Source of the DNA: Albidovulum sp. bin36
GTDB lineage: Bacteria > Pseudomonadota > Alphaproteobacteria > Rhodobacterales > Rhodobacteraceae
Assembly: GCA_002238565.1 (NCBI GenBank)
Contig: MPMP01000034.1
Coordinates: 1-49,437, forward strand
Length of the DNA: 49,437 nt
Reading direction: 5' to 3'
Below the pieces are notes generated by a model. That model had not been told where the DNA came from. It saw nothing but the letters and a program-made list of their open reading frames with translations, and made no database searches. Both the position numbers and the translations under genes were made by a program. Below are positions 1 to 49,437 of this stretch, piece by piece; within the stretch, counting starts at the first letter, position 1, and the number at the start of each line of letters is the position of its first letter.

Positions 1-156
1 TTGGCCGCCTTCGCGCCAGTACCGCGCGTAGCCGCCGTCGTCCCGCTTCAGCAGAACAACCGGCGAGTGCGCCGCCGCCTCCTCTTCGGTAAGGTCCGCC
101 AGAAACTCTACGGCTTTCGGAAGGCGGCCGCCCGCCTTTTTGCTTTTTCTTGCCAT
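1..156 (-). CDS. Hypothetical protein, C-terminus cut by window edge
   Basis: Reading the minus strand from an ATG at 156 gives 52 uninterrupted codons running off the window start. The visible peptide begins MARKSKKAGGRLPKAVEFLA and goes on with a glutamate/alanine-rich turn and a K-R-D-D-G-G-Y-A-R-Y-W stretch. A GGGAG sequence about 7 nt before the ATG is a fair ribosome binding site. The lysine-rich start followed by acidic residues looks like a small soluble protein. I do not recognise the family and assign no function. Confidence 0.5.
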   Translation of the reverse strand, partial: MARKSKKAGGRLPKAVEFLADLTEEEAAAHSPVVLLKRDDGGYARYWREGGQ

Positions 157-412
157 AACAATTTCTCCCGCTCGCTGCCGAGCGCGACGTCGACCGCGTT
201 CTCCGGTCGATTCCTTCCGCGCCAACGCAGGCTATCATAGTCGAAAGTCTCGCGAGGATCAATTCCCAGGAGCGGAGGTCTTCTATAGCGAACTTTGCCG
301 CACCGCCTTTTCAAGCGAATTGGTTTCCACCCAATTCGGCAAATCCGCTTGCGAAAAGCCGGTAAGTTCGCTATCAGGTCAGGATTCGGCGAGCTGCGCG
401 CTCATCGGTTCA

Positions 413-488
<76 letters not shown>

Positions 489-522
489 GCCCTGATTGGG
501 AATCGCTTGAAGGGCTGTCAAG

Positions 523-790
523 ATATAATCGCTTCGGTTCCGTCCGTGGTCCGGGACAGCGGCGCGTAGTTCCACTCGCCCCGAATTCGTCCCGGCGGAT
601 GCCGAGCGCGTCAAGCGCCTCCTTATTGATCTTGATGCACGCCGCGTAGGAATTCCTGTCCACGTCGCGGTGCATCTTCAGGCCGGTTCCGGTTTGTCGC
701 AGCCATCAGGCTGATGATCGTCGCTAGGTCGCGGAGCAATGGCATTCGGTTAAGCGAGATACTCCAAATTTTGAATTTCCGGTTAATGCG
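523..790 (-). pseudogene. ISAzo13-type transposase relic, C-terminal part only
   Basis: Minus-strand frames hold the tail of a transposase. One frame reads RDLATIISLMAAT and the next reads MHRDVDRNSYAACIKINKEA, followed by DALGIRRDEF. After a further shift it reads RGEWNY and ends at a stop near 523. The order (L-x-T-I-I-S-L-M-A-A-T, then D-x-N-x-Y-x-x-x-I-K, then F-x-G-x-W-N-Y) matches my recollection of the end of ISAzo13 (Rhodopirellula-type) DDE transposases. At least two frameshifts and the loss of the N-terminal three quarters make it non-functional. A second relic of the same family lies at 1785-2154 in the opposite orientation and shares the GIRRD...NYA...GTEAI segment. Confidence 0.6.
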
Positions 791-954
791 ATGCGGCGAT
801 CTGTAAATCTGATTCCCGAAGTCGCGAAAAAACATGAACTCGAACTAAATCCGCCGCCTGTCACCAAAGCTCCGAATGATTCGCGAAAATCTTGACTCGG
901 AAGATACCAATCGCGTTGCCGATTTCTCCTTTGCAACGCCCGTCAAACCGCTGA

Positions 955-1545
955 TTCCTTCCGCGCTCTGGCCGCGGGCGCGACGACCTGGAGAACCAGA
1001 GCCTTCGCGGTGCGCTTGAGATAGGCGATCTTGCGCTTCCTTCTCTGCTCCTCGAAAGCCGCGACGCCCCTTTCGACATAGGCCCTGGCCGCGGCCGATC
1101 ATGATCCTGATCAACCGCGGCAGCTCGCGGGCGGTCGCCTTTATCGCCTTCGCCTTGTCGAGGCGGGCCAGGCGGGAGCGATGCCTGGCGCAAGGCGGAA
1201 GTCAGGAGGAGAAATGGTAGCAGTCCGGATACGCCGACAGATCCGGGCCCACTTCGGTGGCGATGACCAGAACCGCCTCCAGCCCGATGGTCGGTATCGC
1301 CGTGAGGTCGACCCCCATGACGCGCTCCAGCGAAGCGCGCCGCGCCTCTCCCGCGAAGGGCGGCGGATATCTCCGGCCCTGCCGTCGCCGTCGTGCTCCG
1401 TCGGCTCCGGCGCGACCAGTTGCGACATGATCGCCCGCTCGCACTCGGCGATCTGCTCCTCGGCGAAGTCGTAGCGGCCCACGACCTGCTTGAACGCCAG
1501 CAAATGCTCGAAGCGCCACGTGCCCTCCTAGGCCGGCCGCGATGA
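955..1545 (-). pseudogene. IS110-family transposase relic
   Basis: On the minus strand, pieces in shifting frames line up as an IS110 transposase C-terminal half. In order they are LLAFKQVVGRYDFAEEQIAE (helix before the transposase_20 domain), LERVMGVDLTAIPTIGLEAV with VIATEVGPDLSAYP, a TARELPRLIRIMIGRGQ piece, and YVERGVAAFEEQRRKRKIAY followed by LKRTAKAL. This order is characteristic of the family, including the G-I/G-x-x-T-A hairpin region and the final Y-V-E-x-G...E-Q-x-x-x-R helix. No N-terminal RuvC-like DEDD part is seen, and several frameshifts interrupt the reading. It is a dead copy. Confidence 0.6.
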
Positions 1546-1784
1546 GATCGGGCGCGGCCTTGATGCGCACAGGTCGCAAATCGATGCCGGGACCTGCGGC
1601 TCGTCGCGCGTTTCCGGCCGGTTGCTTTGGGGATCGTCCAGAAATATTAGAAACGAATTCGGCTAGTGCAGGGAAATTGTTCGACGGCAGGGATTCCAGT
1701 TGCCGGCCCGGTGCGCTATTACCTCCTCATGGAAGCCTCAAGCACATCGTTTATCGCTGTCAAATTCAACTACGGACTCGTTTC

Positions 1785-2154
1785 GCCGTATCTTGACGAG
1801 AAACCCCGGCGGATTCGGGCCGCGGCGGAATCGAGACGGTCTCGGAGGCAACGGGGATTGCCCGCTCGACCATCGGCCGCGGGATGCGAGATCTGGATGG
1901 CCGGTCGGAGTCGGCAAGCGCGGACCGGGTTCGCCGTCCGGGCGACAACCGCCAGTACCGGCCTGAAGGCGTGAAGCGATGAGGACAAGAATGTCCACGA
2001 CAAGGGCATTGAAGTCGCCATGGAGAATGTTGATGTGCTCGGCATCCGCCGGGACGGTTTCCGGGGCAAGCGGAACTATGCGCTGCTTCCGCGGTCCGCA
2101 GCGGGAACCGAAGCGATTGTTTCTTGGCTGTCCAAAAGCAGGCTTAAATCGTGA
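1785..2154 (+). pseudogene. ISAzo13-type transposase relic with large internal deletion
   Basis: The plus strand opens with YLDEKPRRIRAAAE, then after a frameshift reads VSEATGIARSTIGRGMRDLD and RVRRPGDNR. This is the N-terminal helix-turn-helix region of ISAzo13 transposases. At 1981 the reading jumps directly to the C-terminal tail (EDKNVHDKGIEVAMENVDVL, GIRRDGFRGKRNYALLPR, GTEAIVSWL), so the roughly 300-residue DDE core is gone. The relic's stop codon TGA at 2152-2154 overlaps the GTG start of the aldolase gene, so that gene now has relic sequence as its upstream region. The shared tail marks it as a relative of the relic at 523-790. Confidence 0.65.
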
Positions 2155-2762
2155 CTCGCAAGATCATTGCCATTCTTAGGGGAATAGAGACCTCCGAGGC
2201 GACCTATGCCGCCGGAGCGATTCTTGATGCCGGAATTTTGCGCGTCGAAGTTACCCTGGATTCGCCAGGAGCTCTCGATTCGATCAAAACTATGCGGGGG
2301 CAGCTCGCCGGAAGGGGCGAAATCGGCGCAGGAACCGTGCTAAGCGAGCGCGATGTGGAATTGGCCGCTGAGGCCGGAGCCGCGTTTATCGTATCGCCGG
2401 ACTGCAACCAAGCCGTAATACGACGCACCAAGGAATTAGGCCTTTCATCCTACCCCGGCGTGTTTACGGCCACGGAATGCTTTAACGCCTTGAGATGCGG
2501 AGCGGACGGGCTAAAAATGTTTCCGGCTTCGCTGCTGGGATACGACGGAATGTCCGCTATTCGAACCGTCCTAGGGCCTGGACCGGACATGTATGCCGTC
2601 GGCGGCGCCAATCACGAGCAGTTTAGCGAATGGCTGGCATCCGGCGCGGACGGGTTCGGCATCGGATCGGCCTTGTACAAGCCCGGCTGGTCCGCTGACC
2701 AGGTTGCTCAAAGAGCGAGTTTAATCGTTAAAGCCTACGACGAAGCCAAAAACGCTCGATGA
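2151..2762 (+). CDS. dgoA: 2-dehydro-3-deoxy-6-phosphogalactonate / KDPG-type aldolase
   Basis: A 203-residue class I aldolase that would split 2-keto-3-deoxy-6-phospho sugar acids into pyruvate and glyceraldehyde 3-phosphate in the cytoplasm. The family signature is complete: IIAILRGI at the start, RVEVTLDSP with the catalytic Glu, GAGTVLS, the Schiff-base lysine in GADGLKMFPAS, and the phosphate-binding end AVGGANHE...GADGFGIGSALY. The wording of these motifs fits the DgoA (galactonate) branch better than Eda. Translation starts at a GTG that overlaps the stop of a transposase relic, and there is no strong ribosome binding site, so expression from its original promoter may have been changed. 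The oxidoreductase 250 bp downstream on the same strand suggests a sugar-acid pathway. Confidence 0.85.
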   Translation: MTRKIIAILRGIETSEATYAAGAILDAGILRVEVTLDSPGALDSIKTMRGQLAGRGEIGAGTVLSERDVELAAEAGAAFIVSPDCNQAVIRRTKELGLSSYPGVFTATECFNALRCGADGLKMFPASLLGYDGMSAIRTVLGPGPDMYAVGGANHEQFSEWLASGADGFGIGSALYKPGWSADQVAQRASLIVKAYDEAKNAR

Positions 2763-3011
2763 ATTTCGAATTGCGCCGGTTTCCTGTGCAATGCGCATAA
2801 ATCAAAGCCGCGTGGAACCTTGAGTCCGCCAAGGCGACGATTCGCCATCGGATAGTACGTTGCGGCCCGCCGAAGCTTCGGCGCCGCGTTCGCGAATGCT
2901 TCTACCATTCCCCGGAAATTTCGTTTAACGCTTCGGCGCCAAATTATTTCGAGCGCGGCGCCGGCGACCGAGCCGGTCGGCCCGGCGCAAGCGCGCAAGG
3001 GGAGTTGATCT

Positions 3012-4142
3012 ATGCGGAATAAGCCTAGGCTGCGAGTCGGGTTGGTGGGCGCCGGCTTCATGGGACGCTGCCATGCGAACGCATTTCGCTCGGCGGGAGG
3101 AATTTTCGATCTTCCGGCGGAAATCGATCTGGAAATGCTCGCGGACGCGGACGAAGCTCTCGCCGAAAAAAATGCGCGCGAACTCGGCTTCAAGCGTTCG
3201 ACCGGCGACTGGCGTAAACTTGCAGCGGACCCGGACATCGGCGTGGTGGCGATCACCGCGCCGAATTCGCTGCACGAGCCGATCGCCATGCTAGCGATCG
3301 ACAATGGAAAACCGGTCTATTGCGAAAAGCCGCTTGCCGTCGACGGCGAAGCGGCGAAGCGAATGACGGCGGCCGCCGAGAAAGCGAACGCCACGACGCT
3401 TGTCGGATTCAATTTCCTGAGCAATCCGCTGATAGTGTTAGCTCGCGACCTCGTTGAAAGCGGTGAGATCGGCGATGTCACGTGCTTTCGCGGGCGGCAT
3501 GCGGAAGACTACATGTCGAGCGGCGATTCTCCGCACACGTTCCGCACCGATCCGGCCGGCGGCGGCGCGCTGGCTGATTTGGGCAGCCATATCATCGCCA
3601 TGGCCCGCTACCTTGTCGGTCCGATTATCGAAGTTAGCGGTCATTTGAAGACAATTCATCCAATGCGCCCGGCATCGGAAGGATCCCGGAACCAGATGCC
3701 TGTCGAAGTTGACGATGTCGCGTATTCGCATGTGAGATTCGATAGCGGCGCGGTCGGGTTCATCGAGGCGAACTGGGCCGCTAGCGGCAAGACCATGGAT
3801 CTTTCGTTCGAGATCACGGGAAGCAACGGCTCGATCGTGTTCACGCAGGAGCGAATGAACGAACTCCGGGTGTGGCGGCGCCGGCAAAGCCGCAGGCTGA
3901 ACGGATATACGCTTATCGAAGCCGGGCCGGAGCATCCGCCCTACGGTCGCTTCTGTCCCGCGCCGGGGCATCAGCTTGGATTCAACGATCTCAAAGTAAT
4001 CGAGGTTTCGCGCTTGATTCGCGCAATTGTCGAGAGCGGGGACGCCTTTCCCGATTTCCGGGAAGCGTATCGGATCCAGCTAGCGGTTGACGCGATACGC
4101 CGATCGTCGCGGGAGCGGCGCTGGACGGAAGTATCCGCATAG
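3012..4142 (+). CDS. Gfo/Idh/MocA family NAD(P)-dependent oxidoreductase
   Basis: A 376-residue cytoplasmic sugar/cyclitol dehydrogenase-like protein. The N-terminal Rossmann fold is marked by VGLVGAGFMGRCHANAF (residues about 10-26), followed by the family's EKP motif (YCEKPLAVDGEAAKRM, about residue 99) and the C-terminal substrate domain with GGGALADLGSHIIAMARYL, which carries the conserved D-x-x-x-H. The start ATG has GGGGAG 7 nt upstream. The preceding aldolase gene on the same strand suggests both act on a sugar acid or related carbohydrate. The substrate cannot be read from sequence. It converges with the ecm gene, leaving 52 bp between the two stops. Confidence 0.88.
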   Translation: MRNKPRLRVGLVGAGFMGRCHANAFRSAGGIFDLPAEIDLEMLADADEALAEKNARELGFKRSTGDWRKLAADPDIGVVAITAPNSLHEPIAMLAIDNGKPVYCEKPLAVDGEAAKRMTAAAEKANATTLVGFNFLSNPLIVLARDLVESGEIGDVTCFRGRHAEDYMSSGDSPHTFRTDPAGGGALADLGSHIIAMARYLVGPIIEVSGHLKTIHPMRPASEGSRNQMPVEVDDVAYSHVRFDSGAVGFIEANWAASGKTMDLSFEITGSNGSIVFTQERMNELRVWRRRQSRRLNGYTLIEAGPEHPPYGRFCPAPGHQLGFNDLKVIEVSRLIRAIVESGDAFPDFREAYRIQLAVDAIRRSSRERRWTEVSA

Positions 4143-4194
4143 GGCCGGATGAAATCGACCGCGACCGGTTTCGAGCGAGGCGCCCGGACCTCTT

Positions 4195-6162
4195 TCATTC
4201 GGCGGCGATGCCGCGAGGCTCGGCGATGGCGACGAGATCCAGCATAATGCCGTTCAAATCGAAATCCTTCGGCGAAAAAACCGCCGTCGCGCCGAATGAC
4301 TTCAATCTTTCGGCATCGGTTTCGGGGATGATCCCGCCAACGACCACGGGGATATGGCCAAGTCCCTCCGATCGGAGCTTTTCAATCAATTGCACGACGA
4401 GGGATAGGTGCGACCCGGAAAGAATGGAAACGCCTATTAGATGTGGATTCTCGGCTTTTGCCGAAGCAACGATTTCATCAACCGTCAATCGAATGCCCTC
4501 GTACGCGACATCGATACCGCAATCCCTCGCCCGGTAGGCGATCTGCTCCGCGCCGTTGGAATGACCGTCCAGCCCGGGCTTTGCGATCAGCAGCTTTAGC
4601 CGCCGCCCTAGGCGGCTCGAAACCGAGTCCACGGCCGTTCTGATGTCTTCGAGGCCTTCGGTATAGTTGGAGGGTGCGCGGCCCACGCCGGTCGGGGATC
4701 GGTATTCGCCGAACACGTCCCGGACGACCGCTCCCCATTCGCCCGTGGTCGCTCCGGCTTCGGCGGCTTCGACCGACGGCGGCATTATGTTGGTACCGGC
4801 GGCCGCGGCCTCTCTGACTTTCGCAAGAGCGGCTCCTACGGCCGCGTCGTCGCGCGAAGCTCGCCATCGTTTCAAATTCTCGATCTGGTCGGTTTCCGCC
4901 TTCCTGTCGACCACGACGATTGAATCTTCGCCCATGTCGAGCGGCGAATTTTCTCCGTCCCTGAACATGTTCACCCCGACAACGGCCTGATGGCCGGATT
5001 CGATGCGCTTGACGCGCTCCGCGTTCGATTCGACCAGTCGGGATTTCATATATCCGATCGCTGAAACGGCGCCGCCCATCGCCTCTATCGTCGACAGCTC
5101 CGCTCGCGCGCCGTCCTTGAGCTCTTCGACCTTCGACTTGACGGCGGCGTTCCCGTCGAACAGGTCGCCGTATTCCAGCAAGTCCGTTTCGTACGCGAGG
5201 ATTTGCTGCATTCGCAGCGACCATTGCTGATCCCAGGGCCGCGGGAGGCCTAGAGCCTCGTTCCACGCCGGAAGCTGAACCGCGCGGGCCCGCGCATTTC
5301 TGGACAGCGTGACGGCGAGCATTTCCAGCAGGATTCGGTACACGTTGTTCTCCGGCTGCTGCTCGGTTAGGCCAAGGCTGTTGACCTGGACGCCGTATCG
5401 GAAGCGACGGAGCTTCGCGTCGTCGATGCCGTATCGAGTCTTGCAGATTTCGTCCCATAATTCGACGAAAGCGCGCATCTTGCACATTTCCGCGACGAAG
5501 CGGATTCCCGCGTTTACGAAAAACGAAATTCTTCCCGCCAGCGCCGGAAAATCGCCTTCGGGAACCCGCTTGCGAATATCGTCGAGCACCGCGATAGCCG
5601 TTGCCAGCGCATATGCGAGTTCCTGTTCAGGCGTCGCCCCGGCTTCCTGGAGGTGATAGGAGCATACGTTCGTCGGGTTCCATTTCGGCATGTTGGCGTA
5701 GCAGTAGGACGCGACGTCGGCAACGAGCCTGAGCGAAGGTTCCGGAGGGCAGATGTAGGTGCCCCGGCTAAGGTATTCCTTCACGATGTCGTTTTGCACG
5801 GTGCCCCTGAGCTTAAGGCAATCCGCCTGCTGCTCCCTTGCGAGAGCGACATATAGGGCCAGCAGCCACGGAGCCGTCGCATTTATCGTCATCGACGTAT
5901 TCGACTTCTCCAGCGGGATTCCCCCGAAAAGAGCCCGCATGTCGCCGAGATGGCAAATCGGCACGCCGACCTTGCCGACTTCGCCGGAGGCGGCGGTATG
6001 GTCGCTGTCGTAGCCGGTCTGCGTGGGAAGATCGAACGCCACCGAAAGCCCGGTCTGGCCTTTCGCGAGGTTGGAGCGGAATAGCTTGTTGGACTCCGCC
6101 GCCGAAGAATGGCCCGCGTAGGTCCTGAACAGCCAAGGCTTGTCTCGAGCGGTGGTTTCCAT
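4195..6162 (-). CDS. ecm: Ethylmalonyl-CoA mutase (B12-dependent)
   Basis: Converts (2R)-ethylmalonyl-CoA to methylsuccinyl-CoA in the ethylmalonyl-CoA pathway for acetyl-CoA assimilation. From the ATG at 6162 the protein has 655 residues. It starts METTARDKPWLFRTYAGHSS and contains GQTGLSVAFDLPTQTGYDSD, NTSMTINATAPWLLALY and KEYLSRGTYICPP, which separate Ecm from ordinary methylmalonyl-CoA mutase. The C-terminal cobalamin domain has the D-x-H-x-x-G motif (DGHSNG, about residues 532-537), S-I-L (579-581) and G-G (609-610). An open frame continues 54 codons further upstream to 6324, but that extension is low-complexity and runs through the divergent control region, so I chose 6162. The gene faces ccr, its pathway partner, across 266 bp. 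Confidence 0.93.
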   Translation of the reverse strand: METTARDKPWLFRTYAGHSSAAESNKLFRSNLAKGQTGLSVAFDLPTQTGYDSDHTAASGEVGKVGVPICHLGDMRALFGGIPLEKSNTSMTINATAPWLLALYVALAREQQADCLKLRGTVQNDIVKEYLSRGTYICPPEPSLRLVADVASYCYANMPKWNPTNVCSYHLQEAGATPEQELAYALATAIAVLDDIRKRVPEGDFPALAGRISFFVNAGIRFVAEMCKMRAFVELWDEICKTRYGIDDAKLRRFRYGVQVNSLGLTEQQPENNVYRILLEMLAVTLSRNARARAVQLPAWNEALGLPRPWDQQWSLRMQQILAYETDLLEYGDLFDGNAAVKSKVEELKDGARAELSTIEAMGGAVSAIGYMKSRLVESNAERVKRIESGHQAVVGVNMFRDGENSPLDMGEDSIVVVDRKAETDQIENLKRWRASRDDAAVGAALAKVREAAAAGTNIMPPSVEAAEAGATTGEWGAVVRDVFGEYRSPTGVGRAPSNYTEGLEDIRTAVDSVSSRLGRRLKLLIAKPGLDGHSNGAEQIAYRARDCGIDVAYEGIRLTVDEIVASAKAENPHLIGVSILSGSHLSLVVQLIEKLRSEGLGHIPVVVGGIIPETDAERLKSFGATAVFSPKDFDLNGIMLDLVAIAEPRGIAAE

Positions 6163-6428
6163 GCGCGCGCATCCTTTCGCCGACCCTTGCAAGGCTGAAA
6201 CAATAGCGGGCGAGCGCGGCGCATTCAACATGCTGCGTCGCAGCAGCGCCAAAAATCGGGCCTCCGGATTCGCCGTCCCATTTATCAATGGCTCGGTACC
6301 CCGCTTAAATGCGGGACCGCGCAAGTAAATTATTGCAGTGCAGCATTGATAAGTCTAGGAAGCGATCCTAGCCGATCGCGCCCGACCATGCGAGGGCGGC
6401 GGCGGAATGGAAGCCGGGAGTGCAGAGA
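6163..6428. promoter_or_regulatory. Divergent ecm/ccr control region
   Basis: This 266-bp space must hold promoters for both ethylmalonyl-CoA pathway genes. A perfect 5-bp inverted repeat CCCGC-TTAAAT-GCGGG lies at 6300-6315. About 15 bp further on, TTGCAGTGCAGCA forms a T-G-C-A-rich element near 6332-6344. Short-chain acyl-CoA regulators of the RamB/PccR (ScfR) type are known to bind TTTGCAAA-like boxes, and PhaR binds CTGC/GCAG pairs. The element loosely resembles both, but I cannot assign it. Shared control of the two genes is inferred from their arrangement. Confidence 0.4.
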
Positions 6429-7736
6429 ATGGATGTCGAATTGCAGTCAGCGGCCGCGGACGACAGTCGGCGGCCCCGAAAGCAGCTTTACGAAATTGGC
6501 GAAATCCCGCAAGTCGGGCACGTGCCGGAACGCATGTACGCGTGGGCGATTCGAAGGGAGAGGCACGGCGAGCCCGCGCAGGCGATGCGGGCCGAGGTGG
6601 TCGACGTCCCCGAGATCGACAGCCATGAAGTCCTGGTATTCGTAATGGCCGCGGGGGTGAACTATAACGGCATCTGGGCCGCGCTCGGGCAGCCGATCTC
6701 GACCTTCGACGTTCACCGCGCGGACTATCACGTTGCCGGGTCCGACGCTTCGGGAATCGTCTGGGCGGTCGGCGAAAAAGTCAAGCGATGGAAGGTGGGC
6801 GACGAAGTCGTGGTTCATTGCAACCAGGACGATGGCGACGACGAGCACTGCAACGGCGGCGACCCGATGTTTTCTCCCTCCCAGCGCATCTGGGGGTACG
6901 AAACTCCCGACGGCTCCTTCGCCCAGTTTACCAGGGTGCAGGCGCAGCAGCTCATGCGGCGGCCCAGGCACCTGACCTGGGAGGAAAGCGCATGCTACAC
7001 GCTGACGCTTGCGACCGCCTACAGAATGCTGTTCGGGCACCGTCCGAATGTGCTGCGGCCCGGCCAGAACGTGCTGGTGTGGGGCGCGTCCGGCGGGCTC
7101 GGATCCTTCGCGATTCAATTGATCAATACGGCGGGCGCGAACGCCATCGGGGTGATTTCCGACGAAAGCAAGCGGGATTTCGTACTCGATCTAGGCGCCA
7201 AGGGCGTAATCAACCGCAAGAATTTCAACTGCTGGGGCAAATTGCCGCAAGTCAATTCCCCGGAGTACCGCGATTGGTTCAAGGAGGTCCGCAATTTCGG
7301 AAAGGCCATCTGGGACATCACCGGCAAAGGCAACAATGTGGATATCGTATTCGAGCATCCGGGCGAGGCGACGTTTCCGGTTTCGACCTTCGTAGTCAAG
7401 AGAGGCGGCATGGTCGTCATCTGCGCGGGTACGTCGGGATACAATCTAACAATGGACGCGCGCTATGTCTGGATGCACCAGAAACGCATACAGGGTTCCC
7501 ATTTCGCGAATCTCCAGCAGGCGAGCCAGGCCAATCAGCTCATGATCGAGCGGCGCCTGGACCCGTGCATGTCCGAAGTATTCCCTTGGGAGCAGATACC
7601 GGACGCTCACATGAAAATGATGCGGAACGAGCACAGCCCGGGCAACATGGCCGTCCTGGTGTCCGTGCCTGCAACCGGAATTAGGACTTTGGACGACGCC
7701 GTGGAGGCAAGCCTGGAAGCGTATCCGAATCGATAG
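6429..7736 (+). CDS. ccr: Crotonyl-CoA carboxylase/reductase
   Basis: Reductively carboxylates crotonyl-CoA to ethylmalonyl-CoA with NADPH and CO2, the key step of the ethylmalonyl-CoA pathway. It is a 435-residue medium-chain dehydrogenase/reductase protein of typical Ccr length. The N-terminal block (KQLYEIGEIPQVGHVPERMY), GVNYNGIWAALGQPISTFD, the CNQDDGDDEHCNGGDPMFSP insertion and the nucleotide-binding VWGASGGLGSFAIQLI are diagnostic. The segment NEHSPGNMAVLV near the end is also typical. The ATG at 6429 is preceded by GGGAG; a GTG three codons earlier is an alternative. It is divergent from ecm and followed by two strong hairpins. Confidence 0.95.
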   Translation: MDVELQSAAADDSRRPRKQLYEIGEIPQVGHVPERMYAWAIRRERHGEPAQAMRAEVVDVPEIDSHEVLVFVMAAGVNYNGIWAALGQPISTFDVHRADYHVAGSDASGIVWAVGEKVKRWKVGDEVVVHCNQDDGDDEHCNGGDPMFSPSQRIWGYETPDGSFAQFTRVQAQQLMRRPRHLTWEESACYTLTLATAYRMLFGHRPNVLRPGQNVLVWGASGGLGSFAIQLINTAGANAIGVISDESKRDFVLDLGAKGVINRKNFNCWGKLPQVNSPEYRDWFKEVRNFGKAIWDITGKGNNVDIVFEHPGEATFPVSTFVVKRGGMVVICAGTSGYNLTMDARYVWMHQKRIQGSHFANLQQASQANQLMIERRLDPCMSEVFPWEQIPDAHMKMMRNEHSPGNMAVLVSVPATGIRTLDDAVEASLEAYPNR

Positions 7737-7791
7737 CCGAAAGCTCGCGCTTTCGGACGCTCTCGCCGGCGGCGGGTGAATTGCCGCCGGC
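7737..7791. terminator. Tandem hairpins between convergent ccr and TIGR02186 genes
   Basis: Two perfect inverted repeats lie directly after the ccr stop. CCGAAAGC-TCGC-GCTTTCGG at 7737-7756 has an 8-bp stem and 4-nt loop, and GCCGGCGGC...GCCGCCGGC at 7765-7791 has a 9-bp stem and 9-nt loop. Neither is followed by a long T run, so they may act as bidirectional terminators or 3'-end stabilisers between two convergent genes. Confidence 0.5.
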
Positions 7792-7808
7792 AATCCTAAA
7801 GGCCCTGG

Positions 7809-8579
7809 TCAGGCCTTCATGACAAACCTGAAGACCGTCGACGCGCACCACCCGGCGGCAACGGCGATAAGAAGCGATAGCAAGCCGTAGGCGAGCGGCT
7901 CGTCATGGGCCAGATTGTAGATCCAGCGCTCCAGCCCGACTTTCCGCACGAAAATCGTCTGCTCGTGGTCGTCGATCACCGCGCCGTCCCTGGTCAGAAA
8001 GATTCGAACCGAATAATCGCCTTCGACGAGATTGGCCGGCAGGGCGAATCTTGTGCTGAATAGAGTCTCCTCGGCGAATTCGACGGGCACTGGAAATCCG
8101 GAATACAGCCCTTCCTCCGTGCGCAGTCGAATAAGCGCTTCCCTGAAGATTTCGGAATCTTCGCTGTTGGCGGGCTTGCCGACGGCTTCTATGATCTGGT
8201 CGACGCTGACTTCATGCAGCAGGTCCTCGGATTCGGAGAGGATCTTTTCCAGATCCCCTGTTGTCGCCACTGCGTGGAATGTCGGCGCCTGCCCGATTCT
8301 TGCGGAGTCGGCGTTGACCCAAATTCCGAACTTGTAGAGCTTTCTTCGCACCAGCACCGGCGCAAGCGGTCCGACGACCGAGATTATGACATGAAGGGCG
8401 CTGGCTTCGGGGAGCGGCTCGTCGCGCTTTATCGCTCCGTAGACGAGAATTTCCGAACCGTCGAAATTCGCCGTGATCGAGACGCGGTTCTGGCTCAGCG
8501 CCGCGACGACGGATTCGTTGGCGTTCGCCTGCTGAAATGTCGCGATAGCCGCGAAAAGGATCAAAATGCGAATAATCAT
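7809..8579 (-). CDS. TIGR02186-like membrane-anchored conserved protein
   Basis: A 256-residue protein with an N-terminal signal sequence (MIIRILILFAAIATFQQANA) and one C-terminal membrane helix (LAYGLLSLLIAVAAGWCAST). The middle, with SVVAALSQNRVSITANFDGS and ILVYGAIKR, resembles the uncharacterised alphaproteobacterial family TIGR02186. Members of that family usually sit beside a TauE/SafE permease, and here too the start overlaps the permease stop by 4 nt (ATGA), showing translational coupling. The function is unknown. A periplasmic partner domain for the permease is an inference from this constant pairing. Confidence 0.75.
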   Translation of the reverse strand: MIIRILILFAAIATFQQANANESVVAALSQNRVSITANFDGSEILVYGAIKRDEPLPEASALHVIISVVGPLAPVLVRRKLYKFGIWVNADSARIGQAPTFHAVATTGDLEKILSESEDLLHEVSVDQIIEAVGKPANSEDSEIFREALIRLRTEEGLYSGFPVPVEFAEETLFSTRFALPANLVEGDYSVRIFLTRDGAVIDDHEQTIFVRKVGLERWIYNLAHDEPLAYGLLSLLIAVAAGWCASTVFRFVMKA

Positions 8580-9490
8580 AGCAAGCCGTATGCGATTGAA
8601 AACGGTTCGGCGGGCTCCAGCAAAAGGTCCGTCGCAAGCTTCGCGCAGACCGCGAGGACGATTACCGACAGGAGGACCCTGAGAATTTCCGCTTTCATCC
8701 TTATGGCCAGGCGCGCGCCTATCTGGGCGCCGACCACGCCGCCCGTCAGCAGCGTAACGGCCAGAGCCATGTCGACCGAATAGTTGGTCGTCGCATGCAT
8801 GACGGTGGTAAAGCCGGTGACGAAAATTATCTGGAATAGGGAAGTTCCGATTACGACCTTCGTCGGCATTCCGAGAAGGTAGATCATCGCCGGCACAAGA
8901 ATGAATCCGCCGCCAATTCCCATTATGGCCGAAAGAAGCCCGACCGCCACCCCAATGATGATCGGCGGAATCGCGCTGATATACAGCGTCGACGCGCGAA
9001 ACCGGATTTTGAACGGAAGGCCGTGAATCCAGCCTATGTGCCGCCGCTTCGGCGGAATTATGTGCTTTCTAGAGCGATTTACCGCTCGCAAGCTCTCAAT
9101 GAACATGAGCGTTCCGATGAATCCGAGCAAGACGACATAGCTAAGCCTAACTAGAAGGTCGACTTGCCCCAGCTCTCTCAATTCCTTGAATATCAATACG
9201 CCCGCCGCGGCGCCGGCCAAGCCCCCGATCAGGAGAACTCCTCCCATCTGGAAGTCGACCGTCTTCCGCCTGAGATGCGCGAGCACGCCGGAGAACGACG
9301 ATGCCATGATTTGATTCGCTTCGGTCGCAACAGCCACGGGCGGAGGAATGCCGATGAAGAGAAGTAGCGGAGTCATCAGAAATCCGCCTCCCACGCCGAA
9401 CATGCCGGAAAGAAGTCCCACAAGTCCGCCAAGTCCGAGCAGCAAGAATGCGTTGACGGATACTTCCGCGATCGGGAGGTAGATTTGCAT
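8576..9490 (-). CDS. TauE/SafE (TSUP) family anion permease
   Basis: An integral membrane protein with a duplicated fold. Each half begins with a glycine-rich motif: GLVGLLSGMFGVGGGFLMTP near the N-terminus and VGLLSAIMGIGGGFILVPAM in the second half. These are hallmarks of sulfite/sulfonate or organic anion exporters. I chose the ATG at 9490 (MQIYLPIAEVSVNAFLLLGL, 304 residues), because the 27 codons from the alternative ATG at 9571 do not look like family sequence. It is the first gene of a two-gene operon with the TIGR02186 protein. Substrate unknown; sulfur oxyanions are typical for the family. Confidence 0.85.
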   Translation of the reverse strand: MQIYLPIAEVSVNAFLLLGLGGLVGLLSGMFGVGGGFLMTPLLLFIGIPPPVAVATEANQIMASSFSGVLAHLRRKTVDFQMGGVLLIGGLAGAAAGVLIFKELRELGQVDLLVRLSYVVLLGFIGTLMFIESLRAVNRSRKHIIPPKRRHIGWIHGLPFKIRFRASTLYISAIPPIIIGVAVGLLSAIMGIGGGFILVPAMIYLLGMPTKVVIGTSLFQIIFVTGFTTVMHATTNYSVDMALAVTLLTGGVVGAQIGARLAIRMKAEILRVLLSVIVLAVCAKLATDLLLEPAEPFSIAYGLL

Positions 9491-9572
9491 GCGCCAGTCC
9501 GAGAATTTCGGCTGTTCGCTTATCACGTAAAGCGGCGCGACTGCGAGTCCGTAAATTTCCAATCCGTGCAAT

Positions 9573-10112
9573 TGCGCGAAAAAAAATTGAATCGGCGCCG
9601 GCTACGCTCTCAATGCGTCCGAGGCGGCTTTAGAATTCCTGTTGTCCGGAAATATCCGATACGGGCGGCCATCCCATGGGTTCGATGTCGATATTGCGAC
9701 AATATGGATTTCACGCATCTCGGGGCCGCGGGCGCGCCGACGGCGGAAAGAAAGCGCGGCGATTCGGTAGTGTCCCGCCTCTTTAAATTCCGTTTCCTGC
9801 CCGGCGACGGGCCGAGATTCGATGCCGAAGGCAACCTTCCAGACCGGTACGGCGAGAATCGAGGGAACGGCACCTTCCGGGTCCGTACGACGACGCGACC
9901 CGTTGCCTTGCCACTCGAGATCTCGAAAATCCCGTTCTCTGCAAGTTCGCGGAAAGCCGGAGTTATCTGGGGTCGGGACGCCTTCCGGTCGACTCGCCGG
10001 GCCGCGCGGGAACGCCGGCGCTTCCGTCCTAAATTTGGCGAGCTGCATTATCGCCGCGAATCAATGCCCTGCGCCGGCCGGAAATTCGATAGTCCTCGGG
10101 CGGCGCGGCGGC
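9573..10112. other. Gene-poor stretch between permease genes
   Basis: About 540 bp between the 3' end of the nucleoside permease and the TauE/SafE start. Open frames exist on both strands, but none shows recognisable motifs, a good start with ribosome binding site, or a consistent coding pattern. It may be a decayed gene, as elsewhere in this window, but I cannot name one. Confidence 0.4.
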
Positions 10113-11084
10113 CTAGGCTCTTTCCTTAGCGTACGGCTCGCCGCCCGCCCTGGGCGGAATCGCCTTTCCAATGAATCCCGCTAGAATGACCACGGTTAGA
10201 ATATAGGGAAGGGCCTGCATGAACTGGACGGGGACGGTGCCGACGCCGACGACGTCTATGTTCTGAAATCGAATGGCCACTGCCTCCAGCAATCCGAACA
10301 GAAGGCACGCTAAAAGAGCGTAGCCGGGCCGCCATTTGGCGAATATCAGCGCCGCGAGCGCGATAAATCCCTTGCCCGCCGTCATGTCGCGAATAAATCC
10401 GGCGGCCATGCCGGTTGCAAGATAGGCGCCCGCGAGACCGCATAGCAGTCCGCAGATCAGGGTCGCTTGATAGCGAAGGGCCGTAACCGATAGGCCCGCG
10501 GTGTCCACCGCTTCGGGGTTCTCGCCTACAGCTCTGAGCTGCAGGCCGAACCGGGTGCGGAATAGAATCCACCAAGTTGCCGGGACCGCGGCGAGGGCGA
10601 CGTAGACCATGAGCGTATGGCCGGACAGCAATTCGGAGTAGATCGGCCCTATGAACGGGATGGACGATAGCGTTTCGGAAAAATAGAAATCTATGGGAAG
10701 GAACCGGGCGTCGCCGCTAAGAGCGGGCGTGCGTCCGCCGAGCTTGAACCAGTTCTGCCCGATCAGCGCGGTAAGGCCGGAGGCTAGGAAATTAATCGCA
10801 ACCCCCGAAATCAGCTGGTTGCCGCGGAATGTTATCGATGCGAGCCCGTGAAGAGCCGCTAGGGCCATCGATGCGAACATTCCTGCGGCCAGCCCGAGAA
10901 GCGCCGAGCCGGTTGCGGCCGCGACAGCGGCGGAAAAGAACGCCGACGCCAGCATTTTGCCTTCCAGCCCGATGTCGAAAATTCCCGCGCGCTCCGAAAA
11001 CAATCCGGCGAGGCAGGCCAGAAGCAGAGGCGTCGATAGGCGAAGTGTTGAGTCCAGCAGCTGCAGGACGGTAGCGAAGTCCAT
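10113..11084 (-). CDS. BMP-type nucleoside ABC transporter, permease 2
   Basis: A 323-residue inner-membrane permease with about eight to nine hydrophobic segments. The LFSERAGIFDIGLEGKMLAS motif near residue 28 and the RFGLQLRAVGENPEAVDTAG loop (about residues 177-196), which docks on the ATPase, are typical of the NupQ/RnsD/YufQ group that imports nucleosides or purines. It is the last gene of a four-gene minus-strand operon (binding protein, ATPase, permease, permease), 9 bp after the preceding permease. Confidence 0.87.
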   Translation of the reverse strand: MDFATVLQLLDSTLRLSTPLLLACLAGLFSERAGIFDIGLEGKMLASAFFSAAVAAATGSALLGLAAGMFASMALAALHGLASITFRGNQLISGVAINFLASGLTALIGQNWFKLGGRTPALSGDARFLPIDFYFSETLSSIPFIGPIYSELLSGHTLMVYVALAAVPATWWILFRTRFGLQLRAVGENPEAVDTAGLSVTALRYQATLICGLLCGLAGAYLATGMAAGFIRDMTAGKGFIALAALIFAKWRPGYALLACLLFGLLEAVAIRFQNIDVVGVGTVPVQFMQALPYILTVVILAGFIGKAIPPRAGGEPYAKERA

Positions 11085-11093
11085 CGGCCCCTC

Positions 11094-12179
11094 TTATCGG
11101 AACATTAGCGCGATGCGTTCGAGCGGCGCGCGAACCATGTTTTCGAGTGCGCCCGTGAACAGTATCACCAGAGCCTGGATTACCAAGACCATTTCTCGGC
11201 TGACCGCGGGCATTTCGAATTCAAGCTCGACGCCGCCCTGATAGAGCATGCCGAACAGAATTGCGGCAAGCACTACGCCGACCGGATGCGACCGGCCCAT
11301 GAGCGCGACCGCGATGCCGACGAATCCCGCGCCCTGCACAGGATCCAGCAGCAGCCGCTCCGCCTCGCCCATGACGGTATTGATCGCCATCAGCCCGGCG
11401 AGCCCGCCTGAAATCATCATGGTGATCATGATGATCCGGAACGGCCGGATGCCCGCATAGATCGCCGCCGGCTCGCTCCATCCCATGGCCCTGATGGCGT
11501 AGCCGAGCCTGGTGCGCCAGATCAGGACCCAGACCAGCGCGCTGGCCGCGAAGGCGATCAGCAGGCTGACGTTGACGGGAGGCGATCTCGGGAATGAAAC
11601 GCCGATCCAGGCAAGCATTTCATGCGCCGTCGGAAGATGGGCTTCCGCCGGAAAGCCTCTCGACTCGGGCGCCATCTGGCCGGGCGCCTTCATGACGTTG
11701 ACGAGAAGATAGACCAGCAGCGCCGAGGCGATGAAATTGAACATGATCGTAGTAATGACGATGTGGCTGCCTCGGCTGGCCTGCAGATAGGCGGGTATTG
11801 CCGCCCAGGCCGCGCCGAATGCCGCCGCGCCGACGATCGCCGCCGGAAACGCGAGTGTCCAGTGCGGCCATCCGAAATGCAGGCAGACCAGCGCCGCGCC
11901 GATCCCTCCGATCGCCGCCTGGCCTTCGCCGCCGATGTTGAACAGGCGCGCGTGGAAGGCGATGGCGACGGCGAGTCCCGTAAAAATGAAGTTCGTGGCG
12001 TAATACAGGGTATAGCCCCAGCCGTAGGCCGAGCCTATCGATCCCTTGATCATTACCGTCATCGCATCTAGGGGGTTTTCGCCAATCCACATGACGATCA
12101 GGCCGGAGACGAAAAACGCCAGCACCAGGTTGATAGCCGGAATCAGCGCGACATCGGCCCATTTGGGAAGAGCGGTCAC
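11094..12179 (-). CDS. BMP-type nucleoside ABC transporter, permease 1
   Basis: A 361-residue permease of the NupP/RnsC/YufP group. It has FNIGGEGQAAIGGIGAALV after the second helix, SHIVITTIMFNFIASALLVY in the core, and the RTRLGYAIRAMGWSEPAA coupling loop (the EAA-like ATPase contact). Its start overlaps the ATPase stop by 4 nt, so the two are translationally coupled. It would form a heterodimeric channel with the downstream permease. Confidence 0.87.
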   Translation of the reverse strand: MTALPKWADVALIPAINLVLAFFVSGLIVMWIGENPLDAMTVMIKGSIGSAYGWGYTLYYATNFIFTGLAVAIAFHARLFNIGGEGQAAIGGIGAALVCLHFGWPHWTLAFPAAIVGAAAFGAAWAAIPAYLQASRGSHIVITTIMFNFIASALLVYLLVNVMKAPGQMAPESRGFPAEAHLPTAHEMLAWIGVSFPRSPPVNVSLLIAFAASALVWVLIWRTRLGYAIRAMGWSEPAAIYAGIRPFRIIMITMMISGGLAGLMAINTVMGEAERLLLDPVQGAGFVGIAVALMGRSHPVGVVLAAILFGMLYQGGVELEFEMPAVSREMVLVIQALVILFTGALENMVRAPLERIALMFR

Positions 12180-13744
12180 GGCCTCGCCTCCCCGGCAATC
12201 CCGGCCATGAGCAGCCCTAGTTCCTTTTCATCGGTTTCGCTCGCGTCGCGCGTTCCGATGATTTCGCCGGCGAACATCACGGCTATCCTGTCCGAAAGCG
12301 AAAGGATTTCGTCGAGTTCAACGCTAACGAGCAGCACCGCCTTTCCAGCGTCCCGAAGCTCGAGAACGCGCTGGTGAATGAATTCGATCGCGCCGATGTC
12401 CACGCCTCTCGTGGGCTGTCCGACGATCAGGAGGTCGGGATTGCGGTCGATTTCGCGGGCGAGAACGATTTTTTGCTGGTTGCCTCCGGAAAAGTTCCGG
12501 GCGACGAGATTCGGGTCGACGGGGCGCACGTCGTATTTGTTCAATGCGACGCCTGTCAGGCTTCGCATCGCTTCTATGTCGAGAAGCCATTTCGTTCTGC
12601 TGAAGGCGGGGTCGTCGTGATAGCCGAACGCCATATTCTCCCAGGCCTTGAACTCCATGACGAGGCCCAGCGACTGCCTGTCTTCGGGAACATGCGCTAT
12701 GCCGCTGCGGCGCCGCGCGTCGGCGCCGGAATCGGCGCCCGCCAAATCTATCGCCTTTCCATTGACGCGAACCGTTCCCTTCGCGGGCGAGATGCCGCCG
12801 AGCGCCCTGAGCAGCTCGGACTGCCCGTTCCCGGCAACTCCGGCAACTCCTAGAACCTCGCCGGCGCGAACAGTGAACGAGATGTTCTTAAGCGCGGTTT
12901 CGCCGCGCTCGCCGTCGACTTGGAGGCCGTCGACTTCCAGAACCGCCGGTCCGGGCGCCGCGGGCTTCTTGTCGACCCGCAGCAGGACTTTTCTGCCGAC
13001 CATCAGTTCCGCCAGCTGCTCCGGGCTCGTCTCGGACGTCTTGAGAGTCGCGGTCATTTCGCCGCGGCGCATGACGCTGACGGTGTCCGTAGCGGCCATG
13101 ATTTCCCGCAATTTGTGGGTGATCAGAATAATCGTTTTGCCTTCGTCCCGGAGACTTGCAAGAATGCGGAACAGGTGATCCGCTTCGGGCGGGGTCAGCA
13201 CGCCGGTAGGCTCGTCGAGAATCAGGATATCGGCGCGCCGGAAAAGCGCCTTGAGTATCTCGACCCGCTGCTGGTGGCCCACGGAAAGATCTTCGACGAC
13301 CGCGTTCGGGTCGACATTTAGCTCGTATTCGTCCGCCAGATCGGTCAGGAGCTTGCGCGCTCTCGCCAGCGTCGGTCGGAGCGTCAGCCCGTCTTCCGCT
13401 CCCAGTACGACGTTCTCCAGGACGGTGAAATTGTGAACCAGCTTGAAATGCTGGTGCACCATGCCGATGCCGGCGGCTATGGCCGCCTTGCTGTCGGGGA
13501 TTTTGGTCGGCGCGCCGTTGATGAAAATTTCTCCGGCATCCGCCCGATAGAAGCCGTAAAGGATCGACATCAATGTCGACTTGCCGGCTCCGTTCTCGCC
13601 TACAATCCCGTGAATCGTGCCCGGAGCGACGGAAAGAGATATGTCGCGGTTCGCTATGACTGCGCCGAAGGACTTGGAAATATTGCGCAGTTCAATGGCA
13701 GGAGCGGCGGTGTTCCGCCGCAAATCGCTGCCGTTCGCATTCAC
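12176..13744 (-). CDS. BMP-type nucleoside ABC transporter, double ATPase
   Basis: A 522-residue cytoplasmic ATPase with two fused nucleotide-binding domains, as in NupO/RnsB/YufO. The first domain has Walker [11 protein letters not shown] (about residues 49-58), the signature [12 protein letters not shown] and Walker [12 protein letters not shown]. The second has a degenerate Walker [11 protein letters not shown] (Gln in place of Lys), the signature [12 protein letters not shown] and [12 protein letters not shown] with the catalytic Glu replaced by Gln. This asymmetry is usual for the family. It sits 12 bp after the binding protein gene and overlaps the first permease gene. Confidence 0.9.
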
Positions 13745-13756
13745 GTCCGAATTTCC

Positions 13757-14746
13757 CTAGCTGTCAGGGCAGGAATCGGTTGCAAAGTAGTTGTGCACCA
13801 TGATTTCACCAGCCAGGATCATTTCAATGGCCGAGTCTGCGCCCGCCTTGATTTCATCGGAGATGAGCGGTGCGTTGTGCTCGTCGAGCGCATAGGCGAT
13901 TCCGCCTTCGGCGAAGCTTATCTCGACGATTCCGGTCTCCATTTCGGGTCCGTCGCTAAACGCGGCATGCACGGCCGAATCCACGCGCTTAACCATGGAC
14001 GTCAAAACCGAGCCTGGCTGCAGGTAGTTTTGATTCGCGTCGACTCCGATCCCGAGGATTCCCGCGTCCGCCGCGGCCTGAAGCACGCCGATGCCGGTTC
14101 CGCCCGCTGCGTGATAGACGACATCCGCCCCTTCGGCAATCTGCGCTCGAGTCAGTTCGGCTCCCTTGACAGGGTCGTTCCACGCGGCTCCCGTCGTGCC
14201 GGTCATATTCTGAATGACCCGCGCATTCGGATTCGTAGCCATGACGCCCTGAACATATCCGCAGGCGAATTTGCGAATCAGAGGAATATCCATGCCCCCG
14301 ACAAATCCCAGCGTTCCCGACTCGGAGGCCATCGCCGCAATGACTCCGACGACGTAGGACCCCTCGTGCTCCTTGAACAGCACCGAGCGAACGTTTGGCT
14401 GGTCGACAACCATGTCGATGATGACGAACTTGGTGTCTGGAAACTCGGGCGCGACCGTACTTAGCGACGTTCCGAAGCTAAATCCAGGCATTACGATCGG
14501 ATTGTTGCCGGCCTCGGCCAGCCTGCGAATGGCCTGCTCGCGCTGCGCTTCGGACTGGAGTTCGATTTCGCGGTAGCTGCCGCCGGCCTCCTCCTTCCAG
14601 GCTTCGGCGCCGCTCCACGCGCTCTCGTTGAAAGATTTATCGAATTTTCCGCCGACATCGTAAATGATGGCGGGCTCGGCAACAGCCGCGGAGCCTGCTA
14701 GGGACAGTGCGGCGGCGCCTGCCAGAACGCTGTGTAGTTTTTCCAT
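13757..14746 (-). CDS. BMP family (PnrA/NupN-like) substrate-binding protein
   Basis: A 329-residue periplasmic binding protein that should deliver nucleosides or purines to the downstream transporter. A signal peptide (MEKLHSVLAGAAALSLAGSA, cleavage about residue 23) precedes PAIIYDVGGKFDKSFNESAW, the family's ligand-loop D-x-x-x-x-D-K-S-F-N motif, and later FVGGMDIPLIRKFACGYVQG. It is the first gene of the operon. The upstream 287 bp must contain the promoter, but I see no convincing operator or riboswitch there. It ends with SCPDS, slightly unusual, but the length is normal. Confidence 0.9.
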   Translation of the reverse strand: MEKLHSVLAGAAALSLAGSAAVAEPAIIYDVGGKFDKSFNESAWSGAEAWKEEAGGSYREIELQSEAQREQAIRRLAEAGNNPIVMPGFSFGTSLSTVAPEFPDTKFVIIDMVVDQPNVRSVLFKEHEGSYVVGVIAAMASESGTLGFVGGMDIPLIRKFACGYVQGVMATNPNARVIQNMTGTTGAAWNDPVKGAELTRAQIAEGADVVYHAAGGTGIGVLQAAADAGILGIGVDANQNYLQPGSVLTSMVKRVDSAVHAAFSDGPEMETGIVEISFAEGGIAYALDEHNAPLISDEIKAGADSAIEMILAGEIMVHNYFATDSCPDS

Positions 14747-15033
14747 TTCTATCTCCGGTTACTATAGTTTCTCGGCGCCGTTCCGCTTCCCGCCGCGCCG
14801 TTCGCGGAATAATTGCCTTGCTGACTACTCCCTGCGCGTTTCGCCGACACGGTCGGCCGACGACTCGCGCTCGGCAAGGTGAGTCTGTTACACGCCGATG
14901 ACAATCCAACTTAACCGCGAAACTTTCAAGCGCCGGTTGGCGGGCGGCGGCCGCGAATCGTCGATTTGTGATGCATATTTCGATAGCCCGTTCTCGCGAC
15001 TGGCGAATTTCGGCGGCATCGCGATGGCCGAAT

Positions 15034-15678
15034 TCAAGATTTTCGCGCTGCGCCCGGCTGCGTCGCCGGAAATCGCCGGATATAGACCGGCGCGGGCGGG
15101 GGCTCGGCGCTATTCATGCGAAGCGCCGCAATGCGCGCGATCGCGACTGCTGTTGGAAATCGGGGCGCGCGACACCGGATGCCCAGCCTCGCGGCTATTC
15201 GTTCCGATTCGTGGCCGACTACGGCTGCCGGCGCATCGTCGCAATAAAATTCGTCGAGACTGTCCGGATTTTCGATTCGCGGCTCCGAACTGTCGGGCCT
15301 CTGAAGGAATACCTGGTTCCGGCCGGCGTCAATGCTCGCCAGAACCGGTTCCGAATTTCCGAATCGCAGCGCGTCGAAGCCGGAAACTCCGACGGCGGGG
15401 ATGCCGAGAGACATCGAAAGTCCGCGCGCGGCGGCAACCGAAATCCTCGTTCCCGTAAAGTTTCCCGGCCCCGTGCCGGTTCCGATCGCCGCCAGATCTC
15501 GCCAGTCCAAATCGGATTCGCCTAGAATCGACTCGATCAACGGAAAGAGCCTTTCGGCATGGCCTCGTCCAATATGCTCGCTGCGCGACGAGACCGTTTG
15601 GCCGCCGCGAACTATCGCTGCCGAACAGAATGCGGACGAAGTGTCGAATCCTAGAACGGGAAGCTCGTCAGACGGCAA
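15034..15678 (-). CDS. tsaB: tRNA threonylcarbamoyladenosine biosynthesis protein TsaB
   Basis: A 214-residue partner of TsaD in making the t6A modification next to the anticodon of ANN-decoding tRNAs. The ASKHA-fold start is LGFDTSSAFCSAAIVRGGQT, followed by HAERLFPLIESIL and the conserved GTGPGNFTGTRISVAAARGL loop. The start codon overlaps the end of nfuA by 11 nt, so the genes are coupled. rimI, which in my recollection often follows tsaB in alphaproteobacteria, is not seen; the nucleoside transporter operon begins instead after 287 bp. Confidence 0.9.
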   Translation of the reverse strand: MPSDELPVLGFDTSSAFCSAAIVRGGQTVSSRSEHIGRGHAERLFPLIESILGESDLDWRDLAAIGTGTGPGNFTGTRISVAAARGLSMSLGIPAVGVSGFDALRFGNSEPVLASIDAGRNQVFLQRPDSSEPRIENPDSLDEFYCDDAPAAVVGHESERIAARLGIRCRAPRFPTAVAIARIAALRMNSAEPPPAPVYIRRFPATQPGAARKS

Positions 15679-16231
15679 CCGGCCTAACCTCTACGACCTC
15701 TGGAACATAATGCCGAAGGAGGTTTTCAATGCCCATCTTCAGAGTAATCGTCGACGACGGGCATCCGGCGCAAGCGCCTTGCATATGAAGATATACTATG
15801 CCTCTGTCAAATCCGTGGAAAACAATGTCGCCGCCGTCCTGGGCCACCGCGGGCCTGACGCGCGTATCGAGCAAGTCCTTGATTTGCTTAATTACCTCGG
15901 CATCGGGGCCGCTGTCCGCCTCGGATGCCCCGTCGGGTTCGTCGCGCGGCTCTATAACCGGCTGCCCGGACAGGTAGTGCTCCATTATCGCGCCGAGCAC
16001 CGGCGGCTTCATGTGCTCCCACCGGAAGCTATCGGATTTCGTAACCGTTACGAAGTCGGTTCCAAAAAATACGCCTGTTACGCCGTCGATCTGGAACAGC
16101 CGGCTCGCCAGCGGCGATTCTCCTGCGGCTTCCGGCTTTGGGAAATCCGCCGTGCCTCGTTCCAGAACGGGCTGCCCCGGTATGAATTTCAATGTCGCGG
16201 GATTGGGTGTCGATTCGGTTTGTATAAACAT
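15668..16231 (-). CDS. nfuA: NfuA/NifU-like iron-sulfur carrier protein
   Basis: A 187-residue iron-sulfur cluster carrier. The N-terminal scaffold domain (MFIQTESTPNPATLKFIPGQ ... GVTGVFFGTDFVTVTKS) is followed by the C-terminal NifU domain with RPAVAQDGGDIVFHGF and the cluster-binding C-x-x-C in GACAGCPSSTITLKMGIE. I use the ATG at 16231; a TTG one codon earlier is also open. Alphaproteobacteria usually have a universal stress protein gene next to it. Here that gene is 4.4 kb away beyond inserted elements. Confidence 0.92.
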   Translation of the reverse strand: MFIQTESTPNPATLKFIPGQPVLERGTADFPKPEAAGESPLASRLFQIDGVTGVFFGTDFVTVTKSDSFRWEHMKPPVLGAIMEHYLSGQPVIEPRDEPDGASEADSGPDAEVIKQIKDLLDTRVRPAVAQDGGDIVFHGFDRGIVYLHMQGACAGCPSSTITLKMGIENLLRHYVPEVVEVRPVAV

Positions 16232-16325
16232 CAACCGGCCTTCTTCATTTTCGCTTCAAGTGTACTGCAATCGCCTATGCTTGTCAAATATTACAGACCG
16301 CGTTCAGCAATTCCAATTATTCCTC

Positions 16326-16571
16326 TTAGAGATTTTCCGGCTCTTTCTTTTCCCCTTGCCACTTGCAGGCAGGTCCGGCCATCCCCGTGCGAGCGTAGGC
16401 GAACCTGTCCTTAAGCTCCAGTTCTTCGGGGAAATGTCCTTTCGTGTCGCAGCAACCGCCGCTGCAGTAAATCCGGATCGAGTCCGCTCCCTGTTCGCCA
16501 GGAAACTCGTTTTACGAAATACCCTTGGCCCCGGCATCGTGCAATGCGGTGCGGCGCCGCGGCGGAGGCAT
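16326..16571 (-). pseudogene. Unrecognised small cysteine-rich ORF with an in-frame stop
   Basis: One minus-strand frame carries protein-like sequence on both sides of a single TAA (16512-16514). Before it lies DDWAVNDELKSDPSMPPPRR and LHDAGAKGIS; an ATG occurs within this at 16571. After it lies NEFPGEQGADSIRIYCSGGC, then CDTKGHFPEELELKDRFAYA, and the end CKWQGEKKEPENL. The cysteine cluster C-S-G-G-C-C and the balanced composition suggest a real, now broken, small protein. The other frames give only arginine- and serine-rich shadow peptides. It lies 95 bp before nfuA. I cannot name the family. The stop is TAA, so selenocysteine readthrough is not an explanation. Confidence 0.35.
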
Positions 16572-16650
16572 CGACGGATCCGACTTCAGTTCATCATTGA
16601 CCGCCCAGTCATCTGCAGCAGATCCGCGACGTGAGGCATCAGCGATCACT

Positions 16651-17222
16651 TCAGGGGAGGGGAACGACCCGCTGCCGGCCGGTGTAGTCGCCGCCGCGCA
16701 GCATCGCTACCTCGCGCAGCTCGTCCGGTGCGTGCCGGTCGCGGTCGCGTCCCGCGCCGCGTGGGTTGCCGGTCACCCGGACGAACGGCACGCTGATACG
16801 CGGTGTCAGGCCGACACCAAAACCTGCGGCTGGAGGTCGTAGTATGCGCCATCCTGATGCCACGGTACCTTCGTGTAGTTTTGCGCATCTCCGACAGCCC
16901 TTGCCGCCGGTTGCTTAACCTGAAAATTCGAGCGCCATATCATCAGGTCGGGACCGAGCAGAGATGCCACGCGATCGGTCAATTCCGGGCGGCGGCAGAT
17001 TCGGCTCACGGTGCCGTGATCTAGATGGCGGTCATGATAGTCCAGATCGGGGTCGGTGGCGCCTGGGCCGATAATCTCCCGATCAATCCCGGCCCATGCC
17101 TCATCCATCTCTGCGGGGGACAGCAGCGCGTAGGGTCCAATTACACCGTCACGGTGATAGGCTTCCACCTCGGCTTTGCTCAATGCATAGTGGAGACTGC
17201 TGATAAATGGCGTTTCGCTCAT
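16651..17222 (-). pseudogene. Phytanoyl-CoA dioxygenase (PhyH) family relic with internal deletion
   Basis: From the ATG at 17222, 138 clean codons encode the N-terminal half of a PhyH-like Fe(II)/2-oxoglutarate oxygenase: YHRDGVIGPYALLSPAEMDE, RSNFQVKQP and the iron-binding VPWHQDGAYYDL (H-x-D). The frame then stops at LVSA. In the next frame a typical C-terminus appears (ELREVAMLRGGDYTGRQRVV, PLP) ending at 16651. The middle, which would carry the second iron-binding His and the 2-oxoglutarate Arg, is missing (roughly 100 residues expected), so the enzyme is dead. Its AT-rich upstream flank (17223-17466) differs from nearby host DNA, which fits arrival by transfer. Confidence 0.65.
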
Positions 17223-17466
17223 TTCCGATCCTTTCCATGCTTAATTTTAAAGCGTCGATCAAGATTTACATTGTGCCAATGCGGATGTTATTCAATTATT
17301 TGTCGATAGCATTTTTTTTCACGGATCTTGTTTGACGGTGATTTTTCTCATTTCTGGAACCAGTGCTTTGATTCAAGCGAATGATACTCTTTCCTGCAGC
17401 TTCTAGTGACCTTTTTTCCACGAGGCCAGTAATTCTCATTAACAATTCAATTTCGATTTTCTCTTT

Positions 17467-17485
17467 GCCTAGGCCTACCGAGTAG
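17467..17485 (+). repeat. Left terminal inverted repeat of the IS4-type element
   Basis: GCCTAGGCCTACCGAGTAG. It matches the reverse complement of 19900-19918 at 17 of 19 positions, the mismatches being the central GA/AT. Confidence 0.8.
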
Positions 17486-17508
17486 ACACAAATCTACATA
17501 GCAATGCG

Positions 17509-19851
17509 CTATTCTCCTTCGCGCAATGCATGCTTCCGACCGTCCCTGAACCCGACTTCCCGACCGATTTCATGACCAAGAGCGGCGCTCGCAAGTCGTG
17601 TCTGGCCGTGCCACATGATCTGGTTGCCGGGGTCCGGGTCGTGCTGACGGTCGCGATAGCCGCCGAGATGCGCAACCAGCCGGACGGCGTCGCCGAGACG
17701 CTCCGGCGCCTCCAGGCCGTACCGGGTCGCGTAGTCGCGCAGGAAGTCTAGCTCATGATCGGTGAACATCAGTTGCGGCTCGCAGTCCGGGACCTCCCGG
17801 CCGAGCAGCGTCATGACCATGATGCGCCACGCGATGACGGCGTTGATCGCAATCGCCCGCTGCAGCCTGTCGGCGGTGCGGAACAGCAGGAACTCGACGC
17901 GACAGCCGGACTTCAGGACGCGAAAGTAGTCCTCGATGCGCCATCTTTGAAGATAGAAGCCGACGATTTCCGCAGCCTCGTCCTTGCTCCCGACCTCGAC
18001 CGTGGTCAGCAGGAACCACTGCACCGGGTCCTCGTCGTCGGGCGGGGCGATCTCCTTGATGTGGACCCCGTACAGGGAGATCGGCTCCGCACCGGGGACC
18101 GCGGCCGTCGCCGGAAGCGTGACCCGGCGGAACCGCAACTCGCATGCCGCCAGCCGCTTCCGCCGCGCCGGACGGGCCTTTTTCCGGCTGGATTTCGGCC
18201 GCGCCGTCAGCCCTTCGATCTCGACATCAATAATGCCGTCGGGTGTGCCGCCGCTCATCGCAGCGAACAGTTTCGGCCCTCCCTTTCCAAGCGCCCTGTC
18301 ATGCCGGGCGCGCACCAGAAGCTCGACCCGCGGACGGCGGCGCTGCACATCGAACATCTCGAACATGTCGGCCTCACGGTCGCACACGGAGATCACTCGC
18401 GTCCTGCCGCCGATCTCGCGCACCGCGTCGGCGGTGTCGTTGAAGGCCTCGAGCCACCGCGCCGTCTTGCGGCGCCTCTCCTCCTCCTTCGAACGCGTCC
18501 CCGCCGGGTCGAAACCCGTCCCGAGCACGCCCAGCGGAAGGCCCGTCCCCGTCACCGCCAGCGTCGCATGCATATGCAGCCCCAGGCTCGTCGCACTGGT
18601 CTGATTTTTCCCGATCACCTGCAGGCCGTCGCAGCCGGGGCGGCGGGAGAAGTTCAGGTCCGTGCCGTCCTGGATCGCAAGAACCGTCCGTTGGCCGCGC
18701 ATCCGCCGGATGCTGCGCTCGCGATGCGGCGCAAGGATGTTCGGAACCGTGATCTCCGACTCGGCGGGCGCCTCGATCAGCCGGTAGAAGCCGGTGATCT
18801 CGCTGCCGCCGCTGTCGCTGGAGGCGTTGATCTTCCGCCCGGGATACGCCGCCAGAAGCCCGGCGCTCCTCACCAGACGCGCCGAAAGCCGCTTGTCGCC
18901 CAAGGGTGCCCCTCCAAACTCGTTCGCCGCCCAGTCCTGCGAATTCAACCCCTCGCCCGGCGCAAGCGAGGGCGCATGGTCGACATGCGGAACGCCGAGC
19001 CTGCGCCGCCAGGAACGCTCCAGAGACCGCATGAACACCGTCTTCACGGTCTTCGCCCGCAGCTTCTCCCGGTCCTGCCGGCCCCGGCCTCCGGTCCTGC
19101 CGACGCACAGGAAGTTCGCCGCCCGCAGGCAGGTGCCGTCATACCCCTCGTCGGCGAAACTCTCAACGAGATACGGGCGGAAGCCGTAGCGCTCCTCGAA
19201 GTCGGACGGCAGGCGGCGCAGGACCCGGCCGAGGACATGGCTGGCAAGGTGCGGACAACGCACCGAGGGCCGGATCAGGAAGCGGCTCAGGCAGACGACG
19301 CGCTCGAGATGCGACCGGCGTCCCCCGTCGTCCCACCCGATCCAGCGGTCCCGCGCCGCAACCCGCAACGCCGCGGCGGAAAAACCCGCCGCCCCGAGCC
19401 AGCCGTGCGACGATCCGACGAGATAGCGGACCTGGCATCCGGCGAAGGTCGTCATCCCGTGCGGGTGCTCGTGCGCAATCAGCGTGTTCCACAAGGCGCG
19501 GTCGGCGGGCTTCACCACCGGCTTGATGCGGAGGCCCTCGATCCGCGCCGGATGCGGCGGCACCCCCTCGGGTTCGGGGACGCCGGCCTCGACGAGGCGC
19601 GGCCCGCCCCTCACCGCCGGCGACTTCGGCGGCGGAAGCACGATGTCCGGAAAGCTCCCGGCCAGAACGCCAAGCGCCTTCATGCAGCCGGCCAGGCGGG
19701 GGCGTCCGGCCGCATCGAAGAAGGAAAACTCCCTGCAGATCCGCCGGCCGAGGGCGGACCGGCTTTCAAACTGTTCCCGGGACAGGATCGCCGCTATGCG
19801 TGCGACCGCCGTCTCGTCCCGCAATGTGCGGCTGATCTGGGACTGTGCCAT
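17509..19851 (-). CDS. IS4-family transposase with N-terminal DUF4338/DruA-like region
   Basis: An intact 780-residue protein. Residues about 115-275 (WNTLIAHEHPHGMTTFAGCQ, then GAAGFSAAALRVAARDRWIG, HLASHVLGRVLRRLPSDFEE, and FADEGYDGTCLRAANF) look like DUF4338, the family of DruA from Druantia anti-phage systems. Residues about 305-360 (WAANEFGGAPLGDKRLSARL) are the Tn5-type DNA-binding domain. The RNase H-like catalytic core follows: D395 (IQDGTD), D491 (CDREADM), and the IS4 signature Y633-x2-R636-x3-E640-x6-K647 within YLQRWRIEDYFRVLK. All catalytic residues are present, so it should be active. The start ATG lies about 50 bp inside the right inverted repeat. What the DruA-like half does for transposition is unknown. 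Confidence 0.85.
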   Translation of the reverse strand: MAQSQISRTLRDETAVARIAAILSREQFESRSALGRRICREFSFFDAAGRPRLAGCMKALGVLAGSFPDIVLPPPKSPAVRGGPRLVEAGVPEPEGVPPHPARIEGLRIKPVVKPADRALWNTLIAHEHPHGMTTFAGCQVRYLVGSSHGWLGAAGFSAAALRVAARDRWIGWDDGGRRSHLERVVCLSRFLIRPSVRCPHLASHVLGRVLRRLPSDFEERYGFRPYLVESFADEGYDGTCLRAANFLCVGRTGGRGRQDREKLRAKTVKTVFMRSLERSWRRRLGVPHVDHAPSLAPGEGLNSQDWAANEFGGAPLGDKRLSARLVRSAGLLAAYPGRKINASSDSGGSEITGFYRLIEAPAESEITVPNILAPHRERSIRRMRGQRTVLAIQDGTDLNFSRRPGCDGLQVIGKNQTSATSLGLHMHATLAVTGTGLPLGVLGTGFDPAGTRSKEEERRRKTARWLEAFNDTADAVREIGGRTRVISVCDREADMFEMFDVQRRRPRVELLVRARHDRALGKGGPKLFAAMSGGTPDGIIDVEIEGLTARPKSSRKKARPARRKRLAACELRFRRVTLPATAAVPGAEPISLYGVHIKEIAPPDDEDPVQWFLLTTVEVGSKDEAAEIVGFYLQRWRIEDYFRVLKSGCRVEFLLFRTADRLQRAIAINAVIAWRIMVMTLLGREVPDCEPQLMFTDHELDFLRDYATRYGLEAPERLGDAVRLVAHLGGYRDRQHDPDPGNQIMWHGQTRLASAALGHEIGREVGFRDGRKHALREGE

Positions 19852-19899
19852 GCGGACCGACTACCGCATCTGAATCCCCTTGTCCAGCCTTTTTTTCGA

Positions 19900-19918
19900 C
19901 TACATGGTAGGCCTAGGC
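19900..19918 (-). repeat. Right terminal inverted repeat of the IS4-type element
   Basis: Reverse complement reads GCCTAGGCCTACCATGTAG. It pairs with 17467-17485 and marks the transposase-proximal (5') end of the element. Confidence 0.8.
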
Positions 19919-19920
19919 GG

Positions 19921-20581
19921 ATTTCCAACGGGACTGCGGATTGTTTTGTCTGCGGGGAGGCGGTTGTCGGCCGGGGCGGCTTTTCGGAAAGGTCGGCGGC
20001 TGCGATGGCTCGCAGGAGCGCGCTCCAGTCCCGGAACACGACGTAGACGAGCACGGTGCGAATGTGATCCAGCATTCAAAACCGCGCGGCGAGTCGGGCG
20101 CACGCCGCCTTCCAGTCCTCGCAGCGGAGGTCGCAGGCGTTCAGCATCAGGGCGGGGGGAGATTATGTTGACGATCGCCAGCAGGCCGGCGAGCGCATCC
20201 CTGCCGCGGCCGAAGTTGCGCTCCAGGTTGAAGCTGTCTTTCAGGATCCCGGAGGCATTTTTCTCGACCTTCCACCTCGCCCGCGCATCTTGCCAGATCC
20301 TCGACGGCATCGCGGCAGACTTCGAGATCGGTGGCGAACGCGCTGCTGTATCGCCGCCTGCCGGACGGCGAGGCGACGGTGATCTCGAACCAGTTGACCT
20401 TCAGGGCGTCCTCGCCGTCCCTGATCGGCACGCCGCTCATCCACCGGTAGAAGCAATGGACCCTTTTCCGGCCCTTGCCTTCGACGGTGCGCAGCGAGTC
20501 GACCTCAACTCCTTGAATATACTCGTACAGCGCGGCGTTCGATTTCGGGCCGGGATCGGGTTTCGGCGGCGATTCCCGGCG
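19921..20581 (-). pseudogene. Transposase relic, C-terminal part (IS4-like, unclassified family)
   Basis: On the minus strand one frame reads KSNAALYEYIQGVEVDSLRT, KGRKRVHCFYRWMSGVPIRD, and DALKVNWFEITVASPSGRRR. After a frameshift come ARWKVEKNASGILKDSFNLE, RNFGRGRDALAGLLAIVNII and finally LDHIRTVLVYVVFRDWSALL. The pattern V-N-W-F-E, then R-x-R-W-K-x-E-x...L-K...L-E-x-N-F-G-x-G, is the C-terminal catalytic region of an IS4-like transposase group. The N-terminal part and at least one frame are lost. It lies right beside the intact IS4-type element, so the younger element landed at or near its end. Confidence 0.6.
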
Positions 20582-20588
20582 TAACCGT

Positions 20589-21083
20589 CTAGGTGATGGC
20601 CTTTATTCGGTCGTGCGAAAGCTCCACGGGAACGATCGTAATCGGCACGGGCAGGTTTCCTGATGATCGCGAGAGATGCGAAACGATTGGTCCGGGGCCG
20701 TCGCTCGCCCCGCCTGCGCCGAGCACGAGAATGCCGATTTCGCTATTCTCCCGGATATAGCCGAGGATTTCGGAAACCGGTTCGCCTTCGCGGATGACCA
20801 GTTCGGGGTCAATGCCGGCCTTTGACTTCATCCAGGTCGCGAAGACTGTGAAATGCGCTTCGATCCTTTCGCGGGCCTCCGCGCGCATGATGTCGGCAAT
20901 TCCCGCCCAGTGGCTTATTTCATCGGGCGGAACAATCGACATGATCACGACTCCGCCGCCGGTCTTGGAAGCGCGCAATGCGGCGAACTGCATGGCGTTC
21001 AGGCATTCGCGGCTATCGTCGAGGATCACTAAGAACTTTCTCAATCCGGTCTTCTTCCCGATTGTGCGGCGCGCCGCCGCCAT
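20589..21083 (-). CDS. Universal stress protein
   Basis: A 164-residue cytoplasmic UspA-fold protein. After a short basic extension it reads LRKFLVILDDSRECLNAMQF, the usual first strand and helix. The ATP-binding type C-terminal loop is GILVLGAGGASDGPGPIVSH, followed by LPVPITIVPVELS. This subfamily, with the D-D-S-R-E-C-L-N-A start, is as I recall the one found next to trpS and nfuA in alphaproteobacteria. Here nfuA has been separated from it by the IS cluster. Its stop lies only 7 bp from the adjacent transposase relic. Confidence 0.85.
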   Translation of the reverse strand: MAAARRTIGKKTGLRKFLVILDDSRECLNAMQFAALRASKTGGGVVIMSIVPPDEISHWAGIADIMRAEARERIEAHFTVFATWMKSKAGIDPELVIREGEPVSEILGYIRENSEIGILVLGAGGASDGPGPIVSHLSRSSGNLPVPITIVPVELSHDRIKAIT

Positions 21084-21202
21084 TCGCGACGGGCGGCTTC
21101 GTCCGCAAATATTAAACTCTCGCCAAGCGCTCGCGCAATCCCAAAATTTTTCGGGACGGGCAATTCGTCGCGAGCGCGCCGCGAGCCGGCGCGGAGGCTT
21201 TT

Positions 21203-22606
21203 TCAGGCCGGCAGGATCTTGCCGGGGTTCATTATGTTTAACGGATCGATCGCCGACTTTATTGATGCCATGTAGCGCGTCGCCGCTCCGAGCTCTCGCT
21301 CCAGATAAGCCATTTTGCCTTGCCCGACGCCGTGCTCGCCGGTGCAGGTGCCGTCCATCGAAATGGCTAGCTCGTTAAGCCAGCCGACGAATTCCTTCGC
21401 TCTGCCCAGTTCGCGGACGTCGTTTTCATCCACAAGCAGAGACATGTGGAAATTGCCGTCGCCCGCATGCCCGACGATCGGAGCCAGCAATTCGTCCCGC
21501 GACGCGCGTTCCTGCGCGACGCGGACGCATTCGGCGAGCCGGGAAATCGGCACGCAAATGTCGGTTACGAAAATGCTCGCGCCGGGCCGCAGCTGGCGCG
21601 TCGCCCAATACGCGTCGTGGCGAGCCTGCCAAAGCCGGTTGCGCTCCTCGCTGTTCGCCGTCCAGATGAACCGCTCGCCGCCGTAGGACTCGGCGATCCC
21701 GCCGAATTCCCTCGACTGCTCGGCGACGCTGTCCTCGCTACCGTGGAACTCGAGAAGAAGCAGCGGCGTTTCCGGAAGATCAAGCTTCGAAAAAGCGTTT
21801 ACGGCCCTTACGGTCAGCTGGTCGAGCAGTTCTATTCGCGCGACCGGCAACCCGTATTGAGCCGTTGAAATCACAGCCCCGCACGCGTCCTTCACGCTCG
21901 GGAAGCAGCAGCTGGCCGACGCGATGGATTCGGGGATGCCCTGCAGCTTGAGCGTAAGCTTGGTGATGACGCCGAGCGTGCCCTCGGCGCCGATCAGCAG
22001 CCTGGTCAGGTCGTAGCCCGCGGAACTCTTCCTGGCGCGCTTGCCAGTGGACGCGACCTGGCCGTCCGGCATAACGGCCTCCAGCGCGAGAACGTTGTCC
22101 TTCATGGTTCCGTATCGAACCGCGTTCGTTCCCGAAGCGCGGGTGGAGGCCATGCCGCCGAGGCTGGCGTCCGCGCCGGGATCGATGGGAAAAAACAGAC
22201 CGGTGTCGCGGAGCTCCGCGTTCAGCGCCTTTCGGGTTACGCCGGGCTCGACGATGCAGTCCAGGTCGTCCTCGTTGATTTCGAGCACCCGGTTCATCTC
22301 GGAAAAATCGATGCAGACGCCTCCTCCGGGCGCGTTGACCTGGCCTTCGAGCGAAGTTCCGGTTCCGAATGGAATGACCGGAGTCGCATGCTCGGCGCAT
22401 ATCGATACGATCATGGCGACTTCCTCGGTGCCGCGCGGCGATATCACCGCGTCGGGAGGCTGGTTCGCAATCCAGGTCGTCGTGTGCCCGTGCTGCTCGC
22501 GAACCGAGCGCCCGGTGACAAGCCTGTCGCCGAAACGCTGCGCCAAAACGCCGCATGCCGTTTTTATTCCGTCTTCGTTTCGATTGATCGCCGCAATCGC
22601 AGTCAT
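21203..22606 (-). CDS. FAD-linked oxidase, D-lactate dehydrogenase (cytochrome) / GlcD type
   Basis: A 467-residue flavoprotein of the vanillyl-alcohol oxidase superfamily. It has the FAD-binding PCMH domain (TPVIPFGTGTSLEGQVNAPG; IDPGADASLGGMASTRASGT with the NAVRYGTMKDNVLALE continuation) and the FAD-linked oxidase C-terminal domain with the metal/substrate motif VGHAGDGNFH and the final GEHGVGQGKMAYLE. These fit D-lactate or related D-2-hydroxy-acid dehydrogenases that pass electrons to cytochrome c or quinone. It has no fused iron-sulfur domain. Substrate D-lactate is the most likely, glycolate possible. It lies among trpS-linked genes on the minus strand. Confidence 0.82.
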   Translation of the reverse strand: MTAIAAINRNEDGIKTACGVLAQRFGDRLVTGRSVREQHGHTTTWIANQPPDAVISPRGTEEVAMIVSICAEHATPVIPFGTGTSLEGQVNAPGGGVCIDFSEMNRVLEINEDDLDCIVEPGVTRKALNAELRDTGLFFPIDPGADASLGGMASTRASGTNAVRYGTMKDNVLALEAVMPDGQVASTGKRARKSSAGYDLTRLLIGAEGTLGVITKLTLKLQGIPESIASASCCFPSVKDACGAVISTAQYGLPVARIELLDQLTVRAVNAFSKLDLPETPLLLLEFHGSEDSVAEQSREFGGIAESYGGERFIWTANSEERNRLWQARHDAYWATRQLRPGASIFVTDICVPISRLAECVRVAQERASRDELLAPIVGHAGDGNFHMSLLVDENDVRELGRAKEFVGWLNELAISMDGTCTGEHGVGQGKMAYLERELGAATRYMASIKSAIDPLNIMNPGKILPA

Positions 22607-22864
22607 GTTTCGCCCTCCGGCGGAGCGCCGGCCATTCGCAGCGCCCGAATTCTCGGATTAGGGGTCCGTCGAAGCGCTTCGGCGCGAAGCCGAGCGGTCG
22701 AACGCCTTGAGTCTCGAAGCCGCATCAATTCTCGCCGCGCGGCGAGGCCGGTCGGCCGCCTTTCGAGCCTACCGCGCACCGGCTTGAAAGTCGAATGCCG
22801 CCCCGCCGATCCGGAGCCTTCGGCATCAAGCGGATTTCCGGCGCCGCCCCGGCCGGCGGCAGCG

Positions 22865-23728
22865 CTATTTTTCCGATTTCGCCCAGTCCCAGTAAAGCTC
22901 TCTGCAAAGCTTCGCAATCCGCCCGAGCTGATAGTGCCTGTCGTCGAATTGGGAGACCGGCGAAATCTTCGCCATGTTGCCGGTCGTGAATACCTCCTCG
23001 GCATCGTCGAAATCTTCGAAAGTCAATACGGTCTCGTGAACCCTGAAGCCTTCGTCCCTCAGCAATTTCAGCACCCGCGCCCTGGTGATGCCGGCAAGAA
23101 ACGTGCCATTCGCGACCGGCGTGAAGACTTCATTGTCCCGGGTCATGAAGATGTTCGATACGGCGGTCTCGGCAACATTCCCCAAGGCATCGGCGACGAG
23201 CGCGTTGTCGAAGCCCTTGTCGTTGGCTTCTCTGAGCATTCTGCCGTTGTTCGGGTAAAGGCATCCGGCTTTCGCGTTGACGACCGCATCGGCCAGCACC
23301 GGTCGGCGGAATTGCGTGCGAGTCAGCGTTAGAGGCCTGCCGGCGGGAGGCATGGGCAGCTCTTCCAGGCAAATGCAGAATCCCGTGGCGTTCTCCTTGG
23401 GCAGCACGCCGAGGGTTCCGCCGTCCAGCGCCCAATACATCGGGCGTATATAGACTGCCGCGCCGGGGGGAAACCTCTTCAGCCCCTCGACGGAAATATC
23501 GTAGAGCTCCTGTTCGGTGCGCACGGGCGTAATGCCCATCGCCCTCGCCGAATCGTTCAGCCGGCGGCAGTGCGCCATAAGGTCGGGCGCAACGCCTTCA
23601 AAATGCCTAGCGCCGTCGAAAACCGAGCTGCCGAGCCAAGAGCCGTGGTCGGCGGCTCGCATGACCATTAAATCGCCGTCGTGCCAGCGACCCTCGAAAT
23701 ACGTTTTAACGTCCGTTCCTATGACCAT
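22865..23728 (-). CDS. Branched-chain amino acid aminotransferase-like (class IV PLP enzyme)
   Basis: A fold-type IV aminotransferase of about 287 residues. The PLP lysine is in VVNAKAGCLYPNN (about residue 158), and the phosphate/cofactor contacts are in NVAETAVSNIFM and FLAGITRARVLKLL, matching the BCAT family. It would transfer amino groups between leucine, isoleucine or valine and 2-oxoglutarate. The subgroup (start FEGRWHDGDLMVMRAADHGS with GSSVFDGARHFEGV) differs from the longer E. coli IlvE, so exact substrates are not certain. The ATG at 23728 follows AGGGAAAGG; a TTG two codons upstream (23734) is an alternative. trpS lies 24 bp or more upstream on the same strand. Confidence 0.82.
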   Translation of the reverse strand: MVIGTDVKTYFEGRWHDGDLMVMRAADHGSWLGSSVFDGARHFEGVAPDLMAHCRRLNDSARAMGITPVRTEQELYDISVEGLKRFPPGAAVYIRPMYWALDGGTLGVLPKENATGFCICLEELPMPPAGRPLTLTRTQFRRPVLADAVVNAKAGCLYPNNGRMLREANDKGFDNALVADALGNVAETAVSNIFMTRDNEVFTPVANGTFLAGITRARVLKLLRDEGFRVHETVLTFEDFDDAEEVFTTGNMAKISPVSQFDDRHYQLGRIAKLCRELYWDWAKSEK

Positions 23729-23757
23729 TCCCAAATGCCTTTCCCTGCCATGGAGAT

Positions 23758-24783
23758 CTAACGCCGCGATCTTATCATGCCGGCTATGTCATAGGCATCG
23801 GCAAGAATCGGCTCGGCGAGTTCGGCGGCCTTGCCCGCGCCGTCGCCGAGAATACGGTCGATTTCAGCCTGGTCCTCCATCAGCCGGTTCATTTCCGACG
23901 TGACCGGCTCGAGCTTCGCTACCGCGAGGTCGGCGAGCCTGGGCTTGAATTCGGAAAAGAGCCGGCCGGCGAACTCGGCGGCCACGCCTTGAGGTTCCCG
24001 CTCGTCGAGCGCGGCGTAAATGTTTATCAGGTTTCGTGCCTCGGGACGTCCGTCCAGCCCGTCGAGCGTACCGGGCAGCGGTTGCGCGTCGGTCCTGGCC
24101 CGGCGGATTTTTTTTGCGATCGCGTCGGCGTCGTCGGTAAGGTTTATTCGGCTCATGTCCGACCGGTCCGATTTCGACATTTTGACCTTGCCGTCCCGCA
24201 GGCTCATGATTCGCGTAGCCGCGCCTTCGATAACCGGTTCGATTATCGGGAAGAAATCAACCCCGTAATCGTGGTTGAACTTGCCCGCGATTTCTCGCGT
24301 AAGCTCCAGATGCTGCTTCTGGTCTTCGCCGACGGGGACGTGCGTCGCGTGATAGACGAGGATGTCGGCCGCCATGAGCGCGGGGTAGGCGAACAGGCCG
24401 ACCGAAGCGTTTTCGCGGTTTTTCCCGGCCTTGTCCTTGAATTGCGTCATGCGTCCGAGCCATCCCATCCGGGCTACGCAATTGAAGAGCCATGCAAGCT
24501 CGGCATGGGAGTGAACCTGCGACTGGTTGAAAAGAATGGAGCGGTCGGGATCGATGCCCGCCGCTATGAATCCCGCCGCGGCCTGCCGGGTTGCAAGGCG
24601 CAGTTCGCTCGGCTCCTGCCAGACCGTGATCGCATGCAGGTCGACGATGCAGTAGATGGATTCGGTGCCGGAATCCTGTAGCGCGACGAAGCGCTTGAGC
24701 GCGCCTAGATAATTCCCAAGCGTCAATCCGCCGCTGGGCTGAATTCCGGAAAAAACGCGCGTTTCGCGTGCCTGGTTTGCCAT
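23758..24783 (-). CDS. trpS: Tryptophanyl-tRNA synthetase
   Basis: A 341-residue class I aminoacyl-tRNA synthetase that charges tRNA-Trp. The HIGH-equivalent motif is [16 protein letters not shown] (residues about 16-31), and the KMSKS loop is [20 protein letters not shown] (about residues 197-216). The length is normal. In many alphaproteobacteria murJ precedes trpS, but no murJ is visible upstream; about 500 bp without a recognisable gene separates trpS from preA. Confidence 0.95.
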
Positions 24784-25283
24784 TTGCCTACGTTCCGCCT
24801 CGGAAAATCAGCGATGCCATATCGCCACATGCGAATTGCCGTCAACTGCGGGCAATTTGCGAATTCCAGCCAACTGTTGTCGGCGACAGCGCCCGCTATC
24901 CCAAATTCGGCCGAAGTTCAAATGAATTGTCTTGATCGGATGCGGACGGCGTTTGTTCCTAGGGTCGGATCCTTCTCGCGAAAGAGGTGGAGTCCAGGCT
25001 CGCGCTCGCGTCGACGGCATCGAGGGCCCGTCGCTTGCCGAGGATATACGCTGGCTCAAGCCGACGGCGCGGCGGCGGCCATGCCCGCTCCCGCCTTGGC
25101 CTCGGCCGACGCGAGCCGGCGCGTTTGCAGCCATTCGGGTGACGAAGCCGAAAGCGGAAGAATTCAAGCCTGAACGTGGCTGAGATGCCGAATCGGAATC
25201 GATCTGACCGGCATGCTCGAGTGAAAGGTCGGCGATGCGTCCGGCAACTCGCGAGCTACGCCGTATGTTTTTCGAGAATCCGG
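24784..25283. other. Gene-free stretch upstream of trpS
   Basis: 500 bp between the preA stop and the trpS start, both on the minus strand. The frames present are arginine/serine-rich shadows without motifs or ribosome binding sites. It should contain the trpS promoter. I see no terminator, RNA gene or relic I can name. Confidence 0.4.
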
Positions 25284-26585
25284 CTATTCGGCGGCGCACG
25301 CGGCCGGATTGTTGGGATGCTGCGTCCAATTCGAGTATTCTTTTTCGACGACCCTGCCGGTTCGGGCGTCTATTTCGCCCGGCTGGAGTTCCGCCATCGT
25401 TATGCAGTTCTCGACCGGGCAGACATTGACGCATAGGTTGCAGGCGACGCACTCTTCGTCGATGACCTCGAATTCGCGGCCCGGGTTGATCCGGATGGCC
25501 TGATGGGAAGTGTCTTCGCAGACCGCGAAGCATCTTCCGCATTTTATGCACAGGTCCTGGTCGATGCGCGCCTTCGTTACGTAGTTGAGATTGAGGTACT
25601 GCCAGTCCAGCACGTTCGGGACGGCCCGTCCGCGGAAATCGTCAATGGCATCGATGCCTTTTTCCTCCATCCAAAGACGGAGGCCTTCCGTCAGCTCGTG
25701 GATTATCCGGAAACCGAATGTCATCGCCGCCGTGCAAATTTGGACGTTTCCGGCGCCTAGGGCAATGAACTCCGCGGCGTCGCGCCAGGTCGTAATGCCG
25801 CCGATTGCCGATAGCGGGAAGCCTGCGGTTTCCGGATCGCGGGCGATTTCGGCGACCATGTTGAGCGCGATGGGCTTGATCGCCGGGCCGCAGTAGCCGC
25901 CGTGCGTTCCCTTTCCGTCGATCGTCGGCTCCGGGCTGAACGTATCGAGATTTACGCCCGTGATTGACGAAACCGTGTTGATGAGCGACACGCCGTCGCC
26001 GCCCCCTGCCTTGGCCGCGCGGGCGGGAAACCTGATATCGGTGATGTTAGGAGTCAGCTTGACGAGCACCGGCATCCGAGTGTTCGACTTGACCCATCGG
26101 GCAACCATTTCGATATACTCGGGGACCTGGCCGACCGCCGATCCCATGCCTCGTTCGCTCATGCCGTGGGGGCAGCCGAAATTCAGTTCTACGCCGTCCG
26201 CTTCCGTCTCCTCGACTCTACCGAGTATTTTTTTCCAAGGGGCTTCTTCGCAGGGCACCATGAGGCTGACCAGAAGCGCGCGGTCGGGGAATTCGCGCTT
26301 GATTATCTTTATTTCGTCGAGATTCGTCTGCAGCGGCCTGTCGGTGATCAGTTCGATGTTATTGAGGCCCAGGAGCTTCCGGTCTCCTGTCCAGACGGCG
26401 CCGTATCGAGGTCCGTTTACATTCACGATGTGCGGGTCGAACCCCAGCGTCTTCCAGACGGCGCCGCCCCATCCGGCCTGAAAGGCGCGCCGCACGTTGT
26501 ATTCCTTGTCGGTAGGCGGCGCCGAGGCCAGCCAGAACGGATTGGGCGATTTGATTCCTAGGAATTCCGAATTCAGGCTAGCCAT
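25284..26585 (-). CDS. preA: NAD-dependent dihydropyrimidine dehydrogenase subunit PreA
   Basis: A 433-residue subunit that reduces uracil/thymine (or catalyses the reverse) in reductive pyrimidine catabolism. The N-terminal FMN barrel has NPFWLASAPPTDKEYNVRRA, ELNFGCPHGMSERGMGSAVG with the active-site region, and AIGGITTWRDAAEFI. The C-terminus has a two-cluster ferredoxin domain, CIKCGRCFAVC and CVACNLCVNVCPV. The start has a strong AAAAGGAGA site 7 nt before the ATG. preT lies 33 bp upstream in the same operon and supplies electrons from NAD(P)H. No dihydropyrimidinase is in this window. Confidence 0.93.
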   Translation of the reverse strand: MASLNSEFLGIKSPNPFWLASAPPTDKEYNVRRAFQAGWGGAVWKTLGFDPHIVNVNGPRYGAVWTGDRKLLGLNNIELITDRPLQTNLDEIKIIKREFPDRALLVSLMVPCEEAPWKKILGRVEETEADGVELNFGCPHGMSERGMGSAVGQVPEYIEMVARWVKSNTRMPVLVKLTPNITDIRFPARAAKAGGGDGVSLINTVSSITGVNLDTFSPEPTIDGKGTHGGYCGPAIKPIALNMVAEIARDPETAGFPLSAIGGITTWRDAAEFIALGAGNVQICTAAMTFGFRIIHELTEGLRLWMEEKGIDAIDDFRGRAVPNVLDWQYLNLNYVTKARIDQDLCIKCGRCFAVCEDTSHQAIRINPGREFEVIDEECVACNLCVNVCPVENCITMAELQPGEIDARTGRVVEKEYSNWTQHPNNPAACAAE

Positions 26586-26618
26586 CAGTGATCTCCTTTT
26601 GGCCGAGGGCGCAAAAAG

Positions 26619-27950
26619 CTAAGCGAGTGACTTGTGGATATCTTCCGCGGCGTCGCGCCCCTGCGCGACCGCGGTAACAGTCAGATCGTCGCCTTCCGAC
26701 GCGCAGTCTCCGCCGGCCCATATCCTGGGATGACAAGTGCGCCCGGCTTCGCCGACCTTGATCTTGCCTCGCTCGAATTCGACAAGCGAAGCTTCGATTG
26801 CAAGTTTCTGGCCGACTGCGACGAATACCTGATCCGCATCGATCCTGAAAGTCTCGCCGGTGGATTCAATGCCATCCGCTCCCGTTCGCGTGCGTTCAAA
26901 CCGGATGTCGCGCACTCGGCGGCCACCTTGGATTTCAAGAGGCCTTGCATTGGTTTCGATCTTGACGCCCTTCGAAGCCGCCAAATTCCGCTCGTATTCG
27001 GACGCTCCCATTCTTTCGCGTTCGCGCCGGTATACGATCGTTGCCGAGTCCGCCCCCAAAAGCCTCGATTGAACCGCCGCGTCGATTGCGGTCATGCCGC
27101 CTCCCACGACGACGACATCCCTCCCGACCGGCAATTCGGTCAGATCCTCCGATTGCCTCAGCCTGGAAATGAAATCCACGGCGCTTTCGACATTTGCAAG
27201 ATCTTCGCCGCCGATGCCCAAAGCATTGGCTCCGGCCAGGCCGACGCCCAGAAATACCGCGTCGAACGTCCGAGTTAGATCTTCCAGTACCAGGTCGGAG
27301 CCGAGCGATCTGCCGAATTCGATTGTAATCCCGCCTATCGCGGTCAGCCATTCGATTTCCCTCTCGGCGAATTTCTCCACCGTCTTGTAGGCCGCGATGC
27401 CGTGCTCGTTGAGGCCGCCGGGTTTGTCCCTGGACTCGAAAACAACGACATCGTGACCTTTCATCGCTAGTCGATGAGCGCAGGCGAGCCCGGCCGGGCC
27501 GGAGCCGACGACGGCGATTCTCCTGCCCGTCGGCGGCTGCCTTTCGTACGGATGTTCGCCGGTCGCCATGAGGGCGTCGGTCGCGTATCGCTGAAGCCTT
27601 CCGATCTCCACGGGCTTGCCTTCGGCATCGTTGCGCACGCAAGCTTCTTCGCAGAGCGTCTCGGTCGGGCACACTCGCGCGCACATGCCGCCCAGTATAT
27701 TGCTGTCGAAAATCGTCATGGCGGCGGCGTCGGGAGACCCCGCGGCGATCTGGCGGATGAAGAGGGGGATGTCAATTCCGGTCGGGCAAGCGTCGATGCA
27801 CGGCGCATCGTAGCAGAAATAGCAGCGCTCGGCCTCGATGGCGGCCTCGTGCCGGCTGAATTCGGGATGCAAATCCGAGAAATGGCCGTCAATCGTTTCG
27901 CGCGGTAGCCGACCCGGCGCTACGCCCGGCGTTCTTGCCGAATTTGGCAA
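26619..27950 (-). CDS. preT: NAD-dependent dihydropyrimidine dehydrogenase subunit PreT
   Basis: A 443-residue GltD-like flavoprotein that feeds electrons to PreA. The N-terminal iron-sulfur region is CYFCYDAPCIDACPTGIDIP, the FAD site is VGSGPAGLACAHRLAMKGHD (about residue 148), and the second dinucleotide site is VVVGGGMTAIDAAVQS. The frame begins at a TTG (27950) with AGGAG about 7 nt before it, which I accept as a non-ATG start; no better ATG precedes the conserved HPEFSRHEAAIEAERCYF block. It is the first gene of the preT-preA operon. Confidence 0.92.
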   Translation of the reverse strand: MPNSARTPGVAPGRLPRETIDGHFSDLHPEFSRHEAAIEAERCYFCYDAPCIDACPTGIDIPLFIRQIAAGSPDAAAMTIFDSNILGGMCARVCPTETLCEEACVRNDAEGKPVEIGRLQRYATDALMATGEHPYERQPPTGRRIAVVGSGPAGLACAHRLAMKGHDVVVFESRDKPGGLNEHGIAAYKTVEKFAEREIEWLTAIGGITIEFGRSLGSDLVLEDLTRTFDAVFLGVGLAGANALGIGGEDLANVESAVDFISRLRQSEDLTELPVGRDVVVVGGGMTAIDAAVQSRLLGADSATIVYRRERERMGASEYERNLAASKGVKIETNARPLEIQGGRRVRDIRFERTRTGADGIESTGETFRIDADQVFVAVGQKLAIEASLVEFERGKIKVGEAGRTCHPRIWAGGDCASEGDDLTVTAVAQGRDAAEDIHKSLA

Positions 27951-28221
27951 TTCAAGCTCCTATTGCAGCATAATTTGCGTTCGGCTTTTGAAACTGGCAC
28001 GACTTGGAGCGGGATTCAAATTTATTTCCCGCCGTGCCGGCAAGCGCGGCCGCGCGCCGCGACCGCGCGGCGATTCGCGAGCCGGCCGGGGAAGACATTC
28101 GCGCCGGCGCGGCCAGGGTTGCAATTTGAGCGCGCATGCCTTCAATTCCGGCATCGGCGGCTTGCCGAGCGATGATTGCGATTCCAGGCGCCTAGCGGCC
28201 CGGTGAAAAAGGAGACAAGGA

Positions 28222-28458
28222 ATGACCTGCGTTTTTGTTCAACTGCGTTGCCATCCCGGAAAAACCTACCAGGTCGCCGATAGAATTTTTGAGCGCGAAA
28301 TCGTATCGGAGATGTATTCGACAAGCGGCGATTTCGACTTGCTGATCAAGCTGTACATTCCGGAAGGCCGCGATGTCGGTCAATACATACATCGGCATAT
28401 TCTCGATATCGAAGGCATTCAGCGATCGCTTACCACAATGACCTTCAGAGCGTTCTAG
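28222..28458 (+). CDS. Stand-alone Lrp/AsnC ligand-binding (RAM) domain protein
   Basis: A 78-residue protein equal to the C-terminal effector domain of Lrp/AsnC regulators without the DNA-binding helix-turn-helix: MTCVFVQLRCHPGKTYQVAD, SEMYSTSGDFDLLIKLYIP, and IEGIQRSLTTMTFRAF. A strong AAAAGGAGACAAGG precedes the ATG. Such proteins form oligomers that bind amino acids and are found in many alphaproteobacteria. It may modulate full-length Lrp proteins or sense an amino acid. It is divergent from preT and is followed by a terminator-like hairpin. Confidence 0.85.
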   Translation: MTCVFVQLRCHPGKTYQVADRIFEREIVSEMYSTSGDFDLLIKLYIPEGRDVGQYIHRHILDIEGIQRSLTTMTFRAF

Positions 28459-28464
28459 GCCAGC

Positions 28465-28493
28465 CGCGGTCGTCCGGACGGACCGCGAATTTT
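28465..28493 (+). terminator. Rho-independent-like terminator after the RAM-domain gene
   Basis: CGCGGTC (28465-28471) pairs perfectly with GACCGCG (28481-28487) around a 9-nt loop that is itself GTCC/GGAC-rich, followed by AATTTT. It begins 7 bp after the stop codon of the upstream plus-strand gene. Confidence 0.5.
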
Positions 28494-28694
28494 CCGCGAT
28501 CGGGCCGCGCGATCGCAGGAAAGAAATTTGGTCCTTCCCGTCGCCGGCATCCGCGTTGCGGGATACGGGGCCCTAGATCGATTTTCCATTCCTAGAGTCC
28601 GCCCCGGCCGCCATAAGCCGAAGCGGGCGCATAGAGAGAAGTCGATCATGGAATTGCCTTCGCTGAAGGCCGCGTTCCAGAATGCGAGAAGGCT

Positions 28695-29447
28695 TTAAAC
28701 CGAGCGAATTCGGATATCCTCTCTCCGAAACTTTCCGATGCTAGCCGCCGCTGTCCGCGTCGGCCTTGAACTTTTTAATTTCGCCGTTCGCTCACGCTGA
28801 ATGCGCTCAAGATCCGGCGCGAAATCGCGATAGGCCTTGCCGCGCCGAGGCATTCGATTCTTGCCGTAGCCGCAAACATCCTCGGTATACGGATTTTGAG
28901 CGGCGGCATGCTTGCCGACTCCCTTTCCAAGCATGATCAGCGACGAATTCTAGGTCAGGAAATTGGCGACGCGATCCGGCGCGACCTTGAGTTCGGAACC
29001 GAAAACCCCGATTTCCTCCGGCTTCTCAACTTGCTTCCAAAGCGCGATGGCTTCGTTTGCGGATTTGCCGACAGCTCGCCATCCGGGCCAGGCGAAGTAC
29101 GAAGGAACCAGCCCGACATGGGCAATAACCGGAATGAAATTGTCGCAATGCGACTACTGAATACCGTACGAAGCGCAGCCCTATTCCGATAAATGGAATG
29201 CGGACGGCCAACCCGGCGGCGGCACTGGAATCCCGACAATAAGACGAGAAAACTATTCCGAAAAAGCGCGGGGAGTCGCCAAAATCCCGCGCTTTCAAGT
29301 AACCGCCGACTCGCCGTAGGGCGGCCCCGCCTGAACATAGCGATCGGCCGCGGCCTCGTCCAGCGTAGTTGCGTTCAGCATTGAAGTTTTCGCGCCGCGA
29401 GCCTTCATGCCTCGAATGCCTTCGACGAGGGGCCTGTTGCGACACAC
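28695..29447 (-). pseudogene. PanB-like (ketopantoate hydroxymethyltransferase family) pseudogene
   Basis: After a good AAAGGAGG site a GTG at 29447 starts RPLVEGIRGMKARGAKTSML followed by NATTLDEAAA, a PanB-family N-terminus. A deletion then joins it to YVQAGPPYGES and a stop. Further on, IPVIAHVGLVPS, WRAVGKSANEAIALWKQVEK and LKVAPDRVANFLT follow, then another stop, and the C-terminus YTEDVCGYGKNRMPRRGKAY with RDFAPDLERIQRERTAKLK. The HVGL and Y-x-x-D-x-x-G-Y motifs are those of a PanB-related subfamily rather than canonical PanB. At least two deletions and two stops kill the gene. It was the tail of the Rieske/isomerase operon. Confidence 0.65.
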
Positions 29448-29468
29448 GCTAAAATTCCTGCCTCCTTT

Positions 29469-29640
29469 TCAAATTGCGAACGATGCGATTTGCTGCGAGT
29501 TTTTCGCCATCCATTCGGCGCGGTCCTTGGACTCCGCGAAAACCGGCGCGCTAGGCCAGGGGAATTCGGTTTGCAGCATATTCCGCGCGAGCGCGAATCG
29601 CTGGCGGATATCCCGGAGCCGCTTATGGGCGACAGACGCG
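29469..29640 (-). pseudogene. Unrecognised C-terminal gene fragment upstream of the panB-like relic
   Basis: The last 48 or so codons before a stop at 29469 read like genuine protein: RLRDIRQRFALARNMLQTEF, then PWPSAPVFAESKDRAEWMAK and NSQQIASFAI. Upstream, a different frame carries AVMRMLDPARFEPWKGRGAQ, so a frameshift probably separates the two. The stop lies within the leader of the panB-like gene, whose ribosome binding site follows at once, so the two were consecutive operon genes. I do not recognise the family. Confidence 0.35.
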
Positions 29641-29856
29641 GCGGCATCCGTCCGGCGACTTGCGCGCCTCTGCCTTTCCAAGGCTCGAATCGAGCGGGAT
29701 CCAACATTCGCATTACCGCGGGACAGGCAATGCGTGCGGCTAAATTCGATCGATGAGGCGCGAGATTTAATTCGACGCGCCCGCAAATCGTCCCGGACTC
29801 CGCCGCGGAGCGATGCAAGGCGTTCGCCGGGATGGGGCGTACGAGCAAAGACCCGG

Positions 29857-30168
29857 TCAGACCAATACGAACACGCGGCCGTTTTCGACCTTGGCGGGGT
29901 AGGTGCGCAGATTCTCGCAGGCGGGAGGAGTCTCGACCTCGCCGGTCGAAAAGTCGAATATGCTCGAATGCTTCGGGCACTCGACCGTGTTCTCCATCAC
30001 CAGGCCGTCGGCCAAATGAATTTCTTCGTGCGTGCACAGGCCGTCCGTGCAGAAATACTCGTCCGAATCGTTCCGAAAGATTGCGAAGGTCCGATCATCG
30101 TGATCGAATCTAAGACCGGCTTCGGCTTCGATATCGGCGGCTGCGCAGGCGTTTATCCAATGTGCCAT
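29857..30168 (-). CDS. Rieske [2Fe-2S] ferredoxin
   Basis: A 103-residue small Rieske protein, of the size of ferredoxins that serve ring-hydroxylating oxygenases. The cluster motifs are C-T-H (in CTDGLCTHEEIHLADG) and C-P-K-H (in ENTVECPKHSSIFDFSTGEV), the standard C-x-H...C-x2-H, followed by the typical P-A-x-x-N-L-x-x-Y-P ending. It starts 12 bp after the sugar isomerase stop, in the same operon. No ring-hydroxylating oxygenase is nearby. The two membrane di-iron hydroxylases at 34559-37787 are possible electron acceptors, which is an inference. Confidence 0.88.
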   Translation of the reverse strand: MAHWINACAAADIEAEAGLRFDHDDRTFAIFRNDSDEYFCTDGLCTHEEIHLADGLVMENTVECPKHSSIFDFSTGEVETPPACENLRTYPAKVENGRVFVLV

Positions 30169-30179
30169 GATCCGGGCTT

Positions 30180-31139
30180 TTAAAATTCTTGCGGCTTGAA
30201 GTCGGGGGGAGCCGTCGGCATGACCCTCCGGAGAAGCTCGACCGACGTCTCGAGGCCTTCGAGCGAATTCAGAAGAACATCCTCGTGCTCGATCGAAATC
30301 CAGCCGTCGTACCCGGCCATTTTCAGTCGGTAGCAGAACTTCCGCCACCAGTCCTCGCCATGGCCGACGCCCAAGGTAACGTAGGACCAGCTGCGCGCGG
30401 GAATATCCGTGAGCGATCCAGTCTCCAGAAGCGACGTTGTCGCCTGAACAGGAGCGTTCAGCAACGCATCCTTGGCGTGCACGTGGTAGATCGCATCGCC
30501 GAGCGCCTCGGCCGCGGCGAGAGGGTCGGCGCCCATCCAGAAAAGGTGGCTCGGGTCGAGGTTGGCGCCGACGACCGAGCCGATTTCGCCGCGAAGCTTC
30601 AACAGGCTCGGCACGTTGTAGACGCACTGGTTGGCGATCATCTCCAGAGCTATGCGTTCAATGCCGCATTCCTTCGCGAGCGAAGCGATTTCGGCCCAGA
30701 AGGGGAAGAGCTTCGCTTCCCACTGGAACTTGAGAATCTCCTGCGTCTCCGGCGGCCAGGACGATGCGACCCAGTTGGGAACCGAGTCCGCGGCGCAGCC
30801 TGCGGGAAGGCCGGACATGGCGCAAACCGTCCCTATGCCCATTTCTCCCGCAACTCGGACGGTGTCCTTCAGGCATTCGCCCTGCGCCGGGTCGGTCGGG
30901 TGAAGCGGATTGCCGTTGGCGTTCAGGCAGATGACCTCGAGGCCGCTTTCGGCGAAAGCGCTCGCGAATTCCTTTCTGGCATCCGCGCTAGCCTTCATTT
31001 TTTCGAGGTCGAAATGCGGCGCCGCCGACCATCCGCCGGTATTTACTTCGACCCCGCCTACGCCCAGCCGAGCGGCGGTCTCCAGCATCCTTCCAAGCGG
31101 CATTCCCCCCAGGCTGTCGGAAACAAAGCCAAGTTTCAA
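30180..31139 (-). CDS. Sugar phosphate isomerase/epimerase (AP-endonuclease-2 TIM barrel)
   Basis: A 319-residue xylose isomerase-like barrel. It shows LGFVSDSLGGMPLGRMLETA at the start, VGGVEVNTGGWS, a central ALEMIANQCVYN with the metal-binding Glu, GANLDPSHLFWMGADP with Asp/His ligands, IYHVHAKDA, and the last ligand in ISIEHEDVLL. It probably acts on a keto sugar or cyclitol. Translation begins at TTG (31139) with GGAGC 7 nt before it. It lies between a CUT2 sugar importer and a Rieske ferredoxin, pointing to breakdown of the imported sugar or polyol. Confidence 0.85.
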   Translation of the reverse strand: MKLGFVSDSLGGMPLGRMLETAARLGVGGVEVNTGGWSAAPHFDLEKMKASADARKEFASAFAESGLEVICLNANGNPLHPTDPAQGECLKDTVRVAGEMGIGTVCAMSGLPAGCAADSVPNWVASSWPPETQEILKFQWEAKLFPFWAEIASLAKECGIERIALEMIANQCVYNVPSLLKLRGEIGSVVGANLDPSHLFWMGADPLAAAEALGDAIYHVHAKDALLNAPVQATTSLLETGSLTDIPARSWSYVTLGVGHGEDWWRKFCYRLKMAGYDGWISIEHEDVLLNSLEGLETSVELLRRVMPTAPPDFKPQEF

Positions 31140-31478
31140 TTGCGAAGCTCCTGATCGGCAAGAAAGTCGATCGGCGGACCGATTCGAGTCCCGCTAGCGG
31201 CCGAATACGCGTCAAATGTCATCGCCGAGCCGAGGAAATCGCCGGAAAGCGAGGCAATGCGGAGGCGAATCCCGTTCCGGAATGATCCATGCAAGCTACT
31301 TTCCTAGCAGCCGCAGTTGTTCAGCGCGTTCAAACGGGTTGCACGCGCTCGGAGGCTCGAACGCGACGACTCGAGCCGCAGTTTTCCGCGAAATCCGACA
31401 AGCGCGTTTCCGCGCTCCGGCGTCAAGTAAAACGCCATGTCTTGGTCGGACCGCGACAGCGCGTCGGCCATTCGAATT
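31140..31478. other. Gap between the sugar ATPase and isomerase genes
   Basis: 339 bp inside a minus-strand gene series. No frame shows conserved motifs. Whether it holds a separate promoter for the isomerase-Rieske pair or is decayed sequence cannot be told. Confidence 0.35.
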
Positions 31479-32303
31479 TCATGGCGCCGCCGAATGCGGA
31501 CGGCCTTCGACGGGACCGTCGCGTATTGCGAATTCGATCTCCAGATCTTCGGTTGTTTCGCCTCCCGCCATGAGATCCGTAATTTCCTCGCGAGTCTTGT
31601 CGCCCTTTCGGAAATCGGCCGCGATGCCCCCCCGAATGAGCACCGCGAAATGATCTCCCACGGCCATGGCGTGCAAGACCTGGTGCGTTATGAAAACCAC
31701 CGCCAAGCCGCGGCGCTTGGCTTCATTCACGATCCGCAGGACATGCGCCGCCTGCTTGACCCCGAGCGCCGCGGTCGGCTCGTCGAGAATCAGCACGCGG
31801 GCGCCGAAGTGCACGGCGCGGGCGATAGCCAGAGATTGCCGCTCGCCTCCGGAAAGCCCTCCGATCAGGCGGTTCCCGTCGTCGATTCGCGTAATTCCGA
31901 AGTCCTGTATCGCCTTCACGGCGATTTCATTGGCCTTCTTCCGATCGAAAAATGTAAATGGACCCCATTTTTTCGTAGGCTCGACCCCGACAAAGAACGA
32001 GCGGCCGATGCTCATCAGCGGAAAGGTGCCGCCGAACTGGTGGACCGTGGCGATGCCGCGGTCCGCGGCGTCGCGGGGCCGGTTGAATTCGACCTGGCTG
32101 CCGTCCATCAGAATCGCGCCCCGGATCGGCTTGTAAACGCCGCAAAGAATTTTGATAAGCGTCGACTTGCCCGCGCCGTTGTCGCCAAGCAGACAGAGAA
32201 CTTCGCCTTCTTGCACTTTAAGCGAGATTTCGTGGAGGACGTCGATCGGGCCGAAGCTCATGTCGATGTCCTGGAGTTCAAGGACCGGCGTCTTGTCTTT
32301 CAT
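31479..32303 (-). CDS. CUT2 sugar ABC transporter, single-domain ATPase
   Basis: A 274-residue cytoplasmic ATPase with one nucleotide-binding domain, like FrcA. Walker A is [14 protein letters not shown] (about residues 40-53), the Q-loop region ATVHQFGGTF, the signature LSGGERQSLAIARAV, Walker B VLILDEPTAALG and the switch His in VFITHQVLHA. Most CUT2 ATPases are duplicated (RbsA-like), while FrcA-type ones are single, so this fits the fructose/ribose-type importer of alphaproteobacteria. It starts 9 bp after the permease stop. Confidence 0.88.
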   Translation of the reverse strand: MKDKTPVLELQDIDMSFGPIDVLHEISLKVQEGEVLCLLGDNGAGKSTLIKILCGVYKPIRGAILMDGSQVEFNRPRDAADRGIATVHQFGGTFPLMSIGRSFFVGVEPTKKWGPFTFFDRKKANEIAVKAIQDFGITRIDDGNRLIGGLSGGERQSLAIARAVHFGARVLILDEPTAALGVKQAAHVLRIVNEAKRRGLAVVFITHQVLHAMAVGDHFAVLIRGGIAADFRKGDKTREEITDLMAGGETTEDLEIEFAIRDGPVEGRPHSAAP

Positions 32304-32312
32304 TGCGCCAAC

Positions 32313-33314
32313 TCAGTTCGCTTGCTTGGGCCCGGAGTACCTAAGAGCCATTTCCCTGAAGGTATTGTTCATCAGCACCGCGATAAGCAGCATGACGCCC
32401 ACGATCAGGCTTGAAAGGTTGCGGTCGAAATCAGTGTAGTAGATCCCCTGGTTGACCATCGCGAATGTAAGCGTTCCGAAGAAAATTCCGATTACGGAAC
32501 CGAAGCCGCCGGTGAGGAGCACGCCGCCGATCACCACGGAGATGATCGTATTGAAGATGAAGGACATCCCCGTCGATACCTGGGCGGAGTTGAACAGGAT
32601 CGTTTGGCACAGGCCGACGAACGCTGCGCTCATGGACGACAGCACGAAGAGAAGGATCGTGAACTTGTTGGTAGGGATGCCGGCATTGCGAGCGCTCTCG
32701 CGGTCGCCGCCGATCGCATAGAGCCAATTGCCCCAAGGCGAAAAATGAAGGAAATAGATGTAAATCGCGGTCAGGCCCAGCCACCACGCGATGATAACCT
32801 GATACGAGCCGAAGTAGAATTTTCCGAATACCGCCTTTGCCCATGCCGGAGCCGCAAGCGACACCGCGGTGGTGTCGGTCAGGACGATCGACATGAACAG
32901 CGTTAGCCCCGCGACGGCGAATAGCGTTCCAAGCGTTACGATCAGGGACGGTACTGCGGTCCGAACGACGATCATGCCGTTGATCCAGCCTACGATTCCC
33001 CCGAATCCGAGGGTAAGCGCGACTCCGACCATTATAGGAAGATCGTAGAAGCCGGAGATTATCCCCATCGACATGGATGCCGCCGGGACCATTGCTCCGA
33101 TAGAGATGTCCAATTCGCCGGCTATCATCAAAAAGCCGATCGGTATGGCGATTATGCCCAGATTCGCGGCAACGTTGAACCAGCTCGCCGCGCCTGCGAA
33201 CGAGGTGAAGGTTGCGCCTCCGAAAATGGAAAAGAATGCGAATACGAACGCCATTCCCAGAAATGCGCCCGCTTCGGGTCTTCTGATCAGACTGTCTAGA
33301 GACAAGATTCCCAT
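32313..33314 (-). CDS. CUT2 sugar ABC transporter permease
   Basis: A 333-residue inner-membrane protein with about nine to ten helices. It carries IAIPIGFLMIAGELDISIGA (the family's G-x-x-D-L-S-V-G region), VGWINGMIVVRTAVPSLIVT and the C-terminal VVIGGVLLTGGFGSVIGIFF. These match FrcC/RbsC permeases. It forms the channel for the binding protein encoded upstream, from which it is separated by about 100 bp carrying a strong hairpin. Confidence 0.9.
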   Translation of the reverse strand: MGILSLDSLIRRPEAGAFLGMAFVFAFFSIFGGATFTSFAGAASWFNVAANLGIIAIPIGFLMIAGELDISIGAMVPAASMSMGIISGFYDLPIMVGVALTLGFGGIVGWINGMIVVRTAVPSLIVTLGTLFAVAGLTLFMSIVLTDTTAVSLAAPAWAKAVFGKFYFGSYQVIIAWWLGLTAIYIYFLHFSPWGNWLYAIGGDRESARNAGIPTNKFTILLFVLSSMSAAFVGLCQTILFNSAQVSTGMSFIFNTIISVVIGGVLLTGGFGSVIGIFFGTLTFAMVNQGIYYTDFDRNLSSLIVGVMLLIAVLMNNTFREMALRYSGPKQAN

Positions 33315-33377
33315 AGCGGTCCTTAATTTACCGGCATGCGGCTAGAAAGACCACCTAGGCGCCTTTCCGGGAAGCTG

Positions 33378-33400
33378 GCCCGGCGCTCTCGGCGCCGGGC
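33378..33400 (-). terminator. Intra-operon hairpin after the binding-protein gene
   Basis: GCCCGGCGC and GCGCCGGGC form a perfect 9-bp stem with loop TCTCG, 19 bp after the stop of the binding-protein gene and about 60 bp before the permease start. No T run follows. Such hairpins commonly protect the binding-protein mRNA or reduce transcription into the membrane components. Confidence 0.6.
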
Positions 33401-33418
33401 GCGATAACCTGGCCTATC

Positions 33419-34378
33419 TCAGCGAGCGCCCTTCGCGACGCCCACGAGCGCCGATTCGATATTCGAAGCGTCGACGATGGCCGGACCGGTCAGAACCGGA
33501 TCTGTCGGCAGCTCGGTGCCGAAGTCGAGATGGGCCGCCAGCATCGAAGTCGCAAGGAATCCCTGGAGGTAGGGCTGCTGATCGATTGCCATGGTCTGCG
33601 TTCCCTGGCTGATCCGCTCGAGAACGGCGGGACTCATGTCGAATGTTCCCAGTTGCACGCGCCCCGTGGCTCCGGCCTGCTGGATTCCGACCGATGCCGC
33701 GTCGGAGGCCCATGCGGCAAGGGTGATCACGCCGTCGACAGAGGGGTCCTTGAGCAGCTCGGCCTTGATCGCTTCGGACGTGCCGGTGACATTCTGGTCG
33801 AGATTGGCGGGAAGCGGAAGGCGGATGACTTCGGATCCGTGCTTGGCCGCGCCATCGGCAACTCCGCTGCAGCGCGTTTCCAAGTTGACCGCGCCGGGAA
33901 TCTGGATATGGCAAATTATTTTCTTGGCGCCGTTCATAGCCATGTACTCGCCGCCTGCCACGCCTGCCACGTATTCGTCGGAACCGAAGTAGTTGATTCC
34001 GCTGACTTCATCCTTGTGCGGCGCTCCGGAGTTGTACATCATTATGACGATGCCTTGCTCGGCGGCGGATTGAAGCGCGGGAACCTGGCTGTCCGGCACC
34101 CAGATCGGGATCGCGATGCCGTCAACGTTTTGGCTGACCGCCGTGTTGATAAGCTGAACAAGATCCGGGCCGAAATTGTCGTAGTTCTGCGTGCGCAGAT
34201 AATTGACCGACCCGCCGTTGGCTTCGACGACCAGAGTCGCGTCGTCAACCCCTTTTTTGATCAGATTGAAGAATCCGTCCTCGATCGAGCCAGCGATAAC
34301 TGCGATATCCGCGGCCATTGCGCCGCCGGACATCATTGCCGCTGCGGCTCCTGCAGCGATGGTTCGAGTAAATTTCAT
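33419..34378 (-). CDS. CUT2 sugar ABC transporter substrate-binding protein
   Basis: A 319-residue periplasmic binding protein of the RbsB/FrcB fold. I start at the ATG at 34378, which has AGGAGG eight nt upstream and opens a clear signal peptide (MKFTRTIAAGAAAAMMSGGA, cleavage after MAA); the open frame continues upstream to 34531 but without signal character. Mature motifs are GFFNLIKKGVDDATLVVEAN, IAIPIWVPDSQVPALQSAAE and YLQGFLATSML. The ligand is a pentose, hexose or polyol that cannot be specified. It is the first gene of the importer operon. Confidence 0.9.
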   Translation of the reverse strand: MKFTRTIAAGAAAAMMSGGAMAADIAVIAGSIEDGFFNLIKKGVDDATLVVEANGGSVNYLRTQNYDNFGPDLVQLINTAVSQNVDGIAIPIWVPDSQVPALQSAAEQGIVIMMYNSGAPHKDEVSGINYFGSDEYVAGVAGGEYMAMNGAKKIICHIQIPGAVNLETRCSGVADGAAKHGSEVIRLPLPANLDQNVTGTSEAIKAELLKDPSVDGVITLAAWASDAASVGIQQAGATGRVQLGTFDMSPAVLERISQGTQTMAIDQQPYLQGFLATSMLAAHLDFGTELPTDPVLTGPAIVDASNIESALVGVAKGAR

Positions 34379-34558
34379 GTCATTATTCCTCCTGGATTTT
34401 CCGCCGGCACGACGGGCTGACATATATTGGATTGGCCTGTCGGCCGTTTCTTGCAGGGATGCGCGCTTCCATGATTTCGGCGCGAACTCCCGGCTGCAAG
34501 ACCGTTTCGCGGACTTGTCCGCGTGATTCATTCCCGGGCGGCATTGGCATTCGCCCGG

Positions 34559-35689
34559 CTAAGTCATTCTTGCGCGCTCCTTCTCTTTCCGGAAGCGCGC
34601 CATGAGCAGCTCGACGGATTCCTTGGTTCCGTCGTGGCAGGTTCCCATCCACTTGTCGAGAGGAACAAGGCCGTCGGCGGCGTAGTTCATCTCGAAGCTC
34701 TTGTGGTGCAGATTGTGGACGCAGGCATGGCTGTCGAGCGCCCGCACGTCGGTAATTTCCAACTTTTCGAAGCCGAAATGGCCGTTGATTGCTCCGTATC
34801 CGACGACGCGCATGTTGAAGAGGGCAATGATCGGATTCGATGGAATCAGCATGTGCCAGGCCATTTCGGAGAAGTGCAGCAGGTGCTCGATCGGCCGCAT
34901 CGAAAGCGATGTCCAGGGGCTGGGATTGATGGAATTGAGGTGCACCGAATGCATGTGCCTATGAAGAAACGGCGTGTGAACAAGCCTATGAATGAAGAAG
35001 AAGTGGACTTCGTGAATCGCAGGTGCAAGCAGCGTAAGCGCTACGAGCCATGGCCAGTGGCCCTCCCAGGCGATCCAGTTGCCGATGCCGTTGGCAAACG
35101 CCCAGAGAACCAGCACCTCGACCAGCGTCCAGATGGGGACGCCGAAAAGAAAGCTTCGCAGGAAGTTGTCCAAGTTCCGGCTATTGAACCAGAACACGTC
35201 GGACGGATGCTCCGACGGAAATCTCGCGTTGAATTTGAATCTCGTCTTCTGCTTTCGCTTTACATAGTAGAATAGCTCCACGGCGCCGTACAAAACGAAG
35301 ATGCCGCCCGAATTCACCGCAAGCAGCCAAAGGCCCCAGCCCCAGCCGAGCGACTGCATGGTAGCGATATCGGGGACGACGAGAAACCAGTAGAGAAGGG
35401 CCGTAGCCATGTGAAGCGCGTTCCACGGCCAGAGGTATTCGAACAGCCACGCTCCGAGCCGGTTGAACTTCCCGATCCAGAATGGCGCAATCTCGACCGG
35501 CTTGTCGGGCGACCGGTTGTCGCGCCTGCCTCTAGTTCCGAAGTTCAGATCGTTTATATTCCGTGCTCCCGGTATAGCGAAAATGGCGGCTCGCCCCGCG
35601 CCTGCGGATGCCGCCGGGCTCTGCGGCCGATAAAAATCGCCATATGTTTTGCCACCGTTCAAGTCAAACTTGCAAAGTCGAAACAACAT
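34559..35689 (-). CDS. Sterol desaturase / fatty acid hydroxylase superfamily protein (paralog 1)
   Basis: A membrane di-iron oxygenase with up to 376 residues. Helices cover about residues 85-150 and 195-220. The His boxes are HEVHFFFIHRLVH, HRHMHSVHLNSINPSPW and HACVHNLHHKSFEMNY. In box 2 the usual HSVHH reads HSVHL, one His replaced by Leu, unlike its paralog at 36789-37787. Start is uncertain: the ATG at 35689 lies only 6 bp from the operator palindrome, and similarity to the paralog begins about residue 45 (FGTRGRRDNRSPDKPVEIAP). It is divergent from the LacI gene and 180 bp upstream of the sugar importer. Confidence 0.82.
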   Translation of the reverse strand: MLFRLCKFDLNGGKTYGDFYRPQSPAASAGAGRAAIFAIPGARNINDLNFGTRGRRDNRSPDKPVEIAPFWIGKFNRLGAWLFEYLWPWNALHMATALLYWFLVVPDIATMQSLGWGWGLWLLAVNSGGIFVLYGAVELFYYVKRKQKTRFKFNARFPSEHPSDVFWFNSRNLDNFLRSFLFGVPIWTLVEVLVLWAFANGIGNWIAWEGHWPWLVALTLLAPAIHEVHFFFIHRLVHTPFLHRHMHSVHLNSINPSPWTSLSMRPIEHLLHFSEMAWHMLIPSNPIIALFNMRVVGYGAINGHFGFEKLEITDVRALDSHACVHNLHHKSFEMNYAADGLVPLDKWMGTCHDGTKESVELLMARFRKEKERARMT

Positions 35690-35694
35690 TTTTC

Positions 35695-35739
35695 ATATCA
35701 TTACGTGTCAATATTGAATTTTCTGACACTAAATGATAT
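35695..35739. promoter_or_regulatory. 45-bp operator palindrome between hydroxylase and LacI genes
   Basis: Two 16-bp arms, ATATCATTACGTGTCA (35695-35710) and TGACACTAAATGATAT (35724-35739), are inverted copies matching at 14 of 16 positions around a 13-bp AT-rich spacer. The block lies 9 bp before the LacI start and 6 bp from the divergent hydroxylase frame. It is the natural binding site for the LacI protein, giving autoregulation and control of the divergent operon. It is far more AT-rich than its surroundings. Confidence 0.7.
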
Positions 35740-35748
35740 TGGACGGCA

Positions 35749-36780
35749 ATGGCGAGGCGACCTACGATACCCGACTTGGCTAGAGCCGCGGGAGTTTCCC
35801 CTTCCACCGTGAACCGCGTTATCGGCGGGTCGCCCTCGGTTCGGCAGCCAACGAGGGCGCGTGTTCTGCACGCGGCCGAGAGAATCGGATTCTACGGGCT
35901 CGGATCAATCGAGCATTCCAATAGAAAAAACAGGGAGACTCACCGAATCGGAGTATTGCTGCAGCAGGAAAACCGATCATTTTATCGCGATCTGGGAGAT
36001 GCCTTCGAACGCGCCGCGACATGCTATACGGACGGCGCGATCAATCTGACGCTGGAGTTCTTGGACGATCTTTCTCCCGAAAACGTAGCCGCAAGGCTGG
36101 TCTCCTTGGGCGAAGGATGCGAATCGGTGGCGCTGGTCGCTGCGCAGCATGCGCTGGTGTCCGACGCGATCGACTCGGTGCAAGGCGCCGGCGTGCCGGT
36201 TTTCGGCCTGATCGCCCCCCTGTCCGCGCGCGGCAATGTCGGATTCGTGGGCATCGACAACTGGAAGGTCGGCCGCACCGCCGCGTGGGCATTCAACAAG
36301 ATTTGCAGGAAGCCCGGGAAAATCGGTATACTCGTGGGCAACCATCGCTACCGCAACCAGGAGATGAACGAGAGCGGCTTCCGCTCGTATTTCCGAGAGC
36401 ACAGCGCGGGTTTCACGCTGCTGGAACCGCAGTCTACGTTCGAGTCTTCCGCCGTCGCGCGCGAATTGACTGAACAGCTTTTCGCGGCACACCCGGATAT
36501 GCGCGGGCTTTACGTATCCGGCGGCGGAATCACCGGCGCTCTCGCGGCGCTGCGCGACCGCGAACTCGCCGAGGGGTTCGTCAGCGTCGGCTACGAATTG
36601 TTCAGCGCGACGCGTGCCGGACTGATCGACGGAACTTTGACCTTGGTCATCTCGCACCCCATGGAGGCATTTGCAAAAGAAGCGGTATCGAGCATGGTCA
36701 AGGCCAAGAATGCGCCGCCTGGCGCGGGAACGCAAAGCGTAACGCTAAGATTTGAAATCCACACATCCGAAAACGTTTGA
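35749..36780 (+). CDS. LacI-family transcriptional regulator
   Basis: A 343-residue regulator. The N-terminal helix-turn-helix is PTIPDLARAAGVSPSTVNRV with IGGSPSVRQPTRARVLHAAE, followed by a hinge and a sugar-binding periplasmic-protein-like domain (RIGVLLQQENRSFYRDLGDA; VGFVGIDNWKVGRTAAW; GLYVSGGGITGALAAL). The effector domain resembles those of regulators for CUT2-imported sugars. Its stop is 8 bp from the start of the second hydroxylase, so they are probably cotranscribed. A large palindrome lies right at its promoter. Confidence 0.9.
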   Translation: MARRPTIPDLARAAGVSPSTVNRVIGGSPSVRQPTRARVLHAAERIGFYGLGSIEHSNRKNRETHRIGVLLQQENRSFYRDLGDAFERAATCYTDGAINLTLEFLDDLSPENVAARLVSLGEGCESVALVAAQHALVSDAIDSVQGAGVPVFGLIAPLSARGNVGFVGIDNWKVGRTAAWAFNKICRKPGKIGILVGNHRYRNQEMNESGFRSYFREHSAGFTLLEPQSTFESSAVARELTEQLFAAHPDMRGLYVSGGGITGALAALRDRELAEGFVSVGYELFSATRAGLIDGTLTLVISHPMEAFAKEAVSSMVKAKNAPPGAGTQSVTLRFEIHTSENV

Positions 36781-36788
36781 GGAATCCA

Positions 36789-37787
36789 ATGGACGAGCAA
36801 GACTACGGCAATCGCAACAGGCGGGGCGACTGGGCTCCGAACAAGCCCCTCGAGGTCGGGCCATTGCTGGACTGGCCGTGGAGTCCGATGCGCGTCTTGC
36901 GATGGCTGCCAAGCTATTTCTTGCCCTGGAACGTTCTTTTCATGGCAGCCGGAGCCGTGTTCTGGGTCTGGCTGACACCTTCGCCGGAATCTATGCAATC
37001 CCTTGAAGCGGGGTGGATCGCCTTCATTCTGGCGCGCAATTCCGCATTGGTGCTGCTGCTCTACGGCGGGCTTGAATTGCGTCTGTACGTCAAGCGCCGG
37101 CAAGGCGGCAGGTTCAAGTACAACGCGAAGTTCCCTGCCGACCAGCCGTCGAAAATCTTTTTTTTCGGCAGCCAGAACATCGACAATGCGCTACGCACGT
37201 TCGGCAGCGGCTTGCCGATTTGGACTGCCTATGAAGTTATGCTTCTATGGGCGTGGGCGAACGGTTTCGGACCTTGGGCCACTTTCGGCGACAGCATGTG
37301 GTGGCTAGTCGGATTCGGACTTGTTCTTCCGCTTTTCCACGAGTTTCATTTCTATTGCATTCATCGCCTGATTCACATTCCGGCGCTGTACAGGCGCGTG
37401 CATTCGGTTCACCATAATTCGGTCAACCCGAGCCCGTGGTCCTCGTTGTCGATGCACCCAGTCGAACACTTGCTCTATTGGTCCGGAACTCTTGTCCACG
37501 TGCTGATTCCGTCGCACCCCTTGCTCGTTCTGTACCATTTGCAGATTAGCGGGACGGGCGCCGTTATCGGCCATGTCGGATTCGACAAGATTGAGACCGG
37601 GAAGGAAGGCGCGGTCGATACGCATGCTTTTGCGCACTACCTGCATCATAAGTACTTTGAGGTAAATTACGCTGACGGCATGCTTCCGATCGATAAATGG
37701 ATGGGTACCTGGCACGACGGAACTGTCGAAGCCCAGAATCGCATGATGGCTCGCATAAAAAAGAGGAATGCCGGCCAATTGGATTGA
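36789..37787 (+). CDS. Sterol desaturase / fatty acid hydroxylase superfamily protein (paralog 2)
   Basis: A 332-residue membrane di-iron oxygenase, colinear with paralog 1. The shared N-terminal block is DYGNRNRRGDWAPNKPLEVG. The His boxes are complete: HEFHFYCIHRLIH, RRVHSVHHNSVNPSPWSSLS and HAFAHYLHHKYFEVNY, followed by LPIDKWMGTWHDGT. The ATG at 36789 follows GAGGAATCC; an upstream in-frame TTG overlaps the LacI stop. Members hydroxylate or desaturate lipids or sterol-like molecules; the substrate here is unknown. The mobile composite element starts 79 bp after its stop. Confidence 0.85.
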   Translation: MDEQDYGNRNRRGDWAPNKPLEVGPLLDWPWSPMRVLRWLPSYFLPWNVLFMAAGAVFWVWLTPSPESMQSLEAGWIAFILARNSALVLLLYGGLELRLYVKRRQGGRFKYNAKFPADQPSKIFFFGSQNIDNALRTFGSGLPIWTAYEVMLLWAWANGFGPWATFGDSMWWLVGFGLVLPLFHEFHFYCIHRLIHIPALYRRVHSVHHNSVNPSPWSSLSMHPVEHLLYWSGTLVHVLIPSHPLLVLYHLQISGTGAVIGHVGFDKIETGKEGAVDTHAFAHYLHHKYFEVNYADGMLPIDKWMGTWHDGTVEAQNRMMARIKKRNAGQLD

Positions 37788-37858
37788 TTCCAGTGGCGGC
37801 GAACGATTTTCCAAGCGCATTTGCAACGCGCAAGTCCGTAGAATCGAGGCGGATGCCT

Positions 37859-37866
37859 TAATATTT
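37859..37866 (+). repeat. Target-site duplication, left copy (TAATATTT)
   Basis: TAATATTT directly abuts the first G of the left MITE. The identical octamer directly abuts the last C of the right MITE (48969-48976). The inner flanks of the two MITEs differ from it, so the duplication belongs to the whole 11.1-kb unit. Confidence 0.8.
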
Positions 37867-38143
37867 GGGAATTATATACGAAAGTCCCATCGTTCGATTT
37901 CGAGATTGCGCTCGCGGCGGAAACGGGGCAGGAAGACCGAGCATGAGGGCGAGGCGTCGCCTTTCCGATCTCGGCAACAGAGTTGTAGGGCTGCGGCCCT
38001 GCCGAACCGCCCCGCTGCAGGGGCAGACATGACGCGGCGTCCGGGATTGGCGCATCTGCACGGCGAGGAGCGTTGGCGTTGGCCACTTCGACGACCCGTG
38101 AAATCAATGCGAAGTCTCAATGGGACTTTCGTATATAATTCCC
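37867..38143 (+). repeat. MITE-like repeat, left copy (277 bp)
   Basis: The two ends are perfect 24-bp inverted repeats beginning GGGAATTATATACGAAAGTC (37867-37890 and 38120-38143). The interior has no convincing gene, but it can form hairpins such as AGGGC-TGCG-GCCCT at 37987-38000. It differs from the right copy by a few substitutions and a 2-bp shorter G run. Confidence 0.85.
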
Positions 38144-38250
38144 TTCGTTTTCGTCTTCCTACAGGAAACGCAGCGGAGCCCCGCGGTCCACGTGTGCAGG
38201 GCGATCAGTGCCGCGCACCCGGGTTGCCAAGGGTCCCAATATGCAGTAAT

Positions 38251-38270
38251 CGTTTTCTCACATCGTGAGA
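38251..38270. promoter_or_regulatory. LacI-type operator upstream of the enoyl-CoA hydratase
   Basis: CGTTTTCTCACATCGTGAGA, containing the inverted repeat TCTCAC-ATC-GTGAGA. It matches 48659-48678, upstream of the GH88 gene at the other end of the cargo, at 16 of 20 positions. It lies 66 bp before the hydratase start. The LacI protein encoded at 40487-41518 is the likely ligand. Confidence 0.6.
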
Positions 38271-38335
38271 TCGCGTTCATGAGCCCGCTCGTTGAGCTCT
38301 CAGGCGCCCGCACACATGGAGCGTAGAAACCGGAA

Positions 38336-39148
38336 ATGGCGGAGAAGGGCTTGGTCGGCTTGCGGATAGAGGAACGCGGTATCGCGGTTCTTACTCTGAA
38401 CAACCCACCACTCAACCTGAACACGCTCGCGACCATCAAGCGGATTCTCTTTCTGTGTCGGAAAATCAAGGATGACCCTTCAATTCGCGCCTTGGTCGTC
38501 ACCGGGGCAGGGGAGAAGGCGTTCTGCGCCGGCTCCGACATTGGCGAATTTGCCGACGTGCGCCACGATGTTGTCACGCAAAAGCTCGCCCGCGAGAATC
38601 AAGCATTCACGGCAATCGAAGGACTTCCGGTTCCGGTGATCGCCGCGCTGAATGGCATCACCCTGGGCGGTGGCGCCGAGATCGCACTGGCTTGCGACAT
38701 CAGGTTCATGGATGAAACCGCCCGGATCGGCTTTCCCGAGGTCAAGCTCGGGGTCTTTCCTGGCAGCGGCGGCGTCTTCAGGTTGCCGCGCCTCGTGGGT
38801 CCGGCACACGCCTACGAGCTTCTCTACACAGGTGACATCATCGATGCCGCGGAAGCGCACCGTATCGGCCTTGTGAACCGGCTGGCGCCGCAGGGGCAGG
38901 CGCTGGCGGCGGCGCTCGATCTCGCCAAGGTGCTTGCCGGGCGCCCGGCCCTGGCACTGAGCCTGATCCGCGCTGGAGTGCGCGATGCCGAGTATCAGGA
39001 TACGAACCAAGCTACCGAGCGATCGCTTGCCGACAGCCATCGGGTGTTCTGCGGACCCGACCTCGAGGAGGGCGTCGCCGCGTTCTTCGCCAAGCGACCG
39101 CCAGTCTTCACCGCGCCGCGCACCACCGTGCGGGAACCCGGATCATGA
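38336..39148 (+). CDS. Enoyl-CoA hydratase/isomerase family protein
   Basis: A 270-residue crotonase-fold enzyme. It has the oxyanion-hole segments FCAGSDIGEF (about residue 63) and NGITLGGGAEIALACDIRFM (about 103-122), and GFPEVKLGVFPGSGGVFRLP with the catalytic-side Glu position of hydratases. It would hydrate or isomerise a CoA thioester. The CoA-transferase start overlaps its stop by 4 nt (ATGA), so the two proteins act in one pathway: activation of an acid to its CoA ester, then hydration. Codon use here (many CTC, CTG, GTC) looks more conventional than that of the surrounding host genes, which fits transfer. Confidence 0.88.
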   Translation: MAEKGLVGLRIEERGIAVLTLNNPPLNLNTLATIKRILFLCRKIKDDPSIRALVVTGAGEKAFCAGSDIGEFADVRHDVVTQKLARENQAFTAIEGLPVPVIAALNGITLGGGAEIALACDIRFMDETARIGFPEVKLGVFPGSGGVFRLPRLVGPAHAYELLYTGDIIDAAEAHRIGLVNRLAPQGQALAAALDLAKVLAGRPALALSLIRAGVRDAEYQDTNQATERSLADSHRVFCGPDLEEGVAAFFAKRPPVFTAPRTTVREPGS

Positions 39149-40401
39149 CCGCGCCGCTGGATGGCATCAGGATCATCAGCCTGACGCACTATCTTCAAGG
39201 TCCTTCTTGCGTTCAATTCCTCGCCGACCTCGGTGCGGACGTAATAAAGGTGGAACGCATCGGAGGTGCCTACGAGCGCCACTGGGCTGGCGCGAAGGCC
39301 TTCCTGAAGGACGATACGAGCGTCTTCTTTCTCCTGTCCGGACGCAACCAGCGCAGCGTGGAGATCAACTTTGGCACCGAGGAAGGCACCGACGCGCTCT
39401 GGAGATTGATCGAAAGCGCGGACGTGCTGGTGGAGAATTTTCGGCCGGGGACGCTGGACAAGCGTGGCTTTTCCTACGAGGCGGTCAAGGCGCGCAACCC
39501 GGGAATCGTCTATTGTTCGCTGACTGGTTTCGGGACCGATGGCCCGTCGCGGGCGAAGCCGGGCCAGGACCTGCTGATCCAGTCCCTCAGCGGTCTCACC
39601 ACGCTCAACGGCCGCGCCGACGACCCGCCGATCCCCATCGGCTCAGCGGTCGTTGACCAGCACGCTGCCACGCTGGGTGCGATGGGAGTCCTCGCCGCGC
39701 TGCTCGGGCGCGAGCGGACGGGCCGGGGCTGCAAGGTCGACAGCAACCTTCTTTCAGCGGCCATGGATCTCCAGACCGAGCCTTTGAACTACCACCTCAA
39801 TGGCGCCGAGCTTTGGGACCGAAGCGCATCGGGCATCTCGACGCGCTTTCATCAGGCGCCCTATGGCGTGTTCCGGACCGCCGATGGCTGGCTGACCATG
39901 TCGCTGTCCGACGGCGCCACCCTCGCCAGAGCATTCAACGACGCGCGATTCGCTGAGTTGACGCGGGACGATCAATTCGATCTCCGCGAAGCGGTGAACA
40001 CCCGCGTTGCCGAACACATGAAGACTCGAACGACCGAGGAATGGGAGCAAACGCTCTCCGAACACGGCATCTGGTACGCACGTGTTCAGGGCTACGATGA
40101 ATTGCTGGCGGATCCCCAGGTCGATTTCAATCAGTCGATTGTCGAATTCGACGACCCCCGCGCCGGCCCTGTGCGTCTGCTGGCTCACCCGGTGAAATAT
40201 GATCGCAAGGTGCCGCCGCTTCGCCACACGCCGCCCGCGCCGGGTCAGCAAACGGACGAGGTTCTGCACGAACTTGGTTTTGACGAGTCCGAGATCAGAG
40301 GCCTCAGGGACAAAGGCGCGATCGGGCCTGATCGTGCCCTGGACGGATTCGATCGCAGCGCATCCGCGCCGGCAACCTCGTACAGCCGAAAGAAAGATTA
40401 G
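39145..40401 (+). CDS. Class III CoA-transferase (CaiB/BaiF family)
   Basis: A 418-residue CoA-transferase. The N-terminal block LDGIRIISLTHYLQGPSCVQ, then FLADLGADVIKVER, DVLVENFRPGTLDKRGFSYE, SLTGFGTDGPSRAKPGQDLL (the region of the catalytic Asp) and ATLGAMGVLAALLGRERTGR are standard for the family, and the length is typical. It moves CoA between an acyl-CoA donor and a carboxylic acid. It is translationally coupled to the enoyl-CoA hydratase. The substrate is unknown. The pair is unusual beside a GH88 hydrolase and a sulfatase. Confidence 0.9.
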   Translation: MTAPLDGIRIISLTHYLQGPSCVQFLADLGADVIKVERIGGAYERHWAGAKAFLKDDTSVFFLLSGRNQRSVEINFGTEEGTDALWRLIESADVLVENFRPGTLDKRGFSYEAVKARNPGIVYCSLTGFGTDGPSRAKPGQDLLIQSLSGLTTLNGRADDPPIPIGSAVVDQHAATLGAMGVLAALLGRERTGRGCKVDSNLLSAAMDLQTEPLNYHLNGAELWDRSASGISTRFHQAPYGVFRTADGWLTMSLSDGATLARAFNDARFAELTRDDQFDLREAVNTRVAEHMKTRTTEEWEQTLSEHGIWYARVQGYDELLADPQVDFNQSIVEFDDPRAGPVRLLAHPVKYDRKVPPLRHTPPAPGQQTDEVLHELGFDESEIRGLRDKGAIGPDRALDGFDRSASAPATSYSRKKD

Positions 40402-40486
40402 ACGCAATGGAAATTCGCTCGAAATCGCACCGTGGATCTCCGACAGCCTGGTCGGCTTCATTTTCAACTCAATTTGCGGACCGCAG

Positions 40487-41518
40487 ATGAAGACGGCGTC
40501 TCGTCAATCCGGTGTCGTCAGTCTCAAGGATGTAGCCAATAGGGCCGGCTGTTCGATCGCGACCGCATCGCGTGCCCTGAACGGGCATCCGACCGTCGGT
40601 GCGGCGGAAAGGGAACGCGTTCTCGAAGCGGCTTCGCAGCTGCGCTACGTCGCCAACAGCGCGGCGCGGGCGTTGCGATCGCAGGAGACCCGGCTGGTCG
40701 GGCTCATCGTTCCGACCCTGGATCATGCGATCTACGCCCGGATGGTGGACGGGTTGCAGCTGCAGCTTGAAAAGGCGGGCATCTCGGTCCTCATCAACTC
40801 CAGCGGTTACGACCTTGAGCGGGAAGAGACGCAGGCGCGCATTCTGGTGGCCCGCGGTGTCGAGGCGGTCGTGATGGTCGGAGCCGAGCACCGTCCGGAG
40901 ACGGCGGACTACCTGAACCGGGCGGGCGTGCACCAGATCTTCACCTATACGACGGAACTCGGGAACGGCGATGCTGCAATCGGGTTCGACAACCGTGAAG
41001 CGGCCGGCATAGCGGGTCGGTATCTGCTGGACTTGGGGCACCGTCGCTTTGGGATGATCTCAGGAATCTCCGAGGGCAACGACCGCGCCCGGAACAGGCG
41101 GGACGGCTTCAAGGAGACTCTTGCCGCCGCCGGCGTGCCGGAGAGCGAGATCGTGGTGATCGAGACCTCCTACAACATCGACCTCGGCGGGGCCGCGATG
41201 CGGTCGCTGATGCAGACCCGTCCGCGTCCGACTGCGGTGTTTTGCGGAAGCGACGTCCTTGCGGTCGGAGCAGTACGGACGTGCAAGTCCGAGGGAATAG
41301 CGATCCCGAACGAGGTCTCGGTCGTCGGTTTCGACGATCTCGAGGTCGCGCAGGTCGTCACGCCGGAACTGACGACGCTGAACGTTCCGGTCAAGTCCAT
41401 GGGGGAGGCTGCCGCGGACGCGACTCTGGCGCTATTTCGGGGCGGCAAGGATATCGTCACGCACGTTCCGCTACGCCTGGTTGTGCGGCAGAGCACCGGA
41501 CCCGCTCCGGCGACCTGA
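40487..41518 (+). CDS. LacI-family transcriptional regulator of the mobile cargo
   Basis: A 343-residue regulator starting at ATG 40487. The open frame runs upstream to 40199, but the part before residue 97 overlaps the CoA-transferase and is not LacI-like. The helix-turn-helix is VSLKDVANRAGCSIATASRA with LNGHPTVGAAERERVLEAAS; the effector domain begins RLVGLIVPTLDHAIYARMVD and includes VSVVGFDDLEVAQVVTPELT. It lies between the two functional arms of the cargo. LacI-type palindromes at 38251, 41583 and 48651 are its probable operators. Confidence 0.92.
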   Translation: MKTASRQSGVVSLKDVANRAGCSIATASRALNGHPTVGAAERERVLEAASQLRYVANSAARALRSQETRLVGLIVPTLDHAIYARMVDGLQLQLEKAGISVLINSSGYDLEREETQARILVARGVEAVVMVGAEHRPETADYLNRAGVHQIFTYTTELGNGDAAIGFDNREAAGIAGRYLLDLGHRRFGMISGISEGNDRARNRRDGFKETLAAAGVPESEIVVIETSYNIDLGGAAMRSLMQTRPRPTAVFCGSDVLAVGAVRTCKSEGIAIPNEVSVVGFDDLEVAQVVTPELTTLNVPVKSMGEAAADATLALFRGGKDIVTHVPLRLVVRQSTGPAPAT

Positions 41519-41582
41519 CCTGCGAGCATGCAGTGAAGCGCCGGCGCCGCAGTTCTTCCCTTCGCCGTGATTCATTGGACAG

Positions 41583-41594
41583 GAAATCGATTTC
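41583..41594. promoter_or_regulatory. Possible LacI-type operator before the sulfatase
   Basis: GAAATCGATTTC is a perfect 12-bp palindrome with a central CG, followed by TCA. It lies 40 bp before the sulfatase ATG. The form (A/T-rich arms around CG, then TCTCA) resembles the stronger palindrome at 48651. Confidence 0.4.
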
Positions 41595-41634
41595 TCAATA
41601 ATGGTGAAGGCCGATTCCAAAGAGGGAGGCGACC

Positions 41635-43206
41635 ATGTCCAAGCAACCCAACATCCTATTCATCATGGCCGACCAGGTGAATCCGGCCTTCCTGCCCTCC
41701 TATGGTCATCCGGTCGTGAAGACGCCCAATCTGGACGGAATCGCCGCCGATGGGGTGGTGTTCGAATCGGCCTATTGCGCAAGCCCGATCTGCGCACCGT
41801 CGCGTTTCTCGATGCTGACGGGCAGATTGGCCTCCGAGGCAGGGGTTTTTGACCATGGTTGCGAAATGCCCGCGTCGGCACCAACCATCATGCATTACCT
41901 GCGACACTTCGGCTATCACACAGCCCTGTCCGGCAAGATGCATTTCCTGGGGCCGGACCAACTCCACGGATACGTGGAACGGCTTACAACGGATATTTAT
42001 CCTTCGGACTTCGGGTGGGGCCCCGATTGGCGGTCGGGCACACCGGAGATCCCTTGGGCGCCGACCGGGATCAGCCCACGCACGGTCCTAGAGGCCGGTC
42101 CCTGCGCCCGAAGCATGCAGCTCGACTACGACGAAGACGTAGCCCACAAGGCAGTCCAGAAGATCTACGATCTCACCAGGCGGCCACAGCTGCAGCCGTT
42201 CTTCCTGACCGTGTCGTTTTCGCAGCCACATAGCCCCTTTGTTGCCGGCCGGGAGCATTGGGATCGATACGATCACCGCGAAATCGACATGCCAATAGTC
42301 GCACCGCTTTCACTCGATGAAATGGATGCACATTCGCGGCGACTTCATCACATGTTCCATATCGACGAATACACGGTGACGGAAGAAGACGTCCGAAACG
42401 CCAGGCATGCCTACTACGGCATGCTGAGCTATGTCGACGACAAGATCGGCGAGTTGATGACAGCCATCGCAGATGCCGGAATTTTGGAAGAGACCCTCGT
42501 GGTCTTTGCTTCCGATCACGGAGAAATGTTGGGCGAGAGAGGACTGTGGTACAAGCAGTCGCTGCTCGAGGGCTCGGTGCGCGTGCCGTTGATCATGCGT
42601 CTTCCCAAGGGGATGCCCCGAGCCGAGCGGCGGGTATCCCGGCCGGTTTCGCTGCTCGACTTACTGCCGACCTTCGTCGATTTCGCCTCCGATGGAACTG
42701 CGGCCGACTACGTCGAGCCGATTGTCGGTCGCAGTTTGTTGCCGGTGATGACTGCCGGGGAGGAAGAACGCAGCGATCCGGTGTTTTGCGAATACTCTGC
42801 AGAGGGCACCTATGCACCCTGCCTCATGGTGAGAAAGGGAAAGCACAAATACATCTACTGCGAAACAGATCCGACCTTGTTGTTCGACCTGGAATCCGAT
42901 CCCGAAGAATTAAACAACCTCGCGGAAGACGAGTCCTACAAGCCGGTACTGTGCGATCTGCACGATGAACTGCTCCGGACCTGGGACCCGGAACAGTACC
43001 GAACCGACGCGCTTGCGTCGCAAAAAAGGCAGTGGTTCATTCAAGACGTCGTGTCGAAGACCACGGCAAATCTATGGGACTTCCAGCCGTTTACGAACGC
43101 CAAGGAACAGTATGTGCGCAGCGGTGCAAATACGACATTTGTCAAGGGCCAAGCGAGGTTTCCCCATGTCGAACCGGCCAAACCGGACAAGCCGCGGGAT
43201 GCGTGA
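41635..43206 (+). CDS. Sulfatase, choline-sulfatase (BetC)-like
   Basis: A 523-residue type I sulfatase. The metal-binding D13-Q14 is in PNILFIMADQ, and the formylglycine motif C53-A-P-S-R57 is in SPICAPSRFSMLTG, so it depends on a maturation enzyme encoded elsewhere. HTALSGKMHFLGPDQLHGYV, ERLTTDIYPSDFGWGPDW, FASDHGEMLGERGLWYKQS and the C-terminal NLWDFQPFTNAKEQYVRS are close to choline-sulfatase features. No signal peptide is visible, so it acts in the cytoplasm. A strong GGGAGG precedes the ATG. Neighbouring GH88 and transporter genes make a sulfated sugar or uronate an alternative substrate to choline sulfate. Confidence 0.88.
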   Translation: MSKQPNILFIMADQVNPAFLPSYGHPVVKTPNLDGIAADGVVFESAYCASPICAPSRFSMLTGRLASEAGVFDHGCEMPASAPTIMHYLRHFGYHTALSGKMHFLGPDQLHGYVERLTTDIYPSDFGWGPDWRSGTPEIPWAPTGISPRTVLEAGPCARSMQLDYDEDVAHKAVQKIYDLTRRPQLQPFFLTVSFSQPHSPFVAGREHWDRYDHREIDMPIVAPLSLDEMDAHSRRLHHMFHIDEYTVTEEDVRNARHAYYGMLSYVDDKIGELMTAIADAGILEETLVVFASDHGEMLGERGLWYKQSLLEGSVRVPLIMRLPKGMPRAERRVSRPVSLLDLLPTFVDFASDGTAADYVEPIVGRSLLPVMTAGEEERSDPVFCEYSAEGTYAPCLMVRKGKHKYIYCETDPTLLFDLESDPEELNNLAEDESYKPVLCDLHDELLRTWDPEQYRTDALASQKRQWFIQDVVSKTTANLWDFQPFTNAKEQYVRSGANTTFVKGQARFPHVEPAKPDKPRDA

Positions 43207-43339
43207 CAGTGCCCCGGCACATTCGATGCGGTGATGGCCTTGACTGGATTGGCGGGCATCGGCTTGGACGGCACCTTGTGTCTGGGGACCTGACGTCCTG
43301 AAATCAGGTTTGACGCCGCGAACAGACAAACCCCATGAT

Positions 43340-43800
43340 CCGGAGGCTGTCGCAAAGGAGTCCTTGCTCATGTTCGTGTGTTGCAACAGACATCATGGGC
43401 GGCAAGAAAAACAGCCATTGGTGCGAAGTCGAGAATTGCCGCGCACAAGGCAGCGGGGTCGCTCAGACCAAGGTGACCCGTCCGACAGGAACGAACGATA
43501 TTCAGACGGAAAACGCGAGACGTGAGGCATTGTGCCTCGCGATCCGTACTATCTCCAATCGATTCCAAGAACGGAACGAAGCGCACATCTTCGTCTCGTT
43601 CATCGCCTTCTTCCTGACCCGCAAGGACATCGCCCGCGCGCCGCCACCGAAGTGCTCGGCACGATCCGGATGGTCGACGTGAATCTGCCACAACCGCTGG
43701 CCGGCACCCCGTCCTGCCGCGCAGTTCGCGGCCCGATTAGGGAGCGCGAGCTTCTGCTGCGCCTGGTCTGCATAACCCTGCCGGCACCAAGCCGCGCAGC
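43340..43800 (+). pseudogene. Transposase relic inside the mobile cargo (IS1634/IS4-like C-terminus)
   Basis: Fragments in two plus-strand frames resemble the C-terminal end of an IS1634-type transposase. First is RTISNRFQERNEAHIFVSFI, where a basic segment is followed by A-H-I-F-x-x-F-x-A-x-x-L. Then, after a frameshift, comes EVLGTIRMVDVNLPQPLAG, with the usual I-x-x-V-D-V-x-L-P strand, and a last L-L-x-R-L-x-x-x-L-P. The rest is missing. It lies at the convergence point of the two cargo arms, a tolerated landing site. Confidence 0.45.
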
Positions 43801-43984
43801 CAAGTGCCAGTCCGGTCCGGACAGGGGCGAAGCTGCCCCGGAAAAGGTGCGCCAACTTAAAAGAAATGACACCGAATCGCAAAGGAAACGCCGTTGCGCG
43901 ACCGGGAGCCGGATTTCCCTTTCAGAGCAAGAGGAATGCCGCGCCTTTCGGCGCGGCAATGCGAGGTTCGGGGAACCCGCGTGA

Positions 43985-44920
43985 CTACTTTTTCAGTCCG
44001 ATTTCCATGAACAGGTCGGCTATGCGCTGGAATTCCTGCTGAAAGAAGTCACTCAAGTCGGCCGAGCCCATGAAGTGCGGCGAACGGTTCGCGTCCATGA
44101 CTGAATCCTGGTAGGCGCTCTGACTTGTCGCCGCCTCGCATGACTCCGAAAGCTTGTCGACAATTGTCTGCGGGGTGCCGGCTGGCGCGTACAGAGCGAA
44201 CCAGATGGACAAGCGGATCGGCGGGCCACCCAGCTCGTCTATGGTCGGCACGTCGGGCAGACTATCCAGGCGCTCATCGGCCAGAACGGCAAGGGGCTTC
44301 AGGCCGAACTTGATGGCATTGCCGACGAGGTCGGCGGTCATGTCGACATGGCCACCGAGGACTGCGGTCGAAATCTTGGCACTGTTTTCGAGGGGTACGT
44401 TCTTGAGCTTTACACCGTAGGCGCGTTCCAGCAGCACGGCACCGACATGCGGGATGCTGCCCGGTGAAGCGGTACCTGCCGAGATGGTATCCGCCTTGGC
44501 CGCCGCGATCAGGTCATCGAGCGAACCGATGGGCGAATCCGGTCCAACCGATACGCCAACCGGATCGTTGATTGTCATGCAGATCGGAGCGAAACTGTTT
44601 TCGTCGTATGCTACGTCGCGCAGGTTCGGCTGGTAAACCGCGGTACCTGCCGGCAAGAAAGCCAGAGTGTAGCCGTCCGCATTGCTCTTCGCGAAGTTCG
44701 TGGCGCCGACAGTGCCGCCGGCGCCCGGCATATTGGTGATGATCAGGTTTTGACCCAGAATCGCCTCCAGGTGTGGCTGAATGAGGCGCGCCGCCGTGTC
44801 TGTGCCGCCGCCCGCGCCATAGGGTACGATCAGTTCGATATCCTTTTCCGGATACTCAGCCATCGCCGGAAAAGCGATGATCGTGGCCGCCAGGGCCGTT
44901 CCGAACAAACGTTTCATCAT
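43985..44920 (-). CDS. tctC: Tripartite tricarboxylate transporter substrate-binding protein (TctC/Bug)
   Basis: A 311-residue periplasmic binding protein. The signal peptide MMKRLFGTALAATIIAFPAM (cleavage after AMA) precedes YPEKDIELIVPYGAGGGTDT, the Bug-family entry loop, and NMPGAGGTVGATNFAKSNAD with DGYTLAFLPAGT. AAGG-type ribosome binding bases lie just upstream (AAAGGAGACTTGAA). Bug proteins bind carboxylates or related acids. Near GH88 and the sulfatase, an uptake role for a uronate or sulfated acid is an inference. It is the last gene of the GH88-tctB-tctA-tctC series, 261 bp after tctA. Confidence 0.9.
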   Translation of the reverse strand: MMKRLFGTALAATIIAFPAMAEYPEKDIELIVPYGAGGGTDTAARLIQPHLEAILGQNLIITNMPGAGGTVGATNFAKSNADGYTLAFLPAGTAVYQPNLRDVAYDENSFAPICMTINDPVGVSVGPDSPIGSLDDLIAAAKADTISAGTASPGSIPHVGAVLLERAYGVKLKNVPLENSAKISTAVLGGHVDMTADLVGNAIKFGLKPLAVLADERLDSLPDVPTIDELGGPPIRLSIWFALYAPAGTPQTIVDKLSESCEAATSQSAYQDSVMDANRSPHFMGSADLSDFFQQEFQRIADLFMEIGLKK

Positions 44921-45181
44921 TTCAAGTCTCCTTTCAGGTTGCTAGGTTTATGTCCGTGTCTTGGATCCCGCCCACAACCGGCCCCTTTCGATCGAAAGGA
45001 GGTGTGGTACGGTGCCGTCTGCGTTGCCCCGACGGACCGCGCAGATCCGGTTGCAGCCGATCCGAGCGTCGAAACCCGCCGGTCGGCCGTATCCGCCCCG
45101 ACTGGGGCGAGCCCCGTCGAGTCGCGATATCTGTGTTTCTCCGATGTGGAGCATTTCGGGCGGCATCGGCAATCATTACTT

Positions 45182-46675
45182 TCATTTCGTGCCGCCCTTT
45201 TGCCGTCGGAATGCCGCCTTGATGTAGGGCTGGATCAGAACCAGTGCCGTCAATGCGAACAGGAATGCCGCAATGGGCCGATTGGCGAAGGCCAGGAAAT
45301 CCTGGTCGGTCAGAATTAGCCCCTGCCTCAAGGCCCGCTCGAGCGGTGCGCCCAGGATGAATCCTATGACAATCGGCGCCAGCGGGAATCCATTGAGACG
45401 CAGGAGGAATCCCACGACTCCCATGACGATGGCGACAGTGAAATCGAATGGATTTGCTCTCGCCGCGTAGGCGCCGACGAAGGACAGCAGCGCCACCGCC
45501 GGCATCAGCAGCGATATCGGCGCCCGCAGCAATTTCGCGTAGAGTCCGGCCCCTGCGGCTCCGACGACCAAGATCATGATGTTCGCCAGGAAGAAAAGGA
45601 CGAAAATGCTGGTAACGAGGGTCGGCTGGTCGTGAAAAAGGAAGACACCCGGAACGATGCCATGGATAGTCAACGCGCCCATCATGATGGCAACGACTCC
45701 GTCGCCGGGAATGCCGAGCGCCAGCATGGGAATCATGGCACCGCCGCTGACGGCGTTGTTCGCGGTTTCGGACGCCAGCACACCCTCCGGTTCACCACGT
45801 CCGAAATTTGCGCTCCGCGGCGAACGGCGCTTAGCGTCGGCATAAGCGATGAAGGATGCAGCCGTGGCACCGGTACCCGGGAGGATCCCGATGAAGCAAC
45901 CAATGCCGCTGCTGCGCAAGATCGTCGCCCAGCGGGCTCGCCATTCACGCCATGGCGCCAATTTGAACCCGCCCGCGGTGACCATCGGGACCGAAGCGTC
46001 CTTCATGCAGGCCGCCTGCATCAGGATTTCAGAAATTGCGAACACGCCAATCAGCACTGGCACCAGCGCGAAACCGCCCGACAGGGCGAAGATGTCGAAA
46101 TCGAATCGCAACTGGCCGGTCATCTCGTCCGGCCCGAAAAATCCGAGAAACACGCCTATCAGTGAGGCCAGCACGCCCTTGACCATGCTGCCGCGGGAAA
46201 CCCAGGCGATGGTGGTCATGGCGAACAGGATCAGCGCGAAGATCTCGATGGGACCAAAATTCAATGAAAGGCGCGCCAGTTCTGGCGCCACCAGCACCAG
46301 CAGCACCAGCGAAGTCATGCCGCCGACGAAAGAGCCCATGGTCGCCCAGCCCAACGCCAAGGCAGCCTTGCCCTGCTGGGCCATCGGATAGCCATCCATG
46401 ACCGTGGCTGCAGATTGCGGTGTGCCCGGCACGTTGATCAGAATTGCCGAAACAGATCCACCATAGATCGAGCAGGCATAGACCGAGACCAATACCGCGA
46501 TGGCGGCCGCCGGCTCAAGCGCGAAGGTGATGGGCAATACCATGACCATACCCAGCGCGCTGCCAAGCCCAGGCAAGACTCCGACTACGACGCCAACGAT
46601 ACTGCCGGCCAGCAGCGCGATCAGGACATTCCATGAGAACGTCAAGGAAAGCGCGTCTGGGAGATGGGCCAACAT
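45182..46675 (-). CDS. tctA: Tripartite tricarboxylate transporter large permease TctA
   Basis: A 497-residue, roughly 11-12-helix permease. The family motifs are VGVVVGVLPGLGSALGMVMV near residue 30 and CFIGILPGTGATAASFIAYA in the middle, with NAVSGGAMIPMLALGIPGDG. I start at the ATG at 46675 (MLAHLPDALSLTFSWNVLIA); the open frame extends 29 codons further into tctB, but that part is tctB antiframe. The start is 4 bp beyond the tctB stop, so the genes are coupled. It uses the ion gradient to import the ligand delivered by TctC. Confidence 0.92.
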   Translation of the reverse strand: MLAHLPDALSLTFSWNVLIALLAGSIVGVVVGVLPGLGSALGMVMVLPITFALEPAAAIAVLVSVYACSIYGGSVSAILINVPGTPQSAATVMDGYPMAQQGKAALALGWATMGSFVGGMTSLVLLVLVAPELARLSLNFGPIEIFALILFAMTTIAWVSRGSMVKGVLASLIGVFLGFFGPDEMTGQLRFDFDIFALSGGFALVPVLIGVFAISEILMQAACMKDASVPMVTAGGFKLAPWREWRARWATILRSSGIGCFIGILPGTGATAASFIAYADAKRRSPRSANFGRGEPEGVLASETANNAVSGGAMIPMLALGIPGDGVVAIMMGALTIHGIVPGVFLFHDQPTLVTSIFVLFFLANIMILVVGAAGAGLYAKLLRAPISLLMPAVALLSFVGAYAARANPFDFTVAIVMGVVGFLLRLNGFPLAPIVIGFILGAPLERALRQGLILTDQDFLAFANRPIAAFLFALTALVLIQPYIKAAFRRQKGGTK

Positions 46676-46679
46676 GAAG

Positions 46680-47171
46680 TCAGTTCCACAAAACGCCGGA
46701 TGGAACGCTGATTTTCGCCACGTGGCCGAGCGCGAAATTGACGATAACAGGAAGCACGACACTTACCGGGATCAGGATCGCCCATCGCCGATACCCAAAC
46801 GCTGCTCCGACAGCGATCATTGACGCCGCACCGCCAAGCAGCAGGCCGGTGAGCCAGACCGCCAGGGCGGAGGCGATGATCATGGCCAAGACAGAAAACA
46901 GACCCGTCAATCCGACTGCCATCACGCCCTGATGGCCTTGCTGCGGTCCCCTCCTCCGCAATCCGTTGGCAATCAGGATTGCCGACAACAAGATCCACAG
47001 GATCAGGATGATCCTCGGGAAGAACACCGTCGACACATCGCCGAACAACAAGTCGAAGTCGTAGCGGTCACTTCCCGTGTGCAGGAGCAGACCGCCACCG
47101 ATGATCAGCAAGACCAGGCCGCAGAAAAAATCCGGATGAATCCGCTTGTCGATCTTCTGATCCTCGTTCAT
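46680..47171 (-). CDS. tctB: Tripartite tricarboxylate transporter small permease TctB
   Basis: A 163-residue protein with four hydrophobic segments (FFCGLVLLIIGGGLLL, FFPRIILILWILLSAILIA, LFSVLAMIIASALAVWL and AILIPVSVVLPVIVNFALG), the TctB layout. I use the ATG at 47171 (MNEDQKIDKRIHPDFF); an earlier ATG at 47258 would add a basic, non-conserved extension. Low sequence conservation is normal for TctB; position before tctA gives the assignment. Confidence 0.87.
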   Translation of the reverse strand: MNEDQKIDKRIHPDFFCGLVLLIIGGGLLLHTGSDRYDFDLLFGDVSTVFFPRIILILWILLSAILIANGLRRRGPQQGHQGVMAVGLTGLFSVLAMIIASALAVWLTGLLLGGAASMIAVGAAFGYRRWAILIPVSVVLPVIVNFALGHVAKISVPSGVLWN

Positions 47172-47420
47172 CAGTCGGCGCCCCAATGACCGGCCAATCG
47201 GAGGACGCTTGACGTCCGATCGGCGCAACCTTCGACTGGCATCTTCGGACCCTTGCAAGGTGCGAGATGGCCAAGTCTTTCATCTAGGCCGTACGCGCAG
47301 ATTTCCTTCTCCGATTCTCGCCTGGTTGGGCCCGCGTCAATCGAGCCTACGGCGACGTTCCCGATCATGGTCCGTGGTACTCCCCTTCATCTAATCAGGC
47401 CCTTTCCAGCCAAGCGGCTC

Positions 47421-48551
47421 TTAGGAACAGCCAAGTACATCCCAATGCTGCCGATGCCGCAGCTTGACTAAAGCCTCCATGAAATAGTGATCGCCGTATA
47501 TGATCGACTCGTCGACGCCTGAGTTTCGCGGGTAGTCCACTGTTCCATGCATGAGCAGACCGGGGGTCTCGAAGCGCGCGAAATCCACACAGGTCTCGAT
47601 GAGACCGAGAACGATGCGACGGCCCGCATCCGTGTAAGCGCTTTCGCCGGAATTCCGACCAAGCTCGAGAAGTCCACTGGCGGCAATTGCGCCAGCGGCC
47701 GAGTCCCTGGGTTCATCATCAAAGTCGCGATCGAAATCCCATGGCGGCAGAGCCCGATCACCAAGCCGCTCGAGGAAGTGGTCGGCAACCTGTTTTGCAG
47801 TCGCCAACATATCCTCGGAACCCGTCATACGTCCGACCTTTGCGAACCCGTAGAGCGCCCACGCCTGACCGCGGGTCCAACAGGATTCGGAGTGAGCTCC
47901 CTGATGCGTATTTCGCTCCGTGACGGCGCCGCTTTCGTTGTCGTGATTGACCGTGTGATAGGTCGAGCCGTCCGGCCGCACATGCTGTGCCCGAATAGTC
48001 TCGGCGCAACGCCTTCCGACGGTGGTGAGTTCGGCGTCACTTGTCTGACGGCCTGCCCAAAGGAGGATTGACAGGTTCATGACCGTGTCAACGATGGCGA
48101 GCCCCAAATAGCATGGGTCCTCCTCGGGGCTCCAGGCCGGTATGTATCCGCCCTTTGAGTGGAACCGGGTCGCCAGGGATCGCGCCGCCTGGATGGCGGT
48201 CGCACGATGACCGGTGCGGCCAAGGATGTTGTAGCCGCGAACCACGCTTGGCTCGAACAAGAAGCCCATATCGTGAGTTGTCCGGTCAAATGACCGCGAA
48301 TACAGGCGTGCGGCCCATGCGTCGGCAGTCTCGAAAATCTCCTCGCTGCCACGCACCAGGCCAGCGAGCCAGAGCATTCCAACGAAGAACCCGGCGGTCC
48401 AGCGTCCATGCTCGCTGACCAGCCAGTCACCGTTTCGTGTCACGTGCGGGAACCCGTCCAACCGATCAGCATCGCGCAGGCACTTGTCGATCCCGAGTTC
48501 CAGCGCTGCGTCGAGGCGCTGATTCAGTTCAACCATCTTCGAATTCAGCAT
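47421..48551 (-). CDS. Glycoside hydrolase family 88, unsaturated glucuronyl hydrolase
   Basis: A 376-residue (alpha/alpha)6-barrel enzyme that hydrates the double bond of 4,5-unsaturated uronic acid ends produced by polysaccharide lyases, freeing the neighbouring sugar. The two Asp residues equivalent to the known pair in Bacillus UGL are D94 (THDMGFLFEP) and D155 (LAIVDTVMNLSILLWA). Other family blocks are SEHGRWTAGFFVGMLWLAGL, SCWTRGQAWALYGFAKVGRM, DSAAGAIAASGLLELGR and IYGDHYFMEALVKL. No signal peptide is seen, so it acts on imported unsaturated di- or oligosaccharides. It heads the tct gene series and has a LacI operator 100 bp upstream. No lyase is present in the cargo. Confidence 0.9.
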   Translation of the reverse strand: MLNSKMVELNQRLDAALELGIDKCLRDADRLDGFPHVTRNGDWLVSEHGRWTAGFFVGMLWLAGLVRGSEEIFETADAWAARLYSRSFDRTTHDMGFLFEPSVVRGYNILGRTGHRATAIQAARSLATRFHSKGGYIPAWSPEEDPCYLGLAIVDTVMNLSILLWAGRQTSDAELTTVGRRCAETIRAQHVRPDGSTYHTVNHDNESGAVTERNTHQGAHSESCWTRGQAWALYGFAKVGRMTGSEDMLATAKQVADHFLERLGDRALPPWDFDRDFDDEPRDSAAGAIAASGLLELGRNSGESAYTDAGRRIVLGLIETCVDFARFETPGLLMHGTVDYPRNSGVDESIIYGDHYFMEALVKLRHRQHWDVLGCS

Positions 48552-48650
48552 GCTACCTCCGAATTGGGGGGTGCGTGACGTGAACGCAGGACATTGCTCG
48601 ATGAAGCGATCTTAATCGGTAAATTCTCCTGAAACCGGGAAACGGCATCT

Positions 48651-48678
48651 TGAGAAAACGTTTTCTCACGGTGTGAAA
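48651..48678. promoter_or_regulatory. LacI-type operator region upstream of GH88
   Basis: TGAGAAAACGTTTTCTCA (48651-48668) is a perfect 18-bp palindrome with central CG, a classic LacI-family operator. Overlapping it, CGTTTTCTCACGGTGTGAAA (48659-48678) matches the site before the enoyl-CoA hydratase (38251-38270) at 16 of 20 positions. It lies about 100 bp upstream of the GH88 start and 12 bp inside the right MITE. Confidence 0.75.
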
Positions 48679-48689
48679 CCGATGTCAAT

Positions 48690-48968
48690 GGGAATTATAT
48701 ACGAAAGTCCCATCGTTCGATTTCGAGATTGCGCTCGCGGTGGAAACGGGGCGGGAAGACCGAGCATGAGGGCGAGGCGTCGCCTTTCCGATCTCGGCAA
48801 CAGAGTTGTAGGGCTGCGGCCCTGCCGAACCGCCCCGCTGCAGGGGGGCAGACATGACGCGGCGTCCGGGATTGGCGCATCTGCACGGCGAGGAGCGTTG
48901 GCGTTGGCCACTTCGACGACCCGTGAAATCAATGCGAAGTCTCAATGGGACTTTCGTATATAATTCCC
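48690..48968 (+). repeat. MITE-like repeat, right copy (279 bp)
   Basis: Same 24-bp perfect inverted ends (48690-48713 and 48945-48968) and same orientation as the left copy, with a few substitutions and a 6-G instead of 4-G run at about 48843-48848. Near-identity indicates recent divergence. Confidence 0.85.
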
Positions 48969-48976
48969 TAATATTT
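48969..48976 (+). repeat. Target-site duplication, right copy (TAATATTT)
   Basis: Identical to 37859-37866 and directly adjacent to the outer end of the right MITE. Confidence 0.8.
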
Positions 48977-49196
48977 CTATCGTCGCCGTTTTCCCGGCTT
49001 CGCCAGCCTGCGCGAACTCTAAATTGACTTCGCAGCGCACCAGATCCCATTGCGATTCCGTTGGCGGTTTCAACGTTCTGTTCGGAAGGGGCGTATCCCA
49101 ATTTTTTTTGCAGGGGAGGTGCAGGAATGTAGTCCTATAGAAGCACACTTCTTTTGGACCGTTAGGTCGAAATGCCACTGGCGGCCTAGTACTCTT
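48977..49196. other. Short spacer between composite element and IS630-type gene
   Basis: 220 bp with an open minus-strand frame (QWDLVRCEVNLEFAQAGEAG reads protein-like), but no recognised family and no clean start. Before the composite inserted, this sequence was continuous with the 3' flank of the hydroxylase gene at 36789-37787. Confidence 0.35.
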
Positions 49197-49437
49197 TCAA
49201 CATGGAATTATTGGGCAAAGCGACTTCAGCTTTACTCGAGCGTCTTCCGTCCTGAATCGCCAATCGACGGGCGTCGCCGCGGCGTTGCGCCGCGCCTGCC
49301 AGGCGGCGACCTGGCGCTCGAGCGTCTCGCGGTCCGGGATGCGCCGGGCCAGGCACTGCCTGGACAGAACGCCGATCTCGATCTCCGCCATGTTGAGCCA
49401 GCTTCCGTGCTTGGGCGTGTGGTGAACTTCGAAGCGG
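49197..49437 (-). CDS. IS630-family transposase, C-terminal part (cut by window edge)
   Basis: Eighty codons in one frame enter from the window edge: RFEVHHTPKHGSWLNMAEIE, IGVLSRQCLARRIPDRETLE, then VAAWQARRNAAATPVDWRF and the end LKSLCPIIPC. H-x-T-P-x-H-G-S-W-L-N-x-x-E contains the last catalytic Glu of the IS630 DDE domain, and V-D-W-R-F is the family tail. Its N-terminal part lies outside the window, so whether it is intact is unknown. Confidence 0.85.
   Translation of the reverse strand, partial: RFEVHHTPKHGSWLNMAEIEIGVLSRQCLARRIPDRETLERQVAAWQARRNAAATPVDWRFRTEDARVKLKSLCPIIPC

Follow-up and report, generated by a model that had tools for sequence, protein, structure and literature searches.

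TIME-COMPs are composites bounded by Tn3-derived miniature elements such as IMU, IS101, MITESen1 and TIME244; according to the cited portions of these reports, they reach up to 11.4 kb, their bounding elements stand in direct or inverted orientation, and most leave outer direct repeats (PMC13367494, PMC4133298). Acinetobacter provides further examples, in which class 1 integrons lie between MITEs and a 76-kb stretch is flanked by MITE-297 (PMC6382973, PMC10969869, PMC3934969). As far as these accounts go, the described MITE-bounded composites are Tn3-type or integron systems that mostly carry resistance genes. Members of the IS1595 family usually generate 8-bp duplications, in the part of the source cited (PMC8101967), and mobile insertion cassettes (MICs) lack autonomy and depend on an IS transposase for their movement (PMC3281130). 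A sequence-only reading of the locus reported here had considered a gene-mobilising MITE pair unusual, a view that is not supported, since MITE-bounded composites have been described for resistance genes (PMC13367494, PMC4133298, PMC6382973). Such composites are thus already known; the IS1595-type ends and the predicted catabolic cargo are what is new here.

The locus lies in a 49,437-nucleotide stretch of an Albidovulum sp. bin36 draft assembly (the window; features in Table 1). Two repeats in direct orientation, 99% identical and separated by two substitutions and one 2-base indel, delimit a unit of 11,102 bp (37867-48968) that encloses a 10.5-kb gene block. Their terminal inverted repeats, GGGAATTATATACGAAAGTCCCAT, are perfect over 24 bp in both copies, as the sequence-only reading had proposed. 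Both copies have the properties of a MITE, being short, with inverted ends and no transposase gene; the + frame 0 is stop-free over the full length, yet has just 92 codons. TATAAT is present in the MITE ends, and no outward promoter-like site was called there. The octamer TAATATTT stands directly outside both outer MITE ends. At the inner ends, TTCGTTTT follows copy 1 and ATGTCAAT precedes copy 2; these octamers are unlike TAATATTT and each other and agree with the opposite flank of their own MITE copy at only 4/8 and 2/8 positions, respectively. The direct repeats are therefore outermost, with none at the inner ends, and the octamer distribution is the one first read from the letters; it supports the earlier proposal of a single block transposition with an 8-bp target duplication.

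Table 1. Coordinates of the features of the MITE-bounded unit in the window.
Feature	Position	Strand	Evidence or remarks
Left target-duplication copy, TAATATTT	37859..37866	.	sequence
MITE copy 1, 277 bp	37867..38143	+	24-bp perfect inverted ends 37867-37890, 38120-38143
LacI-type operator-like site (predicted)	38243..38260	.	14/18 to right-hand palindrome; also direct repeat D9
Enoyl-CoA hydratase/isomerase family protein	38336..39148	+	PF00378
Family III CoA-transferase (CaiB-like)	39145..40401	+	PF02515
LacI-family regulator	40487..41518	+	PF00356, PF13377; open frame from 40199, likely start 40487
Choline-sulfatase	41635..43206	+	TIGR03417, 621 bits vs cut-off 433
TctC-like binding protein, tripartite tricarboxylate-type transporter	43985..44920	-	PF03401
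TctA-like permease	45182..46762	-	PF01970
TctB-like small membrane protein	46680..47258	-	PF07331; start likely inside frame
Glycosyl hydrolase family 88-like protein	47421..48551	-	PF07470 just above cut-off
LacI-type operator-like palindrome TGAGAAAACGTTTTCTCA, perfect 18 bp (predicted)	48651..48668	.	sequence
MITE copy 2, 279 bp	48690..48968	+	inverted ends 48690-48713, 48945-48968
Right target-duplication copy, TAATATTT	48969..48976	.	sequence

The cargo is predicted to form two convergent operons for the uptake and breakdown of a compound, possibly sulfated or uronate-containing; some relatives of the glycosyl hydrolase family 88-like (GH88) protein carry the name unsaturated chondroitin disaccharide hydrolase. 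A single LacI-type repressor is predicted to control both operons through operators close to the two inner ends. Calling the locus a regulon is a reasonable prediction, given the LacI gene, the palindrome and the 14/18 site. The absence of a transposase gene from the unit, also claimed earlier, is supported among the nine cargo ORFs scanned, none of which has a transposase domain. Two complete MITE copies thus bound a core that is transposase-free at this level.

The repeat is a real MITE family. Seventeen copies in three other genomes had both flanks readable, after exclusion of fragments and of copies that were truncated at a contig end or had strongly decayed termini; an exact 8-bp duplication was present in eight, including one in a Silicimonas MAG (L020), and absent in nine, one of which had flanks agreeing at 7/8 positions. 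Two of the eight required interpretation, one being read after a 1-base shift of the copy's left end and the other from two partial matches of an internally deleted copy. These independent insertions establish the limits of the element and the length of its duplication independently of the window. The family flanks show that insertion favours AT-rich octamers. A backwards control pattern gave 0 matches across 394 genomes, the MITE was not found in the plasmid search, and its 19-base end was not found in viral contigs.

The sequence-only reading had suggested looking for the autonomous partner among full-length transposase genes bearing the same ends, and such relatives exist. Eight transposase-bearing elements had two recognisable ends, and six of them were flanked by exact 8-bp duplications. 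These six are complete IS1595 transposons of 2.4-5.7 kb, assigned by Pfam PF12762 in one case and by protein similarity (E 5e-104 or better) in the other five. Their ends start with GGGAATTATATAC or a one-base variant of it; at both ends, 12-13 of the first 13 positions agree with the MITE, but only 15-20 of the full 24. The ends closest to the MITE (21-22/24) belong to elements in which just one end is recognisable or the second has decayed, and many lone ends had no partner in the sequence stretches examined. The two-ended elements without a matching duplication, C63 and C125, are both in the source genome. Passenger genes are present inside complete IS1595 family transposons. Element L050, taken at first as transposase-free, has an IS1595 transposase inside; the IS1595 element L049 was not found on plasmids. 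From the common ends and the same duplication length in six complete elements, the predicted autonomous partner of the MITE is IS1595-type.

In the source genome itself we found 31 transposase matches. Those whose ends match the MITE best appear impaired, judging from their sequences: C93 has one end at 22/24 to the MITE, an altered third conserved motif and no second end in our search; C125 has ends at 19/24 and 20/24, an altered second conserved motif and non-matching flanks (tttaaatt vs atatcatg); and C63 has two in-frame stops in its transposase gene, with flanks that do not match. The C85 transposase has intact motifs and no MITE-like end within 1.5 kb. At 94.55% completeness, the assembly may lack a helper.

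The locus can now be compared with the known systems. As in the TIME-COMPs, two transposase-less miniature elements carry the core. TIME-COMPs, as described in the cited portions, end in Tn3-type sequences, show repeats of 5-6 bp and carry genes for resistance, replication or resolvase, whereas this unit has ends common to IS1595 elements, an 8-bp repeat and a predicted catabolic cluster; its ends and repeat length would set its MITEs apart from Tn3-derived TIMEs. The Acinetobacter cases are similar in that identical MITEs flank a gene block in a composite-like arrangement; their cargo is resistance or mercury genes, and IS1595-type ends are not stated for them in the passages cited. IS1595 family transposons have nearly the same end start and 8-bp duplications, but carry a transposase gene, while here there is none among the ORFs scanned and two complete MITEs form the bounds. 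In MICs the cargo lies between one pair of IS ends, one end per side, whereas here a complete two-ended MITE stands on each side.

We conclude that 37867-48968 is very probably a composite transposon that was inserted as one block, probably by an IS1595-type transposase acting in trans. The gene cluster would first have been bracketed by two MITE insertions at an ancestral site, where TTCGTTTT and ATGTCAAT were probably the duplicated octamers. The outer 24-bp ends would then have paired, and the transposase, acting on these outermost ends, would have moved the enclosed genes to their current position, behind the gene for a fatty-acid hydroxylase, duplicating eight target bases. In the genome searches described below, neither an empty site nor a second copy of the composite was found, which leaves the flank pattern of a single draft assembly as the basis for movement.

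This pattern has to be weighed against coincidence. Two MITEs could have inserted independently beside a long-resident cluster, with a fortuitous outer match and decayed inner duplications. The nine readable copies without an exact duplication make the absence of inner duplications weak evidence when taken alone, and the preference for AT-rich octamers raises the chance of identity. TAATATTT is not unique, as it occurs five times in the whole window against 0.30 expected from shuffles. However, the probability that one specific flank pair agrees at 8/8 positions is ~6e-5 for random window octamers and, even with the AT preference, only 6e-4 among AT-rich octamers or 3e-4 under the base preferences of the MITE family (drawn from 18 flanks, TAATATTT included). 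Two cross pairs of MITE flanks were compared in the source genome, one of which matched. With 99% identity between the copies and perfect ends on each, independent insertions also need both inner duplications to be lost while the outer octamers were kept exact, and few genomes of the class have the GH88 gene. We regard such a coincidence as very unlikely.

The difference between the inner octamers bears on the other explanations, as simple forms of misassembly, reciprocal exchange between two single copies and integration of a one-MITE circle into a resident MITE all fail to produce it. A circle with the cargo and one MITE might have recombined by homology into a resident MITE already flanked by TAATATTT; this would likewise leave two direct MITEs between matching outer flanks. 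It requires direct repeats, as found here in nearly identical form, and many copies of the family do carry a duplication of their own. But a MITE from a simple insertion predicts equal inner octamers, not TTCGTTTT and ATGTCAAT, and the sole escape is a circle excised from an older two-MITE composite, which again requires a composite; integration of a circle is thus an unlikely route. Misjoining of the contig within the 0.28-kb repeat deserves attention in a draft of 201 contigs, particularly as several contigs of two other genomes (G201 and G395) break within this repeat. Yet a swap between two simple insertions predicts identical inner octamers, which is not what we see, and the internal differences between the MITE copies aid assembly, making an artefact barely credible.

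The distribution of the cargo was examined in 394 genomes of the bacterial family, including the source genome, with at most two first-look candidates scored per genome. Near-identical cargo was found only in the source genome (1/394), and cargo DNA matches of any kind in 342 of the 394, source genome included. Outside the source genome, cargo without MITEs amounted to single-gene homologous stretches, the best at 66% over 0.9 kb among the matches listed. The GH88 gene is present in 7/385 class genomes, again counting the source; among the matches listed, class and plasmid relatives stay under 40%, and proteins up to 92% identical are on record. The presence of the cargo in one family genome and of the GH88 gene in seven class genomes is as expected for acquired DNA. 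The G+C contents of cargo (0.607) and flank (0.604) are alike, which we counted against the composite-insertion reading.

The sequence-only reading had pointed to the empty site, the two flanks joined, as a check on the insertion; no such site was seen in the 393 other family genomes (0/393, at most two first-look candidates scored per genome). In the joined-flank search, both flanks together matched only in the source genome. Twenty-nine other genomes matched only the hydroxylase-gene part, at 68-80% identity among the matches listed, and the one other genome of the same genus gave only scattered 63-74% matches to the left flank. The fatty-acid-hydroxylase gene forms the left side of the present insertion site; the right flank extends for only ~0.46 kb to the end of the contig, which falls in an IS630-like fragment (DDE_3).

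Other genomes offered candidate composites. In G201, the outer octamer ATATCATC is common to C134 and C45, and in G395, CATCGTGA is common to C119 and C37. For the G201 pair, C64 was rejected as the cargo side, as C64 and C69 represent a split insertion (ATACGAAG), and C88 is unlikely as cargo because it carries a DXP-synthase gene. The G395 candidate may reflect reciprocal exchange between two single copies, given that sequence to the right of the C119 copy is absent from the assembly. An octamer shared by C148 and C16 in G394 looks like the same site on overlapping contigs. It is conceivable, though we would not yet favour it, that these MITEs serve Rhodobacterales generally as a gene shuttle free of a transposase, in which IS1595-type transposases in trans repeatedly move whole regulated metabolic clusters enclosed by MITE pairs, G201 and G395 being at least two more genomes with such composites.

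If the composite reading is true, a regulated metabolic cluster of 11 kb bracketed by two IS1595-type elements widens the range of element families, and of genes, known to be involved in such movement. It would also suggest that environmental bacteria acquire catabolic pathways by a route that transposase-seeking annotation overlooks.

The structure in the window, which is contig C22 in full of a draft genome (5.6 Mb, 201 contigs, 94.55% complete), is real, and it is most likely a composite transposon in which two MITEs of IS1595 type enclose a catabolic cargo. As the sequence-only reading had it, two near-identical direct repeats (99% identity) with perfect 24-bp inverted ends, GGGAATTATATACGAAAGTCCCAT, are present, and the octamer outside each outer end differs from the inner ones (see table). 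A similarity search of the genome recovered the MITE only as these two copies and a lone end on C170 (96% match, 25 bases), and a looser end pattern located related ends on C63, C93, C136 and C157. In copy 1, + frame 0 runs through the full length without a stop and a - strand frame stays open until two codons short of the end; a fold that pairs the ends is predicted for either strand. Some 0.2 kb beyond the right-hand border of the composite, the contig end cuts into a DDE_3 (IS630-like) transposase fragment (49200-49436, minus strand), which places two mobile elements next to each other.

Features of the probable composite in the window and IS1595-type elements with exact duplications
Feature	Position or length	Strand or orientation	Content	Basis
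Outer octamer, left	37859-37866		TAATATTT, adjoins MITE copy 1 outer end	
MITE copy 1	37867-38143	direct relative to copy 2		repeat comparison
14/18 relative of palindrome	38243-38260		between MITE and first gene of operon	
Left operon		+	enoyl-CoA hydratase, family III CoA-transferase, LacI regulator, choline-sulfatase	domain profiles
Right operon		-	GH88-like hydrolase; TctB, TctA, TctC-like transporter parts	domain profiles
Perfect 18-bp palindrome	48651-48668		between MITE and first gene of operon	
MITE copy 2	48690-48968	direct relative to copy 1		repeat comparison
Outer octamer, right	48969-48976		TAATATTT, adjoins MITE copy 2 outer end	
Element L049	2,893 bp		exact 8-bp duplication AGCGCAAT	
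Element L050	4,110 bp		exact 8-bp duplication CAAATATT	
Element L190	5,659 bp		exact 8-bp duplication TTCCGTTT	
Element L191	5,265 bp		exact 8-bp duplication TTCGGATA	
Element L192	5,271 bp		exact 8-bp duplication CATCCTTG	
Element L193	2,426 bp		exact 8-bp duplication AAACTTTG	

The outer octamer occurs five times in the window against 0.30 expected in shuffles, and is thus not unique. For one fixed position pair, the chance of 8/8 identity is ~6e-5 with any window octamers, 6e-4 with AT-rich window octamers and 3e-4 when calculated with the base preferences seen in 18 MITE-family flanks, TAATATTT included. The two inner octamers of the window, TTCGTTTT and ATGTCAAT, are unequal. They should be identical if the assembly had wrongly joined two simple insertions, if two MITEs had undergone reciprocal exchange, or if a circle with one MITE had integrated into a resident copy, so their difference argues against all three. 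Each inner octamer has A/T at 6/8 positions, a level reached by only 5.7% of window octamers. If two MITEs had landed separately beside the gene cluster and the pair had then transposed as one block, two unrelated AT-rich inner octamers would be expected, and this matches the window.

A domain scan of nine cargo ORFs detected no transposase, in agreement with the earlier view that the cargo has no transposase gene of its own. Its choline-sulfatase matched TIGR03417 with 621 bits (cut-off 433). The palindrome and its relative were the only such sites in the window at up to four mismatches, and both operons are predicted to be co-regulated. Near-identical cargo DNA was found in this genome only (1/394, from no more than two first-look candidates scored in each). 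Relatives of the GH88 gene were present in 7/385 genomes of the class, this one included, which holds a second relative on C38 (37% identical); the best database relative of the GH88 protein was 92% identical. G+C is equal in cargo (0.607) and left flank (0.604), so composition is no marker of foreign origin.

Among one-genome-per-species contigs, a set from which the window's own record is possibly absent, the exact 22-base end pattern matched three contigs, all from MAGs of Silicimonas, a member of Rhodobacterales. A similarity search of the window's family, which scored no more than two first-look candidates in each genome, detected some match to the MITE in 11 of 394 genomes; the match was strong only in the window's own genome and G201. 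Many copies were found in the three genomes searched, G201 and the genomes of L020 (a Silicimonas MAG) and L021, named G394 and G395; longer matches were taken and most short interior fragments left out. Both flanks were readable, in MITE orientation, for 17 copies (nine in G394, seven in G395, one in G201): octamers were identical in eight, and agreed at 7/8 in one, 6/8 in one and 5/8 or fewer in seven. The eight include one copy matching after a 1-base shift of the left end (G394:C9) and one internally deleted copy whose flanks were taken from two partial matches (G394:C148, near 65.4 kb). The 17 include the possible composite borders G201:C134 and G395:C37, and leave out fragments and badly decayed ends (L133, L142, L144, L145, L146, L149, L161, L162), a short filtered match (L154) and any copy truncated at the edge of a contig. 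Matching flanks also accompany two G201 insertions split across contigs, C44 and C41 (AACGAAAG) and C64 and C69 (ATACGAAG). Two G394 copies, L134:14824-15099 (C115) and L135:44-319 (C17), share their left flank over 43 bases or more and differ in the right one; from this flank pattern, a block ending in a MITE could be present at two places.

A degenerate end pattern matched 8/394 genomes, and its backwards control gave 0 matches in the same set. Paired ends led to elements with an IS1595-family transposase (DDE_Tnp_IS1595, most also Zn_ribbon_IS1595); the autonomous partner that had been proposed as a target for a search by MITE ends thus has counterparts in transposase-bearing IS1595-type elements with related ends. 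Two recognisable ends were found in eight such elements, with exact 8-bp duplications in six, whose transposases were assigned by Pfam scan (L049) or protein similarity (the other five). No exact duplication flanked the two-ended elements of the own genome on C63 (aaaaaaat, taaaagtg) and C125 (tttaaatt, atatcatg); other transposase loci showed a single end. The ends of the six duplicated elements agree with the MITE end at 12-13 of its first 13 bases and, over the full 24 bases, at 15-20. The nearest ends, at G209:C46 (22/24), own C93 (22/24), own C63 (left 22/24, right 18) and G395:C26 (21/24), belong to transposase-bearing loci with the second end decayed or only one end recognisable. One or more end-like sites, allowing 5 mismatches in 20, were present at 12 of 30 transposase loci from six genomes and at 5 of 9 loci from G394 and G395; outside these counts, L111 in the first set has 6-mismatch sites only and L181 in the second has one 6-mismatch site. 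L049:2515-5407, a complete transposon, carries a tRNA-Gly (anticodon gcc, 4089-4164) as passenger. A 562-bp element with IS1595-type ends and differing flanks, L051:2143-2704 (G059:C2), is mostly filled by a GFA-domain gene, leaving no room for a transposase, and looks like a one-gene mobile cassette. IS1595 members usually make 8-bp duplications and, the IS1016 group excepted, have an N-terminal zinc finger (PMC8101967).

In the own genome, the C93 and C125 transposases have LERG where others have LKR; the former also has HADG against HTNG or a near form in most others, and the latter YSED against YTDE or a near form. We take the HTNG, YTDE and LKR stretches to be the sites of catalytic residues. 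The C63 transposase has two in-frame stops, and that of C85 has the common motifs and no MITE-like end within 1.5 kb. Because ends and duplications are shared but these loci have altered motifs, stops or no ends, assignment of the mobilising enzyme to the IS1595 family is well supported, and this support does not extend to a particular enzyme. The transposase gene adjoins an N6/N4-type DNA methylase gene in the C63 element (L055:3362-6590) and a C5-type one in the C93 element (L056:3486-5570).

Two-MITE composites are already known: TIME-COMPs have Tn3-type ends, 5-6 bp repeats, MITEs in both orientations and sizes up to 11.4 kb, with transposition demonstrated for some (PMC13367494; PMC4133298). 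Other sources describe integrons flanked by Acinetobacter MITEs and 76 kb flanked by MITE-297 (PMC6382973, PMC10969869), and MITEs of other kinds, of which one has 4-bp repeats and another is connected with IS1182 (PMC12888890, PMC11578231). An IS1595-type MITE composite was not described among the matches listed by a literature search of titles and abstract openings, with few subscription journals covered. The window composite would work in the same way as TIME-COMPs but differs from them in repeat length and in what its ends are related to, which makes it a new form of a kind already known. That a MITE pair mobilised genes most likely holds for the window; the suggestion that this is unusual is not supported, TIME-COMPs being prior two-MITE composites (PMC13367494).

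Further composites are possible elsewhere, judging from flanking octamers. In G201, the C134 MITE lies between ATATCATC (left) and AAACAAGG (right), and ATATCATC recurs to the right of a separate copy on C45. In G395, CATCGTGA is found to the left of the C119 MITE and to the right of the C37 copy, whose left octamer is GAAATATT. These candidates, which show the outer signature, came from 24 cross pairs of flanks in G201 and 83 in G395, with 99 examined in G394. Both assemblies break inside the MITE at these candidates, and exchange between single MITE copies is another possible source of the outer matches. Whether such composites recur in related genomes is the question that most deserves an answer.
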